The notes under the pieces were generated by a model. The model was not told where the DNA came from. It was given only the letters and a program-made list of their open reading frames with translations, and made no database searches. A program made the translations under genes and the position numbers. Shown here in pieces: positions 1 through 64,000 of a stretch of 64,000 nucleotides of DNA. Numbering within the stretch: the stretch's first letter is position 1; every line of letters begins with the position of its first letter. Origin of the DNA: Methylobacillus methanolivorans (GTDB lineage: Bacteria > Pseudomonadota > Gammaproteobacteria > Burkholderiales > Methylophilaceae); NCBI RefSeq assembly GCF_020531845.1, contig NZ_JAJAVF010000002.1, forward strand, positions 1,027,543 to 1,091,542. The letters are read 5' to 3'.

Positions 1-981
1 CAGGAGCTCACTGATCATGATTTTCTCCTTCTTGACGGCCATCACACCCGATTCCAGTCGGGATAGCTCCAACACCTCGCCTAACAGCTTATCCATGCGC
101 ATGGACTCAACCTCAATGCGATCCAGGCTATCTGCGCGTCGTTCGGGGCTTTGCTTAGCCAGGCCTATGCCCATTTGTAGCCGTGCCAATGGTGAGCGCA
201 TTTCATGTGACACATAATGCAGCAGGCGCTTTTGGCCTTGCATCAACAAGTACAACTGGCTCGTCATCCGGTCAAAACTGCGGCCTAGATCAGCCAGCTC
301 ATCGCGGCGCTTACCCATGGCGGGGCTCACCTTATCTTCAAGATTACCGCCCGCCACGCGGGCAAATGCCTTGCGCAACTCCTTGATCGGCTTTGAGACA
401 TACCAAGCCAGCAAGGCCGCAAATACCAGGCTGGCAATCAGGCCAGCCCACACAGGTGTCCAGGGAAAAATCGGCCCCACCGGCCTGGGTGGAGGTGGCC
501 CCATGCCATTAGGCTCGCCTGGAAGACGCCTTCCCTCCATCGCTTGCGGACCAGGCATCGGCCCACCAAACCCTGGACCGACGGAGCGACGCTCTAGCGT
601 GAAAAGCCTGATTGCCTGACCATCACTGCCATGCACTGTCAGCACGCCGCGCCCTGCATGCAGGATATCTTCCATGTCATCCGGGAGGGAGCGCGCCAAC
701 ACCTCCTGCCCATTTTCCTTGACCGCATACACCTGGGGCATATGCTTATCAGACCACTGATGCAGCAACGCCGATAAAGCAGGCTCGCCACCATGCTGCA
801 ATGCACTATGCGCCGCTTCCAGCAAGGCCATTTCCATTGGGCCGCTGCGCAACTGCTCATTAGCATGTCGTTCATTGGCTTGCTGTTGCGCAGAAACCCA
901 GAAAAACAGACTGACACCAATAATGGAAGTCATCTGCGCAAAGAAAAAGAAGAAAAAGAACTTCCAGAACAAACGCCCCAT
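1..981 (-). CDS. CpxA-like sensor histidine kinase (partial, C-terminus off the left edge)
   Basis: Inner-membrane sensor kinase, start ATG at 981; it begins just after the regulator stop codon (984-986), so the two are one operon. What is visible is an N-terminal membrane segment with a run of seven Phe, a periplasmic region, a second membrane segment (about residues 170-190), a HAMP linker and the phosphoacceptor box VSHEMRSPLARL with His259. The ATPase domain lies beyond base 1. The periplasmic part carries a Pro/Gly/Met-rich low-complexity stretch (about residues 128-168), unlike a compact PAS-type CpxA sensor. The family autophosphorylates and passes phosphate to the adjacent regulator. 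Envelope stress as its signal is inferred from the CpxR-like partner and the adjacent CpxP-like gene. Confidence 0.85.
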   Translation of the reverse strand, partial: MGRLFWKFFFFFFFAQMTSIIGVSLFFWVSAQQQANERHANEQLRSGPMEMALLEAAHSALQHGGEPALSALLHQWSDKHMPQVYAVKENGQEVLARSLPDDMEDILHAGRGVLTVHGSDGQAIRLFTLERRSVGPGFGGPMPGPQAMEGRRLPGEPNGMGPPPPRPVGPIFPWTPVWAGLIASLVFAALLAWYVSKPIKELRKAFARVAGGNLEDKVSPAMGKRRDELADLGRSFDRMTSQLYLLMQGQKRLLHYVSHEMRSPLARLQMGIGLAKQSPERRADSLDRIEVESMRMDKLLGEVLELSRLESGVMAVKKEKIMISELL

Positions 982-983
982 GG

Positions 984-1667
984 CTACTCTTTGATCAATT
1001 GGTAACCCATACGATACACGGTCTGGATACATTGACGACCATCAGCGAGCGTACCCAGCTTCTGACGTATGCTGCTCAGGTGAACGTCTATCGTGCGGTC
1101 AAAGCGTGACAATGGTCGCCCCAAACCCAGCGTAGAAAGATCGCTCTTGCTGACGACACGACCTGCCTGCCTGACCAGTACTTCCAGCAAATTGAACTCG
1201 GTGCTCGTGAGGTTAACAGGCTGCCCCTCCCACTCCACCAGACGTCGCTCCGGCCATAACGCAAGCGGGCCGACATTGATCTCGGCCTGCGTCTGCTCAG
1301 TGACTGGTACGATGCGTCGCAAGATAGCCCGAATGCGGGCGATCAGCTCGCGTGGGGTACATGGTTTAGGCACATAGTCATCCGCACCTAACTCAAGCCC
1401 AACAATACGATGTTCATCGTCACCTTTTGCGGTCAACATCAAGACCGGGACATTGCTGGAAGCTCGGATGCGTCGCAATACCTCTATGCCGTTGAGTTTA
1501 GGCATCATGACATCCAACACAATCAAGGACGGCGATAATGTTTCTGCATAGATGATGCCGGTTTCGCCGTCATGGGCACACTCCACGTCAAACCCTTCTT
1601 GCATCAGGTATTCCCTGATCAGGTTAACCAACTCCACATCATCATCAATCAAAAGTACTTTTGTCAT
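984..1667 (-). CDS. cpxR: CpxR-like OmpR-family response regulator
   Basis: A 227-residue two-domain regulator. The receiver has acidic residues D8-D10, phosphoacceptor D52 in VLDVMMP, T79 and K101, followed by an OmpR-type winged helix ending MGYQLIKE. It resembles enterobacterial CpxR closely across the receiver (IDDD, EGF, AHDGE, GLELGADDY). The ATG at 1667 (MTKVLLIDDD) is preferred over the GTG five codons upstream. Its gene is divergent from a CpxP/Spy-like gene, and the shared intergenic region contains a GTAAA-N5-GTAAA box, the known CpxR recognition pattern. Autoregulation plus control of the divergent gene is the likely arrangement (inference). Confidence 0.88.
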   Translation of the reverse strand: MTKVLLIDDDVELVNLIREYLMQEGFDVECAHDGETGIIYAETLSPSLIVLDVMMPKLNGIEVLRRIRASSNVPVLMLTAKGDDEHRIVGLELGADDYVPKPCTPRELIARIRAILRRIVPVTEQTQAEINVGPLALWPERRLVEWEGQPVNLTSTEFNLLEVLVRQAGRVVSKSDLSTLGLGRPLSRFDRTIDVHLSSIRQKLGTLADGRQCIQTVYRMGYQLIKE

Positions 1668-1742
1668 AAGAATTCTGAACACTGTTTATGCAGCCATATC
1701 ATAACCATTCACCCCTCAACACGACATGCCCCAGATGGCAAA

Positions 1743-1757
1743 TTTACCTATCTTTAC
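1743..1757 (-). promoter_or_regulatory. CpxR-type box between cpxR and the cpxP-like gene
   Basis: Reads GTAAA-GATAG-GTAAA on the minus strand, an exact match to the known CpxR consensus GTAAA-N5-GTAAA. Two more degenerate TTAAC pentamers 10 bp apart follow at 1764-1778, suggesting an extended site. It lies in the divergent promoter region, about 90 bp from each start codon. Confidence 0.72.
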
Positions 1758-1845
1758 CCGCAGTTAACGGCAATTAACACCAGCCAGCAGCAAAATTTCC
1801 GCTCACATGTTTCGTCATTATTGTGCCTGAGAGAAAGGAAAGAAC

Positions 1846-2391
1846 ATGAACACCCACCACACCCTAGTCCGTATCCTGATCACCAGTGTATTAACGCTAT
1901 CTAGCACCTGGGTAAACGCAGAGCCCCCACATCCAGAGGACGCACCACCGAAAGCAGGCCCAGGACTTGTGCAGGAAACCCCTGGATTTGGCTTGCCGCC
2001 TCATCTCGCTGCATTGGGATTGAGCGAGACCCAAGAAGATAAAATCTTTTACATCCTGCATGCAGAAGCACCTGCAATACGTAACAACTTCAAGCAACAA
2101 CGCAAGTTGCGCGAAGAAATCGACAAGCTTGTCGCCGCCCCTAGCTTCGATGAAAAGAAAGCAAGGCAATTGAGCACAGAGCTAGCACGCGCTCAAGGCG
2201 AGGCTATCTTCTCTCGTATCAACACCGAATCACGCATTCGCGCCCTGCTCACAACAGAACAACTCATCAAGCTTGATGAAAAACGCGAGCTAGACAAACC
2301 ACGCCCCGAGGCTCGTCCAGAGCACCCCCCACTACCAGCCAGCAAGTCATGGGAAAACCGTCCCAGGGAGCCAATACTCAAGCAGATGTAG
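1846..2391 (+). CDS. CpxP/Spy-like periplasmic protein
   Basis: A 181-residue exported protein. A signal peptide ends near ...STWVNA/EPP. A short Pro-rich segment follows, then a mostly helical core with an LGLSETQEDKIF motif and a second helix pair (about residues 85-140) ending LLTTEQLIKLDE. The LTxxQ-like repeats are typical of the CpxP/Spy (LTXXQ) family of periplasmic chaperones and stress adaptors. The C-terminus is Pro/Glu/Arg rich. A good ribosome site (AAAGGAAAG) precedes the ATG. It is divergent from the cpxR-like gene and has a CpxR box upstream, so a role as feedback inhibitor or chaperone in envelope stress is likely. Exact substrate unknown. Confidence 0.75.
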   Translation: MNTHHTLVRILITSVLTLSSTWVNAEPPHPEDAPPKAGPGLVQETPGFGLPPHLAALGLSETQEDKIFYILHAEAPAIRNNFKQQRKLREEIDKLVAAPSFDEKKARQLSTELARAQGEAIFSRINTESRIRALLTTEQLIKLDEKRELDKPRPEARPEHPPLPASKSWENRPREPILKQM

Positions 2392-2393
2392 GG

Positions 2394-2418
2394 TTTACAT
2401 AGCTTTACCCGGCTTTAC
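2394..2418 (-). promoter_or_regulatory. Triple phased CpxR half-sites upstream of the EF-hand gene
   Basis: TTTAC occurs three times at exact 10-bp steps (2394, 2404, 2414), i.e. GTAAA-N5-GTAAA-N5-GTAAA on the minus strand. It starts three bases after the stop codon of the CpxP-like gene and lies about 95 bp before the next start codon. The phasing puts all half-sites on one face of the helix. Confidence 0.68.
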
Positions 2419-2513
2419 ACCTCACAGGCAAAACTTGGGCGCATCATATCCGTTAGCAACTCCATGAGCAGGGCAACTGCCCTGCTGAGAACACCAACAA
2501 CCAGGAGAACAAC

Positions 2514-3113
2514 ATGATCAGTAGTATTTCGGGAAGTGCGTCCCAGATAGCCAGCTCGATTTTCAGCAAGCTGGATACCAGCAACAAAGGATATATTGAG
2601 CAAGCAGACCTGCAATCGGCCCTAAGCAAGATCAATGGCAACGATGACAGCAGCAATACTGATGAATTGTTCAGCTCGCTGGATAGCGACAGCGATGGCA
2701 AACTGACGGAATCAGAACTCAGCAGCGGCATCAGCAACCTGCTGAGCGAACTGAACAGCCAGTTCAACAACTCACGCGTGCAAGGCGGTATGCCACCGCC
2801 TCCTCCGCCACAAGGCGAAGAAGAGGATGAAGGCTATACCCAAGACGAACTGGAAAGCATTGCCTCCAGCACAGATGATAGCCAACTATCCAGCCTAATG
2901 AGCACCATCGCCGCCAACTTTGAAGCAGCGGATACCAACCAAGATGGCAAAGTGAGTGCCAAGGAAGCCATGGAATATCAGCGTCAGAATGAAGGCAATC
3001 AAGCCAAACCATCAGAAGATAACAGCATCAACCGACAGATTGGGCAATTGATTGCAGCCTATGGCAGTAGTGATAGCACAAGCAATACGAGCGCTCTGAG
3101 TTTGGCAGCCTGA
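2514..3113 (+). CDS. EF-hand calcium-binding protein
   Basis: A 199-residue acidic protein with three recognisable EF-hand loops: residues 21-32 (DTSNKGYIEQAD), 57-68 (DSDSDGKLTESE) and 140-151 (DTNQDGKVSAKE). A six-Pro linker and an acidic patch lie between the second and third loops. There is no classical signal peptide; the N-terminus is Ser/Ile rich (MISSISGSASQIASSIF), so export by another route or a cytoplasmic location are both possible. AGGAG sits 8 bases before the ATG. The upstream triple CpxR-like array suggests it belongs to the same envelope-stress regulon. Calcium binding is expected from the motifs; the role is unknown. Confidence 0.8.
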   Translation: MISSISGSASQIASSIFSKLDTSNKGYIEQADLQSALSKINGNDDSSNTDELFSSLDSDSDGKLTESELSSGISNLLSELNSQFNNSRVQGGMPPPPPPQGEEEDEGYTQDELESIASSTDDSQLSSLMSTIAANFEAADTNQDGKVSAKEAMEYQRQNEGNQAKPSEDNSINRQIGQLIAAYGSSDSTSNTSALSLAA

Positions 3114-3130
3114 TTAAGCTTAAAAACATT

Positions 3131-3154
3131 AAAGGCACCTTTAAAAGTGCCTTT
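3131..3154 (+). terminator. Hairpin terminator after the EF-hand gene
   Basis: Perfect 8-bp stem AAAGGCAC/GTGCCTTT (3131-3138, 3147-3154) with an 8-base loop, 18 bases after the stop codon. The U-tract is weak. Confidence 0.65.
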
Positions 3155-3185
3155 AGTTTCATTCCTCGCTATTGTTCCTGCCTCG

Positions 3186-3467
3186 CTAACGCTTTACCGC
3201 AGCCTTATATACCGCGTTCCGCTCACGCTTGCCAACGGCCACCACAATAACAATCAGCTCATTGTCACGGACCTCATACACAAGCCTATAGCCCACACTA
3301 CGCAGCTTGATCTTGTAACGGTCTTTCTGACCACTTAACTTGGCAGCAGGCACACGCGGATTCTCTAACCGTTCCGCAAGCTTGGCCTTGAATTGCTCGC
3401 GAGTGTTGTTGTCCAGCTTACTCCACTCCTTTAAAGCCTCTTCCAGAAAACCAAGCTCAAATCTCAT
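3186..3467 (-). CDS. RelE/ParE-superfamily toxin
   Basis: A 93-residue basic protein starting at MRFELGFLEEALKEW (ATG at 3467). Features typical of RelE mRNA-interferase toxins: the conserved LSGQKDRYKIKLRSVGYRLVYEV segment type (residues about 43-64) and a C-terminal VGKRERNAVY motif. It overlaps the 3' end of the antitoxin gene by 11 bases, the usual antitoxin-first translational coupling. A longer in-frame start at 3518 is less likely because it would run back into the antitoxin. Predicted to cleave translated mRNA unless bound by its partner. Confidence 0.85.
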   Translation of the reverse strand: MRFELGFLEEALKEWSKLDNNTREQFKAKLAERLENPRVPAAKLSGQKDRYKIKLRSVGYRLVYEVRDNELIVIVVAVGKRERNAVYKAAVKR

Positions 3468-3705
3468 CAAGCTGAACCCTGATGACAGGCTGTCCTTCAC
3501 GAGCATCCGCAATGGCATTCAGCTCCATATCTTCGAGCTTCTCAAGCAAGGCCTCGTAAGCCTTCGCAGGAACGCAGTAAAAGGCAGGAGCATTCCGATT
3601 GAGAATCGCCACTGGGAACCCTTCCCCAGCAGCAACAGTACCCATGGGATTCTTTTTTAGTTCGGAAATGCTGGCAGTAGTTTCGGCTAATATCAAGTTG
3701 GACAT
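3457..3705 (-). CDS. Phd/YefM-family antitoxin
   Basis: An 82-residue protein with the Phd/YefM N-terminal DNA-binding fold signature (SISELKKNPMGTVAAGEGFPVAIL split over residues 13-36) and an acidic C-terminal tail expected to wrap the toxin. It lies first in the pair and overlaps the toxin start. An 11-bp inverted repeat 24 bases upstream is the probable operator for autorepression. Confidence 0.85.
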   Translation of the reverse strand: MSNLILAETTASISELKKNPMGTVAAGEGFPVAILNRNAPAFYCVPAKAYEALLEKLEDMELNAIADAREGQPVIRVQLDEI

Positions 3706-3728
3706 GATTATTCCAAGGTCTATTTAAT

Positions 3729-3768
3729 AACATTGATAATAGTACCTTTAAACGGTCTTATCAATGTT
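3729..3768. promoter_or_regulatory. Inverted-repeat operator of the toxin-antitoxin pair
   Basis: Perfect 11-bp arms AACATTGATAA (3729-3739) and TTATCAATGTT (3758-3768) with an 18-bp spacer, just upstream of the antitoxin start. The arms would place two repressor dimers on about three helical turns. Confidence 0.55.
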
Positions 3769-3804
3769 GATCGCTAAATCCACTTAATTTGGTTGCTTGA
3801 TTAG

Positions 3805-4722
3805 CTAACGAACGAATGAATTAAATCCGCTTAGGGTACACTCACTTGACCGAATGCTTATATCATGAATAGACGTGAACAACTCCGCCACCAAGGGCGA
3901 TTCGAGCTTGAAATCTAAATTTGAGAGATCCGGTACTCTAAAGAATGTTTCTCCATCATCAGGTACAACCATTGGCAAAACCTCTCCACGTTTGTGGCAT
4001 TCCTCCATGACTTGTACAAGCTTAGCCTTGTGAAGGCTTAAGTCCCGGATGTCGATAAAGTGGGTGCCGTGTAGCACATCATCGTTAACGGATAGATGTG
4101 GTTTCACTATTGCTATCTCTTCCGAAACGCCCTCTGCAAAACCACAGCACGCCATTGATAGTAGTGGAGTTGACGCTGTGTGATGCCTGTATATAAACTC
4201 GCAAGCTTGACTACGCAGTTCTTTGTTGCGCACAGCCCCAATGCCGCTTGCAAGCACTTCCGTTAATGGACGAACGCCTAGCGTTTCGCCTAACCAATAT
4301 CTCTCCATCCAATCGGTCTCCTTGGAGGTCAAATAAGAAGTGATCCATTCTGAGTCAACTCGAGTTAAATGGTTTGCGGAAAAATCAACTGGCGATATGT
4401 ATTTCTTCTTGTCAGGGATTTTCCAACGCTCAACAGCAGCATGTGCATCAGCTTCGCTTTCAAAAAAGTACACACCTGTAAGCCGAGAAACAGACCCTCT
4501 TGCTACTTGCTGACGAACTTGCTCAAGCTTCAACTCATTGAGAAAACGCCCATCACTCCCATCAAGTGCGAGACGACGGAGATGCGAATACATCCAGACT
4601 GATGTTCCATATGTGTAGCTGTTTATGTCGCAACTTGATTTGATGCGTCCAATTGCCACTTCCCATGCCACTAGTGGATTGTTGATGTTGAGGTAAGCAT
4701 ATAAACGAATGTTTGTTCCCAT
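3805..4722 (-). CDS. Unrecognised 305-residue protein
   Basis: I do not recognise the family. The protein is soluble (no signal peptide or membrane segment), of mixed alpha/beta composition, with motifs such as LTGVYFFESEADAHAAVERW near residue 80-100 and DWMERYWLGETLG near residue 137-150. The gene is AT-richer than its neighbours and stands next to the toxin-antitoxin pair, suggesting a recently acquired patch. It is monocistronic or loosely linked to the upstream 188-residue gene (52-base gap). It could be an enzyme or an effector-like protein; the sequence alone does not decide. Confidence 0.6.
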   Translation of the reverse strand: MGTNIRLYAYLNINNPLVAWEVAIGRIKSSCDINSYTYGTSVWMYSHLRRLALDGSDGRFLNELKLEQVRQQVARGSVSRLTGVYFFESEADAHAAVERWKIPDKKKYISPVDFSANHLTRVDSEWITSYLTSKETDWMERYWLGETLGVRPLTEVLASGIGAVRNKELRSQACEFIYRHHTASTPLLSMACCGFAEGVSEEIAIVKPHLSVNDDVLHGTHFIDIRDLSLHKAKLVQVMEECHKRGEVLPMVVPDDGETFFRVPDLSNLDFKLESPLVAELFTSIHDISIRSSECTLSGFNSFVR

Positions 4723-4774
4723 AGTTATTTTCTATTAACTTTCATAAATAGGCCAAACTAAAGATGACCTACAC

Positions 4775-5341
4775 CTACTCACTCGCAAACGCCTCACACA
4801 GCATACTAAGCAACGCCCCCAGCATCGGTACCAATTCTTCCTTGTCGAATGGCGCTTCTTCATCCGTCGCGGCGATCACAAATGCCATCAGCACTTTCTC
4901 AACATCTTGGCGGTAATTCATCCAGTGTTCCGCTTCGGCATCGCCGATGAGCTGATATTTATGGTTGCCGGATTCGATAATTTCGGCCAGCTCTTCATTT
5001 TCCAGCTCGGCGAACAATGATCGGGCAATGGTGATGGCAGACGCTTTGTAATCTGGTTCTATGCCTTCGTCACCCAACGGGAGTGTCAGGTAGGTATACA
5101 CCAGCATGGCATATGCCTGATAAACCGCCAGCATGTCGAAGTTTTCCACGCGCTCATCGGCTGGCGAGCGCCCCGCCTGTTTGATCGCTCGGAAAGTGAT
5201 GTAACAGGCCAGGTAGGTCGAGGCTTCCAGCGCATCGTAATCTTCCAGATTGGTACTAGGTGGCTCGCCTGCATTGGTGCGGGCCTCATTGAGGCACAAG
5301 GCATAAGCCAGGCTTAATCTTTGTGAATAGCGTATTTCCAT
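4775..5341 (-). CDS. Hypothetical all-helical protein, 188 residues
   Basis: No family recognised. The protein is acidic, predicted almost entirely helical and soluble, with several aromatic-rich helices (about residues 40-55 and 75-90). The ATG at 5341 follows AGGAAGACC, a reasonable ribosome site. Codon usage is like the yheS gene upstream (51-base gap), so it may be cotranscribed with it. Confidence 0.65.
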   Translation of the reverse strand: MEIRYSQRLSLAYALCLNEARTNAGEPPSTNLEDYDALEASTYLACYITFRAIKQAGRSPADERVENFDMLAVYQAYAMLVYTYLTLPLGDEGIEPDYKASAITIARSLFAELENEELAEIIESGNHKYQLIGDAEAEHWMNYRQDVEKVLMAFVIAATDEEAPFDKEELVPMLGALLSMLCEAFASE

Positions 5342-5392
5342 GGTCTTCCTTTGTACTTCGTCTTGAATTTAGCTTGAGAATGATAGTGTCTT

Positions 5393-7294
5393 TTAGCTGA
5401 TTTCCGGCAACGCTTCTAGCTGCTCGTGCAAGCTCAGCCAGCGCTCTTCCGCTTGACCCAAGTGCTGTTCAAGCTCAGCCTGGCGCTTTTGCAGGTTTAA
5501 CAAACGGGTTTTGTCTGCCTCCTGGTATAACTCAGGTGCCGCCAAAGCTTGCTCCAGTTGATTTTTCTCCGGTTGCCAAGCTGCCATTTTCTTTTCTATC
5601 TGCTCCAGCTCTTTTAGTAGCGGACGGCGCTCCTGCAGTCTGGCATGACGCTCGGCCTTGCTTTGCGCCCTGGCATTGGGTACGGCTTCTGGCTTGGATT
5701 TCTCCTCTTCAGCCTTGTCCCGCAGTCGTTGCTCGTTAAGCCAATTACGGTAATCTTCAAGATCGCCTTCAAACTCCTGCACCTTGCCATCAGCCACCAG
5801 CAGGAAGCGATCACAGGTAGCACGCAGCAAGGCACGATCATGCGACACCAGCACCATGCCGCCCTGGTAATCCTGCAATGCCATGGTGAGGGCATGGCGC
5901 ATTTCCAAGTCAAGGTGGTTGGTCGGCTCGTCCAGCAGTAAAAGGTTAGGACGTTGCCAGATCAACAATGCCAACGCCAGCCTGGATTTTTCCCCTCCGG
6001 AAAACGCGCCCACGGCACTGGTCGCCATATCACCACGAAAATCAAAGCCTCCAAGATAGTTGCGGTGCTCTTGCTCGCGTGTTTCCGGGTCCAGCCGCAG
6101 CATGTGCTGCAAGGGTGACTCGTCAGGGCGTAGTTGTTCCAGTTGGTGCTGGGCAAAGTAGCCCAGGCGCAAATCCTTGCCTTCCACGCGCTTGCCTTGC
6201 AGCGGTGCCATGGTATTGGCGAGTAGCTTGATGAGGGTAGATTTACCCGCACCGTTGCGGCCCAGCAAGCCAACCCGCTCACCAGGGCGCAAGGTCAGCA
6301 TGATGTGCTGCAAGATGATGGTAGATTGGTAGCCCGCATCGGCCTGATCTAATACCAGCAATGGGTCTGGCGCCGAAAGTGGTGCGCGAAAGCTGAAACT
6401 GAACGGGCTATCCACGTGCGCCGCATTGATCATCTCCATGCGTTCCAAGGCTTTGATACGGCTTTGCGCTTGTCGTGCCTTGGTTGCCTGGGCGCGAAAA
6501 CGGTCAATATACTTGTGCAAGTGCGCCACTTCACGCTGCTGGCGCTCATAACTTGCCTGCTGTTGAACCAGGCGCTCGGCACGCTGTCGCTCAAAATCAG
6601 AGTAGCCACCGCGATACAAGGTCAGCTTTTGCTGCTCGATATGCGCAATGTGGTTGACGATGGCATCAAGAAAATCGCGGTCATGCGAGATCAGCAGCAA
6701 GGTGCCGCGATAATCCTTGAGCCAGTTTTCCAGCCAGATCACGGCATCAAGATCGAGGTGGTTGGTCGGTTCATCAAGCAGCAGTAAATCAGAACGGCAC
6801 ATCAAGGCCCGCGCCAGGTTGAGCCGAACGCGCCAGCCACCAGAGAAATCAGATACGGGCCGCGCCAGATCAGCAGTGCCAAAGCCCAAGCCATGCAGCA
6901 ACTCTGCCGCACGCGCCCGGGCGGAATATCCATCAATCTCCCCAAGGCGGGCATATAACTCCCCGACCTTCTCACCCTCTCCTGCCGCTTCAGCCTCACG
7001 TAACTGGGCCTCAACCTGCCTCAGTTCAACATCACCATCAAGGGTAAACTCTATCGCGGCATCGGCCAGTACAGGGGTTTCCTGGGCAACATGGGCAATG
7101 GTCCAGTGAGCTGGAATATCCAGCTCACCCGATTCGGGATGTAGCTCCCCGCGCAACATGGCAAATACGCTGGATTTTCCTGCGCCATTGGCGCCGGTCA
7201 GGCCAACCTTGTGGCCAGGATGAAGCTGGAAGCTTGCGCCTTCAATCAGGCACTTTACGCCACGATATAATTTGATGTTTTTAAGCTGAATCAA
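5393..7294 (-). CDS. yheS: ABC-F family ATPase YheS
   Basis: A 633-residue duplicated ABC ATPase without membrane segments. First Walker A GANGAGKSS (about residue 34), signature FSGGW, Walker B LLLLDEPTNHLDL; second Walker A GRNGAGKST, signature FSGGEKSR, Walker B LLLLDEPTNHLDLE; C-terminal coiled coil (about residues 560-630). The inter-domain linker and length fit YheS rather than EttA or Uup. ABC-F proteins act on the ribosome. An in-frame TAG lies two codons upstream of the start and no ATG is available, so translation most probably begins at TTG 7294, which would keep expression low. Confidence 0.9.
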   Translation of the reverse strand: MIQLKNIKLYRGVKCLIEGASFQLHPGHKVGLTGANGAGKSSVFAMLRGELHPESGELDIPAHWTIAHVAQETPVLADAAIEFTLDGDVELRQVEAQLREAEAAGEGEKVGELYARLGEIDGYSARARAAELLHGLGFGTADLARPVSDFSGGWRVRLNLARALMCRSDLLLLDEPTNHLDLDAVIWLENWLKDYRGTLLLISHDRDFLDAIVNHIAHIEQQKLTLYRGGYSDFERQRAERLVQQQASYERQQREVAHLHKYIDRFRAQATKARQAQSRIKALERMEMINAAHVDSPFSFSFRAPLSAPDPLLVLDQADAGYQSTIILQHIMLTLRPGERVGLLGRNGAGKSTLIKLLANTMAPLQGKRVEGKDLRLGYFAQHQLEQLRPDESPLQHMLRLDPETREQEHRNYLGGFDFRGDMATSAVGAFSGGEKSRLALALLIWQRPNLLLLDEPTNHLDLEMRHALTMALQDYQGGMVLVSHDRALLRATCDRFLLVADGKVQEFEGDLEDYRNWLNEQRLRDKAEEEKSKPEAVPNARAQSKAERHARLQERRPLLKELEQIEKKMAAWQPEKNQLEQALAAPELYQEADKTRLLNLQKRQAELEQHLGQAEERWLSLHEQLEALPEIS

Positions 7295-7513
7295 GAATGT
7301 CTACTCAATCAATGGACCAGGGGAAGAGAGGTTGCTAGCGGAACAATCAGGCAATATTTTGTGAACAATTGTTATTGTAAGCTAAACCTGGCAACTTTCG
7401 CCCTTCAAGCGTTGACCAACACCCGTGCCAATGAAATACTTCGGCATACTGATAAATATATAGCTCACAGGCACAAATCGTGCGGCTTCCGGCGATGATG
7501 ATGCAATAAAGAT

Positions 7514-10500
7514 ATGGTCAAAAAGTCCCTGCTATGGTGTTACCGCACCACCCTCGCCCTGCTATGGTTTGCCATCATTGCATTCTCGATTATCGTCCTT
7601 GGGTTGCGCTACCTGATCCTGCCCAATATCGGCGATTACCGAGACCGCATTGCAGCCAAGGTGAGCACCGTTCTCGGCCAGACCGTGACTATCCAAGACC
7701 TGCATGCCAGCTGGAATGGTCTCAACCCGCATCTCTCATTGCGCAATATCGATATTTACGATGCCGATCAACGCGTCGCATTGTCCTTTCAGCACATTGA
7801 AGCCAGCGTCTCCTGGCTCAGTATCCCCTTACTGGAACCACGCCTCAGTTCATTGATCATTCATGATCCCGCATTGAGCATACGCCGCGAGGAAGATGGC
7901 ACGATCTATGTCGCTGGCATGGCGACCAATGGCCCATCCAGACCGGAATTTGCCAATTGGTTGCTACGGCAAGCCAGCATTGATGTGCGCAATGCCAGCA
8001 TCACCTGGCATGACGCATTGCGCAAAGCCCCTGCCCTCAGCCTGGACCAACTCAACCTGCATATAGAAAACCCGGCATGGAGCAGCCTGATAGGCCACCA
8101 CCGTTTTGGCTTGCAAGCGATCCCGTCGGTCGCAGCCTCGGGGCCAATAGATGTACGCGGCAACGTTTACGGCAAGGATATCGGCCAGCCTGATGACTGG
8201 CGCGGCACCTTGTATGCCCATGCCGATGGCACCGACATTGCCGCATGGCGTCAATGGCTGCCCACAAACCTGATTGATATCCGCCAAGGCTATGGTGCTA
8301 TGCGTGCCTGGCTGGAATTCGCCAATGGTGCGCCAAGAAAGCTCACCAGTGATGTCATCCTGCACAATGTTGTCAGCCACATCATCAAGGATCAACCAGA
8401 AGCCCGTTTACAACAGCTATCCGGCAGGTTGCAATGGATCAAGCACAAGGATGGCCAGGAGCTGACTGCCGATAGGCTCAAGATCGTCACGCCAAATGGC
8501 CTGGATATGCAGAATGGCACCATCGCACTGCGTGAGCGTCATGCAGGCGAACAACAAACATTGGAAGGCAATGTCGCGCTGGATGACATTTCACTGCCAT
8601 CTGCGTATTTGCTTGCCTCCCATCTGCCACTACCTGAAAAACTCAAGCAAACCCTTGAAGAAATCAAGCCAGTAGGCGAATTACACAAGCTCAACATGGC
8701 CTGGACCAGTCATGGCGGGTTTCCGGAAAAGTATAAGTTGAGTACCCAGTTCAGTGATCTGGGCATGCGCCCTTATATGCACATCCCCGGCTTCAAGCAA
8801 TTAAGTGGCAGCATCAATGCTGACCAGGATGGTGGCAGCCTGACGCTTAGCTCACGCAATGCCGAGCTTGAGTTCAAGGACATCTTGCGCTGGCCATTGC
8901 CTGCGGACAAACTCACCGGCCAGGTGAAGTGGAAAACCAATGAAGGCAAACCGGAAATCCGCGTCAGCAACCTCAATATTTCCAACCGTCACCTGGCTGG
9001 TGCCATTAATGCAAACTTCCAGCACAACCCCACGCAGGGCGACATGCTGGAGCTAGTCGGCAAGCTTAATCGTGTGAATGGGGAATATGCCCGCTTCTAT
9101 TACCCATTGATTCTGGGCGAACAGACTTTGTCATGGTTGGATACATCCATCCTTGCCGGTAAAAGTGAGGATGTTAGCGTCATCATCAAAGGCAATCTGC
9201 GCGAATTTCCTTTTGATGGCAACAAAAACGGCTTGTTCCAGGTCAAGGCCAAGATTCATGATGGCCAGCTGAAGTTTGCCCCCGAGTGGCCAAAGATCGA
9301 TAACATCGCTCTCGATATGCTGTTTGAAGGCAATCGCATGGAGTTAAATGCCAACAAGGGCAATACACTAGGCACACAAGTCATCAAGAGCCAGGTAGTG
9401 ATTCCCAACCTGGCTTCCCACCAGCCCGTCCTGAGCGTAGTCAGCGAAGGGCAAGGCCCCATTAGCAATGGCATCCAATACCTCAACTCCAGCCCGCTGG
9501 TCGAGATTGTGGGTGGATTCACGAAAGGCCTGGAAACCAGTGGCAATGGTAAGCTGGCACTGGATTTGCAGATTCCACTCAATGATGTCGATGCGACCAA
9601 GGTCAAGGGTAGCTACACCATCATCAATGGCAGCCTATCGAGCGATGACACCCCACCATTGACACGCATCAATGGCAAACTTGATTTCACTGAAAGTGGC
9701 CTGCGTGGGCAAAATATCGGTACCTGGGTCTATGGCGGGCCTGCACAAGTCAGCCTGAGCTCAGGCAAGGATAAGTCGGTGCGCATCAGTGCACGCGGGC
9801 AAGTCAGTGATGCTGGTTTGCGCTCCAGCTTTGATACGGGCATATTTGACAGGATATTTGGCACGGCAGATTGGACCGGCAATATCAATGCCAGCCCCAA
9901 TGGCGTGGATATCCTGATCAACTCCACCCTGCAAGGCATGACCTCCAGCCTGCCCTTCCCGCTCAACAAGGCCATGAACGACAATGTGCCTTTGCGCATT
10001 GAACGTAAACAACCCAACCCCAATCGGGACAATATCAGCGTTAACTATGGCAGCAACCTGGGCGCAGTATTCGTGCGTACCAAGCAGGGCAATGGCAACT
10101 GGCAGATTGAACGTGGCGATATTGGCCTGAACGTGACACCAACGCTGCCTCAACAGCCCGGCATTAGCGTACATGGCAAGATGGATCTACTTGATGTAGA
10201 CGAATGGCGCGAACTCTCCAGCAGTACCAAGGGCAAGAACCAGCAAGCCAACGATAGCCTCAATATCAGCAAGGTAGACCTTGCTATCAACAAGCTGGAT
10301 GTGTTTGACCGCCGCATCAATGACCTCAAGCTCACCGCCACGGCGATCAAGGATGGCTGGCAAATGCAGGCGCAAAGCAAGGAGCTGACCGGGGATATTC
10401 AATGGCTGAGCCAAGGTAGCGGCAAAGTGCTGGCCCGCCTCAAGCGCCTGAGCATTCCATCCTCTACGCCCGATACTGCACAGTTGCGCACCCAAGGCCA

Positions 10501-11368
10501 ATTCAGCCAACAGAGCAATGTCAGCGAATACCCTTCGCTAGATATCGTGGCCGAGAGTTTTGAATATGGCACCAAGCAACTGGGCAAGCTGGAGTTGCTT
10601 GCCAACGAGCACAATAATGACTGGAGCATTGAAAAGCTGCGCATATCCTCCCCTGAAAGCGAACTTAATGCCGATGGCGAATGGCACAACTGGAAACGCG
10701 CGCCTAATACCAGACTCAATATCAACTGGAAAATCGCCAATGTCGGCAAGACCCTGGAGCGTTTTGGCTATCCCAATGCCATCAAGGACGGCAACGCCAA
10801 CCTCACCGGCCAACTCAAGTGGCCGGGTAGCCCACATGACTTTGAGACTACCCGGTTAAGCGGCGACTTGCAGCTGGATGTACGCAAAGGCCAGATTCTC
10901 AAGATACAGCCTGGCGTTGGTCGCTTGTTCAGCGTACTGACGCTGCAGAACCTGCCGCGCCGCCTCACCTTTGATTTCCGTGATGTATTCAGCAGTGGAT
11001 TTGCCTTCGACAAGATTGGCGCCAATGTCCGTATCGATAATGGCATCATGCGCAGCGACGACTTCCGCCTGGAAGGTCCGACTGCACTGGTACAAATGAC
11101 AGGCGAAACCGACCTGCAAAAGGAAACCCAGCACCTCAAGGTCAAGGTAACACCTTATGTCAGCGACAGCCTATCGATTGCAGCACTGGCAGGTGGCCCC
11201 GTGGTAGGTGCCGCCACTTATATTGCCCAAAAGCTGTTGAAAGACCCTTTGAACCAGATTGCCTCATCAGAGTATGAGTTTGTCGGCACCTGGGACAACC
11301 CGGTTGAAATCAAGGCAGGCAGCAAGCGTGACAATAACAACCAAACGCCACTGCCACTAGGGCGATGA
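7514..11368 (+). CDS. yhdP: AsmA-like protein YhdP (DUF3971)
   Basis: A 1284-residue protein with one N-terminal membrane anchor (about residues 13-35) and a very long periplasmic part rich in beta repeats. The beginning IGDYRDRIAAKVSTVLGQTV and the C-terminal AsmA-like block (about residues 1080-1240) match the YhdP family, whose members bridge the envelope and move phospholipids to the outer membrane. Length agrees with E. coli YhdP (about 1266). It is divergent from yheS and followed by the nitrilase-family gene (66-base gap), a common betaproteobacterial order with tldD. Confidence 0.92.
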   Translation: MVKKSLLWCYRTTLALLWFAIIAFSIIVLGLRYLILPNIGDYRDRIAAKVSTVLGQTVTIQDLHASWNGLNPHLSLRNIDIYDADQRVALSFQHIEASVSWLSIPLLEPRLSSLIIHDPALSIRREEDGTIYVAGMATNGPSRPEFANWLLRQASIDVRNASITWHDALRKAPALSLDQLNLHIENPAWSSLIGHHRFGLQAIPSVAASGPIDVRGNVYGKDIGQPDDWRGTLYAHADGTDIAAWRQWLPTNLIDIRQGYGAMRAWLEFANGAPRKLTSDVILHNVVSHIIKDQPEARLQQLSGRLQWIKHKDGQELTADRLKIVTPNGLDMQNGTIALRERHAGEQQTLEGNVALDDISLPSAYLLASHLPLPEKLKQTLEEIKPVGELHKLNMAWTSHGGFPEKYKLSTQFSDLGMRPYMHIPGFKQLSGSINADQDGGSLTLSSRNAELEFKDILRWPLPADKLTGQVKWKTNEGKPEIRVSNLNISNRHLAGAINANFQHNPTQGDMLELVGKLNRVNGEYARFYYPLILGEQTLSWLDTSILAGKSEDVSVIIKGNLREFPFDGNKNGLFQVKAKIHDGQLKFAPEWPKIDNIALDMLFEGNRMELNANKGNTLGTQVIKSQVVIPNLASHQPVLSVVSEGQGPISNGIQYLNSSPLVEIVGGFTKGLETSGNGKLALDLQIPLNDVDATKVKGSYTIINGSLSSDDTPPLTRINGKLDFTESGLRGQNIGTWVYGGPAQVSLSSGKDKSVRISARGQVSDAGLRSSFDTGIFDRIFGTADWTGNINASPNGVDILINSTLQGMTSSLPFPLNKAMNDNVPLRIERKQPNPNRDNISVNYGSNLGAVFVRTKQGNGNWQIERGDIGLNVTPTLPQQPGISVHGKMDLLDVDEWRELSSSTKGKNQQANDSLNISKVDLAINKLDVFDRRINDLKLTATAIKDGWQMQAQSKELTGDIQWLSQGSGKVLARLKRLSIPSSTPDTAQLRTQGQFSQQSNVSEYPSLDIVAESFEYGTKQLGKLELLANEHNNDWSIEKLRISSPESELNADGEWHNWKRAPNTRLNINWKIANVGKTLERFGYPNAIKDGNANLTGQLKWPGSPHDFETTRLSGDLQLDVRKGQILKIQPGVGRLFSVLTLQNLPRRLTFDFRDVFSSGFAFDKIGANVRIDNGIMRSDDFRLEGPTALVQMTGETDLQKETQHLKVKVTPYVSDSLSIAALAGGPVVGAATYIAQKLLKDPLNQIASSEYEFVGTWDNPVEIKAGSKRDNNNQTPLPLGR

Positions 11369-11434
11369 GTGATGTCGCTCGTACAAATGCAACAAACTAA
11401 CCCGATAATTCGTCATCCGTCCGGAAAATAAAAC

Positions 11435-12292
11435 ATGGCTATCAAATCAAGAGAAAAAGTTGCCAAGAGCAAAGCCAAGAACTCCATCCCTGGCATTAAT
11501 CGTATTGCAGCCATCCAGATGGCCTCTGGCCCTTACGTTGCTGCCAACCTGAGCGAGGCCGAGCGCCTAATCGAAATTGCCGTCAATATGGGAGCAAAGC
11601 TGATCGCCCTGCCAGAATATTTTGCCATTATGGGCATCAAAGATACTGACAAGGTTGCCGTCCGTGAAAAAGAAGGCAGTGGCCCTATCCAGCGTTTTCT
11701 TGCCAAAACAGCCAAGAAGCACCAGGTATGGATCATCGGTGGCTCGGTGCCCCTGGAGTCAGATAATCCAGACAAGGTACGTAACGCCTGCTTGGTATAC
11801 GACGACAAGGGCAAACAGGTAGCACGCTACGACAAGATCCACCTGTTTGGCTTTGAGCAAGGCCAGGAGCATTACCAAGAAAAGAAAACCATTGAGCCTG
11901 GCGATGCCGTTGTGACAGTGGATACGCCTTTCGGCAAGCTGGGGCTTTCCATCTGCTATGACTTACGTTTCCCCGAGCTGTACCGCGCCATGGGTGATGT
12001 CGACATCATCGCCGTGCCGTCCGCCTTCACCGAAACCACCGGTAAAGCCCATTGGGAAACACTGATCCGTGCCCGCGCTATCGAGAATCTCTGTTACGTG
12101 ATCGCCCCCGGTCAAGGCGGCTACCACGCTTCGGGGCGCGAAACCCATGGCAACAGCATGATCGTGGACCCCTGGGGGGTCGTACAGGATAGGCTACCTC
12201 GTGGCTCAGGTGTCGTAATTTCATCCATCAACACCGCCTACCTCAAGAGCCTGCGCAAAAGCCTGCCAGCTTTGAAACACCGCAAGCTATAA
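11435..12292 (+). CDS. Carbon-nitrogen hydrolase (Nit1-like, probable deaminated-glutathione amidase)
   Basis: A 285-residue cytosolic nitrilase-superfamily amidase with the catalytic triad in place: Glu61 (LPEYFA), Lys134 (YDKIHLFG) and Cys174 (SICYDLRFPE). The YDLRFPELYR motif is typical of the Nit1/NitA branch that repairs deaminated glutathione. A 20-residue Lys/Ser-rich N-terminal extension precedes the domain. Position between yhdP and tldD is conserved in related genomes. Other omega-amidase substrates are possible. Confidence 0.85.
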   Translation: MAIKSREKVAKSKAKNSIPGINRIAAIQMASGPYVAANLSEAERLIEIAVNMGAKLIALPEYFAIMGIKDTDKVAVREKEGSGPIQRFLAKTAKKHQVWIIGGSVPLESDNPDKVRNACLVYDDKGKQVARYDKIHLFGFEQGQEHYQEKKTIEPGDAVVTVDTPFGKLGLSICYDLRFPELYRAMGDVDIIAVPSAFTETTGKAHWETLIRARAIENLCYVIAPGQGGYHASGRETHGNSMIVDPWGVVQDRLPRGSGVVISSINTAYLKSLRKSLPALKHRKL

Positions 12293-12310
12293 AGCTATCG
12301 CGACTAGGTT

Positions 12311-12368
12311 CTGGCTTCGTTACTCTGCCTTTTATCACGACTTATATGATGGCAGAGCAACTAGCCAG
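12311..12368. other. Long intergenic hairpin between the amidase gene and tldD
   Basis: Arms pair in blocks: CTGGCT/AGCCAG, GTT/AAC and CTCTGCC/GGCAGAG, separated by small internal loops, around a 21-base loop. It begins 18 bases after the stop codon. No U-tract follows, so it may stabilise or process the mRNA rather than terminate it. Confidence 0.5.
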
Positions 12369-12522
12369 GATCACTCGAATATTGTTCGTTAATACGACTA
12401 TCTGGCTTGAAAAAGCGCTGATCTACTCCATCTCTTGAGCATCATTTACAGAAAATACTTATGTTCCGTCATCCCAACGCACTGTTATGATGGAATCCAT
12501 GCAACTTGGAAGACGCTTTACC

Positions 12523-13998
12523 ATGAAACCCGATAGCTTACCCACCGCCTCCAGCCCTGCGACAGATTCGCACTTCAACACAGCGACAGAAACCCTGCTC
12601 GCCCCCAGTGGCCTGGATGTTGGCCAGCTACAAGGCGTGATTGGCAATATCATGTCGCATCAAGTCGATTATGCCGACCTGTATTTTCAATACAGCCGGG
12701 CGGAAAGCTGGGGGCTGGAAGAAGGCCAGGTGAAATCAGGCAACTTCAGCATAGATCAAGGCGTAGGCGTGCGTGCCGTGAGCGGCGAGAAAACCGCATT
12801 TGCTTATTCCGACGACATCAACCTGCCCGCACTCAAGCAGGCAGCCAATGCTACGCGCGCCATTGCTGCACTTGGCGAAGAAAAACAAGGCCAGGCGGTT
12901 CAGCGCTTTAGCGCTCCCCAGCTTTATGTGCCGCAAGACCCCATCGCATCGCTCAGCGCCGAGGCCAAGGTCAAGTTGCTAGAGCGCCTGGAGATGTATG
13001 CCCGTAAGGCAGACCCTCGCATCACTCAGGTGATGGCCTCAGTCGCGGGTGAATATGAAGTCATTATGGTCGCGCGTCATGATGGGGTAATGGCAGCGGA
13101 CGTGCGCCCCTTGGTGCGTCTCTCGATCCAGGTCATCGCCGAACATAATGGCAGGCGCGAGCAAGGCTCTGCAGGCGGCGGCGGACGTTTCGATTACAGT
13201 TATTTCACCGATGAGATTTTACAGGATTATGCGCAGAAAGCCGTGCACCAAGCCCTGGTCAACCTTGAGGCTCGCCCTGCGCCAGCAGGCAGCATGACCG
13301 TCGTTCTAGGCTCAGGTTGGCCCGGCATCCTGCTACATGAAGCGATCGGGCATGGACTGGAAGGTGACTTCAATCGCAAGGGCAGCTCTGCATTCAGCAA
13401 TGCCATTGGCCAACAGGTAGCTGCCAAGGGATTAACAGTGGTCGATGACGGCACCATCAGCAATCGTCGCGGCTCGCTTAATATTGATGATGAAGGCAAC
13501 CCTACCCAGCGCACTGTGCTGATCGAGGATGGCATCTTGCGCGGCTACATTCAGGACAGCCTCAATGCACGCCTGATGAACATGGCGCTTACCGGCAATG
13601 CACGCCGTGAATCTTATGCCCACATCCCCATGCCGCGCATGACTAACACCTACATGCTCAACGGTAATATGGCACCAGAGGAAATTATCAAGTCGGTAAA
13701 GAGGGGCTTGTATGCAGCCAACTTTGGCGGTGGTCAGGTCGACATCACCAGCGGCAAGTTCGTCTTCTCCGCAGCTGAAGCCTGGATGATCGAGGATGGC
13801 AAACTCGCCTATCCGGTCAAGGGCGCAACCTTGATCGGCAATGGCCCTGATGTTCTCACCCGCGTTTCCATGATAGGCAATGATATGGCGCTGGACAGCG
13901 GCGTTGGCACTTGCGGCAAGGAGGGCCAGAGCGTGCCTGTCGGTGTGGGCCAGCCTACACTACGCATTGACGGCTTGACGGTGGGCGGAACGGTTTAA
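12523..13998 (+). CDS. tldD: Metalloprotease TldD
   Basis: A 491-residue TldD/PmbA-family protein. The zinc-binding HEAIGH motif begins at residue 272 and is followed by GLEGDFNRKGSS. The C-terminal domain ends with the conserved GxGTCGKxGQxVPVGVGQP segment. With TldE (not in this window) it degrades unfolded or modified peptides and CcdA-type antitoxins. The ATG at 12523 (MKPDSLPTAS) has GGAAG upstream and gives the family length; the ATG at 12487 would add 12 residues with no ribosome site. Confidence 0.92.
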   Translation: MKPDSLPTASSPATDSHFNTATETLLAPSGLDVGQLQGVIGNIMSHQVDYADLYFQYSRAESWGLEEGQVKSGNFSIDQGVGVRAVSGEKTAFAYSDDINLPALKQAANATRAIAALGEEKQGQAVQRFSAPQLYVPQDPIASLSAEAKVKLLERLEMYARKADPRITQVMASVAGEYEVIMVARHDGVMAADVRPLVRLSIQVIAEHNGRREQGSAGGGGRFDYSYFTDEILQDYAQKAVHQALVNLEARPAPAGSMTVVLGSGWPGILLHEAIGHGLEGDFNRKGSSAFSNAIGQQVAAKGLTVVDDGTISNRRGSLNIDDEGNPTQRTVLIEDGILRGYIQDSLNARLMNMALTGNARRESYAHIPMPRMTNTYMLNGNMAPEEIIKSVKRGLYAANFGGGQVDITSGKFVFSAAEAWMIEDGKLAYPVKGATLIGNGPDVLTRVSMIGNDMALDSGVGTCGKEGQSVPVGVGQPTLRIDGLTVGGTV

Positions 13999-14076
13999 TA
14001 TGATGGAGGTGAAGGTTATCGCCTTCACCTACCCTGAACGCTGCATAGAAGTCCCGACCACAAGAAAGGATTCGAC

Positions 14077-14352
14077 ATGGCTACACCCAGCAAGAGCACC
14101 ACTGCAAAAAAAACTGCCGCGCCCAAGACCTCCACAGCCAAATCTGTGACCCCCAAGAAAACCACTACCAAAAAAGCCAGCACCAGCAAGGCCAAGACAA
14201 CGGATACCGCTAGCCAGATCAGTCCAGAAGAACATTATCGTATGGTCGAGGTTGCCGCGTATTTTCTTGCTGAACGTAATGGCTTTGCTGGCAGCCCGGT
14301 GGAATACTGGACAGCCGCTGAAGCGCAAATCAACAAACTGCTTAGCAAGTAA
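14077..14352 (+). CDS. DUF2934 protein with basic Lys/Thr/Ala-rich tail
   Basis: A 91-residue protein. Residues 1-48 are a low-complexity Lys/Thr/Ser/Ala-rich region reminiscent of histone-H1-like tails. Residues 49-91 match DUF2934 (EEHYRMVEVAAYFLAERNG then WTAAEAQINKLL). AAGAAAGGA lies 7 bases before the ATG. The tail suggests nucleic-acid binding, but the function of DUF2934 is not known. A small GC hairpin (14374-14389) follows the stop codon. Confidence 0.75.
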   Translation: MATPSKSTTAKKTAAPKTSTAKSVTPKKTTTKKASTSKAKTTDTASQISPEEHYRMVEVAAYFLAERNGFAGSPVEYWTAAEAQINKLLSK

Positions 14353-14505
14353 TAGTAATTCTGTCTTCTGGCATGTCCGCAAGCGGACAGCCTGGAAGGC
14401 ATCTTGAAGCATTGCAACAACTACACCTGCCCAATGCACTATTAGCCGCGCTATAAGGTGAAAAGGCTATAATAAGCCGTTTATTCCATCTATCACGGCA
14501 AAGCA

Positions 14506-17500
14506 ATGCAGTTTTCCCTGCCCATCCCGGCAACTGGTCAATCCAACCGACTTGATCCACTAACACCTGGCACGGATAGCCTGGCCTTAGCCCGGCTGGC
14601 CATAGAACGATCACAGGTATCGGCAAAATCGCCTATCGTCGTCATTACCTCCAATGCCTTCGATGCCCAGCGACTCCTGGAGGAAATTCCCTGGTATGCG
14701 CCGCAATTGCGGGTGCATATGCTGCCGGACTGGGAAACCCTTCCTTACGACCATTTCTCACCGCACCCTGACCTGATTTCTGAACGGCTAGCCACGCTGT
14801 ACCAGATCAGCCAAAACAGTTGCGATATTGTCCTTGTGCCAATATCAACAGCACTGATACGCCTACCGCCCAATGCTTATTTGGCAGCGCATACCTTCAT
14901 GCTGAAAAAAGGTCAGACACTGGATATCGAAGCATTGCGCAACCAATGCGCCAATGCTGGCTATCACCATGTCAGCCAAGTCATGAGCCCAGGTGAATTC
15001 AGCGTGCGTGGCGGCCTCATCGACCTGTTCCCAATGGGTAGCACATTGCCCTACCGCCTGGACTTGTTTGATGACGAGATAGAAACCATCCGTACCTTTG
15101 ATGTCGATAGCCAGCGCAGTCTCTACCCAGTCGCCGATATCCGCCTGCTGCCTGCCAAGGAGTTCCCGCTCGATGAAAACGGTATTGCCCGTTTTCGCCA
15201 GAACTTCCGCGAGATATTTGAGGGTGATCCGTCGCGCAGCCGTATTTACAAGGATGTCTCCAAGGGTATCGCCAGTGGTGGTATCGAATGGTATCTGCCT
15301 TTATTTTTTGAGCAGACGGCTACCTTGCTGGATTATGTCCCAGCAGATGCCCTGCTCTGCCTGCATGGCAATCTTGACCAGGCAGCACAAGCCTTTTGGC
15401 ACGATGCGCAATCACGTTATCGCCAGTTGGCGCACGACCCTGAGCGCCCCATCCTCAAGCCAGAAATCCTGCTGATCAAAGCGGATGAACTCTTCAGCCA
15501 AAGCCATGCCTGGGCTAGGTTGCAATTGAGCCTGGATGCAGAAAAGAAACTGCCTGCATTGGAGGTGGAGCGCCGCTCGGAACAACCACTGCACAAGCTG
15601 CAAGACTACACGCGCCGTTTCAAGGGTCGCACCCTGATTGCTGCCGAAAGCCTGGGCCGCCGCGAAACCATGGCCCAGCTATTCAATGATCACGGCATCA
15701 CTTATGAGCCCTGCGACGACTGGCAAAGCTTCCAGGCTAGCAAAGCGCCTGTGATGCTGGGCATCAGCCCCTTGCATGGCGGTTTTGTCCTGGATGACGT
15801 GGCCGTGATCACCGAGGCCGAGCTATATGCCAACACCGTACGCCAGCAACGCCGCCGCGACAAGGAGAAACAACGCAACACCGAGGGCATGCTCAAGGAT
15901 TTATCCGAACTGCGTGAACATGACCCGGTCGTCCATGAGCAACACGGTGTGGGGCGTTACCGTGGCTTGGTCAATATTGATTTTGGCGAAGGCGAGACCG
16001 AGTTCCTCTTGCTGGAATATGCAGGCGACGACAAATTGTATGTTCCCGTCTCGCAACTATTCCTGATCTCGCGCTATTCCGGCGGCCCACCGGAATCCGC
16101 CCCTTTGCACCGCCTGGGGAGTGGTCATTGGGAAAAGGCCAAGAAAAAAGCTCTCAAGCAAGTGCGGGATACTGCCGCAGAGTTGCTCAACCTTTACGCC
16201 CAGCGAGCTGCGCGCAAAGGTCACGCCTTCACCTTGGGCCTGCATGACTATGAAGCCTTTGCGGAAGGTTTCCCCTTCGAGGAAACGACAGATCAACTTG
16301 CCGCAATTGAGGCCGTCATCAGCGATATGCAATCTGGCCGCCCCATGGATAGACTGGTTTGCGGCGATGTCGGCTTTGGCAAGACAGAAGTGGCGCTACG
16401 CGCCGCGTTTGTTGCTGTCATGGGTGGCAGGCAGGTAGCCGTGCTGGTGCCTACCACACTCCTCGCAGAGCAACACTTCAATAATTTCAGTGACCGTTTT
16501 GCCGATTGGCCAATCAAGATTGCGGAAATTTCACGCTTCCGTACTGCCAAGGAGCAAACCCAGGCACTCAAGGGTCTGGAAGATGGCAGCATCGATATTG
16601 TGATCGGCACTCACCGCCTGATACAAAAAGACATTCATTTCAAGAATCTTGGCCTGGTCATTCTTGATGAGGAGCACCGTTTTGGCGTGCGCCAGAAAGA
16701 ACAGCTTAAGGCCATGCGTGCCGAGGTTGATGTACTAACCCTCACCGCTACGCCAATTCCTCGTACGCTATCCATGGCAATGGAAGGCCTGCGCGAATTC
16801 TCCGTGATTGCTACACCACCGCAAAAACGCCTGGCAATCAAGACCTTTGCTACGACTTATTCCGAAGGCATTATTCGCGAAGCCGCCATGCGTGAATTCA
16901 AGCGCGGTGGACAAGTGTATTTCCTGCATAACGAGGTGGATACCATCTTCGTTATGAAGGAAAAGCTGGAAAAAATCTTGCCCGAAGCGCGTATTGGCAT
17001 CGCCCACGGCCAGTTACGCGAACGTGAACTTGAACATGTGATGCGTGACTTTTACCAGCAGCGTTTCAACCTGCTGCTGTGCACCACCATTATCGAGACC
17101 GGCATCGATGTGCCCACCGCCAATACCATCATCATGAACCGCGCTGATATGTTTGGCCTGGCACAATTGCACCAGTTACGTGGTCGCGTAGGCCGCTCAC
17201 ACCATCAGGCCTATGCTTACCTGCTTACCGACCCAGACCGCAACATCACGCCGCAAGCGCAGAAACGCCTGGATGCAATCCAGTTACTGGAAGACTTGGG
17301 CGCAGGCTTTCACCTGGCAATGCACGATCTGGAAATCCGCGGTGCGGGCGAACTACTGGGCGATAGCCAAAGTGGTGAAATGCAGGAAATTGGTTTTACC
17401 CTTTACTCCGACATGCTCAATCACGCCGTGAAACAGCTCAAGGCAGGCAAGGAGCCTGACCTATCGGCACCGCTCGGCGTGACTACCGAGATCAACCTGC

Positions 17501-17910
17501 ATACGCCTGCCTTGTTGCCGAACGATTATTGCCCTGATGTGCACGAGCGCCTGGTACTCTACAAGCGACTAGCCAACTGCAACGACGATGACGACCTCGA
17601 CACCATGCAGGAAGAGCTGATTGACCGCTTTGGCTTACTCCCGGAGCAAGGCGAAGCCCTGATGGCTTGCCACCGCTTGCGCATTGCGGCAAAACCACTG
17701 GGAATCAACAAGATTGACGCCAGCGATTCAGCAATCCAGCTGCACTTTGCGCCGAGCACAGAGCTAGACCCAACCAAACTCATCGCACTGCTGCAACGTG
17801 ACCGCCGCTGCCGCATGAATGGGCCGGACAAACTCAGGGTTACGGTACAATACCCCAGCATCGCACAACGTGCGGACTTCATCAAAAACCTGCTCAAGGA
17901 ACTCATCTAA
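14506..17910 (+). CDS. mfd: Transcription-repair coupling factor Mfd
   Basis: A 1134-residue translocase that removes stalled RNA polymerase and recruits UvrA. In order: the UvrB-homology region (about residues 1-340); the RNA polymerase-interacting domain (HDPVVHEQHGVGRYRGL, about 470); RecG-like helicase motifs GDVGFGKTEVA (Walker A), LDEEHRFGV (Walker B/DEEH), TATPIPRTL and QLRGRVGRS; and the C-terminal TRCF domain. Full length and intact. It is followed two bases later by dedA. Confidence 0.96.
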   Translation: MQFSLPIPATGQSNRLDPLTPGTDSLALARLAIERSQVSAKSPIVVITSNAFDAQRLLEEIPWYAPQLRVHMLPDWETLPYDHFSPHPDLISERLATLYQISQNSCDIVLVPISTALIRLPPNAYLAAHTFMLKKGQTLDIEALRNQCANAGYHHVSQVMSPGEFSVRGGLIDLFPMGSTLPYRLDLFDDEIETIRTFDVDSQRSLYPVADIRLLPAKEFPLDENGIARFRQNFREIFEGDPSRSRIYKDVSKGIASGGIEWYLPLFFEQTATLLDYVPADALLCLHGNLDQAAQAFWHDAQSRYRQLAHDPERPILKPEILLIKADELFSQSHAWARLQLSLDAEKKLPALEVERRSEQPLHKLQDYTRRFKGRTLIAAESLGRRETMAQLFNDHGITYEPCDDWQSFQASKAPVMLGISPLHGGFVLDDVAVITEAELYANTVRQQRRRDKEKQRNTEGMLKDLSELREHDPVVHEQHGVGRYRGLVNIDFGEGETEFLLLEYAGDDKLYVPVSQLFLISRYSGGPPESAPLHRLGSGHWEKAKKKALKQVRDTAAELLNLYAQRAARKGHAFTLGLHDYEAFAEGFPFEETTDQLAAIEAVISDMQSGRPMDRLVCGDVGFGKTEVALRAAFVAVMGGRQVAVLVPTTLLAEQHFNNFSDRFADWPIKIAEISRFRTAKEQTQALKGLEDGSIDIVIGTHRLIQKDIHFKNLGLVILDEEHRFGVRQKEQLKAMRAEVDVLTLTATPIPRTLSMAMEGLREFSVIATPPQKRLAIKTFATTYSEGIIREAAMREFKRGGQVYFLHNEVDTIFVMKEKLEKILPEARIGIAHGQLRERELEHVMRDFYQQRFNLLLCTTIIETGIDVPTANTIIMNRADMFGLAQLHQLRGRVGRSHHQAYAYLLTDPDRNITPQAQKRLDAIQLLEDLGAGFHLAMHDLEIRGAGELLGDSQSGEMQEIGFTLYSDMLNHAVKQLKAGKEPDLSAPLGVTTEINLHTPALLPNDYCPDVHERLVLYKRLANCNDDDDLDTMQEELIDRFGLLPEQGEALMACHRLRIAAKPLGINKIDASDSAIQLHFAPSTELDPTKLIALLQRDRRCRMNGPDKLRVTVQYPSIAQRADFIKNLLKELI

Positions 17911-17912
17911 AC

Positions 17913-18551
17913 ATGTTGGAAAAAATCATCGCCGCAGTAGCGGCCTGGATCATGGGCATCATCTCCACCATGGGGTATGGTGGCATTGTGCTGTTGATGG
18001 CGATTGAGTCCGCCTGCATTCCCCTGCCTTCAGAAATCATCATGCCATTTGCTGGCTACCTGGTTTTCACAGGTGAGCTGACATTATGGGGCGTGGCACT
18101 GGCTGGTGCTGTGGGTTGCGTGGTTGGCTCTATCCCTGCCTATTACCTCGGCATGTTTGGTGGACGTCCCTTGGTGGAAAAGTACGGCAAATGGGTACTG
18201 ATTTCCCATCATGACCTGCACCTGGCTGACCGCTGGTTTGCCAAGTATGGCGAAATCATTATCTTCATTGGTCGCCTGTTGCCAGCAGTGCGCACCTTTA
18301 TTGCGTTCCCCGCCGGTGTTGCCCGCATGGCAATGGGCAAGTTTATCGCTTACACCTTCGCTGGCTCGTTGATCTGGTGTTATTTCCTGGCCTATGCCGG
18401 CATGAAGTTCGGACAGCATTGGGAAGCTCTAGAAGTCTATTTCCATCAATTCCACATGGTGCTGGTTGTAGCTGGCGTCATATTCGCTGTCTGGTATATC
18501 CGCCGCCACCTGAAGGCAATCCGCCGGGCGCATCACCACGATCATCACTGA
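17913..18551 (+). CDS. DedA-family membrane protein
   Basis: A 212-residue inner-membrane protein of the DedA/SNARE-associated family, with the motif IPLPSEIIMPFAGYL, the conserved GR.LPAVRTF.AFPAGVARM stretch (about residues 123-145) and 4-5 membrane segments. The C-terminus is His rich (HHHDHH). Family members act as lipid-carrier translocases and support membrane-potential homeostasis. The gene starts two bases after the mfd stop, so it is probably cotranscribed. Confidence 0.9.
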   Translation: MLEKIIAAVAAWIMGIISTMGYGGIVLLMAIESACIPLPSEIIMPFAGYLVFTGELTLWGVALAGAVGCVVGSIPAYYLGMFGGRPLVEKYGKWVLISHHDLHLADRWFAKYGEIIIFIGRLLPAVRTFIAFPAGVARMAMGKFIAYTFAGSLIWCYFLAYAGMKFGQHWEALEVYFHQFHMVLVVAGVIFAVWYIRRHLKAIRRAHHHDHH

Positions 18552-18591
18552 GTATTCTGGGTAGTCTTGCATCTGTCTAGGCGACCAAGAC

Positions 18592-18618
18592 TAAGCATTA
18601 AGCATTAAGCATTAAGCA
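18592..18618. repeat. Heptamer tandem repeat TAAGCAT
   Basis: Nearly four direct copies of TAAGCAT (18592, 18599, 18606, partial 18613) between the convergent dedA and PEP-CTERM genes. A short tandem repeat prone to slippage; no coding role seen. Confidence 0.8.
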
Positions 18619-18640
18619 AAAAATATAAACGCCAGAAAGG

Positions 18641-18673
18641 AAAAAAGCGTGGGTAGTGATACCCCACGCCTTT
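18641..18673 (-). terminator. Intrinsic terminator of the PEP-CTERM gene
   Basis: On the minus strand the stem GCGTGGGGTA/TACCCACGC closes a 4-base loop and is followed by six T. It lies 39 bases beyond the stop codon of the PEP-CTERM gene. Confidence 0.8.
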
Positions 18674-18711
18674 CTCCTCCTCTATCCCCCCCGGGATTCA
18701 GATGGTATGGC

Positions 18712-19659
18712 TTAACTTCTCGCCAAAATCCTCTTGCGACGGGTTGCTGTCAACCCAATCACACCTAAACCAGCCAGCAACAAGGCATAATCATGTGGCT
18801 CTGGTACAGCAGCCGTTACACCAGCAAACAATGCTGTCTCTGCCGTAGTAAACCCACCGTTACCCAATGTAAAAGCATTGTTCCAAGTATTACCAACCAC
18901 TGTTCCGTACAAATTGCCAGAGCCATTGATCGTAGCATCCACTGCCAAAATATTGGCATACAACGATGCATTTTGCAGTGTCACGCTAGTTGCTTCATAA
19001 AAGTTGAACAAGACGTTGTAATTGCTACCCAGGCTTTGCCATTGCCAACCCAGCGTTGCGCTCGAGCCTGCCACATTGAAAATCAACGTAGTACCAGCAG
19101 CGATGCTGGAGAAAGCCAAATTGTTAAAACTGGAAAATTCACTGGCATTCAAGGAGAAGAACTCAACACTAGCCCCTGATCCTGTAAACACCTTGCTAGT
19201 CGGATTCCATTGATCCTGAGCAGCATAAGTTCCTGTTGCACTTACACCGGCCAAACCGCTAGAGAGCGAGGTCAAATAAGTTTTGGCAGCCGCAAAATCT
19301 ACAGGTGCGGAGACTGTCGATGCGGTATCCACATGCCCAGAAACCGTGTAGTTTGAACCTTTATTATTGGTGCCACCAACCCATAGGTTACCATTAGCAC
19401 TACCACCCCATGGTGTTCCACCCAAGTCTCCACCGATGACTGCGCCATAATAATTGCTCTTGTTGTTTCCAATGCTGTGACCGTTGATATTGGCGTTACC
19501 ACCAATAGCCAAGGCACCCGCTGTTGAGTTGCCGTTTGTAGCGTAGTCACCAAAAATAAAGGCGTTGTAATTTGAAGCAACCCCAAGGTCAATCGTGCCC
19601 GCAGCTGCCGGAGCAGAGATTGCTGCCAATACCGCCAACATACTTAACTTCGTTTTCAT
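18712..19659 (-). CDS. PEP-CTERM protein, choice-of-anchor-A type
   Basis: A 315-residue exported protein. A Sec signal peptide ends near SAPAAA/GTIDLG. A Gly/Asn-rich beta domain of the choice-of-anchor-A type follows (ASNYNAFIFGDY, GALAIGGNANINGHSIG). The C-terminal sorting signal consists of VPEPHDYALLLAG, a hydrophobic stretch and a basic tail RRKRIL. Such proteins are processed by an exosortase (EpsH/XrtA), not seen in this window, and belong to exopolysaccharide or floc matrix. A sigma-54 type promoter lies 42-57 bases upstream and a terminator follows, so it is a stand-alone unit. Confidence 0.88.
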   Translation of the reverse strand: MKTKLSMLAVLAAISAPAAAGTIDLGVASNYNAFIFGDYATNGNSTAGALAIGGNANINGHSIGNNKSNYYGAVIGGDLGGTPWGGSANGNLWVGGTNNKGSNYTVSGHVDTASTVSAPVDFAAAKTYLTSLSSGLAGVSATGTYAAQDQWNPTSKVFTGSGASVEFFSLNASEFSSFNNLAFSSIAAGTTLIFNVAGSSATLGWQWQSLGSNYNVLFNFYEATSVTLQNASLYANILAVDATINGSGNLYGTVVGNTWNNAFTLGNGGFTTAETALFAGVTAAVPEPHDYALLLAGLGVIGLTATRRKRILARS

Positions 19660-19700
19660 CTTTCACTTTCCTATAGTGGGGTTGTGTTCGCCTTACTATA

Positions 19701-19716
19701 AGCAACCCCTGTACCA
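19701..19716 (-). promoter_or_regulatory. Sigma-54 promoter of the PEP-CTERM gene
   Basis: TGGTAC-AGGGG-TTGCT on the minus strand, against the consensus TGGCAC-N5-TTGCW: one mismatch, with invariant GG and GC at the right spacing. The predicted start is about 30 bases before the ATG. This agrees with PrsK/PrsR-RpoN control reported for PEP-CTERM genes in floc-forming betaproteobacteria. Confidence 0.65.
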
Positions 19717-19889
19717 CATCATGCCAGGAATCTGTCCATGCCTGGATAATTATAAAAAAATTTATTAAATTCAAAAAGTTAAAATAAATTAATTTTTCCG
19801 TCTTATCCAACCAATGTCGCCTAACCCCACAACCAGCCTGCGTTATATCGCGCTAATATGACAAAATTTCCACACCCTGATCAAAATTC

Positions 19890-19904
19890 TGACAATGTTT
19901 GTCA
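19890..19904. promoter_or_regulatory. Palindrome, possible enhancer site for the sigma-54 promoter
   Basis: TGACA-ATGTT-TGTCA, a perfect 5-bp inverted repeat about 190 bp upstream of the -12/-24 element. A further TGACA lies at 19859. The distance suits an enhancer-binding protein such as PrsR, but the assignment is inference. Confidence 0.4.
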
Positions 19905-19931
19905 TGATTTCGTCAATCGCATCAGGCTAAA

Positions 19932-22900
19932 TCACGGCAGTTCACATAACTTGCCTAAGGCCATGAAATAAACTGCCTTGCGCAAGGGAATGCCCTCATC
20001 AGCAAACAATGCCGCATACCCAGCAAGTTGGTCTTCATAGGCTGTCGCTGCCGTAAGCATCATGCCAACATCAGCATCGGCAGGTAAGCGTGTTGATTTA
20101 TAATCAATAATCCAACGCTCGCCATGCTCAATAAAGCAACGATCAACCACTTGCGGCTTGAATCCAGCCTCCCCTATATGGCCCATTGCAAGCTCGGCAG
20201 CGGCCTCTGGCCGAGGCGAGAGCACCCAGCGGCCATCAGCACTTTGCAAGGTCAACGCCAGCAATTGCAATACCTGCGCGGCTGCCATGTCGGCAACATC
20301 AAGTGCATGTCCTTGCCTGGCCAGCCAGCGCACCGTCGCAGGTTGCAGGCTAGGCAAACGTGTTAGCCAGCTTTCAAAGTCGGGATTAGCTGCTATTAGT
20401 TCCACATATTGATGCGCAAGTGTGCCGATATGCGCCTCCAATCCAGCTTGCCTGCCGAACACCGGCGTTTCGCCATGGGCCTGACCGGAGGAAATCGCCT
20501 CGTGCCTGCTTTCGGCATAGATAGCAGGGAGCCCAGGCTCGGCAACCCGGATCAACTTGGGGATGAAATCAGCGAGCGCTACCCCCTGTGGAGTTGGCTG
20601 CGCTGGCTGTGCATCTTGTGCAGCGACCTCAATAAATTGCCCCGCCAGGTGTGGCCAGAGCGAATCGAGGAAAGTCCCGCTAGCTGGCTTCAGCTCCCCT
20701 TTGGCATTAGGGCTGACGCTACCCAACAAGTGCAGGCAGCGTTCAGTACGCGTGGCCGCCACATATAGCACCCGCGCACTTTCATGATCAGCACGCTCTT
20801 TTTCCAGCATTTTGAGATAACTGTAAGGACTAGGCTCATCGCGCCCGTTTGCACCTTTAGGAATAAACGGAGCAGTCACCAATTCAGTGCTGACGCCATG
20901 TGCAGTTTCCATTGCCACTTCCTCCCAGAGCAATAATGGCGTTTCACCATTGCGCGGGCGGCGCTCCAGGCCTGGCAAGATCACAGTATCAAACTCCAGG
21001 CCCTTGGACTTGTGGATGGTCATGAATTGCAACTGCCCATTGGCCTGTATATCGGGTGCGGCATAGAGCTTTTCCACTTCTTGAACCAAGCGCTCCAGGC
21101 TGAAACGGCCTTGTTGATCAAGCTGGTCGACGAGAGCAAAAAACGCTTCCACATCGGCAATATCGCTAGCCTGCCAGAGAGATTGCGCCCCGCCCAGCAT
21201 GAGCCAGGCACTTTCCAGCCAGCGACTCAATGGCATACGCCCTTGCTGCCCCAGCACTTCTGTCAACACTTGCACAAGATGTTGGCTACGCTGACGGCCA
21301 TCCTCGCTCATACCTGCCAGCACAGCTGCATCATGCAGCAATGACCAGATGGTGCGATAGCGCTCACGCCCAGCCAAGACATGCAGGTCAGCAAGCTGCA
21401 AGCCACACCAGGGCGCACGCAACATGGCCAGCCAGTTGACGCGATCTGCACGCTGTAACAAGGCATGCGTCAAGGCCAACAGATCCTGCACACTCTGGCG
21501 CCCGGCAAGCTGCTCTATTTCTACGGCCTGGAAATGCAGGTCAGGATGATGACGGCGAATTTCTGCCACCAGTGTGTCAAGATGCGCCCGCGCTCGCACC
21601 AGCACGGCAATATTGGCAGCGGGCTTGCCTGCCCAGGTTTGGCGGATGATCTCGACTACATGAGCCGCCTCACGCATGCGCAATGCCTCTGCATCTTCGT
21701 CAGGCCCGGCAATCAGCGGATGTACTTTCACGCCAGCATCAGCCTCTGCTGCACGGGTCGCCACGAATTCGCGATAATGAATCGCGCCCTGTACCACGCT
21801 ATCCTGCACGGGGAACACATGCTTGAAGGTAGCATTGATCCAATCCACTACCGGCGGAGATGAACGGTTGTTGCGGCAAAGCTGCAAGCGCTCCAGCGGC
21901 AGATCGCCTATGCCATCCTCGGCTACCTCTAGGAACAGGCCAACATTGGCCTTACGGAAGCGGTATATCGACTGCATGGGGTCGCCCACCGCAAACAAGG
22001 TATGTCCATCGCCCGGAGCCCAACCTGAAGTCAGTCGCTGCAACAGCTTGACCTGCCCTGGGCTGGTATCCTGAAATTCATCCACCAGCAGATGTTGAAC
22101 GGGATAATCCAGGGCCAACTCGGTAGGCATCTCGTCATCGCCCAGTGCTTCCAATGCACGTAGGGACATTTCAACAAAATCCACCTCCCCTGCCTGCTGG
22201 AACACCACCCACAATTGAGCCACGGCAATCTTCAACAACTGCGCCAGTGCCGCCACCATCTGCCAGCTTTGCTCATCCTGACGTAACGGCAGGCTACGCA
22301 GGCGCTGCAAGGCAGCCTCGGCACCTGCCGTCTGCTGCAAGGTGGCGATAATCTCGGCAAACTGCTCCTTGAATGGCTTGGATTCCGGTGTAGCGGGAAA
22401 ACCGTTTTTCACATTGACAGTCTTGCGCAGCGTGCCCGTGCCAGTCAGCAGCAGATCGCACACTGCCAGCCATGCCGGGAGTGCTTGGGAAGTCGCAAGC
22501 AACGGTGTTTCCCAATCCAACAGCAAGGCTTGCGGCACATCGCATGCAAGGTGACTCGCTGCATAACGCGCCACTGGCATTAAGGCGCTTTGCACGCGGC
22601 CTGGCAGCATGGCAGCCGCGGCATGCAAATCCTGGCTGATCAGGTGCTCCAGCGCCCGCTCCGCAGCCTGCTGCAAATCACCATGATTAGCGTATTCCAG
22701 CCACTGGTCGCGCTTGCCAAGCATATCCACCAATAGGCTGGTGAGTTTTTGCACGTCATTGTCGACATAGCCTAGCGCCAAGCGCACAGCCTGCCCTAGC
22801 CCATCTTCGTCTACCAGCGCCAGCGTGCGCTCAGCGGCCAATTGATAATGCGGAGCAGCATCCTCACTGATTGCTGGCTGGCTGCCAAATCGGCTCAGCA

Positions 22901-23306
22901 ATGGCATCTGCCGCGCCAGGTGCCCAGATAAGGAATCGATGGTAAATATTTTCAAGCGCGAGGGATTATCCAGCAGTTGCCAATCCAGGCTGGCCGCATG
23001 CTGCAACGCTGCCACGCCCAGGCGGAAAGTCTGCTGCTTGTGGGGCGCTTGCGGCATCTGGCCGCTGGCCGCCATCACCAGGCTATCCAGTATGCGTGAG
23101 CGCATCTCGGCTGCCGCCTTGTTAGTAAACGTAATGGCAATGATCTGCTCAGGGGCCGATACGGTAGTCAGCAGGCGCAGGAAGCGTTGTGTCAACAGCT
23201 CGGTCTTGCCTGCACCAGCAGGGGCCTCAACAATAAACGAAGCCAGCTCCAGAGCACGTTCACGACTGATGCGATCCAGTTCCAGCAAATCCACGGCATT
23301 GGTCAT
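19932..23306 (-). CDS. addA: AddA-like UvrD/Rep helicase-nuclease subunit
   Basis: A 1124-residue DNA double-strand-break repair helicase. The N-terminal Walker A is APAGAGKTELL (about residue 30), with IAITFTNKAAAEMR, LLVDEFQDTS and GDPMQSIYRFR helicase motifs. The C-terminal PD-(D/E)XK nuclease has IIDYKSTRLP followed by the QLAGYAALF motif. Start taken at ATG 23306, which overlaps the addB stop as ATGA and has a strong GGGGGAGG ribosome site; the GTG/TTG-type extension upstream lies inside addB. Confidence 0.9.
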   Translation of the reverse strand: MTNAVDLLELDRISRERALELASFIVEAPAGAGKTELLTQRFLRLLTTVSAPEQIIAITFTNKAAAEMRSRILDSLVMAASGQMPQAPHKQQTFRLGVAALQHAASLDWQLLDNPSRLKIFTIDSLSGHLARQMPLLSRFGSQPAISEDAAPHYQLAAERTLALVDEDGLGQAVRLALGYVDNDVQKLTSLLVDMLGKRDQWLEYANHGDLQQAAERALEHLISQDLHAAAAMLPGRVQSALMPVARYAASHLACDVPQALLLDWETPLLATSQALPAWLAVCDLLLTGTGTLRKTVNVKNGFPATPESKPFKEQFAEIIATLQQTAGAEAALQRLRSLPLRQDEQSWQMVAALAQLLKIAVAQLWVVFQQAGEVDFVEMSLRALEALGDDEMPTELALDYPVQHLLVDEFQDTSPGQVKLLQRLTSGWAPGDGHTLFAVGDPMQSIYRFRKANVGLFLEVAEDGIGDLPLERLQLCRNNRSSPPVVDWINATFKHVFPVQDSVVQGAIHYREFVATRAAEADAGVKVHPLIAGPDEDAEALRMREAAHVVEIIRQTWAGKPAANIAVLVRARAHLDTLVAEIRRHHPDLHFQAVEIEQLAGRQSVQDLLALTHALLQRADRVNWLAMLRAPWCGLQLADLHVLAGRERYRTIWSLLHDAAVLAGMSEDGRQRSQHLVQVLTEVLGQQGRMPLSRWLESAWLMLGGAQSLWQASDIADVEAFFALVDQLDQQGRFSLERLVQEVEKLYAAPDIQANGQLQFMTIHKSKGLEFDTVILPGLERRPRNGETPLLLWEEVAMETAHGVSTELVTAPFIPKGANGRDEPSPYSYLKMLEKERADHESARVLYVAATRTERCLHLLGSVSPNAKGELKPASGTFLDSLWPHLAGQFIEVAAQDAQPAQPTPQGVALADFIPKLIRVAEPGLPAIYAESRHEAISSGQAHGETPVFGRQAGLEAHIGTLAHQYVELIAANPDFESWLTRLPSLQPATVRWLARQGHALDVADMAAAQVLQLLALTLQSADGRWVLSPRPEAAAELAMGHIGEAGFKPQVVDRCFIEHGERWIIDYKSTRLPADADVGMMLTAATAYEDQLAGYAALFADEGIPLRKAVYFMALGKLCELP

Positions 23307-26056
23307 GATGCCTCCCCCTGCTGCAAGCGCTCGAACTGTAACTGCCTTTCCGGCAAGCGCAACAACGGCAACACCTCGCAATAGGCAAGCTCTTTTTCAT
23401 CCTGCAACACGACTGCCGCCTCCCCACGCTTGAGTTCATTGACAACATTCGTGATGCTGGTATGCCAGTGTTCAAGCACGCTGTGCCAATCGGGGAAATC
23501 CCCCTCGGGAAATACATCCCGGGTTTTCTTGTCATCCAGCACCGGCATGGCGGGCAAGACGTCATCACTGGCAAGCCCGGCAAACGCGTGCTCTTCCAGC
23601 TTGACCATGGCGAATGCAATGGCGGCGACTTCTGCGCTGTCATCAGCTGGGTCTTGCGTAGACAAGACAAATGCCGCGTACACTGGCAACTGTGGCTCGG
23701 TGATGCGGCTTTGCGCCCAGTTTTTCGTATCTGGCTTGCGGCCTGTCTTATAATCAATGACGATACGGCGGCCATCTGCCAATTGGTCGATACGATCGAT
23801 GATGAGCGTGATTTCTACCCCTTCGATCATGATCTTTTGCTGCTGCTCGCTGGCCAATACGGTAAAAGGCTGATCGCGCGTTTTCTCCAGCGCCAGCCAG
23901 CCTTTGAGCAAGCGGGTCAAGCGCATGGTTTCCAGTTCGGAAAAAGCGTCGCTCAAGGTCTCGTCACAGCTTGCAATATATTCGATCAATGATACCTGCA
24001 CGGCCTCAGCCAATGCCTGCTCCAGTTGCACTTCATCCATCGCCAGCAGGTCTTGCAGGCCACGCCCTTGCCAGAAATGCTCCAGCACAAGGTGAACCAG
24101 GGTACCGCGCTCAGCCGCATCCAGGCCGTTGACTGGTGTTTTCAATGCCCGCGCATGCAAGCGATATTGGTAATAAGCCCAGGCCGGGCAAATGGCCTGC
24201 GCCTTGAGTAGACCTGTGCCACCCGAGATATGCTCACCCTCTGCCACGGCTGGCGCCTGGTGGTCGTCCAGCCATTGCAATGGCTTGGCATCCTGCAAAG
24301 CCAACCTCTGCGCCAGGCTTTGGCTGGCAGCAGGTACTGCATCTGACAAGGATATGTCTTGCAGCATCGGGCTAATGCGCAGCTCACGCTCACCATCCTT
24401 CGCAGCACTGGAAAACACAAGCTGATGCGCACTATGCAGCAAACGCTGGTGAACGACCTGGGCAAACGCAGTCTGCACGGCGCTATCCGCATTTGGAACA
24501 CCATGGTCGCGCTGCATGCCCGCAGGTAGCAAGGGATTAGGCCGTGGTAGCGGTGGCCAACTATGATCATTCATGCCCATCACCCATAGACCATCCAGTG
24601 GCTGGCTCACACTTTCCAGCATGCCCATCACCTGGAGCCGCACTTCACCTTCGGCCTCGGGCTGGTATATCTGCTCCTGCACCAGTTCGCGCAGCCTGGC
24701 CAAGGCCTGGGAAAAAGACATAGGCTGCTGCAATACATCCAGCGCCGCCAGCGCCTGCAAGACCTTGCCGAATGCCTGGATCGCCTGGAACTCGAAGCTG
24801 GAAAGACTACGCTGCTTGCCCGGCCACTCCAGCGCATCCAGAGCGCGCTGCATCACGTCCACCCAGGCAGAAGGCAGTTGTTGGGCTGGCTGCGCCTGCA
24901 AAATCGCTAGCGCTGCGGCAATATGCCCTTGCAAGCCAGCAAGCGACAATGGTGCCTGCTCGCTGCCAGCTTCTCGCCGGATAAAACGCTGCAGGCGCGA
25001 CATATTGATGGATAAAGGCAATCGCTCCCGCATGCGGGCATCAAGCTGGGCACGCGCATCCGCTTCGGTCACGGCATGCGACCAGTAAGGCTGTTGCAGC
25101 AATTGCGAGAAATCCTGCTGTTCCACTTTATCTTGCCGTCGGTGCTGGCTGAAGAAGCGCAACAAGGTCAGCGCTGTTTGCACCACGGGCTCACGTTGCA
25201 AAGGCTGCCCAAGGGAAAAATCATACTGTCGCGGCGCCTCCACCATGGCAGGGCGCACCCATGCCGGGTGCAAGGCATCATCCAGCAAGCGTGCCAGTGC
25301 ACCTCGCAGCTTGGCGAGTTCCGGGACAACAATCCCTATTCTGGCACCAGGATTATCAGCAAGCTGTTGTTGCGCCCAGGCCACCGCAGCACGACACTCT
25401 GCCTCCTGATCTGCCAATAACACCCGCTGGGCATGACCACTATCAGCCAGTGTGGTTTCATGGCGCTGTACATTGACGTTGCGCTGCTGCAACACTGCAC
25501 GTAACTGCGCCATCTGTGGCGTGATGCGGTCGAACCCGGCAAAAGCAATGGACTCTGGCAAGACTCCGATGCCCTGCGCCAACATCGCCACTTGCCAATC
25601 AACATAGCGTGGCGCTTCCATCCAGCCGCCTTGTCGGCAGCGTGACAAAAATTCGCGCCGCCAGGCAATGAACTGGCGGGTTTCTTCGCTGTAACTAGCG
25701 TCAGGCAATGGCAAGCGCCACTCGAGCAATAATTGGTTGGCCTCCTGCGCCATGCGCGCCAGCCCCTTGATGTCAAACAGCGCACTCGCTACATCGCTCG
25801 CCAGCACATCCTCGATCACAGCCTCCCACAACAGCCGCTCCTGCACATTGCTCAGCACACCCTGTGGTACTTGTTGCAAATCCAGCTCGCCAGAAAGCAT
25901 AGCCTGATCAAACAAGCCCTCCAACCATTGGCTGATGGTCATGATATTCAGCAAAGTCCATTGCTTCAGGCCCTGAGCTGATTGCGCCCTGGCATGGTCT
26001 AGCTGCAACGCGCGGGCGAGACGCGCGGTCGCACAGAGAATAAGGTGATTGTTCAT
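23303..26056 (-). CDS. AddB-like PD-(D/E)XK nuclease subunit (betaproteobacterial type)
   Basis: A 917-residue partner of AddA. It has the C-terminal RecB-family nuclease motif (RIVIDYKTGRKPD and QLPVYAAF, about residues 765-800) and the ERGTLVHLVLEHFW motif near residue 665. The N-terminus begins NNHLILCATARLARAL, where a typical AddB Walker A would be; no GxxGxGK(S/T) is present, so ATP binding is probably lost, as far as I can see. It matches the 'probable DNA repair protein' family of beta-proteobacteria. ATG 26056 is preferred to TTG 26080. Confidence 0.82.
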   Translation of the reverse strand: MNNHLILCATARLARALQLDHARAQSAQGLKQWTLLNIMTISQWLEGLFDQAMLSGELDLQQVPQGVLSNVQERLLWEAVIEDVLASDVASALFDIKGLARMAQEANQLLLEWRLPLPDASYSEETRQFIAWRREFLSRCRQGGWMEAPRYVDWQVAMLAQGIGVLPESIAFAGFDRITPQMAQLRAVLQQRNVNVQRHETTLADSGHAQRVLLADQEAECRAAVAWAQQQLADNPGARIGIVVPELAKLRGALARLLDDALHPAWVRPAMVEAPRQYDFSLGQPLQREPVVQTALTLLRFFSQHRRQDKVEQQDFSQLLQQPYWSHAVTEADARAQLDARMRERLPLSINMSRLQRFIRREAGSEQAPLSLAGLQGHIAAALAILQAQPAQQLPSAWVDVMQRALDALEWPGKQRSLSSFEFQAIQAFGKVLQALAALDVLQQPMSFSQALARLRELVQEQIYQPEAEGEVRLQVMGMLESVSQPLDGLWVMGMNDHSWPPLPRPNPLLPAGMQRDHGVPNADSAVQTAFAQVVHQRLLHSAHQLVFSSAAKDGERELRISPMLQDISLSDAVPAASQSLAQRLALQDAKPLQWLDDHQAPAVAEGEHISGGTGLLKAQAICPAWAYYQYRLHARALKTPVNGLDAAERGTLVHLVLEHFWQGRGLQDLLAMDEVQLEQALAEAVQVSLIEYIASCDETLSDAFSELETMRLTRLLKGWLALEKTRDQPFTVLASEQQQKIMIEGVEITLIIDRIDQLADGRRIVIDYKTGRKPDTKNWAQSRITEPQLPVYAAFVLSTQDPADDSAEVAAIAFAMVKLEEHAFAGLASDDVLPAMPVLDDKKTRDVFPEGDFPDWHSVLEHWHTSITNVVNELKRGEAAVVLQDEKELAYCEVLPLLRLPERQLQFERLQQGEAS

Positions 26057-26170
26057 GGATGAGGATTTTACTTGATTCAAGCGGGGTTGGCCTTGCGTGT
26101 CCCCCCTACTGTCAAATGCTTCATAACTACAGCTTGACAGCCACGGCCTTGCCGCCTACCTTGCGAGCCT

Positions 26171-26668
26171 ATGGCTGAGCAGAAAAACTACATTACGCCG
26201 GAAGGCTACGCACGTCTCAAAGACGAATTCGAGCAGTTATACAAAATTGAACGGCCCAAGGTGGTCAGCGATGTTTCCTGGGCCGCGAGCAATGGGGACC
26301 GCAGCGAAAACGGCGATTATATCTATGGCAAGAAGCGCCTGCGCCAGATCGACTCGCGCCTGCGCTTTCTCATGAAGCGCATGGATATTGCCGTGGTGGT
26401 AGACCCTCAAACCCAACAAGACCTGGAAAAAATCTATTTTGGCGCTTGGGTGGAGTTGTATTCCCTGGAGAAAGATAGCGAACATCATTACCGCATCGTC
26501 GGCCAGGATGAGCTGGACCCAGGCAAAGGCTATATCAGCTGGATTTCCCCGCTGGCGCGCGCGCTGCTCGGCAAACAACCTGGTGATGTCATTCGAGTGG
26601 AAACCCCGGCTGGTGAGGAAAGTTTTGAGGTCGTCGACGTCAGTTACCACGCCCCGGCAGAAGGCTGA
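26171..26668 (+). CDS. greB: Transcription elongation factor GreB
   Basis: A 165-residue Gre factor. The N-terminal coiled coil contains the conserved acidic tip (SWAASNGDRSENGDY, about residues 37-51) that rescues backtracked RNA polymerase. The C-terminal FKBP-like domain ends GEESFEVVDVSY. YGKKRLRQIDSRLRFL is typical of GreB. Stop codon 7 bases before earP. Confidence 0.94.
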   Translation: MAEQKNYITPEGYARLKDEFEQLYKIERPKVVSDVSWAASNGDRSENGDYIYGKKRLRQIDSRLRFLMKRMDIAVVVDPQTQQDLEKIYFGAWVELYSLEKDSEHHYRIVGQDELDPGKGYISWISPLARALLGKQPGDVIRVETPAGEESFEVVDVSYHAPAEG

Positions 26669-26675
26669 TTTGAGC

Positions 26676-27776
26676 ATGCGCTGGGATATTTTTTGCAGCA
26701 TTGTCGACAACTATGGCGATATAGGCGTGTGCTGGCGCCTAGCCAAGCAATTGACACGCGAGCATGGCATCAAGGTCAGGCTCTGGGTAGATCAACCCAG
26801 CGTTGCTGCCAAGTTGATCCCCGGACTGGACCCAACATTGGCAACGCAGCAAGTCGCCGGAGTGGACGTTTGCCGCTGGAGTAGCCCGTTTCCTCCCGTA
26901 GAGGTTGCAGATGTCGTCATCGAGGCATTCGCTTGCGAATTACCTGAAACTTATCTTCACGCCATGCAAGATCGGCGGCCTGTGTGGATCAACCTGGAAT
27001 ATTTGAGTGCAGAATCATGGGTAGATGACTTTCATGCAAAACCCTCTATACACCCACAACTAGGCCTGACTAAACACTTCTTTTTCCCAGGCTTCACCCC
27101 GGCTTGCGGTGGCCTCCTCCGCGAAAACCACCTGCTGGCAGAGCGATCACGCTTTCAGCAAAGCAAGGTATCGCAAGCTGCCTTTTGGCATGGTCTGGGC
27201 ATCATGCCCAACCAGGCCTATACCATCAGCCTATTCTGCTATCCGCAAGCTCCAGTAAACTCCTTGCTGGAGGCGATCGCGCAAACAGATCAACCAGTAC
27301 TGTGCATTATTCCCCAGGGCCCCTCTGCCGACCATGCCATGCAATGGCTTGATGCCCACCCCACCCAGGATAGGCTCAGAATCGCCACGATCCCTTTCCT
27401 TTCCCAAGAACAATATGATCAACTGCTTTGGGCTTGCGACCTCAACTTTGTCCGTGGCGAGGATAGCTGGATCAGGGCCTTATGGGCGGGCAAACCAATG
27501 ATCTGGCAACCGTATCTGCAAGATGAAGACACTCATCTCGTCAAGCTGGAAGCCTTCCTGCAACGCTACTGCCAAGATAGCCCATCAGACTTGGCTATCC
27601 ACATGATGGCTGCCCACCGTGCATGGAATCGCCATGGCTTCACGCCCTCTGCCTGGCAGGCGGTTCTGGCGGCCCTGCCAAGCTGGCAGCGTCAAGCACA
27701 AACCTATGCAGAACACCTGGCAAAAGAAACGGACTTGGCCGCTAAGCTGGTGATTTACTGTAAGAAATTTTTCTAA
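26676..27776 (+). CDS. earP: EF-P arginine rhamnosyltransferase EarP
   Basis: A 366-residue GT-B type glycosyltransferase starting MRWDIFCSIVDNYGDIGVCWRLA, the characteristic EarP N-terminus that includes the catalytic Asp. The C-terminal half has LNFVRGEDSWIRALWAGKP, the conserved nucleotide-sugar-binding segment. It transfers rhamnose from dTDP-rhamnose to an arginine of EF-P, and efp lies directly downstream with an Arg at the acceptor site. The longer in-frame reading back to 26439 only overlaps greB. Confidence 0.93.
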   Translation: MRWDIFCSIVDNYGDIGVCWRLAKQLTREHGIKVRLWVDQPSVAAKLIPGLDPTLATQQVAGVDVCRWSSPFPPVEVADVVIEAFACELPETYLHAMQDRRPVWINLEYLSAESWVDDFHAKPSIHPQLGLTKHFFFPGFTPACGGLLRENHLLAERSRFQQSKVSQAAFWHGLGIMPNQAYTISLFCYPQAPVNSLLEAIAQTDQPVLCIIPQGPSADHAMQWLDAHPTQDRLRIATIPFLSQEQYDQLLWACDLNFVRGEDSWIRALWAGKPMIWQPYLQDEDTHLVKLEAFLQRYCQDSPSDLAIHMMAAHRAWNRHGFTPSAWQAVLAALPSWQRQAQTYAEHLAKETDLAAKLVIYCKKFF

Positions 27777-27784
27777 ATTTCGGG

Positions 27785-27790
27785 TATAAT
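27785..27790 (+). promoter_or_regulatory. -10 element of efp
   Basis: A consensus TATAAT 46 bases before the efp ATG, just after the earP stop. I find no convincing -35 at 16-18 bp. It suggests efp is also transcribed separately from earP. Confidence 0.5.
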
Positions 27791-27835
27791 GCGCGACTTT
27801 TTACACTTCACCCTTTTTAAGTCTCAGGACATCAC

Positions 27836-28393
27836 ATGAAAACAGCTCAGGAACTTCGCGTAGGCAACGTATTTATGGTAGGTAACGACCCTATGGTCGT
27901 ACTGAAGGCCGAATACAGCAAATCGGGCCGCAACTCCTCCGTGGTCAAGATGAAATTCAAGAATCTGCTCACCGAATCCCCGAGCGAAGCCGTTTACAAG
28001 GCTGATGACAAGTTTGACGTTGTCGTACTGGAAAAGAAGGAAGTGACTTACTCCTACTTCGCTGACCCAATGTACGTATTCATGGACGCTGAATACAATC
28101 AGTATGAAATTGAAGCGGAAACCATGGAAGATGCGCTCAACTTCCTGCAAGACGGCATGGAATGTGAAGTGGTGTTCTACAACGGCAAGCCTATCTCCGT
28201 TGAACTGCCAAACTCTGTTGTACGCGAAATCACCTACACGGAACCTGCCGTCAAGGGTGATACTTCCGGCAAGGTAATGAAGCCAGCCAAGATCTCTACA
28301 GGCTTCGAGCTGCCAGTGCCATTGTTCTGTGACATCGGCGACAAGATCGAAATCGATACCCGCACACTGGAATACAAGAACCGCGTGAAGTAA
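27836..28393 (+). CDS. efp: Translation elongation factor P, arginine type
   Basis: A 185-residue EF-P with three beta domains. The acceptor loop reads SKSGRNSSV with Arg32 in place of the Lys found in EpmA-type EF-Ps, which matches rhamnosylation by the upstream earP product. The C-terminal signature [18 protein letters not shown] is intact. EF-P rescues ribosomes at polyproline stretches; several Pro-run proteins are encoded nearby (for example the EF-hand protein). Confidence 0.97.
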
Positions 28394-28410
28394 GGTTCAA
28401 GTATCTCAAC

Positions 28411-28438
28411 AAGGGAGCCCATCTGAGCTCCCTTTTTT
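28411..28438. terminator. Terminator after efp
   Basis: Stem AAGGGAGC/GCTCCCTT with an 8-base loop, followed by a T-run on the plus strand. The A-run before the stem may let it also serve the convergent operon ending at 28472. Confidence 0.85.
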
Positions 28439-28471
28439 ATTGCCTGCTTTTATTAATCACTGCTGACCTAG

Positions 28472-29110
28472 CTACAACAAATCGTGTACCCGGAAGCTCA
28501 GGTGAGAACCCTGGACATCTGCTTGCCGAATCGCATTGGCAAGTAGCCGATCTGCCTTCACCGGCCCACGCGCTTCGCACATCACTACATAAGCTTGGTT
28601 CACCAGGGCCTGCAATAATTCCAGGTCGTAGTTTTGCGTCAGGGCCGCAACATCGCCTGCAAGCCAGTCTTGCATGACTTGGTGTGGCTCAAGCTCAAGT
28701 GTCTGCTTGGTGAGCTGTTGCAGCAGGCGGCTACGTATGATGGATTGCATGCTGGCATCGCTCAAGCTAATGAGGGTAGAAAGCAAAAGGGAGAACATTT
28801 GGGTCTGATCATTGAGCCTAGCGTGTTCAGCAATAGGTGCAAGGGCTTCGCCGTGGCTACCTGGGTCGGGTAATAATTGGGACGGTGGCAACTCCATGGC
28901 GGTAATAATTGCCCGCAGCATCTGCCCCCGTTGCGCCTTGAGTTCAGCCCTGGCACAGCATTTGGCGACAAAGCCACTGAGCGCAAATGGCGGCTGGTTA
29001 GCATATTCACGCGCCCACAGCGCCACTGCTGAGAACAGCGCATCATCATCGAGAAATGGCCGTAGCCCGGTCAATATTGCCCGGCGACGCAATGCAATAT
29101 CCACGGTCAT
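28472..29110 (-). CDS. Hypothetical helical protein cotranslated with amt
   Basis: A 212-residue soluble, helix-rich protein of unrecognised family, with no signal peptide or cofactor motif. Its ATG overlaps the amt stop (ATGA), so it should be translated together with the ammonium channel. That pairing hints at a role in nitrogen metabolism or Amt regulation, but it is not a PII/GlnK protein (no T-loop sequence). Confidence 0.7.
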   Translation of the reverse strand: MTVDIALRRRAILTGLRPFLDDDALFSAVALWAREYANQPPFALSGFVAKCCARAELKAQRGQMLRAIITAMELPPSQLLPDPGSHGEALAPIAEHARLNDQTQMFSLLLSTLISLSDASMQSIIRSRLLQQLTKQTLELEPHQVMQDWLAGDVAALTQNYDLELLQALVNQAYVVMCEARGPVKADRLLANAIRQADVQGSHLSFRVHDLL

Positions 29111-30435
29111 AGTTTACTCAGTTGCTCCACATGCTCACGCTGGTAAGCCGCATCGCGGTTGAATTCTGGATAGCCCACTTCACCGTGTTCAGTAATATCC
29201 AGCCCGCGCTGCTCATGCATGGTGCTGACACGCAAGCCTATCGTGCGTGCCAGCAAACCATACATCAGCAATGCACTGAGAAAGACCCATACAAATGCCA
29301 CGGCCACACCAATCAACTGCACAATGACCTGATTGAGATCGAACATATTGCCTTTGAGGAACAAGCCCGCCGCCAATGTCCCCCATACACCGCTAACACC
29401 ATGCACAGCCACCGCACCTACGACATCATCCAGCCTGAGTTTTTCCAGGCCCCAGGTGGCGCACATGGTCACAATACCGCCAACAAAGCCGGTCAGCATT
29501 GCATAGGGTACTTCCATGCTGGCGCAACCTGCCGTGATCGCTACCAAGCCTCCCAGGCTGCCATTGACCACCGAGCTCATCAACACGGGCTGGCGTGTCA
29601 TCCAGGTAGTAAGCAATGCCCCCACCGCACCCGCAGCGCCAGCCATGTGGGTATTCAGCAAAATCGGGCCAATCTCCGTGCCTGCCGCTAAAGTGCTACC
29701 CCCGTTAAAGCCGAACCAACCGAACCAGAGCAGGAAACCACCCATGGCAACCAAGCTGAGATTATGGCCCGGGATCATATGCACCTCACCCTTGCTACCG
29801 AATCGGCCTAGGCGTGGCCCGAGTACCATGATGCCCGCCAAGGCGCACCATCCACCGACAGAATGCACCACCGTAGAGCCTGCAAAATCAATAAATCCCA
29901 TCTGCTTGAGCCAGCCATGCTCATTCCATGCCCAGCTACCAAACACTGGATAAATGACCGCCACAATGCCGCAAGCGCCGAATAAATAGGGCATGAAACG
30001 GGTTCGCTCTGCCATGGCACCACTGACAATCGTTGCAGCAGTCGCGGCAAACATCAGCTGGAAAAACATCATGCTGGCAGTCCAATCTGAGCCATAGGCC
30101 AGTGCAAAATGATCCTGGCCTATCCAGCCAGTAGGGTTATGGCCGAACATCAAGCCATAGCCGATTAGCCAGAACAGCACAGCCCCGACCGCAAGATCCA
30201 TATAGTTTTTCATCATGACATTCACGGCATTTTTTGCCCGCGCCATGCCACTTTCCAGCATGGCAAACCCTGCCTGCATCATAAAGACCAACGCGCCTGC
30301 AATCGCAATCCAGGCCGTATCAACAGCCTGTATATCAACTGCACTGTCTGCCGCCAGCACACTGGTTGGTAGCAACAGATGAATAATCAAAAACGCCAGG
30401 GTATGGAAAAAAATGGGAGCCGGATGATTGCGCAT
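29107..30435 (-). CDS. amt: Ammonium transporter Amt
   Basis: A 442-residue Amt/MEP/Rh channel. A cleavable-looking N-terminal segment ends SVLAADSAVD, followed by the pore helices with FMMQAGFAMLESG, the phenylalanine gate region, the twin-His pattern (DFAGSTVVHSVGG and AVHGVSGVWG) and a C-terminal tail that contacts PII proteins. ATG 30435 (MRNHPAPIF) is taken because it lies just downstream of a sigma-54 promoter; the upstream in-frame extension has no membrane or signal logic. No glnK neighbour. Confidence 0.93.
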   Translation of the reverse strand: MRNHPAPIFFHTLAFLIIHLLLPTSVLAADSAVDIQAVDTAWIAIAGALVFMMQAGFAMLESGMARAKNAVNVMMKNYMDLAVGAVLFWLIGYGLMFGHNPTGWIGQDHFALAYGSDWTASMMFFQLMFAATAATIVSGAMAERTRFMPYLFGACGIVAVIYPVFGSWAWNEHGWLKQMGFIDFAGSTVVHSVGGWCALAGIMVLGPRLGRFGSKGEVHMIPGHNLSLVAMGGFLLWFGWFGFNGGSTLAAGTEIGPILLNTHMAGAAGAVGALLTTWMTRQPVLMSSVVNGSLGGLVAITAGCASMEVPYAMLTGFVGGIVTMCATWGLEKLRLDDVVGAVAVHGVSGVWGTLAAGLFLKGNMFDLNQVIVQLIGVAVAFVWVFLSALLMYGLLARTIGLRVSTMHEQRGLDITEHGEVGYPEFNRDAAYQREHVEQLSKL

Positions 30436-30468
30436 GGTTCGTCCTGTGATAACAGCCAGCACTTCAAA

Positions 30469-30484
30469 AGCACAAAAAATGCCA
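30469..30484 (-). promoter_or_regulatory. Sigma-54 promoter of amt
   Basis: TGGCAT-TTTTT-GTGCT on the minus strand; GG and GC are correctly spaced. It lies between the DUF4130 gene stop and the amt ATG, with the predicted start about 22 bases before the ATG. Nitrogen-limited, NtrC-dependent amt transcription is the known rule in proteobacteria. Confidence 0.7.
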
Positions 30485-30505
30485 AGCTGCGAGCATGAAG
30501 CAGTG

Positions 30506-31423
30506 CTATGGCTTACGCTGATAGCGCACGATTTTTCGCCTGGGCAGCTCGGGCACACGCTCCAGCATTGATTGGGTACGGCTCCCAGCACTCGCAATCA
30601 ATGACGTAATGAGCGCTGCTTCGGGCAAATGATGCCAATATTTTTTTGGCATTTCCTTTTGCATGGCTTTGAGCTTGAGCCGGGCCGGATTAAAAATATG
30701 CTGGTAATAGCTCAGCCATAAGGCTTCACTGGCATCCTCCGCTGGCAGGGTCTCAGACTTGCCACCAGGCAAGAAATGGAGGTGGCTACCGTCCCAATGC
30801 ATCCCCATGCGTGGGCTCATGATGGTCCAATCCATGGTCGCAAAGCGGCCGATAAAGAAAGGTGCAACCGCTGCCATGATGTGGTGCGCGGGCTCAAACC
30901 ACGCCAGATAACGTGGGTGTTCATCCACCATGGTTTCACGGAAACGCACAAATGCCTTCATTTTATGCATGTCGCGTCGCACCGACTTGACCATGGCATG
31001 CAGCCTTGCCACATCGGCATCTCCCGCCAAGCGCATCAAGCCACGCTCCCCTTGCAAGCGCCACAGCACGCGATACAGCAACCCGAAGCGCTCTGGCGCC
31101 TGGTGCAATAGCGCTGGGCGAAGCAACTCGACAAATTGGCGTGACACCATCAATGGCTGGATACCTGCAGCAGTAGGCACGGCCTGCCTAGTAGCCGATA
31201 GAGACTTCGTCTCAGTAGCCTCATTACTCATGGATACTTGAACACCTACGCAAGATGCAGCTTCACCTGCCATCGCAAAAAAATCTTCTTGCCCCCCCGC
31301 ATCCTGCGATGGCTTGACGTACCAATCCACTTCGTGCGGGGCAATTCCCTGATGTAGTAAGTGACGTGCCGCAGTGCGCCAGCCTTCGACATCGGTTTCG
31401 TTCTGTAGATAAACATTGTGCAT
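30506..31423 (-). CDS. DUF4130 putative DNA-metabolism protein, radical-SAM partner
   Basis: A 305-residue cytosolic protein of the DUF4130 family (TIGR03915-like). It has an N-terminal WRTAARHLLHQGIAPHEVDW block, a linker rich in Ser/Thr/Ala (about residues 62-92), and the core FVELLRPALLHQAPERFGLLY...MDWTIMSPRMGMHWDG (about 95-215). Long relatives carry a fused UdgX-type uracil-DNA glycosylase at the C-terminus; here the protein stops at RRKIVRYQRKP and the domain is absent. It lies 20 bases after the radical-SAM gene and would be cotranscribed with it. Confidence 0.8.
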   Translation of the reverse strand: MHNVYLQNETDVEGWRTAARHLLHQGIAPHEVDWYVKPSQDAGGQEDFFAMAGEAASCVGVQVSMSNEATETKSLSATRQAVPTAAGIQPLMVSRQFVELLRPALLHQAPERFGLLYRVLWRLQGERGLMRLAGDADVARLHAMVKSVRRDMHKMKAFVRFRETMVDEHPRYLAWFEPAHHIMAAVAPFFIGRFATMDWTIMSPRMGMHWDGSHLHFLPGGKSETLPAEDASEALWLSYYQHIFNPARLKLKAMQKEMPKKYWHHLPEAALITSLIASAGSRTQSMLERVPELPRRKIVRYQRKP

Positions 31424-31443
31424 GCAATGCCTCCAAGCAATAT

Positions 31444-32679
31444 CTAGATGAACAACCCTAGCTGCTGCGGCGCAGCGGATATCTTGCTGAGCCGCGCAGG
31501 CAAGCTAGCTGCATCTAGCGTCGCACCTGGATGATGATCTGGCAGCTGAATAAACGGCAGCATGCGCTGAATAGGCGCGCGCATGTGTACCAGATCATCC
31601 AGCCGTACTGCACGTACACGGCGTGCAGCCAGGATACGCTGCACATTACGCACACCCAGCCCAGGCACGCGTAGCAAAATGGCCTTAGGTGCACGATTGA
31701 TGTCGACAGGGAACATGGCGCGATGTTGCAACGCCCATGCCGTCTTGGGATCCATATCCAAAGCCAGCATACCTTTCTCGCTGGTCACGATTTCATGCGA
31801 CTCAAAACCATAAAAACGCATCAGCCAATCGGCCTGGTATAGCCTATGTTCCCTGACCAAGGGAGGTGACTGTAAAGGCAACACCGGGCTGGCATCAGGG
31901 ATGGGGCTGAACGCAGAATAATAAACACGCCGCAAACGATACTGCCCATAGAGCTCAGCACTGGTGGTGAGTATGGTCTTATCGTCAGTGGCATCTGCAC
32001 CCACAATCATTTGCGTGCTCTGCCCGCCTGGAGAGAATTTTGGCGGGCGCTTGCCGCTCGTGCTTTTATCTTTGCCCGCATCAATCCGCTCACGCAACCG
32101 TGCCATGGAAATGCGGATAGCCGCACTATCCTTTTCTGGTGCCAGCGCAGAGAGGCTAGTAGCCGTGGGCAGCTCGATATTAATGCTCAAGCGATCTGCA
32201 TAGCGCCCTGCCCTTGCCAGCAAATCCGGGCTGGCGTCCGGGATGGTTTTCAAATGAATATAGCCACGGAAATCATGCTCTTCACGCAGGCTACGCGCGA
32301 CTTCCACCACTTGCTCCATGGTGTAATCCGGGCTCTGGATAATGCCCGAACTCAAGAACAGGCCTTCAATGTAATTTCGGCGATAAAACGCCAGCGTCAG
32401 CTGCACCACTTCCTCGGCACTGAACCGCGCCCGTGGCACATTGCTGCTCACACGATTGACGCAATACACACAGTCGTAGAGACAAAAATTGGTGAGCAAT
32501 ATTTTCAATAATGAAATACAGCGCCCATCGGGTGCATAACTATGACAAATCCCAGCACCCGTGGTGGAACCAATGCCCTTGCCATCGCGTGAATTGCGCT
32601 TTTCAGTACCACTGGAAGCACACGAAGCATCATATTTAGCAGCATCCGCCAGTATTTCTAACTTCTGTTTAATCTCCAT
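31444..32679 (-). CDS. Putative DNA modification/repair radical-SAM protein
   Basis: A 411-residue radical-SAM enzyme of the TIGR03916 type. The 4Fe-4S motif is CLYDCVYC (Cys-x3-Cys-x2-Cys), preceded by GICHSYAPDGRCISLLKILLTN. The C-terminal part holds a helix-hairpin-helix (LRVPGLGVRNVQRILAARR, about residues 343-361), implying DNA contact. The family is always paired with a DUF4130/UDG protein, as here; the reaction is unknown. A LexA-type box sits six bases before the ATG, so SOS-type control is likely. Confidence 0.87.
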   Translation of the reverse strand: MEIKQKLEILADAAKYDASCASSGTEKRNSRDGKGIGSTTGAGICHSYAPDGRCISLLKILLTNFCLYDCVYCVNRVSSNVPRARFSAEEVVQLTLAFYRRNYIEGLFLSSGIIQSPDYTMEQVVEVARSLREEHDFRGYIHLKTIPDASPDLLARAGRYADRLSINIELPTATSLSALAPEKDSAAIRISMARLRERIDAGKDKSTSGKRPPKFSPGGQSTQMIVGADATDDKTILTTSAELYGQYRLRRVYYSAFSPIPDASPVLPLQSPPLVREHRLYQADWLMRFYGFESHEIVTSEKGMLALDMDPKTAWALQHRAMFPVDINRAPKAILLRVPGLGVRNVQRILAARRVRAVRLDDLVHMRAPIQRMLPFIQLPDHHPGATLDAASLPARLSKISAAPQQLGLFI

Positions 32680-32685
32680 GATTAA

Positions 32686-32701
32686 TTGTACGTTCGTACA
32701 G
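32686..32701 (-). promoter_or_regulatory. LexA-type operator of the radical-SAM operon
   Basis: On the minus strand CTGT-ACGAACGT-ACAA, one base from CTGT-N8-ACAG. Its core (TGTACG, TT, CGTACA on the plus strand) shares the TGTAC-N4-GTACA pattern with the box before the LexA-like gene at 55.6 kb. A TACAAT -10-like hexamer overlaps it and ends five bases before the ATG, so the mRNA could be almost leaderless. Confidence 0.6.
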
Positions 32702-32833
32702 TAAAATTGACTAGTGCCTGGTCATTGATGGCATTGAAAAATGTAAACAGAGACATGTAGAGGGGCAACTTAAAGAGGGTGCTTTGCGGCTCTCTGCCTA
32801 AATCCAGAGCGGCTGATGACCGGTATCACACCC

Positions 32834-32849
32834 GGGCATGATATTTGCT
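32834..32849 (+). promoter_or_regulatory. Sigma-54 promoter of the Cache-CheW gene
   Basis: GGGCAT-GATAT-TTGCT; the -24 GG and -12 TTGC are correctly spaced (consensus TGGCAC-N5-TTGCW). The predicted start is about 25 bases before the ATG at 32886. Confidence 0.6.
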
Positions 32850-32885
32850 GCCTTATGGGTAGGCATCATTATAAGAAAGCATCAT

Positions 32886-35519
32886 ATGACCACCACAAAC
32901 TCCAACCTTGCTGCCATGAAGCAGAGCATGAGCAGCTTGAATCGCTATCGCGAATCCCTACAGCAATTGCAAGGCACTTGGGACAATCTTTCCCTGCTCA
33001 GCCAGCTTTCCGGCACAGGCACCGACATGAGCGAAACCCGCCAAGCCTTCGGAAAAATCACCACTGACGTATTGGATAGCCTAGCCCAGGAAACCTTGAA
33101 CAAGACCATTACCGCCATCACGGCCAAGGCCCAGGTTGCCGTGGATATCGTGGTGCGTAACCTGTTTGAGCGCACGGCTGATATCGGCTTTCTTTCCACT
33201 GACGATAATCTCAGTAACTTCCTCGACAAGCATTTAGCTGGCCTTGCCGAAGCACATGACATTATCCAGCTCCGTGAACGCTTTAATGAATACGTCCAAA
33301 AGTACTCGGTGTACTTCAATGTGATCCTACTTGATGCAGCAGGCAACATTTTGGTGCAACTAGATGATACCAACCCGACTACCCAATCCCACGATCCCTT
33401 AATCAAGGAGGCACTGCATTCAAACGCCGCGTATATCGAGGCTTTTCACCACAGCGACCTCGCCCCGACACACTCATCCAGCCTGATCTACGCTCGCAAG
33501 GTCTGTCACGACGATAGCGATGCCGCGCTGGGCGTGCTTTGCCTCTGTTTCAAGTTTGAAAATGAAATGGATGGTATTTTCCAGGACCTCATCGGCAAGA
33601 ATGAATGGTGTGTGGGGCTGCTTTTGGACGAGCAAGACCGGGTTATCGCCAGCAGTGATCATTACCAGATTCCCCTTGGGGCTACATTGGAGCATGCCCA
33701 GGGCCAGGACTGGATAGTCACGCGCTTCGCTGGCAGGCTATATCTGGCGGTCACGCGTGAAACCAAAGGCTACCAAGGCTACATGGGTCCGGGCTGGCGT
33801 GGGCATGTCATGATCCCGCTTGAGCATGCTTTTGAGGACAATGTGTCCAGCATCATTGCCGGTATCGATACCAAACTGCTGAAGAAAGTCATGCGTAGCC
33901 CTTTGCTCTTCTCGCAAACCCTGCTTGGCATTCCCAAGCAGGCAGCCACTATCCAGAGCAAGCTCAACCAATCCGTATGGAACGGCAATATCTGGCAAAA
34001 GCGCGATGCTAGCCACAATGCACAGCAAAACAACTTCTCAAAGATGCTGTTGTGGGAAATCAGCAATACTGGCTTCAAGACACAGAATGTCGTAGAAAAA
34101 ACGGTGGCTGATCTCTACCAAACCGTGGTCGCCGTGATGCTGGAGAACTCACGCTTTTTTGCCTCACTGGCCGTCGACATCATGGATCGCAACCTGTACG
34201 AGCGCGCCAACGATTGCCGCTGGTGGGCATTGACGGCAACATTCCAGCGTTTACTGGCCAAGCCAGAACTCAGCTCCCAGGAAAAAAGTGCGATCACCAA
34301 GGTGTTGGTCTATATCAACAAGGCTTATACCGTGTATTCCAACTTGGTAGTCTTTGACCGCAATGGTTATATTGTCGCCACATCAAACCCGGCTTACCAA
34401 CGCATGGTGGGTGAAACCATCACTGCCGATTGGGCAAAAGCAGCCTTGCAATTGCGCCAGTCCCAGGATTACGTCGTCTCGGATTTCGAGCCCAGCCCGC
34501 TATACGGCAACCAGCCTACTTACATCTATGCGGCTGCTATCCGTCACCAGGAGCAAACCGTGGGCGGCATCGGCATCGTCTTCGACAGCACGCCACAATT
34601 TTCCGCCATGCTCATGGATGCCTTGCCACATAACGCAGATAACGATGTCGTTAAGGGCAGTTTTACGCTCTATGTGGATGAAAAATTGTGTGTCATCTCA
34701 TCTACATCCCGTGATTTTGCCGTGGGTAGCCACTTCACCGTACATCCTGAACTCTGCAAGCTGACACCGGGCAGTACGGGCTTTGATATCGCCCTCTACA
34801 ACGGAAACTACTACGCCGTGGGCGCACGTGCATCGTCTGGCTACCGTGAATACAAGGGTGCTGTTGACAACTATAAAAACCATGTCACTGCGCTGATCTT
34901 TATTCCACTAGGCAAGGCTGCCGACATCAACGCCATGATTGATTCAGAAAACCTGCTACAACAAAACCAGTTCAAACCAGCAAGTAACATGACCACTGCT
35001 GACAATGCTGAAGAGTATGCTACCTTCTATATCGACAAGCACTGGCTGGGCCTGCCCGCCGCGCACATTGTCGAGGCTATCCAGGCCAATAATATCAAGC
35101 CCCTGCCTGATACCTCATCGGTACTGGAAGGCATGTTCAAACATGGGGATAACGTCGTGCCGGTGCTCAATCTCGCCCGACTCACGGGCATCGATTTTCA
35201 GGCGCCTGAGCAAGATAAGCAAATCATCATTGTACAAGCCGGGCCCAAGCTACCGAAATTCGGCCTATTGGTCAGTGCACTGGGAGAAATCCCGGCCATT
35301 GCACCTAACGCCATTGAGCCGCTCTCTGCCTTTTTTGCGACCATCAACATCCCAGCCGAAGGCATTGCCAAGGTGATGACAGATAAGGGGGAGAACTTGC
35401 TTATCCTGCTATCGGCCATTAACCTCATCACGCGCATCAGCGAAGCGGCGCAGCAGGCGAATAGCCAGACGTCAGCTTCCCCTGTGAACACAGATGAAAT
35501 TCTGGAGCAAGCCGCCTGA
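32886..35519 (+). CDS. Soluble tandem Cache-like sensor with C-terminal CheW domain
   Basis: An 877-residue protein with no membrane segment. Two related sensor modules are visible. The first has RNLFERTADIGFLS at about residue 91 and the second RNLYERANDCRWW at about 435; each is followed by a Cache-like YVQKYSVYFNVILLDAAGN / YINKAYTVYSNLVVFDRNG segment, so the halves arose by duplication. Residues about 708-860 form a CheW-like domain (YATFYIDKHWLGLP, VVPVLNLARLTG). The family is expected to feed a signal to a CheA-type kinase or other partner. It is convergent with the LuxR-type regulator gene 28 bases away and has a sigma-54 promoter. Ligand unknown. Confidence 0.78.
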   Translation: MTTTNSNLAAMKQSMSSLNRYRESLQQLQGTWDNLSLLSQLSGTGTDMSETRQAFGKITTDVLDSLAQETLNKTITAITAKAQVAVDIVVRNLFERTADIGFLSTDDNLSNFLDKHLAGLAEAHDIIQLRERFNEYVQKYSVYFNVILLDAAGNILVQLDDTNPTTQSHDPLIKEALHSNAAYIEAFHHSDLAPTHSSSLIYARKVCHDDSDAALGVLCLCFKFENEMDGIFQDLIGKNEWCVGLLLDEQDRVIASSDHYQIPLGATLEHAQGQDWIVTRFAGRLYLAVTRETKGYQGYMGPGWRGHVMIPLEHAFEDNVSSIIAGIDTKLLKKVMRSPLLFSQTLLGIPKQAATIQSKLNQSVWNGNIWQKRDASHNAQQNNFSKMLLWEISNTGFKTQNVVEKTVADLYQTVVAVMLENSRFFASLAVDIMDRNLYERANDCRWWALTATFQRLLAKPELSSQEKSAITKVLVYINKAYTVYSNLVVFDRNGYIVATSNPAYQRMVGETITADWAKAALQLRQSQDYVVSDFEPSPLYGNQPTYIYAAAIRHQEQTVGGIGIVFDSTPQFSAMLMDALPHNADNDVVKGSFTLYVDEKLCVISSTSRDFAVGSHFTVHPELCKLTPGSTGFDIALYNGNYYAVGARASSGYREYKGAVDNYKNHVTALIFIPLGKAADINAMIDSENLLQQNQFKPASNMTTADNAEEYATFYIDKHWLGLPAAHIVEAIQANNIKPLPDTSSVLEGMFKHGDNVVPVLNLARLTGIDFQAPEQDKQIIIVQAGPKLPKFGLLVSALGEIPAIAPNAIEPLSAFFATINIPAEGIAKVMTDKGENLLILLSAINLITRISEAAQQANSQTSASPVNTDEILEQAA

Positions 35520-35547
35520 ACCTGAGCATTTTCACTCTGGGGTAGGA

Positions 35548-36486
35548 TCAGCCACCCGCCTTGAGGTTGCGTAGCTTGCTGGTAGCAAGTGCCGCAGCCG
35601 CAGTGCGGGTTTCCACGCCCAGTTTGGCAAAGACATGCTCCATGTGCTTGTTTACGGTGCGCGGGCTGGTGCCGAGGATATCGCCAATGTCGCGGTTGGT
35701 CTTGCCCTTGATCGCCCAGTAGAGCACTTCGGATTCGCGCTGGGTGAGGCCAAAGGTTTGCATGAGTGCCTCGATCTGGGCAGCGTCAGATTCTTCCCTG
35801 AGGATAATGATCCATTGCTCTTCGGCATTCAGGTCTGCCATGGAAAAAATCAGGCGCCCGCTCCCCTGCACGACAGAGAGCGGCAAGCTCTCCGTACCAG
35901 GATTCTTCAGGGTACCTAACCATTTGAGTAATGCAATTGGCGTCAAGGTATCCGTATCAATATCACTGGCCGTGAAATAACGATGCATCCAGTCACGTGC
36001 CAAAGGCGTTTGCCAAACGATGCGCCCACTATGCGGCAACACGGCAATCGCCGCCTGCCCAAAGGCATCGAGCGCACCACGTGCCTGGTGCATCTGGCGT
36101 GATGCCTGCAAATGTGTGCTGATGCGTGCCAACACTTCGGCGGTGCGAATAGGCTTGGTAACGTAATCAGTGCCTCCAGCAGCAAAGCCTGCCACGACAT
36201 TCTCGGATTCAGTTAGTCCTGTCATGAAAATCACCGGGATATGACGGGTATTGAGGTTGGCCTTGAGCCTGGCACAGACCTCAAAACCATCCAGCCCCGG
36301 CATGATCGCATCCAGCAGGATAATATCTGGGCGTGCATCTTCCGCACGGCGAAGCGCGGTTTCGCCATTATTGGCCACCAGCACCATGTAGCCAGATTCA
36401 TCGAGTGCATCATGTAGCACGGCCAGGTTATCCGGCACATCATCCACAATCAGCACCACCGCGGTCTCTTTTCTAGCCTCCATCAT
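35548..36486 (-). CDS. Response regulator, receiver plus PAS-like plus LuxR-type HTH
   Basis: A 312-residue regulator. Receiver (about residues 10-125) with VDD, phosphoacceptor Asp in LLDAIMPG and Lys in YVTKPI; a central PAS-like stretch (about 140-235); LuxR/NarL-type HTH at the C-terminus (LTQRESEVLYWAIKGKTNRDIG...NKHMEHVFAKLG). It overlaps the 3' end of the hybrid kinase gene by 14 bases, so the two form one system. Probable targets are the neighbouring urea/amide genes (inference from position). Confidence 0.88.
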   Translation of the reverse strand: MMEARKETAVVLIVDDVPDNLAVLHDALDESGYMVLVANNGETALRRAEDARPDIILLDAIMPGLDGFEVCARLKANLNTRHIPVIFMTGLTESENVVAGFAAGGTDYVTKPIRTAEVLARISTHLQASRQMHQARGALDAFGQAAIAVLPHSGRIVWQTPLARDWMHRYFTASDIDTDTLTPIALLKWLGTLKNPGTESLPLSVVQGSGRLIFSMADLNAEEQWIIILREESDAAQIEALMQTFGLTQRESEVLYWAIKGKTNRDIGDILGTSPRTVNKHMEHVFAKLGVETRTAAAALATSKLRNLKAGG

Positions 36487-39400
36487 TCACTTCTTCCAGC
36501 ATTCTCTGCATTGCTTCAAGTTCAAATTGTTGCGATAGCTTACGCATGGCTGCAACAAAGGTTTCATATCGGTCATCCTGGCCGATCTCGTCGAGCTTGC
36601 GGGTAATGCCTTTTACATATCCCACCTTGATCAGCGCCATCAATTCGTCTCTTTGCTCCCTGGATGGTGTCTCCACCTCACTCGTTTCAAGCTTGGCAGT
36701 CACATCGGCATCGGTCACCACACTGCCTACCTCGGTCACCCACTCCAGCTTGAGCTGTTCACCTATCCAGCGTAGCAGTTCCATTACATTGACCGGCTTG
36801 ACGATGAAATCCGATGCCGGGATGCCCGCAGTATTCTCCAAGCCCTTATCAAAGGCATTAGCCGAAACGATGGCGATTGGCACATCCGACTGATGTACCT
36901 TGCGTATCATGTAGCTCGCTTCCCAGCCATCCATGTCCGGCATGGCCAGATCCATGAGGATAACGTTGGGCTTGAATCCGGTATACACCTGCAAACACTC
37001 ACGCCCGCTTGCCGCCTCTGCCACTTCAAACCCCAGTGGTTGAAGGATATTCTTCAGTAACTCCCTATCCACCTGCTCATTATCCACCACGAGAATCCGT
37101 CGACGTGGGCCTTTGTAAGCCACAGGCATGGGCATGGAGGCATTCTCGATTTCTTCCGGCACCCGCACCTGGGAAAGAAACAGGCGGATATGAAACTGGC
37201 TACCTTGGCCAGGGGTGCTACGTACCGTGAGCTGCCCGCCCATGAGTTCAGTCAGCATCTTGCTGATGGTAAGGCCAAGGCCTGTACCACCAATATTACT
37301 GTTGGCCGCGGCCGAGCCGCGGGCAAACGGCTCGAACACCTTCTCAATTTCCTCAGGCGCAATGCCGGGGCCAGTATCCTCAATGCTGATATTCAACATC
37401 TCACGTGCATAGCGCAACTTGAAGGATACCCCGCCCTGACGCGTGAACTTCACGGCATTGCCAAGAATGTTGATAAGAATCTGGCTCAGGCGTTTCTGGT
37501 CGATACGCACCACCTTGGGCAAGTCACCCTGCAATTCATATTGAAAACTGATGCCCTTATTATGGGCCTGCAACTCGAACATGCTCACCAACTGCTGGAT
37601 AAACTCCGGGAAGCGCACCAGGCGCAGGTCGAACGTCAGCTTGCCGCTTTCGATGCGGGCAATGTCCAGCGTGCCTTCGATCAGCGATAACAGGTGCTCG
37701 CCGCTGCGGCGGATCACGCGTATGGATTGGCGGCGGTTTTCCGGCACGCTAGGGTCGTTATCCAGCAACTGCGCATAGCCGAGAATGCTGTTGAGCGGTG
37801 TGCGCAGCTCATGGCTGATGCCGGTGATATAGCGACTCTTGGCCTGATTAGCCTGCTCGGCCACCTGGCGCGCACGTTGTAGCTCTGCATCAGTCTGGCG
37901 GTGCAACATGATTTCACGCTGTAACAGGTTAGTCTGGCGGTTGGACTCTTCCTGCGCCACCCGGCGACTTTCAGATGTCAGCACAATCCACCAAGCAATA
38001 ATGCCACTGGCAAACGCAAGCGCAGCGAATACCTTGAAATACCCCAACCGGAGTTCAGGCAGCAAGGCTTCTTTCTCACCGGTGAAAGTGAGCGACTCAT
38101 GAAAATAGATCAGGCCGAACAATGCGCTAAGGAAAGCCAGCGTCACCGCCATCAGTAAGAGGTAATGCCCCAAGCCGCTCTGCATAACCTCGACCCAGCT
38201 TTCCGGCAATACGCGTCGCATGACACGCTGCCACTGGTATTCAATGCGCCCGTGGGGCTTGCACGTATCGTTGCAGCGCGCATCCAGGGAGCAACACAAC
38301 GAGCAGATGGCACCCTGGTAAGCCGGACAATCCGCCATATCGTTGACTTCATATTCTTTTTCACAAATGCTGCAACGCTGCACGCGGATGATCGGCTGAT
38401 ACATCACTGGCTTGCGGGCAATGTAATAGCGCCCCTTGGTCGCCCAGGCAATCAGTGGGGATGTCACCAGTGCAGTACTGAGCGCGATCATGGCAGAAAA
38501 GGCCTCGGCTTCGACACCGAACAGGCCAAAAAATGCCATCACGGACAATAGTGAGGCAATGCCCATGGCCCCCACCCCCACCGGGTTGATGTCATAAAGA
38601 TATGCCCGTCGGAACTCAATGCCCTTGGGGCTCAAACCCAACGGCTTGTTGATGACGAGATCGGCCACCACAGCCGTGATCCAGGAAATAGCGATATTGG
38701 AATACAAGCCCAGGACTTGCTCCAGCGCCTGGAATACGTCCATTTCCATGAGGATGATGGCGATCATGGCGTTGAACACCACCCAAACCACGCGCCCAGG
38801 ATGGCTGTGGGTCAGGCGCGCAAAAAAGTTGGACCATGCCAGAGATCCGGCATAGGCATTGGTCATGTTGACTTTGAGCTGAGAAATAACCACAAAAAAC
38901 ACCGTCACGGCCAGCACGACTTCCGGGTTGGCAAATACCTCGCTAAAGCCCACCAGGTACATCTGGTTAGGGTTCACCGCCTGCTCAAAGGAACGTGCGC
39001 CCTCCACTGCCAGGTAGGCCAGCAGGGCTCCACCCAGCATCTTGAGCATACCCAGCGAAATCCAGCCCGGCCCTGCCATCAACACGCCAAAGTGCCAGCG
39101 GAAACGGTTTTTCTGGGTTTTTTCCGGCATGAACCGCAGAAAATCGACCTGCTCGCCGATTTGCGGGATCAACGCCATACCCACTGCCATCGCTGTACCA
39201 AACATCAGCAGGTTGAAGTCACCATCATAGCCAGACTTACCAGCAAACTCGGTCAAGCGGCCAATCACTTGCGGATCTTTATAAACAATGAAGATATATG
39301 GCAAAGCCAACAACACCAGCCAGATTGGCTGGGTAATCATCTGGATACGGCTGATCAAGGTCACCCCATGCGTCACCAAGGGTACGATGACCAGGGCGCT

Positions 39401-39916
39401 GACCAGATAACCTGCATAGAGTGGCAAATCAAAATACAACTCCAGCGCATAAGCCATGATGGCGGCTTCCAGCGCGAAGAGAATGAAGGTAAACGATGCG
39501 TATACAAACGACGAAATGGTAGAACCAATATAGCCAAACCCGGCACCCCGAGTGAGCAGGTCCATATCCAGGCCAAAGCGCGCAGCATAGTAACTGATGG
39601 GCAAGCCGGTCATGAAAATGACCAAAGCGATGGCCAGAATGGCCCAGAGAGCATTGGTAAAACCGTAGTTGATGGCCAGCGTACCACCAATGGCTTCCAG
39701 CACCAGGAAAGAGATGGCACCAAATGCCGTATTGGCGACGCGGAAGATAGACCACTTGCGGAACGCCGATGGCGTATAACGCAGTGCATAGTCTTCCAGG
39801 GTCTCGTTGACGACCCAGGTGTTGTAGTCGCGACGCACCTTCACGATGCGTTGTATCGGCTCTGCGACTTCACCAGTGTGTTCAGCCGCTCCTCTTTGAT
39901 GATGAATGGCAGTCAT
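36473..39916 (-). CDS. NCS1-transporter/histidine-kinase/receiver fusion protein
   Basis: A 1147-residue hybrid sensor. Residues about 40-500 are a multi-pass nucleobase:cation symporter-1 (cytosine/allantoin permease-like) domain (YTPSAFRKWSIFRVANTAFG, LTRGAGFGYIGST). Residues about 514-555 are Cys rich (CSIC, CSLCC, three more Cys), possibly binding Zn or Fe-S. Two further membrane helices lead to HisKA (ISHELRTPLNSILGY, His near 701), HATPase (NILGNAVKF, DTGPGI, GTGLGLTIS) and a receiver (Asp near 987 in MDLAMPD). The C-terminal helical tail lacks an HPt His. A solute is presumably sensed or transported by the permease part. ATG 39916 is preferred to TTG 39970, which lies inside the sigma-54 promoter. 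Confidence 0.88.
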   Translation of the reverse strand: MTAIHHQRGAAEHTGEVAEPIQRIVKVRRDYNTWVVNETLEDYALRYTPSAFRKWSIFRVANTAFGAISFLVLEAIGGTLAINYGFTNALWAILAIALVIFMTGLPISYYAARFGLDMDLLTRGAGFGYIGSTISSFVYASFTFILFALEAAIMAYALELYFDLPLYAGYLVSALVIVPLVTHGVTLISRIQMITQPIWLVLLALPYIFIVYKDPQVIGRLTEFAGKSGYDGDFNLLMFGTAMAVGMALIPQIGEQVDFLRFMPEKTQKNRFRWHFGVLMAGPGWISLGMLKMLGGALLAYLAVEGARSFEQAVNPNQMYLVGFSEVFANPEVVLAVTVFFVVISQLKVNMTNAYAGSLAWSNFFARLTHSHPGRVVWVVFNAMIAIILMEMDVFQALEQVLGLYSNIAISWITAVVADLVINKPLGLSPKGIEFRRAYLYDINPVGVGAMGIASLLSVMAFFGLFGVEAEAFSAMIALSTALVTSPLIAWATKGRYYIARKPVMYQPIIRVQRCSICEKEYEVNDMADCPAYQGAICSLCCSLDARCNDTCKPHGRIEYQWQRVMRRVLPESWVEVMQSGLGHYLLLMAVTLAFLSALFGLIYFHESLTFTGEKEALLPELRLGYFKVFAALAFASGIIAWWIVLTSESRRVAQEESNRQTNLLQREIMLHRQTDAELQRARQVAEQANQAKSRYITGISHELRTPLNSILGYAQLLDNDPSVPENRRQSIRVIRRSGEHLLSLIEGTLDIARIESGKLTFDLRLVRFPEFIQQLVSMFELQAHNKGISFQYELQGDLPKVVRIDQKRLSQILINILGNAVKFTRQGGVSFKLRYAREMLNISIEDTGPGIAPEEIEKVFEPFARGSAAANSNIGGTGLGLTISKMLTELMGGQLTVRSTPGQGSQFHIRLFLSQVRVPEEIENASMPMPVAYKGPRRRILVVDNEQVDRELLKNILQPLGFEVAEAASGRECLQVYTGFKPNVILMDLAMPDMDGWEASYMIRKVHQSDVPIAIVSANAFDKGLENTAGIPASDFIVKPVNVMELLRWIGEQLKLEWVTEVGSVVTDADVTAKLETSEVETPSREQRDELMALIKVGYVKGITRKLDEIGQDDRYETFVAAMRKLSQQFELEAMQRMLEEVNDGG

Positions 39917-39958
39917 GCCGAATGATTTGTTTCTATGAGTGAATCCTGCCCTATTGCG

Positions 39959-39974
39959 AGCAAATTTCAAGCCA
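39959..39974 (-). promoter_or_regulatory. Sigma-54 promoter of the NCS1-kinase operon
   Basis: TGGCTT-GAAAT-TTGCT on the minus strand, matching the invariant GG and GC and the full TTGCT of the -12 element. The predicted start is about 30 bases before the ATG at 39916. Confidence 0.68.
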
Positions 39975-40034
39975 ACTGCGCACCGAAATAAGGCAACCGA
40001 TGCAAGACGACCATAATGACAATTAAATCAGATA

Positions 40035-40060
40035 CCTGGTGGGAGCTTCCAGCCACCAGG
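40035..40060 (-). terminator. Hairpin after hupE
   Basis: Perfect 8-bp stem CCTGGTGG/CCACCAGG with a 10-base loop, 9 bases beyond the hupE stop. Probable end of the urease operon, though the T-tract is poor. It sits between the NtrC-type site and the sigma-54 promoter. Confidence 0.55.
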
Positions 40061-40068
40061 CTCAATAC

Positions 40069-40635
40069 TCAAGCAACCATCAACCAAGCACCGAGCACCA
40101 CCATGGTGCAGCCCAATGCAGACTGTGCACGCGCAGGCAAGCGCAGACGGCTTGTTGACAATACGAGACCCAATGCATGCAACATTGCAGTGGCTACCAG
40201 CATGCCAGCCATCACGGCCATACCTTGCACGCCCGCCAACTCACCACCGTGTGCCAGGCCATGGAACAAGGCAAACAGCGCAACCAGTCCTACCTGGATA
40301 GCGCGTGGCAATTTGATGCTGATTGCCAGTAACACACCCAAGGTCATCACGCTGGCCGCTAACAAGGTTTCAATCATGGGCACGCTATAGCCTGACATTC
40401 CCAATACAGCTCCCAGCGCCATGACAGCAACAAATGTCGCAGGCAATTGCCAGCGTGCAGCGCCACCTATCTTCCCGGCCCACAAGCCCACAGCCAACAT
40501 GACCAGCAGGTGATCCAAGCCACTTAACGGGTGCATGAATCCAGCGACAAAACCATGTGCCTCATGGCCAGGGTGAGCCACCGCCAGCGGAGAAAATGCC
40601 AACAAGCCTAATGCCAGAAAACGGGTGATATTCAT
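40069..40635 (-). CDS. HupE/UreJ-family nickel permease
   Basis: A 188-residue membrane protein. A signal peptide ends LAVA/HPGHEAHG; the HPLSGLDHLLVMLAVGLW motif and a second His cluster (ALFHGLAHGGE) are typical of HupE/UreJ, thought to carry Ni2+ or Co2+. It closes the urease cluster 26 bases after ureG, so nickel supply for urease is the likely role. Its 3' end contains a perfect NtrC-type palindrome. Confidence 0.9.
   Translation of the reverse strand: MNITRFLALGLLAFSPLAVAHPGHEAHGFVAGFMHPLSGLDHLLVMLAVGLWAGKIGGAARWQLPATFVAVMALGAVLGMSGYSVPMIETLLAASVMTLGVLLAISIKLPRAIQVGLVALFALFHGLAHGGELAGVQGMAVMAGMLVATAMLHALGLVLSTSRLRLPARAQSALGCTMVVLGAWLMVA
40095..40109. promoter_or_regulatory. NtrC-type enhancer site inside hupE
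   Basis: GCACCA-CCA-TGGTGC, a perfect inverted repeat with the spacing of the E. coli glnAp2 NtrC sites. It is centred about 150 bp upstream of the predicted start of the NCS1-kinase operon, a normal enhancer distance. Confidence 0.6.
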
Positions 40636-40661
40636 ATAACTCTCCTATTTAACTCATTCGC

Positions 40662-41273
40662 TTAGAGCATCAAGCCCTGTTTTTCAATAAAGCTGACGAT
40701 CTCTTCCAGGCCCTGCTTTTCCTTGAGGTTGGTAAAGATGAACGGACGCTCGCCACGCATCTTGCGCGCATCCCTATCCATCACCTCAAGCGAAGCCCCC
40801 ACCAGTGGTGCCAGGTCAATCTTGTTAATCACCAGCAGGTCAGACTTGGTAATGCCTGGCCCGCCTTTGCGCGGAATTTTCTCCCCAGCCGCGACATCAA
40901 TCACGTATATCGTCAGGTCGGAAAGCTCCGGGCTAAATGTCGCCGCGAGGTTGTCGCCACCACTTTCGACAAAGACAATATCCAGCGGATTGAAGCGCTC
41001 GCTCAACTGCGCCACGGCCTCAAGGTTCATCGAGGCATCCTCGCGAATCGCCGTGTGCGGGCAACCGCCGGTCTCCACCCCGATAATGCGCTCAGGCACC
41101 AATGCCTCGTTACGCGTCAGAAACTCGGCATCCTCCTTGGTGTAAATGTCGTTGGTAACTACCGCAATGTTGTAGACATTGCGCAAACGCTGGCACAAAG
41201 CCAATGTAAGCGCCGTCTTGCCCGAGCCTACTGGGCCGCCAATGCCAACACGTAAGGGTTCTTTAATCTGCAT
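40662..41273 (-). CDS. ureG: Urease accessory GTPase UreG
   Basis: A 203-residue SIMIBI GTPase. P-loop [11 protein letters not shown] near the N-terminus, nickel-binding Cys-Pro-His in [22 protein letters not shown] switch and NKIDLAP specificity motif. It powers nickel insertion into urease with UreD, UreF and UreE. The ATG at 41273 is preferred to the TTG at 41285. Confidence 0.96.
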
Positions 41274-41307
41274 TAGTCCATCCAATAATATTAATTAACT
41301 ACGGTCA

Positions 41308-41985
41308 TCACGAACGGAATAGTCGACTGTACTGTGTTTCATGCCTACACCCCGCAATCGTCAACGCCGGACAAAAATTACTGATCATGAAATCCGGCAT
41401 ACGCATCGCCTCTTCCACCAATGCGGGAATCCTGTCGGCTACATCCAGCAATATCTTCTGCCCTGCCACCTGCCCAAGCGGCACCGCCTTCATCGCCGCG
41501 CTGGCCTGGTTTTCCAGCCACGACCAGGCATAGGCCTGCAAAGCATCTTGCTCATCAATTCCCCAAGCCTGGCTGATACCCGCATACAAAGCTGGAAATG
41601 CAGCATTGGGTAATTGCTCCATCAGCGTTTTCCAAATGCCTGGCAAGTCATCAAACTCCAGCAGCAAACGCTTGAGCGAATACCCCATTTGCCGACTCTC
41701 GGCCAGGGCCTCGGCATTGTCACGCCCAGCCAGGTAAAACGCATTCCACTCATTCAATGCAGCAGCATCGCCACGCTGCCAAGCCCGGTAACATCTGCTC
41801 AACAAGGGCAACTCATAACTGCCTTGGTAAATCTGCAATACATCGCCTATCCAGGCCTGTGCACTGGCAAGATCATGCACTTCGCCTGACTCTATGCCCC
41901 ACTCCAGCCCCTGCGAATAGCTATAAGCTCCCACCGGCAACATAGGACTTGCCAGTTGTAGCAGCCGCACCAGTGATTTATTCAT
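41308..41985 (-). CDS. ureF: Urease accessory protein UreF
   Basis: A 225-residue all-helical chaperone starting [28 protein letters not shown], the classic UreF N-terminus. It bridges UreD-urease and UreG. The start overlaps the ureE stop by 8 bases; longer in-frame readings go back through ureE and are not real. Confidence 0.95.
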
Positions 41986-42469
41986 GCGCCCGCGAGCGTG
42001 ATGGTGGCCGTATTGATGGCGCATCGTCATCATGGTGGTGCCTGTGCCCGCCACCATAAGCGCCAGCCTCCGGCTCAAAAGGCGCCATCTGCCCTTCCAC
42101 CTGAACACCCAGCCCGAGCAGCATCTCCTGCAAGACATGGTCCTGCTCCAGCCGCAGCCAGCCTTCGCCCACCTCAAGTGGCACATGACGATTACCCAGG
42201 TGATAAGCCGCCCGCGCCAGCTCGCGCGGTGTCGATGCCGTCACTCGCAACACAGGCTCATCCGCCGCGACCACTTGCACCACGCGCCCGTCCTCCGCCT
42301 GCAACACATCGCCACCACGCAGCACCGTACCGCGCTCCAGCAACAAGGCTGCCTCGGTGCCTGAAGCCAGCGTAACGCGCAAACGGCTCTTCTGCCTGCG
42401 GTCAAATGGCAACACCAATTGGTCGTCAACCTGGCTGGCACTTTCTATTTTCTTGCTGATCCCTAACAT
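41978..42469 (-). CDS. ureE: Urease nickel metallochaperone UreE
   Basis: A 163-residue protein with the N-terminal peptide-binding domain ([15 protein letters not shown]), the central metal domain ([20 protein letters not shown], with its conserved His) and a short His/Asp tail (HRHHHDDD) for extra nickel. It is separated from ureC by a 98-bp palindromic element. Confidence 0.94.
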
Positions 42470-42515
42470 TCAAATTCCATATCGACCAATATTTGTTTTA
42501 ACCACTATCCCTTAA

Positions 42516-42613
42516 GCGTGCAGGATAGTGTTCATGGCAAGGCGCTTTAGCGCAGACAGTACATTAAGTACGGCAAGCTAAAGCAACGCCGCCAGGGACA
42601 CTAGCCTGCACGC
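42516..42613. repeat. Correia-core-like palindromic element A (ureC-ureE)
   Basis: A 98-bp imperfect palindrome. Outer arms 42516-42538 and 42591-42613 pair over 23 bp with three mismatches. The core holds the blocks CAAGGCGC, GCAGACAGTAC, AGTACGGCAAG and GCAACGCCGCC, shared with element B and, from memory, with the neisserial Correia element. It starts one base beyond the ureC stop codon. Confidence 0.82.
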
Positions 42614-42614
42614 G

Positions 42615-44318
42615 CTAAAACAGGAAGTAGCGTTGGGCCATGGGCAGCACCTCCGCCGGCTCACAACTCAGCACCATGCCATCCGCCCGCACTTCATAGG
42701 TTTCCGGGTCAACGTCAATCTTGGGCATCCAGCCGTTGTGTACCATATCTGACTTCTTCACCCCACGTGTGCCCTTGATCGCCACCAGTGGCTTTTTCAG
42801 GTTCAATGCCGCGACTTCCGGGTTGCTCAACGCCGCCTGCGAAACAAAGGTCACGGAAGTCTGCAACGCCCCGCCATAGGAACCAAACATCTGACGGTAA
42901 TGCACAGGCTGCGGAGTCGGGATAGAGGCATTCGCATCACCCATCACCGCAGCCGCGATCATGCCGCCCTTGAGTATGGTCGAAGGCTTGACGCCAAAAA
43001 ATGCCGGACGCCAGAGCACCAGGTCAGCCAGCTTGCCCACCTCAATTGAACCAACCACATGGCCAATACCATGCGTCAACGCAGGATTGATGGTGTATTT
43101 GGCGATATAGCGCTTGATGCGGAAATTGTCGTTGCGCGCACTGTCTTCGGGCAATGGGCCGCGCTGCACTTTCATCTTGTGCGCGGTCTGCCAGGTGCGG
43201 ATCACCACTTCGCCCACGCGGCCCATGGCCTGCGAGTCGGACGACATCATGGCAAACGCGCCAAGGTCATGCAGAATATCTTCTGCCGCAATCGTCTCTC
43301 GGCGGATGCGGCTCTCAGCGAATGCCACATCCTCAGCAATCGCTGGGTCCAGGTGGTGGCAAACCATGAGCATATCGAGATGCTCGTCTATGGTATTGAT
43401 GGTGAAAGGCCGGGTCGGGTTAGTGGACGATGGCAACACATTGGGATGCCCCGCCGCGCGGATGATGTCCGGCGCATGGCCGCCGCCTGCACCTTCGGTA
43501 TGGAAGGTATGGATGGTGCGGCCCCTGAACGCATCGAGCGTGGTTTCGACGAAGCCGGATTCGTTGAGGGTATCGGAATGGATCGCCACCTGCACGTCCA
43601 TTTCCTCGGCGATGCTGAGGCAATTGTCGATCGCGGCCGGCGTCGTGCCCCAGTCCTCATGCAGCTTGAGCCCGACCACGCCCGCCTCGACCTGCTCGCG
43701 CAAAGGCTGCGGCAAGCTGGCGTTGCCCTTACCGAGAAAGCCTAAATTCATCGGAAAGGCATCTGCCGCTTGCAGCATGCGGTGAATATGCCAGGGGCCT
43801 GGCGTACAGGTAGTGGCAAAGGTGCCGGTCGCCGGACCAGTACCGCCGCCTATCATCGTAGTCACGCCCGACATCAGCGCTTCCTCAATCTGTTGCGGAC
43901 AGATGAAATGAATGTGGGTGTCTATGCCACCCGCGGTGACGATCATGCCCTCGCCCGCGATCACCTCGGTGCCCGCGCCAATAGCAATCTCCACGCCAGG
44001 CTGGATATCGGGATTACCTGCCTTGCCGATGGCCGAGATATAACCGCCCTTGATGCCGATATCGGCCTTGACGATGCCCCAATGATCAACAATCAACGCA
44101 TTGGTAATCACGGTATCGGCCACTTCACTCGCTACGCCCTGGCCTTGCCCCATGCCGTCACGGATCACCTTGCCGCCGCCGAACTTCACTTCTTCACCGT
44201 AGATGGTGTAATCCTTCTCCACCTCCAGCCACAGCTCAGTGTCAGCCAGGCGCATGCGGTCACCCACCGTCGGGCCGAACATTTCAGCATAGGCGCGCTT
44301 GTCGATTTTCACACTCAT
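42615..44318 (-). CDS. ureC: Urease alpha subunit UreC
   Basis: A 567-residue catalytic subunit. Visible active-site parts: HIHF nickel ligands, the carbamylated Lys in GLKLHEDWG (near residue 218), the flap region [16 protein letters not shown] with its His, and the conserved MVCHHL Cys/His loop. Length matches bacterial UreC. It hydrolyses urea to ammonia and carbamate in the cytoplasm with UreA and UreB. ATGA overlap with ureB. Confidence 0.97.
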
Positions 44319-44623
44319 TTCAGCGCCCCCATGACCTTACCGGCAAACCCATACACTTCACGCTTTCCGCCCAATGCCACCAATTGCACGGTCCGGCTCT
44401 GCCCCGGCTCGAAGCGCACCGCCGTGCCTGCGGCAATATCGAGACGGAAGCCATAAGCCAGTGGCCGCTCGAACGACAAGGCCTCGTTGGTCTCGTAAAA
44501 ATGATAATGCGAACCCACCTGAATAGGCCGGTCGCCGGTATTCGCCACTTCCAGCGTCACCGTCTCGCGCCCGTCGTTAAGCAGGATGTCGCCTGCGTCT
44601 ATGTTCATTTCACCTGGGATCAT
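44315..44623 (-). CDS. ureB: Urease beta subunit UreB
   Basis: A 102-residue small subunit starting [16 protein letters not shown], the usual UreB N-terminus, with VGSHYHFYE and [21 protein letters not shown] lies 8 bases before ATG 44623; the GTG at 44641 would add six residues. It is preceded by two tandem palindromic elements rather than the usual short gap to ureA. Confidence 0.95.
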
Positions 44624-44688
44624 CTGTATTGCTCCAGTCACGCTAATTTACTTTTTTCAATTTCACACTGTCCTGAGTGGTTCACAAT

Positions 44689-44749
44689 CCATTGCTAGCA
44701 AGGCGCGCCGACACAGACAGTAGTCCAGCAGAACACAAGCCAGCGATGG
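44689..44749. repeat. Degenerate Correia-core-like element C (ureA-ureB)
   Basis: Short arms CCATTGCT (44689-44696) and AGCGATGG (44742-44749) enclose CAAGGCGCGCC and CACAGACAGTAG, recognisable but decayed versions of the blocks in elements A and B. Weaker pairing extends outward to about 44672-44769, where element B begins. Confidence 0.55.
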
Positions 44750-44768
44750 CTTTTCATTCACGCCTCAA

Positions 44769-44871
44769 GCATGGCACTGCAAACGTGGAGGGCAAGGCGC
44801 AAATTCGCAGACAGTACGTATGAGTACGGCAAGAATTTGCAACGCCGCCATCCGCGTTTGTAGTGCCATGC
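44769..44871. repeat. Correia-core-like palindromic element B (ureA-ureB)
   Basis: A 103-bp palindrome. Arms 44769-44793 and 44847-44871 pair over 25 bp with three mismatches, but their sequence is unrelated to the arms of element A. The core blocks CAAGGCGC, GCAGACAGTAC, GTACGGCAAG and GCAACGCCGCC are the same. It starts one base beyond the ureA stop codon. Confidence 0.82.
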
Positions 44872-44872
44872 C

Positions 44873-45175
44873 CTACGGAATCGGTTGGTGGACGGTGACC
44901 AGCTTGGTCCCATCTGGAAACGTCGCCTCCACCTGTATCTCCGGAATCATCTCCGGCACACCCTCCATCACGTCGTCACGGCTCAACAGCGTCGCGCCAT
45001 ACCCCATCAACTCCGCCACCGTCTTGCCGTCACGCGCGCCTTCCATGATCGCGGCGCTGATAAACGCAATCGACTCCGGGTAGTTGAGCTTGAGGCCGCG
45101 CGCCTTGCGCCGCTCCGCGAGCAGGGCTGCGGTAAAGATCAGCAGCTTGTCTTTTTCTCTTGGGCTTAATTCCAT
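44873..45175 (-). CDS. ureA: Urease gamma subunit UreA
   Basis: A 100-residue subunit with [44 protein letters not shown] and the C-terminal VTVHQPIP, all diagnostic for UreA. It lies 75 bases after ureD. The unusually long 249-base gap to ureB is filled by palindromic elements B and C. Confidence 0.97.
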
Positions 45176-45250
45176 AGATAGTTCTTTTTCATAGATTCAA
45201 TATGATGCGACTCAATCTGATGCCAATCACAGCAATAGGCGCTTGGCAAA

Positions 45251-46120
45251 TCAGGTATTCCAAATCCGCGGCCGCACGGCAGGGCGCGCAGCATACCACG
45301 GCCGCAGCACTTGCCAGAGCCCCTCGAAATATTCTCGCGCGGCTTCCGAGGAACGACCAATGTAACGCGCTGAAAATATCTCCGGCAAGGCGCTAACGCC
45401 ATAGTACGCATCGCCTTTTGCCTTGATTTCCCGACAAGCTTCCAGCACCTCAGTTGGTACAACCCCCGCTGCCACGACCAGACTGCCATTCACCGGCATG
45501 CCTTTCAAGCCAACACCGGAACGCATCACGACACTGTCCGGCTGGGCAAATAGTCGCTCATTCCAGATCAGTCGCCCTTCACGCCGAACCTGCATGCTTT
45601 GTCGCAATTCACCTTGCTGCCATTGCTCACCACGTGCCTGCCTGCCGAAACAGACAATATCCCAGCCACAAAACACTGCAGTTTCTGCAAGGTCTATCTC
45701 ATTACTGAAATGCACTGCACTACCATCGAACAGGATGTTTTCCTGCGGCAGCCATTCCAGGCAACTGTTCGCCGCTAGTTGAAATCTTATTTCCTGACTG
45801 GCATGTAATTGATTGGCCTTGTACCACTTTCCTGCTCCGGGCGTCGTCAGCAAGGCAGAAGATGCACTAGCCAGTGTGGCGTGCAATTGCAAATGATCTC
45901 CCCCCGCCACGCCGCCTGGGGGATGAATGATGATGCCATGACAAACATCATCACCTTCAGGATAGAACATTTTTTGTACGACCAAGGGCCCTTGATGACG
46001 CTTGCCGACCAATGTCGTGCGCCCGGACCTTGCTGCAAAATCCAGTGCCAGCATGGCTTGCCAGCGCTTATCACTCCATGCCACCGTTTTTGTTTGTGCA
46101 TCATCCATCGGCAGCATCAT
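45251..46120 (-). CDS. ureD: Urease accessory protein UreD
   Basis: A 289-residue beta-helical scaffold protein (GLVVQKMFYPEG-type motif, HPPGGVAGGD, TTPGAGKWYK, WLPQENILFDG) that binds UreABC and forms the nickel tunnel with UreF and UreG. First gene of the urease cluster, downstream of the urtE terminator. MMLPMDD gives three closely spaced possible starts. Confidence 0.94.
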   Translation of the reverse strand: MMLPMDDAQTKTVAWSDKRWQAMLALDFAARSGRTTLVGKRHQGPLVVQKMFYPEGDDVCHGIIIHPPGGVAGGDHLQLHATLASASSALLTTPGAGKWYKANQLHASQEIRFQLAANSCLEWLPQENILFDGSAVHFSNEIDLAETAVFCGWDIVCFGRQARGEQWQQGELRQSMQVRREGRLIWNERLFAQPDSVVMRSGVGLKGMPVNGSLVVAAGVVPTEVLEACREIKAKGDAYYGVSALPEIFSARYIGRSSEAAREYFEGLWQVLRPWYAARPAVRPRIWNT

Positions 46121-46143
46121 ATCAATACATTACTTCAGATAAC

Positions 46144-46184
46144 AAAAAAGCCTCACTGACAGCAATACGCCGCCAGTGGGCTTT
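46144..46184 (-). terminator. Terminator of the urt/fmd transporter operon
   Basis: On the minus strand AAAGCCCACTG pairs with CAGTGAGGCTTT, followed by a T-run. It lies 11 bases beyond the urtE stop and 24 bases before ureD, so urease genes probably depend on read-through or their own promoter. Confidence 0.75.
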
Positions 46185-46195
46185 GACCATATTGC

Positions 46196-46885
46196 TTAAA
46201 CGGATAAATATCCCTTTATCTTGGCGGCATCCACTTCGCTGCGCTTGTTTTCGTGGATGAAATTACCCTTATCAATGACGATAATGCGGTCAGCAATCTC
46301 CATGGTGAAGCTCAGCACCTGCTCGGAGACGATGATGGTGATCTCACGCATCTTGCGGATTTCATTCAGCACCTTGGCAATATCCTTGATGATGGACGGC
46401 TGAATGCCTTCGGTCGGCTCATCCAGCAATAACACTTTAGGGTTGGTCACCAAGGCACGGGCAATCGCCAATTGCTGTTGCTGACCGCCGGACAGGTTGC
46501 CGCCCTTGCGGTTGCGCATGTCATAAAGCACCGGGAACAACGCGTAGATATCCTCGGGAATCTGGCGGGATTTGGACTTCTCTAAGCCGGTCTCGATGTT
46601 TTCCTGCACAGTCATGGTCGGGAAAATCATGCGACCCTGCGGTACATAGGCCAGGCCTTTTTGCACGCGCTGGAAAGTTTCACTGCCGTTAATGTCTACG
46701 CCGTCCACGCTGGCCTTCTTGCTCTTGCTCGGCAGGATGCCCATCAACGACTTGAACAAGGTGGTCTTGCCCATACCGTTGCGGCCCATGATAGCCAGTG
46801 TTTCGTTTTTGGCAGCACTAAAGCTGATGCCGTGGATCACTTCACTTTGTCCGTAGCTGACTGTCAGGTCTTCAATCTCAATCAT
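46196..46885 (-). CDS. urtE: Urea/amide ABC transporter ATPase UrtE
   Basis: A 229-residue LivF-type ATPase: Walker A GRNGMGKTT, signature LSGGQQQQLAIARAL, Walker B VLLLDEPTEGIQPS. Second ATPase of the branched-chain-type importer; 64 bases after urtD. Confidence 0.93.
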   Translation of the reverse strand: MIEIEDLTVSYGQSEVIHGISFSAAKNETLAIMGRNGMGKTTLFKSLMGILPSKSKKASVDGVDINGSETFQRVQKGLAYVPQGRMIFPTMTVQENIETGLEKSKSRQIPEDIYALFPVLYDMRNRKGGNLSGGQQQQLAIARALVTNPKVLLLDEPTEGIQPSIIKDIAKVLNEIRKMREITIIVSEQVLSFTMEIADRIIVIDKGNFIHENKRSEVDAAKIKGYLSV

Positions 46886-46949
46886 TTTCTATCCTTTCAT
46901 TGTCCGGGCTGGCGGCGCGAGACTTCAGGCAACGCGCCGCATATTTACA

Positions 46950-47693
46950 TTAGTGGCCCAGATAGACCTCAATCACTTTTTCGTTAGCCTGCACCTTGTC
47001 CATGGCACCCTCGGCAAGAATCTTGCCCTGGTGCAACACGGTGACCTTGTGCGCGATCTTCTTGACGAACTCCATGTCATGCTCGATCACGATCACAGAG
47101 CGGTTCTGGCAGATACGGTTGAGAAGTTCCGCCGTCTGGTCACGCTCCTTGGCGCTCATGCCAGCCACGGGCTCGTCCAGCATCAAGAGCTCGGGGTCTT
47201 GCATCAACAACATGCCGATTTCCAGCCATTGTTTCTGGCCGTGGCTCAGCAGTGCGGCTTCCATGCCGAGGATATCTTCCATCATGATTTCCCTGGCAAT
47301 CTTGTGCACCTGTGCCACCACGGCATCGCTGCGCTTGAAGAACAGGCTGCCAAATACGCCACGGCCCTTGGGATAAGACACCTCCAGGTTCTGGTACACC
47401 GTGAGGTTCTCGTAGATTGACGGTGTCTGGAACTTGCGGCCTACCCCGGCGCGCACAATCTCGTGCTCGGAGAGCTTGGTCAGCTCACGATTCTTGAACT
47501 TGATCGAACCTGCGGTAGATTTAGTCTTGCCGCAGATCAGGTCCAGCACCGTGGTCTTACCCGCACCGTTAGGGCCGATCACCACACGCAACTCGTTCTT
47601 GTCGATGTACATATTCAGCTTGTCGACTGCCTTGAAACCGTCGAACGATACGGTCAGGTCTTCGATAGCCAGTACGAAATCGGTATTACTCAT
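46950..47693 (-). CDS. urtD: Urea/amide ABC transporter ATPase UrtD
   Basis: A 247-residue LivG-type ATPase: Walker A GPNGAGKTTVLD, signature region LSHGQKQWLEIGMLL (the usual LSGGQ appears as LSHGQ, a UrtD feature), Walker B LLMLDEPVAGMS. ATG overlaps the urtC stop (ATGA). Confidence 0.93.
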   Translation of the reverse strand: MSNTDFVLAIEDLTVSFDGFKAVDKLNMYIDKNELRVVIGPNGAGKTTVLDLICGKTKSTAGSIKFKNRELTKLSEHEIVRAGVGRKFQTPSIYENLTVYQNLEVSYPKGRGVFGSLFFKRSDAVVAQVHKIAREIMMEDILGMEAALLSHGQKQWLEIGMLLMQDPELLMLDEPVAGMSAKERDQTAELLNRICQNRSVIVIEHDMEFVKKIAHKVTVLHQGKILAEGAMDKVQANEKVIEVYLGH

Positions 47694-48850
47694 GCTTTCA
47701 CCCCTGCTTCCTTGGTTTCAACTGGCACAGCCTCAGCCTTCTTGGCCTTTGGTGTTTCTTCCGACAACTTGCGCAGGAAAGGTACTTTTTTCGCATATTT
47801 GTCGTAGATACCAGCCAAGCCATTCGGGAAGAACATCACCACGGCAATGAACAAGCCCCCCATCAGGAACAACCACATTTCAGGATAGGTTTCGGAGAAC
47901 ATGGTCTTGCCCGCATTCACTAACAAAGTGCCATATACCGCACCGATCAGGGACATACGACCACCTACAGCCGCGAAGATCACCATTTCAATCGAAGGCA
48001 CGATACCGATGAAGGTAGGTGACATGAAGCCTACTTGCAGGGTAAACATCGCACCGCCAATCGCCGAGATCATGGCAGACAGGCAGAAGATGAATATCTT
48101 GAAGTTAGACACATCGTAACCAGAGAAACGGACACGCTCTTCCTTGTCACGCATCGCCAGCAGCAACATGCCGAACTTGCTGGACAACACATAACGAGAC
48201 AACAGGATGCAACCAATCAGCAATGCAGCATTGACGTAATACAACACATACTTGGCGCTGTCAGTACGGATATCCCAGCCCAGCAGTGTCTTCAGGTCGG
48301 TAATACCATTCACACCGCCGGTGTAACCTTGCTGACCAATAATCAGGATGCTCAGGATCAAGGCAATGGCTTGCGTGATGATGGCGAAATACACGCCACC
48401 GACACGACGCTTGAACATGGCATACCCGATAAAGAAAGCAAACAGGGTAGGCACGACCAGAATAGCGAGGATAGTCAGTGGCAAGCTCTTGAACGGCTCC
48501 CAAAACCATGGCAGTGCGGTCAGCTGATTCCAGTCCATGAAGTCAGGGATGCCAGGGGTGGACTGGATCGCAGTACTCACTGGGTCAGACGCTTCCAGCT
48601 TGAGGAACATCGCCATCGCATAACCACCGAGGCCGAAGAAGATGCCCTGCCCCAGGCTCAAGATACCGCCATTGCCCCACAACAACACCAGGCTAACTGC
48701 CACGAAGGCGTAAGTCAGGTATTTACCTACCAATCCAAGACGGAAGGGTTCCAGCCCCAGTGGCAGCACCACCAGGATCAGGGCGGCGAGGATGCCGAGA
48801 CCGATGGCCCCTTGTTTCCCGCCTAATATTTTGCTGAGTGTTTCATTCAT
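47690..48850 (-). CDS. urtC: Urea/amide ABC transporter permease UrtC (FmdF)
   Basis: A 386-residue LivM-type permease with about ten membrane helices and the motif GKTMFSETYPEMWLFLMGG near the C-terminus. The C-terminal tail is charged and Lys/Ala rich. It corresponds to FmdF of the Methylophilus short-chain amide/urea system. Confidence 0.92.
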   Translation of the reverse strand: MNETLSKILGGKQGAIGLGILAALILVVLPLGLEPFRLGLVGKYLTYAFVAVSLVLLWGNGGILSLGQGIFFGLGGYAMAMFLKLEASDPVSTAIQSTPGIPDFMDWNQLTALPWFWEPFKSLPLTILAILVVPTLFAFFIGYAMFKRRVGGVYFAIITQAIALILSILIIGQQGYTGGVNGITDLKTLLGWDIRTDSAKYVLYYVNAALLIGCILLSRYVLSSKFGMLLLAMRDKEERVRFSGYDVSNFKIFIFCLSAMISAIGGAMFTLQVGFMSPTFIGIVPSIEMVIFAAVGGRMSLIGAVYGTLLVNAGKTMFSETYPEMWLFLMGGLFIAVVMFFPNGLAGIYDKYAKKVPFLRKLSEETPKAKKAEAVPVETKEAGVKA

Positions 48851-48865
48851 GTTGTTCCCCTAACC

Positions 48866-49783
48866 TTACTTACGGACTTTGGATGCAAACAGGCCTTCTG
48901 GACGCATCATGAGGATGCCGACGATCACCATCAGGGTCGCGACCTTGCCCATGGAGCTGGTCATGAAGAACTGCAGGATGGATTGCGCCTGGGCAATGCC
49001 GAAGGCAGAGGCAATCGTTCCCAATACACTGGCGGCGCCACCGAAGACCACAACCATGAAGCTGTCGACGATATAGAGCGAGCCTGTGGTCGGGCCGGTA
49101 GAGGCAATGGTGGTAAACGCGGCACCAGCGACACCGGCAATGCCACAGCCCAGCGCGAAGGTCACGCGGTCCACCTTTTTGGTGTTGATGCCAACGGCAC
49201 CTGCCATCACACGGTTCTGCACCGTGGCACGCACACGCAGGCCCCAGCGGGAGCGGAACATGAAGATGAAGACCCCCAGGGTGACCACGGCGGCGAGCAC
49301 CAGCACGAAGACTCCATTGATGGGGATGTCGATATCCGGTGTTGGCTGGAAGGAGCCCATGAGCCATTCTGGCAGCACAGCGCTGACTTCCTTGGCGCCA
49401 AAGGTGGAGCGGAATAACTGCTGCATCACCAGGCTCAAGCCCCAGGTGGCCAGCAGGGTATCCAGCGGCCGCTTGTAGAGATGCCGGATCAGGACAAACT
49501 CGACGATATAACCAATGATGAATGCGATGATGAAGGCCGCGACAATCGCAAACAGGAAGTAGTAATTGACGATTCCGTAAGTCTCGGCAACCCGGGAAAG
49601 AAACACGGTGGTATAGGCGCCTATGGCCATGAATTCGCCGTGGGCCATGTTAATCACCCCCATCTGCCCGAAGATGATCGCCAGGCCAAGTGCCATCAGG
49701 AGAAGAACGCTGAACAGGCTTAATCCGGAGAAAGCCTGCATGACAACGATATTGCCTATCTCTGCCATTGAATAATCAAACAT
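48866..49783 (-). CDS. urtB: Urea/amide ABC transporter permease UrtB (FmdE)
   Basis: A 305-residue LivH-type permease: FGQMGVINMAHGEFMAIGAY and TWGLSLVMQQLFR, with eight or so membrane helices. Some UrtB proteins have a long periplasmic N-terminal extension; it is absent here, as in FmdE. Confidence 0.93.
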   Translation of the reverse strand: MFDYSMAEIGNIVVMQAFSGLSLFSVLLLMALGLAIIFGQMGVINMAHGEFMAIGAYTTVFLSRVAETYGIVNYYFLFAIVAAFIIAFIIGYIVEFVLIRHLYKRPLDTLLATWGLSLVMQQLFRSTFGAKEVSAVLPEWLMGSFQPTPDIDIPINGVFVLVLAAVVTLGVFIFMFRSRWGLRVRATVQNRVMAGAVGINTKKVDRVTFALGCGIAGVAGAAFTTIASTGPTTGSLYIVDSFMVVVFGGAASVLGTIASAFGIAQAQSILQFFMTSSMGKVATLMVIVGILMMRPEGLFASKVRK

Positions 49784-49846
49784 AATCGGCCTCCAGCCTT
49801 TTACTTACAGATTTAAATTCTGGTACTGCATACTGCTACTGCACGT

Positions 49847-49874
49847 CACAACAACCCCGTGCGGGGCTGTCGTG
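49847..49874 (-). other. Intercistronic hairpin between urtA and urtB
   Basis: On the minus strand CACGACAGCCCCG pairs with CGGGGTTGTTGTG with two mismatches around a 2-base loop. No T-tract follows. Such hairpins commonly raise the level of the binding-protein mRNA over the permease part. Confidence 0.65.
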
Positions 49875-49901
49875 ATTTATTGCATGTAAACCACTAGGTG
49901 A

Positions 49902-51146
49902 TTATTGGTAGCCCTTTGGGAATGGATCAGGCTTGATCAACTCGGACTCGTAAACCACATCCGCTTGACCATCAGCACGCCACTTACCTACACGCAGCTT
50001 GCTTTCCAAGTGATGGTTAGGATCAACCTTCACGTAGCCTTCTGGTGCTTCCTTGAACTCGTAGCCAGGCAATGCAGCAGCGGCCTTGTCTACATCGAAG
50101 CTACCCGCACGCTCAACCGCAGCCTTCCACAGCCATGGGCCTAGGTAAGCAGCTTGTGTCACGTCACCAATCACAGCCTTAGGACCCCACATCTTCTTGA
50201 ACTCAGCAACGAACTTCTCGTTGTTTGCGTTCTTCAGGGATTGGAAGTACTTCATCGCGGAGTAGAAGCCTTCCAGGTTTTCACCACCAATGCCCAGGAC
50301 TTCATCCTCGGTCACGGAGATGGTCAGCATGTTCTGCTTCTTGGAATTCAAGCCAGCAGCGTTCAATTGCTTGAACCATGCCACGTTACTGCCACCCACA
50401 ACCGCTGCGTAGATCACATCTGGCTTCTTCAGCTTGATCTTGTTGATCACGGAGCCGAACTGGGTATCACCCAGGGCGATGTACTCTTCACCCACGACCT
50501 TGCCACCTAGATGCTGCTCAATGTGCTTGCGGGCGATCTTCATGGAGGTACGTGGCCAGATGTAGTCAGAACCGATCAGGTAGAAAGTTTTGGCCTTCTT
50601 TTCCTTAGCTATCCAGTCCAGGCCTGCCAGGATTTGCTGAGTGGCTTCCTGGCCGGTGTAGAAGACGTTCTTGGATTGCTCCAAACCTTCATAGAAAGTT
50701 GGGTAGAACAGCAAACCATTGTCTTTCTCGAACACTGGCAACACAGCCTTGCGAGAAGCTGAAGTCCAGCAGCCGAATACAGTCGCTACCTTGTCCTTTT
50801 CCAGCAACTTCTTGGATTTTTCAGCGAAGGTTGGCCAATCGCTAGCGCCATCTTCCTGAATGATTTCGATCTTGCGACCCAGCACACCGCCCATGGCATT
50901 GATCTGGGCAATCGCCAGCTTCTCAGCCTGGATGGAACCGGTTTCACTGATCGCCATGGTGCCGGTAGATGAGTGAAGAATGCCTACCTTCACAACCTTG
51001 TCGGTGACAGCCAAGCCAGTGGTATTGACCTTGGCGGTTGAAGTATCGGCAGCAAAAGCGCTACCAGAAATAATGCCTGCTGCGAGCATTGCCCCCATCA
51101 GGGCGCCTGTCTTGGTGATGAACTGGCGTCGATTTGTCTTACTCAT
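49902..51146 (-). CDS. urtA: Urea/short-chain-amide binding protein UrtA (FmdD)
   Basis: A 414-residue periplasmic binding protein. The Arg-rich start SKTNRRQFITKTG and hydrophobic segment resemble a Tat/Sec signal (cleavage near SAFA/ADTS). The mature part has the urea-binding family motifs VKVGILHSSTGTMAISE, FGCWTSASRKAVLPVFE and YPTFYEGLEQSKNVFYTG. Strong ribosome site (CAGGAGA). Followed by an intercistronic hairpin. Confidence 0.93.
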   Translation of the reverse strand: MSKTNRRQFITKTGALMGAMLAAGIISGSAFAADTSTAKVNTTGLAVTDKVVKVGILHSSTGTMAISETGSIQAEKLAIAQINAMGGVLGRKIEIIQEDGASDWPTFAEKSKKLLEKDKVATVFGCWTSASRKAVLPVFEKDNGLLFYPTFYEGLEQSKNVFYTGQEATQQILAGLDWIAKEKKAKTFYLIGSDYIWPRTSMKIARKHIEQHLGGKVVGEEYIALGDTQFGSVINKIKLKKPDVIYAAVVGGSNVAWFKQLNAAGLNSKKQNMLTISVTEDEVLGIGGENLEGFYSAMKYFQSLKNANNEKFVAEFKKMWGPKAVIGDVTQAAYLGPWLWKAAVERAGSFDVDKAAAALPGYEFKEAPEGYVKVDPNHHLESKLRVGKWRADGQADVVYESELIKPDPFPKGYQ

Positions 51147-51207
51147 CAGATTTCTCCTGAAATTAAAACTAAAAAAGTGGGGTGTTCAACTAATTAACTA
51201 CCGAACC

Positions 51208-51558
51208 CTAGTGACCAAGCATCCAAGGTCTGGCGGTCTTCTTGGTTTGCATCTGCAATAGGCTTCCTTTCTCTTTTCCCTGAGTGGATTGCTTCGAAGT
51301 CGATGATGAACCGCAGGTATGACCCCCAGAGCACCCACAGCTAGAGCGGCGGGTAGCCCGGGGTTCATGGGCAGATTTTTCGTTGCGTTCATGCGCACTT
51401 CGTTGCGCCTTGCCCATGATGGCCAGGCGTGGTGCCGAGACAATGCGCTCACTCAACTCGCCGCAATCCGGACAGATCGTAGGCTCACTGGATGTACTCA
51501 TTTTCCCCAGTGCGGAAAACACTCCGCACTCATCACATCTGTATTCATACATAGGCAT
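51208..51558 (-). CDS. fmdB: FmdB-type zinc-ribbon protein
   Basis: A 116-residue protein. The N-terminal zinc ribbon has MYEYRCDECG and ICPDCGELSERIV (two CxxC pairs, residues about 8-38). The C-terminal half is low complexity with CGCSGGHTCG. In Methylophilus the homologue lies in the same place and was proposed to be regulatory; its activity is not established. Confidence 0.85.
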   Translation of the reverse strand: MPMYEYRCDECGVFSALGKMSTSSEPTICPDCGELSERIVSAPRLAIMGKAQRSAHERNEKSAHEPRATRRSSCGCSGGHTCGSSSTSKQSTQGKEKGSLLQMQTKKTARPWMLGH

Positions 51559-51604
51559 GGCGCTTCCCCTTATGCTTTCAAATCGTCAATCAAGAAATCT
51601 ATGA

Positions 51605-52828
51605 TCAGGATGTCTTGGCAACATCCACGTTGCCGGTGATGATCTTCACTGGGCCATCGGCATTCGGCTTCAGGTCAAAATCAAAGATCTCGGTTGGCAA
51701 CCACAGAGTGGCACAGGCATTCGGGATATCCACCACGCCGCTGATATGGCCTTCAACCGGTGCAGTACCCAGAATCGCCACGGCTTGTTCGCCGCTGTAG
51801 CCAAATTTCTTCAAGTACTCAATCGCGTTGAGGCAAGCCTGGCGATAAGCCACTTGTACATCCAGGTAGTGCTGCTTACCCTGCTCATCCACGGAAATAC
51901 CTTCAAAAATCAGGTAATCACGATAGTTAGGTGTCAATGGGCTAGGCTGGAACAGTGGATTCTTGACGCCATACTTCTTCACACCATCCTTGATCAAGCT
52001 GACCTTGATATCGAGGTAGCCAGCCATTTCGATCGCGCCACAGAACGTGATTTCGCCATCGCCCTGGGAGAAGTGCAGATCGCCCATGGAAAGACCACCA
52101 TCCTTGACGTAAACCGGGAAGAAAATCTTCGAGCCCTTGGTCAAGTTCTTGATATCGCAGTTACCACCGTGATCGCGTGGAGGCACAGTACGTGCGCCTT
52201 CCTTGGCTGCTGCTGAGGCCTCTTCGCCACTCAGGCGCCCCATGACGGCACCCGTTGGGTTAGGAGGCAATCCCAATGCTGGCACACGATCAGGATCAGT
52301 AGCGATCAATTCAGCTTCGCGCTTGTTCCATGTATCCAGCAACTCACGGGATGGCAAGCAGCCAATCAAGCCTGGGTGCATGATGCCGGCGAACTTGACG
52401 TTGGGAACATGACGGGAGGTGGTATAGATACCGTGAAAATCCCAGATACTTTTTGCTGCTTCAGGGTAATGATCAGTGAGGAAACCACCACCATTTTCCT
52501 TGGCAAACAAGCCATTGAAGCCCCATTGTTGATCTTGCAAAGTACCTACATCCAGGATGTCCACTACCATCAGGTCGCCTGGCTCAGCACCTTCAACACC
52601 AATCGGGCCACTCAGGTAATGCACCTGCAACAGGTCGACATCACGAATGTCGTTTGCGCTATCGTTGTTGCCGATCTGGCCACCGGTCCAATCCATGCAC
52701 TCAACACGGAACTCGTCTCCAGGCTTGACCATGGCGACCATGGGCAAATCAGGGTGCCAACGATTATGAATCTGGCCGTCCTGTTCCCAGGCTGGCTTGT
52801 CAAAATCCAGCTTAATCAAGGTCTTCAT
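51605..52828 (-). CDS. fmdA: Formamidase FmdA
   Basis: A 407-residue acetamidase/formamidase-family enzyme: EPGDLMVVDILDVG, FAGIMHPGLIGCLPS, DHGGNCDIKNLTKGSKIFFPV and MGDLHFSQGDGEITFCGAIE are conserved blocks. It hydrolyses formamide (and other short amides) to formate and ammonia in the cytoplasm, feeding both nitrogen and C1 metabolism of a methylotroph. AAGGAGG precedes the ATG. Confidence 0.95.
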   Translation of the reverse strand: MKTLIKLDFDKPAWEQDGQIHNRWHPDLPMVAMVKPGDEFRVECMDWTGGQIGNNDSANDIRDVDLLQVHYLSGPIGVEGAEPGDLMVVDILDVGTLQDQQWGFNGLFAKENGGGFLTDHYPEAAKSIWDFHGIYTTSRHVPNVKFAGIMHPGLIGCLPSRELLDTWNKREAELIATDPDRVPALGLPPNPTGAVMGRLSGEEASAAAKEGARTVPPRDHGGNCDIKNLTKGSKIFFPVYVKDGGLSMGDLHFSQGDGEITFCGAIEMAGYLDIKVSLIKDGVKKYGVKNPLFQPSPLTPNYRDYLIFEGISVDEQGKQHYLDVQVAYRQACLNAIEYLKKFGYSGEQAVAILGTAPVEGHISGVVDIPNACATLWLPTEIFDFDLKPNADGPVKIITGNVDVAKTS

Positions 52829-52862
52829 CTATACATCCTCCTTAAAAAACTCAACTCATGAC

Positions 52863-52891
52863 GGCCGTCATTCCATCCAGGAATGACGGCC
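52863..52891 (-). other. Intercistronic hairpin between fmdC and fmdA
   Basis: Perfect 12-bp arms GGCCGTCATTCC and GGAATGACGGCC with a 5-base loop, 8 bases beyond the fmdC stop. On the minus strand a T6 run follows about 23 bases later. It may act as a partial terminator or mRNA stabiliser. Confidence 0.7.
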
Positions 52892-52899
52892 ATTCCCAA

Positions 52900-54078
52900 C
52901 TAGAATTGCAACTGCAGACCTACTGTGAACTTGTCGATATCGCTCAAGCCCTCAGTCTTGGTCTTGGTGTAGACGGTGCTGATACGGGCGTTATGGCCGT
53001 CAATGATGTAGTTCAGGCCTACGTCGTACTCTTTCTGATCACGGCCAATCGTGCCGTCTGCATCAAACTTCTGGTAACGGCCATAGGGTTGGAACTTGCC
53101 CCAGCCCACGGTATCGCCAAACATCCAGGACACTAAGCCGAGGTAAGCCTTGCCTGGTACGGCACCAGTGAAAGTACCGCCACCAGCAACGACTGCTGCG
53201 GAATCTGCAGCAACGGCTGCATCACTGAAGTTGTATTTGTAAGCAGCCCCTTCGAGGTTCAGCACACCTGCAGCAAATTTCTTCTCGAATAAGGCATCCA
53301 CGTTGTAAGCCTTGTAGTCATCACTGTTGCCAGCAATACCTACTGCGTCCTTCTGGAACATCCCGACCAGTGCGATGGAGAGCACGTCCTTGCCGTAGTA
53401 CGCACTGCTGGTGTAGTAGGCTGGATCGTTGTTTGCATCCAGGAAGTCATACTGGATACGACCGCTGTACATCAGGTTGTCGGAACGGTTGGGGTTCAGT
53501 GCACTGTCATTGTTGAAACTGGAAACGCGATTACCTTCATAAGCACCCACGGAGTAAACCAGGCGCTTGTCGAGCAACTTACCCCAGACGGTCACACCAA
53601 TATCACGGCCAACGAACTTGTTCTGGTAGCGAGACACCACACCTGGGTAAGACCAGGCATTGAGGAAGAAAGGACCATCCAGATTGGCACGGTCTGATGG
53701 TGGCAACAACTGACCCATCCAGATATTGAATTCATCCATGAACTCAAATTGCAGATAAGCATCCAGGGTGCTGATGTCATCCTTGCCGCTACCATCATTA
53801 GTGGTAGTGAAAGTATTGAACGTCGCCTTGATATACTTGTTGAAAGAAGCATTGATGTAGATACGCGCGTCATCCACATCAAAATCCTTGGAACGTGAGC
53901 TACCATTAGGTGCTGCATCCTCAACGCTGGTGAATGCAGTACGCACGCCCAAGCCGATGCTGATAGACTTATCTTCACCGAAAGTGATCGTGCCTGCAGC
54001 TTGTGAATTCATGGATGGCAACGCAGCGGATGTTGCCAGTGCCACCATGAATGCACACTTCTTCATCTTGAATTTCAT
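52900..54078 (-). CDS. fmdC: Outer-membrane porin FmdC
   Basis: A 392-residue beta-barrel precursor. Signal peptide ends NSQA/AGTITF. The mature part has alternating beta strands with DDARIYINASFNKYIKATFNTF and GQLLPPSDRANLDGP, and ends with an aromatic residue (GLQLQF), as outer-membrane barrels do. It is first in the formamide/urea operon and corresponds to the amide-induced porin FmdC of Methylophilus. Confidence 0.9.
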   Translation of the reverse strand: MKFKMKKCAFMVALATSAALPSMNSQAAGTITFGEDKSISIGLGVRTAFTSVEDAAPNGSSRSKDFDVDDARIYINASFNKYIKATFNTFTTTNDGSGKDDISTLDAYLQFEFMDEFNIWMGQLLPPSDRANLDGPFFLNAWSYPGVVSRYQNKFVGRDIGVTVWGKLLDKRLVYSVGAYEGNRVSSFNNDSALNPNRSDNLMYSGRIQYDFLDANNDPAYYTSSAYYGKDVLSIALVGMFQKDAVGIAGNSDDYKAYNVDALFEKKFAAGVLNLEGAAYKYNFSDAAVAADSAAVVAGGGTFTGAVPGKAYLGLVSWMFGDTVGWGKFQPYGRYQKFDADGTIGRDQKEYDVGLNYIIDGHNARISTVYTKTKTEGLSDIDKFTVGLQLQF

Positions 54079-54187
54079 TTCCCTTACCCCTTAATTTAAG
54101 TTTCACCAAAAACCATCAAACCGAACGGTGAACTACCCGCTAAATCTTTCGTGTTGCCAGATTAGCGATTGAGGGGGTCGGCTTAAA

Positions 54188-54203
54188 TACGTCATATTGC
54201 GTA
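54188..54203. promoter_or_regulatory. Candidate operator upstream of fmdC
   Basis: TACG-TCATATTG-CGTA inverted repeat about 110 bp before the fmdC ATG. It could bind a LuxR-type regulator such as the one encoded at 35.5 kb; no second copy was found in the window. Confidence 0.25.
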
Positions 54204-54278
54204 CATGCCAGAATCAGGCCGCATGGTAATTTGGCCTCGTCGACAATCAATGCCTATGCCGGGGATGGCATGGGAAAT

Positions 54279-54854
54279 ATGGAAAAACACATGAATAATC
54301 AAGGATTACTAACGACAATCCCTGCCGCCATAACCCTATGCTTGGTATTGGCAGGATGCGGTGGTGAATTTGCATATAAAAGAGGCGCTGGCGTACACGA
54401 CCTCAACACGGCAAAAAATGCATGTCAGGCACAAGGCCTGCAAGGCAATGCATTTGCACAATGCATGGAAAACAATGGCTGGGTATTCCACAACCCACAG
54501 GACAACCTGGATGATGATGACCCTGTCATCAAGGCATCACTAAAGAATGACTATCGAGATACCTCGACAGTGCAGGAACCAGCACCTGTTGTCGCAATCG
54601 CTGCCGACGCAAAAACCAGCGTAACGCAAGAATCACCGGCACCAGCACCCAAAAGCCCGCTGGATATGTTTACTGTGAGCTCATGGTGGAAAATTGGCAG
54701 AGGTGCAGACAATCTCAAGGCTGATATTCAGCAATGCGTGGCAAAGCTGGGGCCGGAACACCAGCCTGATATGTCAGGTACCACGGCAAAAGCGAGCCGA
54801 GGCTTGTTGCTCTGCATGAGAGAGCTGGGTTGGAAAGCGCTACAGGCGCAGTAA
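54279..54854 (+). CDS. Predicted lipoprotein
   Basis: A 191-residue protein with a lipobox LVLAG/CGG after a hydrophobic segment. The mature part has two Cys-containing repeats of similar type (AKNACQAQGLQGNAFAQCMENNGW and, near the C-terminus, IQQCVAKLG...LLCMRELGW), each likely a small disulphide-linked helical pair. Function unknown. ATG 54279 (MEKHMNNQG) supplies the basic n-region; ATG 54291 or 54270 are possible. Confidence 0.7.
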   Translation: MEKHMNNQGLLTTIPAAITLCLVLAGCGGEFAYKRGAGVHDLNTAKNACQAQGLQGNAFAQCMENNGWVFHNPQDNLDDDDPVIKASLKNDYRDTSTVQEPAPVVAIAADAKTSVTQESPAPAPKSPLDMFTVSSWWKIGRGADNLKADIQQCVAKLGPEHQPDMSGTTAKASRGLLLCMRELGWKALQAQ

Positions 54855-54880
54855 ACCAGCGAATAGTCTATACACAGCGC

Positions 54881-54909
54881 CCCACAAAATCTGTGCATAA
54901 CTTTGTGGG
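54881..54909. other. Intergenic hairpin with DnaA-box-like repeat
   Basis: CCCACAAA (54881-54888) pairs with TTTGTGGG (54902-54909). The right half (54898-54912, minus strand CTGCCCACAAAGTTA) is identical over 15 bases to 63103-63117. Confidence 0.5.
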
Positions 54910-54954
54910 CAGTCTGGGGATGGCAAAATTAACTTGCTGATGCAATAAAGAGAA

Positions 54955-54985
54955 ATGCCGCTGCCTATTTTCTAGGCAGCGGCAT
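54955..54985. terminator. Bidirectional terminator between lipoprotein and LexA-like genes
   Basis: Perfect 13-bp stem ATGCCGCTGCCTA/TAGGCAGCGGCAT, loop TTTTC, followed by a short T-run on the plus strand, between convergent genes. Confidence 0.82.
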
Positions 54986-55025
54986 CATTTTAGGCGTAAT
55001 ACAGAGTGGCTTAAGCGATGTGGAC

Positions 55026-55610
55026 TTAGCTATATTTGCGGAACTGCCCCACCACCACCCCAAAAATCTCGAAATCACCATTGGGGCGAATCACCGGAAA
55101 ATCCTTGTTGGCAGGAATCAGCACAAACTGCCCATCTTCCTTACCCAAGGTCTTGAGCGTAAATTCGCGGTTGAGGATAGCCACGACAATATCGCCAAGA
55201 TTGGCAAAAGGACGTTTTTCCACAATCACGACATCGCCATTAAAAATCCCCGCATCCTTCATCGAGTCACCACGCACTGTGATGAGGATGGTTTGCGAGG
55301 GCTTTTCGATAAGGTAATCATCAATACCCATCGTGTCTAGGGTATCGCCATATGATGGTGTGGCAAACCCGGCCTGTACCGTGCTCTCAGCCAGAATCCG
55401 CTCGAAAAAACGCCTACCCGGCTTGAGCCGCTTATCAGGCGCATAGTCGAGGAAGCCCTGTAACTTGAGCCGCGCCACGAACGATGTCACCGCATTCTTA
55501 GATTTAAACCCAAGCAATTGCGCGACATGGCTAAAAGTCGGCAATGTCTTGTGTTCGGCGAAATAGTCCTGGATCTTGCCCAGGTATTCAAAGTCTTTGT
55601 CTTGTCCCAT
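55026..55610 (-). CDS. LexA-like self-cleaving repressor (S24 family)
   Basis: A 194-residue regulator. The N-terminal winged helix (YLGKIQDYFAEHKTLPTFSHV) is shorter and differs from classical LexA. The C-terminal S24 domain is complete: cleavage site Ala80-Gly81 (VQAGFA), Ser116 in RGDSMKDAG and Lys153 in REFTLKTLG. It should cleave itself when RecA is activated. The gene has a LexA-type box inside its own promoter. It may be a second LexA or the main one; no phage genes are near. Confidence 0.85.
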   Translation of the reverse strand: MGQDKDFEYLGKIQDYFAEHKTLPTFSHVAQLLGFKSKNAVTSFVARLKLQGFLDYAPDKRLKPGRRFFERILAESTVQAGFATPSYGDTLDTMGIDDYLIEKPSQTILITVRGDSMKDAGIFNGDVVIVEKRPFANLGDIVVAILNREFTLKTLGKEDGQFVLIPANKDFPVIRPNGDFEIFGVVVGQFRKYS

Positions 55611-55617
55611 GGGTGAA

Positions 55618-55647
55618 AATTTACTGTACGAATGTACACAAAGTCAA
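55618..55647 (-). promoter_or_regulatory. Promoter and LexA-type operator of the LexA-like gene
   Basis: -35 TTGACT (55642-55647) and -10 TAAATT (55618-55623), 18 bp apart. Between them lies the operator 55624-55639 (plus strand CTGT-ACGAATGT-ACAC), one base from CTGT-N8-ACAG. A repressor there would block RNA polymerase directly. Confidence 0.68.
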
Positions 55648-55699
55648 GCTTTGGGACAGAGTTTTTTTCATCACAACACGGCATGCATCATGCCCGTGA

Positions 55700-55945
55700 T
55701 CATTCCGCCTTGACTGGTTTGTCTTGTTTATCCTCTGGTGGAGCCAACTGCAAGAGGAACTCTGCCACCTGACGAGCACACTCCAAGGGAAACAAAAGCT
55801 CCTGTTGGCGAATGTTTTCCATCGCGCCATCCATGCCAATCACCGTCATCCTGACTTCCTTATACTCTGTCGTTTCTACGGAGATCATGGGGCGATCAAG
55901 GATCACCAGATTGGCCTTGTTCTCTTTTTTCTGATTGTCTGCCAT
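55700..55945 (-). CDS. Small hypothetical protein, 81 residues
   Basis: A charged soluble protein starting MADNQKKENKANLVILDRPM, with a central beta region (SVETTEYKEVRMTVIGMDG) and a helix with ECARQVAEFLLQLAP. No family recognised. ATG 55945 has a GGAGC ribosome site; 13 codons of upstream extension are unlikely. A hairpin (55677-55698) follows the stop codon and separates it from the LexA-like promoter. Confidence 0.65.
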   Translation of the reverse strand: MADNQKKENKANLVILDRPMISVETTEYKEVRMTVIGMDGAMENIRQQELLFPLECARQVAEFLLQLAPPEDKQDKPVKAE

Positions 55946-56030
55946 GCGTGCTCCTTTATGCAAAAAAGGGCGGCATGATAACAAATTCCTGCCTGCTTAA
56001 TACCTTTACCGTGAACAATCTAGCCACTTC

Positions 56031-57290
56031 TCAGGTAAGCAACATCACTAATAAACCAGCAGCCAAAGCGACACCAATCACAGGATAAGTACGCCAAGCC
56101 AGTGCTTTGCCTCCAATAACACCGACTAAAGCTGCCTTCACCACACTATTGCTGATCACGGCCAGCACAATACCCTGCGTCGCCACGTTCATCCCCAACT
56201 CGTGCAAGGCATTACGCGATAAAGACAAGCTGATGGCATCGACATCGGTTAGGCCAGCAAGGATAGAGACCAAATAAACGCCAGCATCCCCCATATAGCG
56301 CCTGCCCGCCTCAACGAGGAACAAGATCAGGCTTAACAGCAAGGCAAAACGGATAGCTGGCCTTAACTCAAAAGGGTTGCGTAGTGGTGTTTCTGCATTG
56401 GCTGGCTCTTCCTTGATAGCCCTTAGCCAGAAGACCCCGGCTCCGGCAAGATACACTAAACACATCACACTCAATGGCCAGGCAATATGCGGCAATATGG
56501 AAATATTCACCGCGGCCACAATCAGCAAGACACGTGGAAACATCAAAGCTGATGTCGCCAGCAGGCCTGCTGACAATACATTCTGCAATGGCTTGCTGGA
56601 CAAGCGTGACAGGGTAAGCGTCATGGCGGTGGAAGACACCAAGCTACCAAGGATAGCCGTCAACATCAGGCCATAGCGTGTGCCAGTAAGACGAATGGCG
56701 ATATAGGCAATGAAGCTCAGCGCGGCGATCAGCACCACCATCCACCACGTGGTATAAGGATTGAACACGCCCCAGGGATCATAAGTCTCGTTCGGTAATA
56801 CGGGCAGCATCACCACGGAAATGAATAGCAACTTGAGCGCACCGGAAACTTCGGCCTCACTCAAGCGCTTGAGCAGGGAATGCAATACGTTTTTCAGGCT
56901 GAGCAACAAGGCCACCACCACGGCACCAGCGCTTGCCAGCATCACGTAGCCAGACAAAGCAAGACTGCCCAACAGGAAGGTGATCAGCAAGGCCAATTCG
57001 CTGGTGATGCCATGGTCACCAGTGCGGCGCACATCCACAACGTACGCAATACCCACCACCAGCATCAATGCCGCCAGTACCGTCACCCATACGACCATGC
57101 CCATCTGCTGCCCCAGCAAAGTGCTCAAGCCTCCCAGCAAGCCAGTCAAGGCAAAGGTGCGGATGCCTGCACTTTGGTATGAGTCGTTTTCATCGCGCTC
57201 TTGCCAACCGCGCTCAGCGCCGATCAATAGCCCAGCACCCAGTGCAATGAGCAGGTGCAGCATGGTGTCGATAGCAAAGGTCTGGTGCAT
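56031..57290 (-). CDS. MgtC/SapB plus DUF4010 membrane protein
   Basis: A 419-residue inner-membrane protein with about 12 helices. The N-terminal MgtC-like domain has LGAGLLIGAERGW, the conserved Arg-containing SAGIRTFALTGLLGG; the C-terminal DUF4010 half has TDVDAISLSLS and VISNSVVKAALV. Function in the family is not settled (magnesium or acid-stress links for MgtC). Monocistronic as far as can be seen. Confidence 0.85.
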   Translation of the reverse strand: MHQTFAIDTMLHLLIALGAGLLIGAERGWQERDENDSYQSAGIRTFALTGLLGGLSTLLGQQMGMVVWVTVLAALMLVVGIAYVVDVRRTGDHGITSELALLITFLLGSLALSGYVMLASAGAVVVALLLSLKNVLHSLLKRLSEAEVSGALKLLFISVVMLPVLPNETYDPWGVFNPYTTWWMVVLIAALSFIAYIAIRLTGTRYGLMLTAILGSLVSSTAMTLTLSRLSSKPLQNVLSAGLLATSALMFPRVLLIVAAVNISILPHIAWPLSVMCLVYLAGAGVFWLRAIKEEPANAETPLRNPFELRPAIRFALLLSLILFLVEAGRRYMGDAGVYLVSILAGLTDVDAISLSLSRNALHELGMNVATQGIVLAVISNSVVKAALVGVIGGKALAWRTYPVIGVALAAGLLVMLLT

Positions 57291-57359
57291 TGATTAGGCT
57301 CTCGGTTATATCTGCAAGCATGATACCAAGAGCCAGCATCCTCTGGCACAAAGACAATG

Positions 57360-58649
57360 CTAGACGCGTACCGGCCTAGCCAGCCCTAGATGACTGCGCA
57401 AGGTGGCATGCTCATAATCGTGGCGGAACAGGCCGCGCTGTTGCAGGATGGGAATGACATGATCGACAAAGTCCTGCACGCTTTCGGGTTGCATCGGCGG
57501 CATCAGGTTAAAGCCATCTGCCCCGCCATTGCGGAACCAATGCTCCATCTGGTCTGCCACCTGCTCTGCCGTGCCAACCATGGTGCAATGCCCTCCCCCC
57601 GCAGCCAGGCGGCCCAATAGCTGGCGCACGGTAGGCTTTTCGCGTTCAATAATGCGTAACACGGTGGCATAGCGGCCCTTGGGGCCGGTAAAGGCCTCCA
57701 GCGGCGGCAAGGGTGGCACTGGTGCATCAAGCTCCCAATCCATGCAATCCTGATCGATAAACAACTGTAATTGCCGCAGGGATGTTTCTGCAGGCAATAG
57801 CTCATCCAGCGCCCGCTGCTTGGCACGCGCCTCGGCCTCAGTTGAGCCAATAAAGGTCACAAGACCTGGCAGGATAGGCACATCCACTTGTCTCCCGGCA
57901 GCTTTGACTCTAGCCTTGACGTCGCCGTAATAGGCCTGGGCCGACGGCAGGTCATAGGCCACGGCATAAATCGCCTCAGCATATTTCGCGGCGAGTGCGC
58001 GGCCATGATCGGAAGCGCCCGCCTGGAACAGCACAGGATTACCTTGAGGTGGGCGCGGTACGGTCAAGGGGCCATCAACGAGGAAATGTGCGCCTTGGTG
58101 ATTGATCTGCCGAACCCGGCTTTCATCAACGTAATCTCCCGCGCGGTCGTTGAGCAATGCACCATCATCCCAGCTATCCCACAGTTGCAATACCGCCTGG
58201 ATGAATTCCTCAGCCCGCGCATAGCGCTCAGCATGGCCGGGCATCGCTTCATAACCGTGGTTCCTTGCTTCAACATCAAACATCGACGTCACCACGTTCC
58301 ATCCTGCACGTCCACCGGAGATATGGTCCAGCGATGCCATCAGTCTTGCTGCATGGAAAGGTGTGTAAAACGTGCTGGAAATGGTGCTCACCAAGCCGAT
58401 GTGCTTGGTAGCACGGCTAATGGCTGTCAGCATGGTCACTGGCTCGAGGAACCAGCGCGGCCCATCAGTAATGTTATTGGTCGCATGCCCATCGGCAAAG
58501 AACACCGCATCCAGCTTGCCACGCTCGGCTAGCTGGGCCATTTCCTCGTAATAGCGAATATCACCCAGGCGTTCGACCTGGGAATCCGGGTGGCGCCAAG
58601 CAGCGTTGTGGTGGCCGCAACCGAACAGGAATAAATTGATGTGCATCAT
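57360..58649 (-). CDS. NtaA/SnaA-type FMN-dependent monooxygenase
   Basis: A 429-residue luciferase-like monooxygenase (LLM): FLFGCGHHNAAWRHP, a central AGWNVVTSMFDVEARNHG and HAERYARAEEFI are hallmarks of the NtaA/SnaA/DszA branch, which needs FMNH2 from a separate reductase. It is 10 bases after the SDR gene and behind the same TPP riboswitch, so its substrate probably belongs to thiamine or thiamine-precursor metabolism (inference). Start at ATG 58649 or 58646; GTG 58655 also possible. Confidence 0.85.
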   Translation of the reverse strand: MMHINLFLFGCGHHNAAWRHPDSQVERLGDIRYYEEMAQLAERGKLDAVFFADGHATNNITDGPRWFLEPVTMLTAISRATKHIGLVSTISSTFYTPFHAARLMASLDHISGGRAGWNVVTSMFDVEARNHGYEAMPGHAERYARAEEFIQAVLQLWDSWDDGALLNDRAGDYVDESRVRQINHQGAHFLVDGPLTVPRPPQGNPVLFQAGASDHGRALAAKYAEAIYAVAYDLPSAQAYYGDVKARVKAAGRQVDVPILPGLVTFIGSTEAEARAKQRALDELLPAETSLRQLQLFIDQDCMDWELDAPVPPLPPLEAFTGPKGRYATVLRIIEREKPTVRQLLGRLAAGGGHCTMVGTAEQVADQMEHWFRNGGADGFNLMPPMQPESVQDFVDHVIPILQQRGLFRHDYEHATLRSHLGLARPVRV

Positions 58650-58659
58650 CACCACAGCC

Positions 58660-59445
58660 CTAATTCTTCACCAAGCCACCATCCACAACGAGATTCTGCC
58701 CCGTCACGGCACGCGACCAGGGCGAGGCGAAAAACAGCACCGCATCGGCAAACTCTTCTGGTGTCGTCACGCGGCGTAATGGTGTACTGGCAGCAATCAG
58801 ATCAAACACGGCCTCTGGCGTGGCAGCAGAAGCATCGGTTGTACGCAGCAAGCCGCCCGACACCATATTGACAGTAATGCCCCCCGGCCCCAAATCTTGT
58901 GCCAGGGTACGTGTGAGTGACAACAAGGCCGCCTTGGCAGCAGTGTAATCGTGATAAGGCACTACCGGGTTCTGGAACAAATTGGTGCCGATATTGATCA
59001 CCCGCCCCCAACCCTGTGCACACATGCCAGGCAAGGCCGCCTGCACAGTATTCAACGCGCCCTTCACCACCCCATCGAACTGTTGCTGCAGGCTTTCCCA
59101 GCCAAGATCGGCAGCATGAGCTCGGGCATCGCCATTGAACTTGAAATCCGGCAGCGCATTGTTGACCACCGTCGTCACTGGCTGAGCGAAATGTGCCTGT
59201 GCCTGCTCCAGCATGCAACGCACAGCCTTTGCATCGCTCACATCCGCACCTATCGCCAATGCACGTTCAGGCGCTTCAGCCACGAGCCTGGCCGCGGCAG
59301 CCTCGCTATGAAGATAATTGATGACGACCCTTGCACCCTGATCGAGGAAGGCACGGGCAATATGCTGGCCCAGCCCGCGTGCGGCACCGGTGACGAGCAC
59401 GACTTGGTCTTGAATACGGAGTTGTGGGGCTGATGGATTGTTCAT
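58660..59445 (-). CDS. Short-chain dehydrogenase/reductase under TPP riboswitch control
   Basis: A 261-residue classical SDR: TGAARGLGQHIA (NAD(P) binding), VNNAL for NNAG, catalytic Ser/Thr region INIGTN and Tyr-x3-Lys in DYTAAKAAL. It looks FabG-like, but the riboswitch upstream points to a thiamine-linked substrate. The ribosome site AAAGGAA is inside a hairpin (59450-59478) likely governed by TPP. Confidence 0.87.
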   Translation of the reverse strand: MNNPSAPQLRIQDQVVLVTGAARGLGQHIARAFLDQGARVVINYLHSEAAAARLVAEAPERALAIGADVSDAKAVRCMLEQAQAHFAQPVTTVVNNALPDFKFNGDARAHAADLGWESLQQQFDGVVKGALNTVQAALPGMCAQGWGRVINIGTNLFQNPVVPYHDYTAAKAALLSLTRTLAQDLGPGGITVNMVSGGLLRTTDASAATPEAVFDLIAASTPLRRVTTPEEFADAVLFFASPWSRAVTGQNLVVDGGLVKN

Positions 59446-59449
59446 GTCA

Positions 59450-59478
59450 TTCCTTTGCAGTAAATCATGACAAAGGAA
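59450..59478 (-). promoter_or_regulatory. Shine-Dalgarno sequestering hairpin of the SDR gene
   Basis: Arms TTCCTTTG and CAAAGGAA pair perfectly (8 bp) around a 13-base loop and bury the AAAGGAA ribosome site directly before the ATG. Probable expression platform of the minus-strand riboswitch, acting on translation. A second GC hairpin lies at 59484-59499. Confidence 0.6.
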
Positions 59479-59506
59479 GACACCGCAGCCAGGGCTGCGA
59501 CAGGCA

Positions 59507-59585
59507 TTCCTCCGCCAGTATGATCTGGATCAGGTATACGGGTTTGCTCTCAGCCCTGTGGAAACCATTCCATCAGGGCACCCCG
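59507..59585 (-). ncRNA. TPP riboswitch (THI element), minus strand
   Basis: Minus-strand sequence carries the conserved THI blocks in order: CGGGGTGCCC, GGGCTGAGA, ACCC, then ACCTGATCCAGATCATACTGG and GCGGAGGAA. It leads the SDR-monooxygenase operon. Confidence 0.93.
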
Positions 59586-59638
59586 TGCCGAAAGGTTGAA
59601 CCATAGCACGGAATATGAACGATTCACATCCAATGCAT

Positions 59639-59668
59639 TGTGAAAATCGTGATGAAAGTCGTTATAAT
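59639..59668 (+). promoter_or_regulatory. Promoter of the thiamine-regulated symporter gene
   Basis: TTGTGA (59639-59644) and consensus TATAAT (59663-59668), 18-bp spacer, about 40 bases before the TPP aptamer. Confidence 0.65.
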
Positions 59669-59707
59669 CCGGCACCAGAACGGCCACTTGCTATTGGCCC
59701 GTTCAAT

Positions 59708-59792
59708 CCTGGGGGAGCCGATCACGGCTGAGAAATGGCAATGGGCCATGACCCTTAATACTTGATCCAGATCATGCTGGCGAAAGGAAGGA
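59708..59792 (+). ncRNA. TPP riboswitch (THI element), plus strand
   Basis: Blocks GGGGGAGCC, CGGCTGAGA, GACCCTT, CTTGATCCAGATCATGCTGG and CGAAAGGAAG are in THI-element order. A strong hairpin (about 59786-59820, AAGGA...TCCTT) follows as likely expression platform before the symporter gene. Confidence 0.93.
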
Positions 59793-59851
59793 AGTACCGC
59801 ATCGGGTTTGCGTACTCCTTGTCGTTCGTTGATTACAGGAGTCACCACAAG

Positions 59852-61303
59852 ATGCTCAGTACACAAGCCACGCTCGCTTGGCTGATTTTTTTCGCCGCCG
59901 CTTTCGCCATTCTCGGCATGGCTTACTCGCGCCGTTATCGCGGTAATCTTGAAGAATTCATCGTCGCCCGCAACAGCCAAGGCTCCATTGCCAGTGTCAT
60001 GGTGCTACTCGCCTCTTCCCTCGGTGCATGGATATTGTTCTCGCCAGCTCAAGCGGCTACCTGGGGCGGCCTCACCGCGGTGATCGGCTATGCCCTTGGC
60101 GCGATGTCGCCGCGCATTGCCATGATCCCGCTCGGCAAGCGCATGCGTGAACTCATGCCCAATGGCCACTCCCTTACCGAGTTTCTCATCGCGCGCTATG
60201 GCAAGCCAATGTATCTGCTCGCACTCAGCATCATGCTGTTTTACCTATTTATCGCCATGAGTGCGGAGATCACCGCCATCGCCAAGATGGTGACCATCCT
60301 TGCGCCAGTGCCGCTCTGGGCCACGGCAGCCATCGTGCTCGGCTTCACGTTGCTCTACACCACTTATGGTGGCTTGCGTGCCTCTATCTTCACCGACAAA
60401 GTGCAGATCGTCATCATCATCCCGCTGCTGGCAGCACTGGTATTTATTGGCTGGAAAGCAACCGGTGGCGTGGTGCCTGTCATGGACAAGCTGCGCGAAA
60501 CCGCACCGCAGCTCATCGACCTACACGATATTGGTGGCATCAAGGCCGGGCTGACCTTCTTCGTCGCCATCCTGCTCACCGGCATCTTTCATCAAGGCAA
60601 CTGGCAACGCATTTACTCTGCGAAAGACATCCCTGCCATGCGTAACGGCTTCCTGCTGGGTGGTTTGCTGGTCGTGCCATTCATCTTCATCATGGGCTTG
60701 TTCGGCCTGGCCTTCATGGCGATGACACCACAAGGTGATAGCTCGGTAGCGCTGTTCAGCGTGGTCATGCCCAACATCCCGCTTTGGCTGGCCATTGCGC
60801 TGATTCCACTCGGTATATCCCTGGTGATGTGCAGTGCAGATAGCGCGATCAGCGCGATTTCAAGCATTGTGGCTGTGGATATCGGGCGAGTGATGCCTAA
60901 GCGTAGCGCTTCGAGCTTGATGCGATTGTCACGCTGGCTAGTGCTGCTGGTCGCAATCCCGGTGTTGATTGTTGCTGCACAGGGCTACAGCGTGCTTTAC
61001 CTATTCCTGCTCGCCGACCTGCTATGCTCGGCGGCGGCTTTCCCGGTCTTTTTCGGCCTGTTCAGCCGCTCGCATACCGGGCGAGAAGCGGTCATGGGCA
61101 CCATTGCCGGACTGGTCGCAGGATTGTCCATGTTCCCCACGCCAAATGAACCCGCGACCCACTTGCTAGAATCCTTCCTGCTGGCGGCCTTGACCCCCGT
61201 AGCAGTCATTACCATCACCCGCCTGCTCAAACGTCGCAAGGAACACTTCGAGCTTGCTTCGTTGACACATGCAAGCCGCAGGCTGGATCAAGAGCAACTC
61301 TAA
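59852..61303 (+). CDS. Sodium:solute symporter, probable thiamine or precursor transporter (ThiV-like)
   Basis: A 483-residue SSS-family (SLC5) inner-membrane protein with about 13 helices: LIFFAAAFAILGMAY at the start, IARYGKPMYLLALSIMLFYLFIAMSAEITAIAK, YTTYGGLRASIFTDKVQ and CSADSAISAISSIVAVDI are SSS hallmarks. The TPP riboswitch implies uptake of thiamine or its pyrimidine/thiazole part; a predicted thiamine-regulated SSS transporter (ThiV) is known from comparative genomics. ATG 59852 follows AGGAG; the upstream in-frame ATG lies within the riboswitch. Confidence 0.88.
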   Translation: MLSTQATLAWLIFFAAAFAILGMAYSRRYRGNLEEFIVARNSQGSIASVMVLLASSLGAWILFSPAQAATWGGLTAVIGYALGAMSPRIAMIPLGKRMRELMPNGHSLTEFLIARYGKPMYLLALSIMLFYLFIAMSAEITAIAKMVTILAPVPLWATAAIVLGFTLLYTTYGGLRASIFTDKVQIVIIIPLLAALVFIGWKATGGVVPVMDKLRETAPQLIDLHDIGGIKAGLTFFVAILLTGIFHQGNWQRIYSAKDIPAMRNGFLLGGLLVVPFIFIMGLFGLAFMAMTPQGDSSVALFSVVMPNIPLWLAIALIPLGISLVMCSADSAISAISSIVAVDIGRVMPKRSASSLMRLSRWLVLLVAIPVLIVAAQGYSVLYLFLLADLLCSAAAFPVFFGLFSRSHTGREAVMGTIAGLVAGLSMFPTPNEPATHLLESFLLAALTPVAVITITRLLKRRKEHFELASLTHASRRLDQEQL

Positions 61304-61319
61304 CGACCCTAACAACTCA

Positions 61320-61360
61320 AAGGGCGAGCGCAGCGATTGGGCATCGCTGCGCTCGCCCTT
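61320..61360. terminator. Perfect 18-bp hairpin between symporter and selO
   Basis: AAGGGCGAGCGCAGCGAT and its exact complement flank a TGGGC loop (61338-61342), between convergent genes. The stem is unusually long and GC-rich; there is no clear T-tract on either side. Confidence 0.8.
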
Positions 61361-61386
61361 GATATTATGTGAAGTGAAGTATTAAA

Positions 61387-62976
61387 TCAGGAACTACAAG
61401 ACAGCATCGAGCATCCAGCCTTGTGCTTGGCCCAATCCGGTCGCAAGGCAGCAAAGCGCTCCTTGCCTGGCTGTTCGTCGTAAGGCTGGCGCAACACTTC
61501 CAACAACTCTTCTATCAAACTGTTATCACCAGCATCTGCCAGATCGATGGCTTGTTGCGCCAGGTAGTTGCGCAAGACATACCGCGGGTTGACACGGTTC
61601 ATGGCCTCTTTCCTGGCTATTGGGTCACGTCCATCTGCAACCGTTGCCTGGCTATATTGCTTGAGCCAATCACTGAACCTGGGCTTGAAGGTTTCCCATA
61701 GTGCATCGCTATAGGCCCCGCTTTCCAAGATGTCCAAGTCTGGCTGGGTGGCTTCGATCAAGGCCAGCTTGCGGAAAAATTCGGTCATGTCGATCTCGGC
61801 CTGGGTCATGAGATCGAACACTGCGGTGAACAAAGGCTCATATTCATCGCGCCACTGGCTAAAGCCAAATTTGGCAGCCAACACGGCACCCCACTCTTTG
61901 TTGTAAGCCTGGTCGAATAGCATCAGGCCTTCGTCGTAAATTTCCCGCTCTGGCTTCAAGGCATACAACGCTTGCGCCAAGCGCTCCAGATTCCAGCGGG
62001 CAATCTCGGGCTGGCGACCAAAACAATAACGACGGCCTGCGGCATCAGTGGTATTGGGCGTCCAGCCAGGGTCGAAGTTATCCACCCAGCCGTAAGGGCC
62101 ATAATCAATAGTAAGGCCGAGAATCGACATATTGTCGGTGTTCATCACGCCATGGACAAAGCCCACGCGCATCCAGTGTGCGACCAGGCGCGCAGTGCGT
62201 ACACAGACAATGGCAAACCACTCGGCTAAACGCTCATCTTCGGGGAAATCAGCCAACTCAGGAAAATCACGGTGAATAGTGAAATCCACCAGCGTTTGCA
62301 GCGTTTGTTTATCCTGGCGCATGGCAAAAATCTCGAAATTGCCAAACCGGATAAATGAGGGCGATACACGGCATACGATTGCGCCCTTCTCAGCCTGCGG
62401 GTTGCCGTTATAAAACATATCGCGAATCACAACATCACCGGTCTGCACCAGGCTCAGGGCACGCGTAGTGGGAATGCCAAGATGGTGCATCGCCTCGCTG
62501 CAAAGAAATTCGCGTACCGATGAGCGCAACACGGCACGGCCATCCGCCATACGTGAATAGGGTGTCACGCCCGCGCCCTTGAGTTGTAACTCCCAGCGCT
62601 GACCCTGGCTGTTTACTACCTCGCCAAGGCTGATCGCGCGGCCATCGCCCAACTGCCCGGCCCAATGTCCAAACTGGTGACCTCCATAACACATGGCATA
62701 AGGTTCCATGCCTGGGATAAGGCCATTGCCAGCCAAAGCATTCACCCAGGCCGGGGACTTAATGTCTTCCTCACTCAAGCCCAGTGCCTGCAACATCTCG
62801 GACGAATAAGCCAGTAACTTGGGAGCGGATACCGAAGTGGGCATCACACGTGACCAACAGGCGCCATACACCTGACGCAACTGGTTAGTAGTATCCGGGT
62901 CACCAGGCAAATCCCGCAGGAAACGGTTATCAAAAGTAGGCATCATCACAGTGGGGATTTCATTATCAAAGGTCAT
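61387..62976 (-). CDS. selO: SelO/YdiU-family protein AMPylase
   Basis: A 529-residue pseudokinase-fold AMP transferase: [49 protein letters not shown] are the family blocks. It ends SMLSCSS: Cys527 sits where eukaryotic SelO has selenocysteine. The family moves AMP to Ser/Thr/Tyr of redox proteins during oxidative stress. Confidence 0.94.
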
Positions 62977-63102
62977 ATAGAATGACAGCGTTGCCTATTG
63001 TATGTTCTCTGCTGAGATAAATTAAGTTGGCAGGCTGCACAATAAATAGGCAATAGCAAATTCCACATGATATAACAACCGTTTAGCCAGCTCATGCGCA
63101 TG

Positions 63103-63117
63103 CTGCCCACAAAGTTA
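63103..63117. repeat. Second copy of the 15-bp CTGCCCACAAAGTTA sequence
   Basis: Identical over 15 bases to the minus strand of 54898-54912 and followed in both by CACAGA, giving DnaA-box-like nonamers (TTACCCACA here, TTATGCACA there). Lies in the 232-base gap between selO and the LLM gene, which otherwise shows nothing clear. Confidence 0.5.
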
Positions 63118-63208
63118 CCCACAGAAATTGTTGAGCTAGTACTACTTTCATCAGAACCATGGGAATATGGCAATGTCTCTGCAACATCCACCTGGATATT
63201 GAAAAGCG

Positions 63209-64000
63209 ATGATTCCATTTTCCATTCTTGATCTCTGCCCTATTGTGCAAGGTAGCACGCCAGCAGAGGCCTTCAGCAACTCCGTCGCGTTGGCCCAGCT
63301 TGCCGAGGAGCTAGGCTATCGACGATTCTGGCTGGCAGAGCATCATAATATGCCGGGCATTGCCAGTGCAGCCACTTCTGTCGTGATTGGTCACGTTGCC
63401 AGCCACACTAGGACAATACGCATCGGCGCTGGCGGCATCATGTTGCCCAACCATGCGCCACTGGCGATTGCCGAGCAATTCGGCACGCTGGAATCCATCT
63501 ACCCTGGGCGCATCGACCTTGGGCTGGGTCGTGCTCCCGGTAGCGATATGACCACAGCGCGCGCTTTGCGACGCGACCTGCATGCCCATGGGGAAGATTT
63601 TCCGGACTTAGTCGCAGAGCTCCAGCATTACTTCGCCCAGCCCCAGGCGGGCCAAAGCATCCGTGCAGTGCCTGGAGCCGGATTAAACATCCCCCTGTGG
63701 ATATTGGGCTCTAGTTTATATGGTGCTCAATTTGCCGCAGCACATGGCCTGCCATTTGCCTTTGCTTCGCATTTTTCACCCACGTTCCTGCTACAGGCAC
63801 TTGATACCTATCGCCGCAATTTCCAGCCATCAGCCTCGTTGAATAAGCCTTATTTCATGGTCACGGCCAATATCCTGGTAGCCGATACCGATGAGGAAGC
63901 GCGCTATTGGTTCAGTTCGCAGCAACAAGGCTTTACCAACTTGCATCGTGGCACGCCGGGCCAACTGCCACCACCCGTAGATGATATTGAGCAATACTGG
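63209..64000 (+). CDS. Luciferase-like (LLM) flavin monooxygenase (partial, runs off right edge)
   Basis: The first 264 residues of a group-1 LLM oxidoreductase of the YhbW type: [53 protein letters not shown] and [12 protein letters not shown]. Distinct from the NtaA-type enzyme at 57.4 kb. ATG 63209 is clear. Substrate unknown. Confidence 0.88.

Follow-up and report, generated by a model that had tools for sequence, protein, structure and literature searches.

Palindromic elements with a Correia-type core beside urease stop codons of Methylobacillus methanolivorans: probable members of a superfamily of miniature transposable elements

The urease locus and its palindromic elements

The stretch of DNA analysed here, referred to as the window, comprises 64,000 nucleotides of the Methylobacillus methanolivorans contig NZ_JAJAVF010000002.1 and is numbered from its first letter. 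It holds a urease operon on the minus strand, with ureA (gamma subunit, 44873..45175), ureB (beta subunit, 44315..44641), ureC (alpha subunit, 42615..44318) and ureE (41978..42469). Two palindromic elements, named A and B, lie within this operon. Element A directly follows the ureC stop codon (42615-42617), ureE being the next gene downstream of it in the direction of the operon, and element B directly follows the stop codon of ureA (44873-44875). Both genes end naturally at these stops: UreC, whose C-terminus reads QRYFLF, could be aligned with solved ureases through residue 567, and residues 1-99 of the 100 of UreA were aligned as well. The urease region of the window aligns at 72-87% with those of M. 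rhizosphaerae, M. gramineus, M. caricis and M. arboreus, and element A is orthologous in M. rhizosphaerae, M. caricis and M. gramineus.

The two elements have one hairpin tip of about 57 nt in common; their arms are unrelated between them and each pair is self-complementary. The anatomy of both, read on the plus strand, can be summarized as follows. The left arm runs to GGC and leads through an AA bulge and GGCG into a 7-bp inner stem. The internal loop GCAGACA then stands opposite GGCAA at the base of a GTAC-loop-GTAC tip, after which the inner stem returns, followed by a CAA bulge, CGCC and the right arm. Element A measures 98 bp and its arms of 23 nt (42516..42538 and 42591..42613, inverted repeat I2) are 87% complementary. 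The left arm ends in GGC and resembles a terminal repeat, and the outer end of the right arm stands 1 nt off the ureC stop codon. The core between them (42539..42590), recognized by its blocks, its fold and its match to the covariance model R1 described below, is composed of the AA bulge (42539-42540), GGCG (42541-42544), the stem strand CTTTAGC (42545-42551), GCAGACA (42552-42558), GTAC (42559-42562), the loop ATTAA (42563-42567), GTAC (42568-42571), GGCAA (42572-42576), the stem strand GCTAAAG (42577-42583), the CAA bulge (42584-42586) and CGCC (42587-42590). Element B measures 103 bp, with arms of 25 nt (44769..44793 and 44847..44871, inverted repeat I1) that are 88% complementary; its right arm likewise ends 1 nt off the ureA stop codon. 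Its core (44794..44846) has the layout of A, with the stem CAAATTC (44800-44806) / GAATTTG (44833-44839) and the loop GTATGA (44818-44823).

An earlier sequence-only reading of this DNA had listed the same core blocks in the same order in A and B, together with outer arms that look private and pair each with its own partner, and both observations were confirmed at the positions given above. It had also described the inner stems as TTTAG/CTAAA in A and as AAATT/AATTT in B on the minus strand; these stems are present, but B is a plus-strand element in the same orientation as A.

Model R1, in whose training set both elements are included, matches A at 42525-42604 (89.2 bits, E 2.7e-22) and B at 44780-44860 (88.1 bits, E 5.5e-22). 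The predicted folds of A and B are each better than those of 200 out of 200 dinucleotide shuffles on either strand, with z values of -6.87 (A) and -8.78 (B) on the plus strand and of -5.76 (A) and -6.05 (B) on the minus strand. A decayed third copy, assigned to family D1, lies on the plus strand at about 44686..44752, its left half being recognizable at 44697-44723. Its R1 score (13.5 bits, E 0.41) is not significant on its own; intact counterparts are found at the position of B in M. caricis and M. arboreus. A known Rfam RNA was rejected as the identity of A or B: over 42300-45100 no family reached its gathering threshold at either element, the best being mir-23 with 21.6 bits against a cut-off of 52.

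Search models and distribution of the core

A pattern of the hairpin tip, written in order to avoid the canonical Correia flank, was used to scan a collection with one genome per species and returned at least 119 stretches. The matches listed include Janthinobacterium, Herbaspirillum, Undibacterium, Duganella, Andreprevotia, Aquitalea, Methylobacillus, Methylotenera, Candidatus Glomeribacter, Cardiobacterium, Neisseria and some Pseudomonas. A looser pattern found 11 viral contigs, 6 with Correia arms and 5 with other arms as judged by eye, two of the 5 being one locus.

Alignment A1 and covariance model R1 were built on 48 non-redundant copies, after removal of 8 out of 137 copies tagged as Correia; two Correia-like copies (L008 and L010) escaped the tag and are present in A1 and R1 and absent from A2 and R2. 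In A1, L016 and L042 of the 48 were removed and the two window elements, A and B, were put in. Alignment A2 and model R2 retain 34 of the 48 rows of A1, records named Neisseria, Andreprevotia, Aquitalea or Cardiobacterium and viral contigs having been left out; A and B belong to the training set of R2. In both alignments the invariance of GCAGACAGTAC, GTACGGCAAG and AACGCCG was imposed by the search patterns; AAGGCG, the stems and the arms were under no such constraint.

In each of 20 genomes chosen because they hold the core, R1 found from at least 2 to at least 148 copies, all copy numbers per genome from model searches being lower bounds, as no more than 150 candidates per genome were scored. 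With an E value of 1e-6 and stricter filters, and with 11-15 candidates scored per genome, 92 of 300 genomes from the order that includes Methylobacillus had matches, as had 36 of 398 genomes from the phylum, M. arboreus being included in both sets. The occurrence of the core beyond Neisseria, as considered in the sequence-only reading, is supported by pattern and model alike. A composite query of 58 nt gave no match in 5,426 Escherichia coli genomes, none in 50,697 phage records and matches in 8 of 72,556 plasmid records; two copies in plasmid records are intergenic and do not adjoin a stop codon. No clear trend in replication strand was apparent by eye among the 16 listed of 43 copies on one complete chromosome.

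Relationship to the Correia element

Like the Correia element of Neisseria (also CREE or NEMIS), A and B are palindromic, measure about 100 bp and carry the same core blocks in the same order. The kinship with the CREE core, proposed in the sequence-only reading, was borne out by R2, a model blind to the named Neisseriaceae and Cardiobacteriaceae: its scores are 49-74 bits for neisserial Correia copies and 86-88 bits for Cardiobacterium copies, apart from a single weak additional match at 25, the loci so scored having been collected by the core pattern or by R1. Since a model blind to Correia gives such scores to Correia copies, the core is either homologous or strongly convergent, and homology is the simpler reading of the sequences. 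The best reading is that the neisserial Correia element is one branch of a larger superfamily that also holds A and B.

A and B are nevertheless not Correia elements themselves, because the definition used in the literature asks for the 26-bp Correia repeat and a TA target duplication (PMC3898611, PMC5039591). By eye, neither A nor B has arms related to the 26-bp inverted repeat (TATAGTGGATTAA...) and no TA duplication stands beside either element, whereas the duplication flanking copies in M. arboreus is TNA. The inner stem of Correia copies is also longer by one base on one side (by eye). In the literature Correia elements are described as neisserial; their mobilizing mechanism is given as not determined (PMC2649163), and the IS5-family transposase IS1106 has been suggested (PMC3898611). 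In the accessible portions of the open-licence literature no description of the core outside Neisseria was found.

Covariation of stems and arms

In the 48 non-redundant copies, the pairs -2 to -7 of the inner stem and most arm pairs covary, the permutation p being at its floor of 0.0005 for most of them. For A1 the covariation score is 0.508 (shuffles 0.144, slid controls 0.09-0.14), and for A2 it is 0.481 (shuffles 0.146, slid controls 0.08-0.14). Both-sided changes occupy 304 cells in A1, whereas its shuffles have a mean of 97 and its slid controls 68-112; in A2 they occupy 202 cells versus 65 and 41-75, respectively. The plain count of pairs with any both-sided change shows no excess in A1 (19 versus a shuffle mean of 18.3). 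Pairs -2 and -3 switch between Watson-Crick and G-A/A-G in 13 and 17 of the 48 copies, respectively.

Since relatedness inflates such shuffles, more weight is given to the slid controls and to changes observed in place. At the ureC site (A), four Methylobacillus sequences, two of them nearly alike, display a compensated change in 5 of 14 variable pairs; at the ureA site (B), three Methylobacillus sequences display one in 3 of 8. The other variable pairs at both sites have one-sided changes or are broken. Covarying stems around conserved unpaired blocks, described for A and B in the sequence-only reading, are supported by A1 and A2, and compensated changes are also seen in place at the urease sites.

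Terminal arms and mobility

The arms are inverted repeats across families, and some are present in dozens of copies per genome. At least 4 unrelated arm families could be told apart by eye in M. arboreus, where the end pattern gives 87 matches versus 19 for the reversed pattern. Among 19 loci fetched from this genome, nine are short two-ended palindromes and, by eye, 8 of the 9 have TAA or TTA (TNA) on both sides; all nine keep pieces of the core or of its rim, in one case only a short piece. For the main family of M. arboreus, inspection by eye found no pair of ends of insertion-sequence size other than that formed by two complete elements 1 kb apart.

The abundant family of Andreprevotia lacus has ends that match both ends of an 868-bp element (G013, C46:162467-163334) over the 15 nt searched. 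This resident IS5-type element carries DUF4096 and DDE_Tnp_1 open reading frames and has TTA on its flanks. The best A. lacus copies have the first 18 nt in common with one end of this element, with agreement at 20 of 24 positions. The end pattern is matched 87 times in this genome versus 4 for the reversed pattern; in two Herbaspirillum genomes the A. lacus pattern gave 15 and 17 matches, the reversed control 20 and 10, and together no excess. A further observation concerns a Cardiobacterium family, where the end of a 1.4-kb unit matches 19 of 24 bases of each arm; IS630-type open reading frames and an IS5-type DUF4096 open reading frame both lie inside this unit.

An empty site is present in the window itself at 51197..51206, by the stop codon of a gene for an FmdB-type zinc-ribbon protein that is full length by its family model. 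The site is filled in M. rhizosphaerae and M. caricis, and the window has neither the core nor either arm there, although it could instead have lost them by deletion in its own lineage.

A and B have the form of miniature inverted-repeat transposable elements (MITEs), being short, bounded by terminal inverted repeats and too small for a transposase reading frame. Their arms were seen only at orthologous sites among the loci read, and no clean duplication is visible by eye at their flanks. The empty site without arms, the TNA flanks, the IS5-type end match and the several arm families together indicate that the element behaves as a unit in which one core is joined to different ends. The arms that had been called private do differ wholly between A and B, but they are lineage-specific terminal repeats.

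Adjacency to stop codons

In the mRNA sense, for which the strand with GCAGACA has to be reverse-complemented, the element tends to start directly after a stop codon. This was counted over 211 distinct copies, of which the 183 with a recognizable partner end were used and the 28 without one left out. The test asked for an open frame of 150 codons or longer stopping within -8 to +3 of the element end, open frames standing in for annotated genes. Stops at the boundary were found for 51 copies on the sense side versus 12 on the mirror side (4 on both sides; binomial p 7e-7), and for 43 versus 12 after collapsing similar C-termini (p 3e-5). These two matched-end counts are those to rely on. Other frame minima gave 62 versus 18 (100 codons) and 46 versus 9 (200 codons), and the boundary stops are of all three kinds (TAA 19, TAG 18, TGA 14). 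Another count gave 47 versus 8 of 136, but its mirror boundary was set too close wherever the right arm of a family is the longer one, and automatically assigned arm ends gave a noisy 29 versus 10 of 206.

A stop merely within 80 nt shows little bias (71 sense versus 57 mirror of 136), so the orientation is a property of exact adjacency. Of 120 copies, 46 have a stop in the 38-46 nt zone (frames of at least 120 codons, the two ends unmatched), and for scale such a stop was found at 60 of 3200 random positions (frames of at least 100 codons), in a count that took many copies twice through overlapping patterns. The families without TATAG ends account for most of the effect (50 versus 11 of 137 copies), whereas it is absent from the Correia copies of N. 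sicca (1 versus 1 of 29); TATAG-ended families show no adjacency either (1 versus 1 of 46 copies). This oriented stop-codon rule is new.

Folding strand

Mismatches within the arms were tallied on the plus strand. Over 69 families, of which those with well-paired arms were counted (families are not fully independent since mismatches are shared by descent, which makes p-values optimistic), G-T outnumbers A-C by 51 to 14 and G-A outnumbers C-T by 38 to 8. Without the pairing filter, 48 copies give 57 versus 29 and 48 versus 21 for the same comparisons. The inner stem has 48 G-A versus 0 C-T and displays no G-T/A-C polarity (6 versus 9). The bias in the arms thus points to folding on the strand complementary to the mRNA of the upstream gene. 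Selection on an mRNA hairpin alone is disfavoured, because the sign of the polarity is opposite to that expected, and action of a strand-specific DNA or of an antisense RNA fits better. Of the structured-RNA option raised in the sequence-only reading, the conserved unpaired blocks and the covarying stems stand, but given this polarity an RNA that merely acts in cis would not be the simplest account.

Interpretation

The reading that we prefer, with a probability of roughly 0.75, is that A and B are old local copies of a non-autonomous miniature transposable element of the Correia superfamily, kept as stop-proximal hairpins. Each member would consist of two modules, lineage-specific terminal arms and a widely common hairpin tip (AAGGCG-stem-GCAGACA-GTAC-loop-GTAC-GGCAA-stem-CAA-CGCC). 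The arms would let a resident DDE transposase move the element, by which A and B probably arrived at their sites, and the hairpin may have been retained for an effect that it has where the 3' UTR begins. Most probably it would slow the terminating ribosome, as stop-proximal REP hairpins do, or offer an RNase III site, as in neisserial Correia RNA; transcripts of Correia are cut by RNase III in Neisseria according to PMC10969869. Such an action could determine the output of ureA, ureBC and ureE relative to one another from a single transcript.

At the level of the superfamily, the evidence comprises the common core, the covarying stems, the multi-copy spread, one empty site, the TNA duplications, the IS5-type ends and the orientation towards stops. 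For A and B themselves it comprises the core, the arms, the position at the stop codon and the compensated in-place changes between species. Against the miniature-transposon reading stand the missing clean duplication at the flanks of A and B (by eye) and the lack of stop adjacency in N. sicca Correia copies and TATAG-ended families. The mismatch polarity fits poorly with selection on an mRNA hairpin and is the main loose end of the functional part.

The stop-codon rule may also have arisen through target preference and purging, a tentative explanation that we hold to be possible though doubtful. A transposase cutting at TNA would land in TAA, TGA or TTA-G, and other genic insertions would be lost. 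The TNA duplications and the stops of all three kinds fit such frame-preserving insertion into a stop codon. Little orientation bias is predicted, however, because the counted copies had been selected for similar outer ends (no more than 4 mismatches in 14), and yet 43 versus 12 was observed.

Somewhat less probable, and on balance rather unlikely, is an origin of the arm covariation without selection, in which template switching in quasi-palindromes repairs one arm from the other and the transposase reads both repeats anyway. The arms are indeed inverted repeats across families and several of the in-place changes at A and B are paired. Template switching by itself, however, would not keep an asymmetric internal loop, two bulges and tandem G-A mismatches at -2/-3, and the 7-bp inner stem covaries though it lies outside the terminal repeat.

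The mismatch polarity also invites a bolder proposal, which we regard as unlikely. The Correia core would be an ancient module that folds strand-specifically and has been passed among transposon ends unrelated to each other, and a conserved host or transposition factor would read it as a single strand (template DNA or antisense RNA), place it after stops in fixed orientation and keep it there. If true, this would make the hairpin tip a portable module of a new mobile kind, tied to no particular family of transposases.

A non-mobile structured RNA, regulatory or protein-binding, with an independent origin at every site by evolution or transfer, is improbable. The conserved internal loops with covarying stems, the compensated changes at orthologous urease sites and the fixed orientation after stop codons would all suit it, but not the dozens of copies per genome, many equal in score, the terminal repeats with TNA duplications, the empty site or a mismatch polarity opposite to mRNA. 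Intrinsic transcription terminators are more improbable still and were rejected: stable hairpins directly after stop codons would be expected of them, but A and B lie inside an operon and no T-run follows the hairpin, the T fraction at positions 3-10 being 0.16-0.27 over the 51 boundary copies, of which 4 have at least 5 T in the first 8 nt. Insertion of the core into the loop of pre-existing hairpins whose arms belong to the host, an idea of the sequence-only reading that the wholly different arms and common core of A and B had suggested, is hardly credible, since the only empty site seen holds neither arm rather than the intact hairpin looked for, the nine M. arboreus short palindromes keep core or rim pieces (by eye), and the same ends recur many times per genome, with an insertion-sequence match in A. 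lacus.

Comparison with other elements

The presence of the core in Methylobacillus, Janthinobacterium, Herbaspirillum, Andreprevotia, Cardiobacterium and some Pseudomonas places the neisserial Correia copies in a wider family. What is new is a Correia superfamily with replaceable ends and the oriented stop-codon rule. The wider family offers harmless laboratory hosts and a testable mobilizer, since the ends match a resident IS5-type element in one genome, and the orientation rule is a directly testable property as well.

REP/BIME sequences are likewise intergenic palindromes close to stop codons, and REP within 15 nt of a stop codon stalls ribosomes according to PMC12306157. The superfamily element differs from them in the greater length of its hairpin, in the conservation of the tip and in having terminal repeats and target duplications. 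The attC site of integrons is another variable-arm hairpin after a stop codon, of which the template strand folds. No attC R boxes were noticed by eye in the superfamily, which conserves its tip and not its outer ends. The best A. lacus copies resemble IS5-family insertion sequences and their MITEs in that they share an end with the resident 868-bp element. Ordinary MITEs, however, are internal deletions of their insertion sequence, whereas the superfamily combines one core with many unrelated ends.

Results and Discussion

The position immediately after the ureA stop codon, where the Correia-type hairpin element B (44769-44871) lies in the window, is flanked by a decayed third element copy (44686-44752). 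The intact counterpart of this third copy is found at the place of B in M. caricis and M. arboreus; in M. rhizosphaerae and M. gramineus, as in the window, that place is occupied by B itself. Comparison of these sequences thus indicates that the position has held different elements.

An Rfam match to RF02514 (5' ureB sRNA, 95.3 bits) was obtained within ureC (42615-44318, minus strand) at 43880-44165 of the plus strand, antisense to the gene. Helicobacter ureB is the counterpart of this urease large-subunit gene, and the match may therefore be explained by coding homology.

A variant core, in which a longer CCGG-centred stem replaces the GTAC tip, is present in 29 copies in Andreprevotia lacus, with scores of 38.8-40 bits. 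Near-identity among the 20 of these copies that were fetched (L308-L327) points to a probable recent burst.

Larger arrangements were also encountered. Two loci of Cardiobacterium valvarum (L131 and L132) carry 1.4-kb units with TATAG ends, and the one that was read, L131, encloses transposase ORFs of both the IS630 and the IS5 type. In C. valvarum (L099) and in M. arboreus (C11:385252-386365), a pair of complete elements, inverted relative to each other, is separated by about 1 kb; such pairs could be mobile, together with the intervening DNA, as a single unit. Tandem arrays of the element occur at loci L020, L082 and L124; arrays comprise four copies in Janthinobacterium sp. 344 and three each in Duganella phyllosphaerae and A. 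lacus.

Two records of the plasmid collection, NZ_CP119140.1 and NZ_CP119142.1, are named Neisseria gonorrhoeae and are chromosome-sized (about 2.17 Mb).
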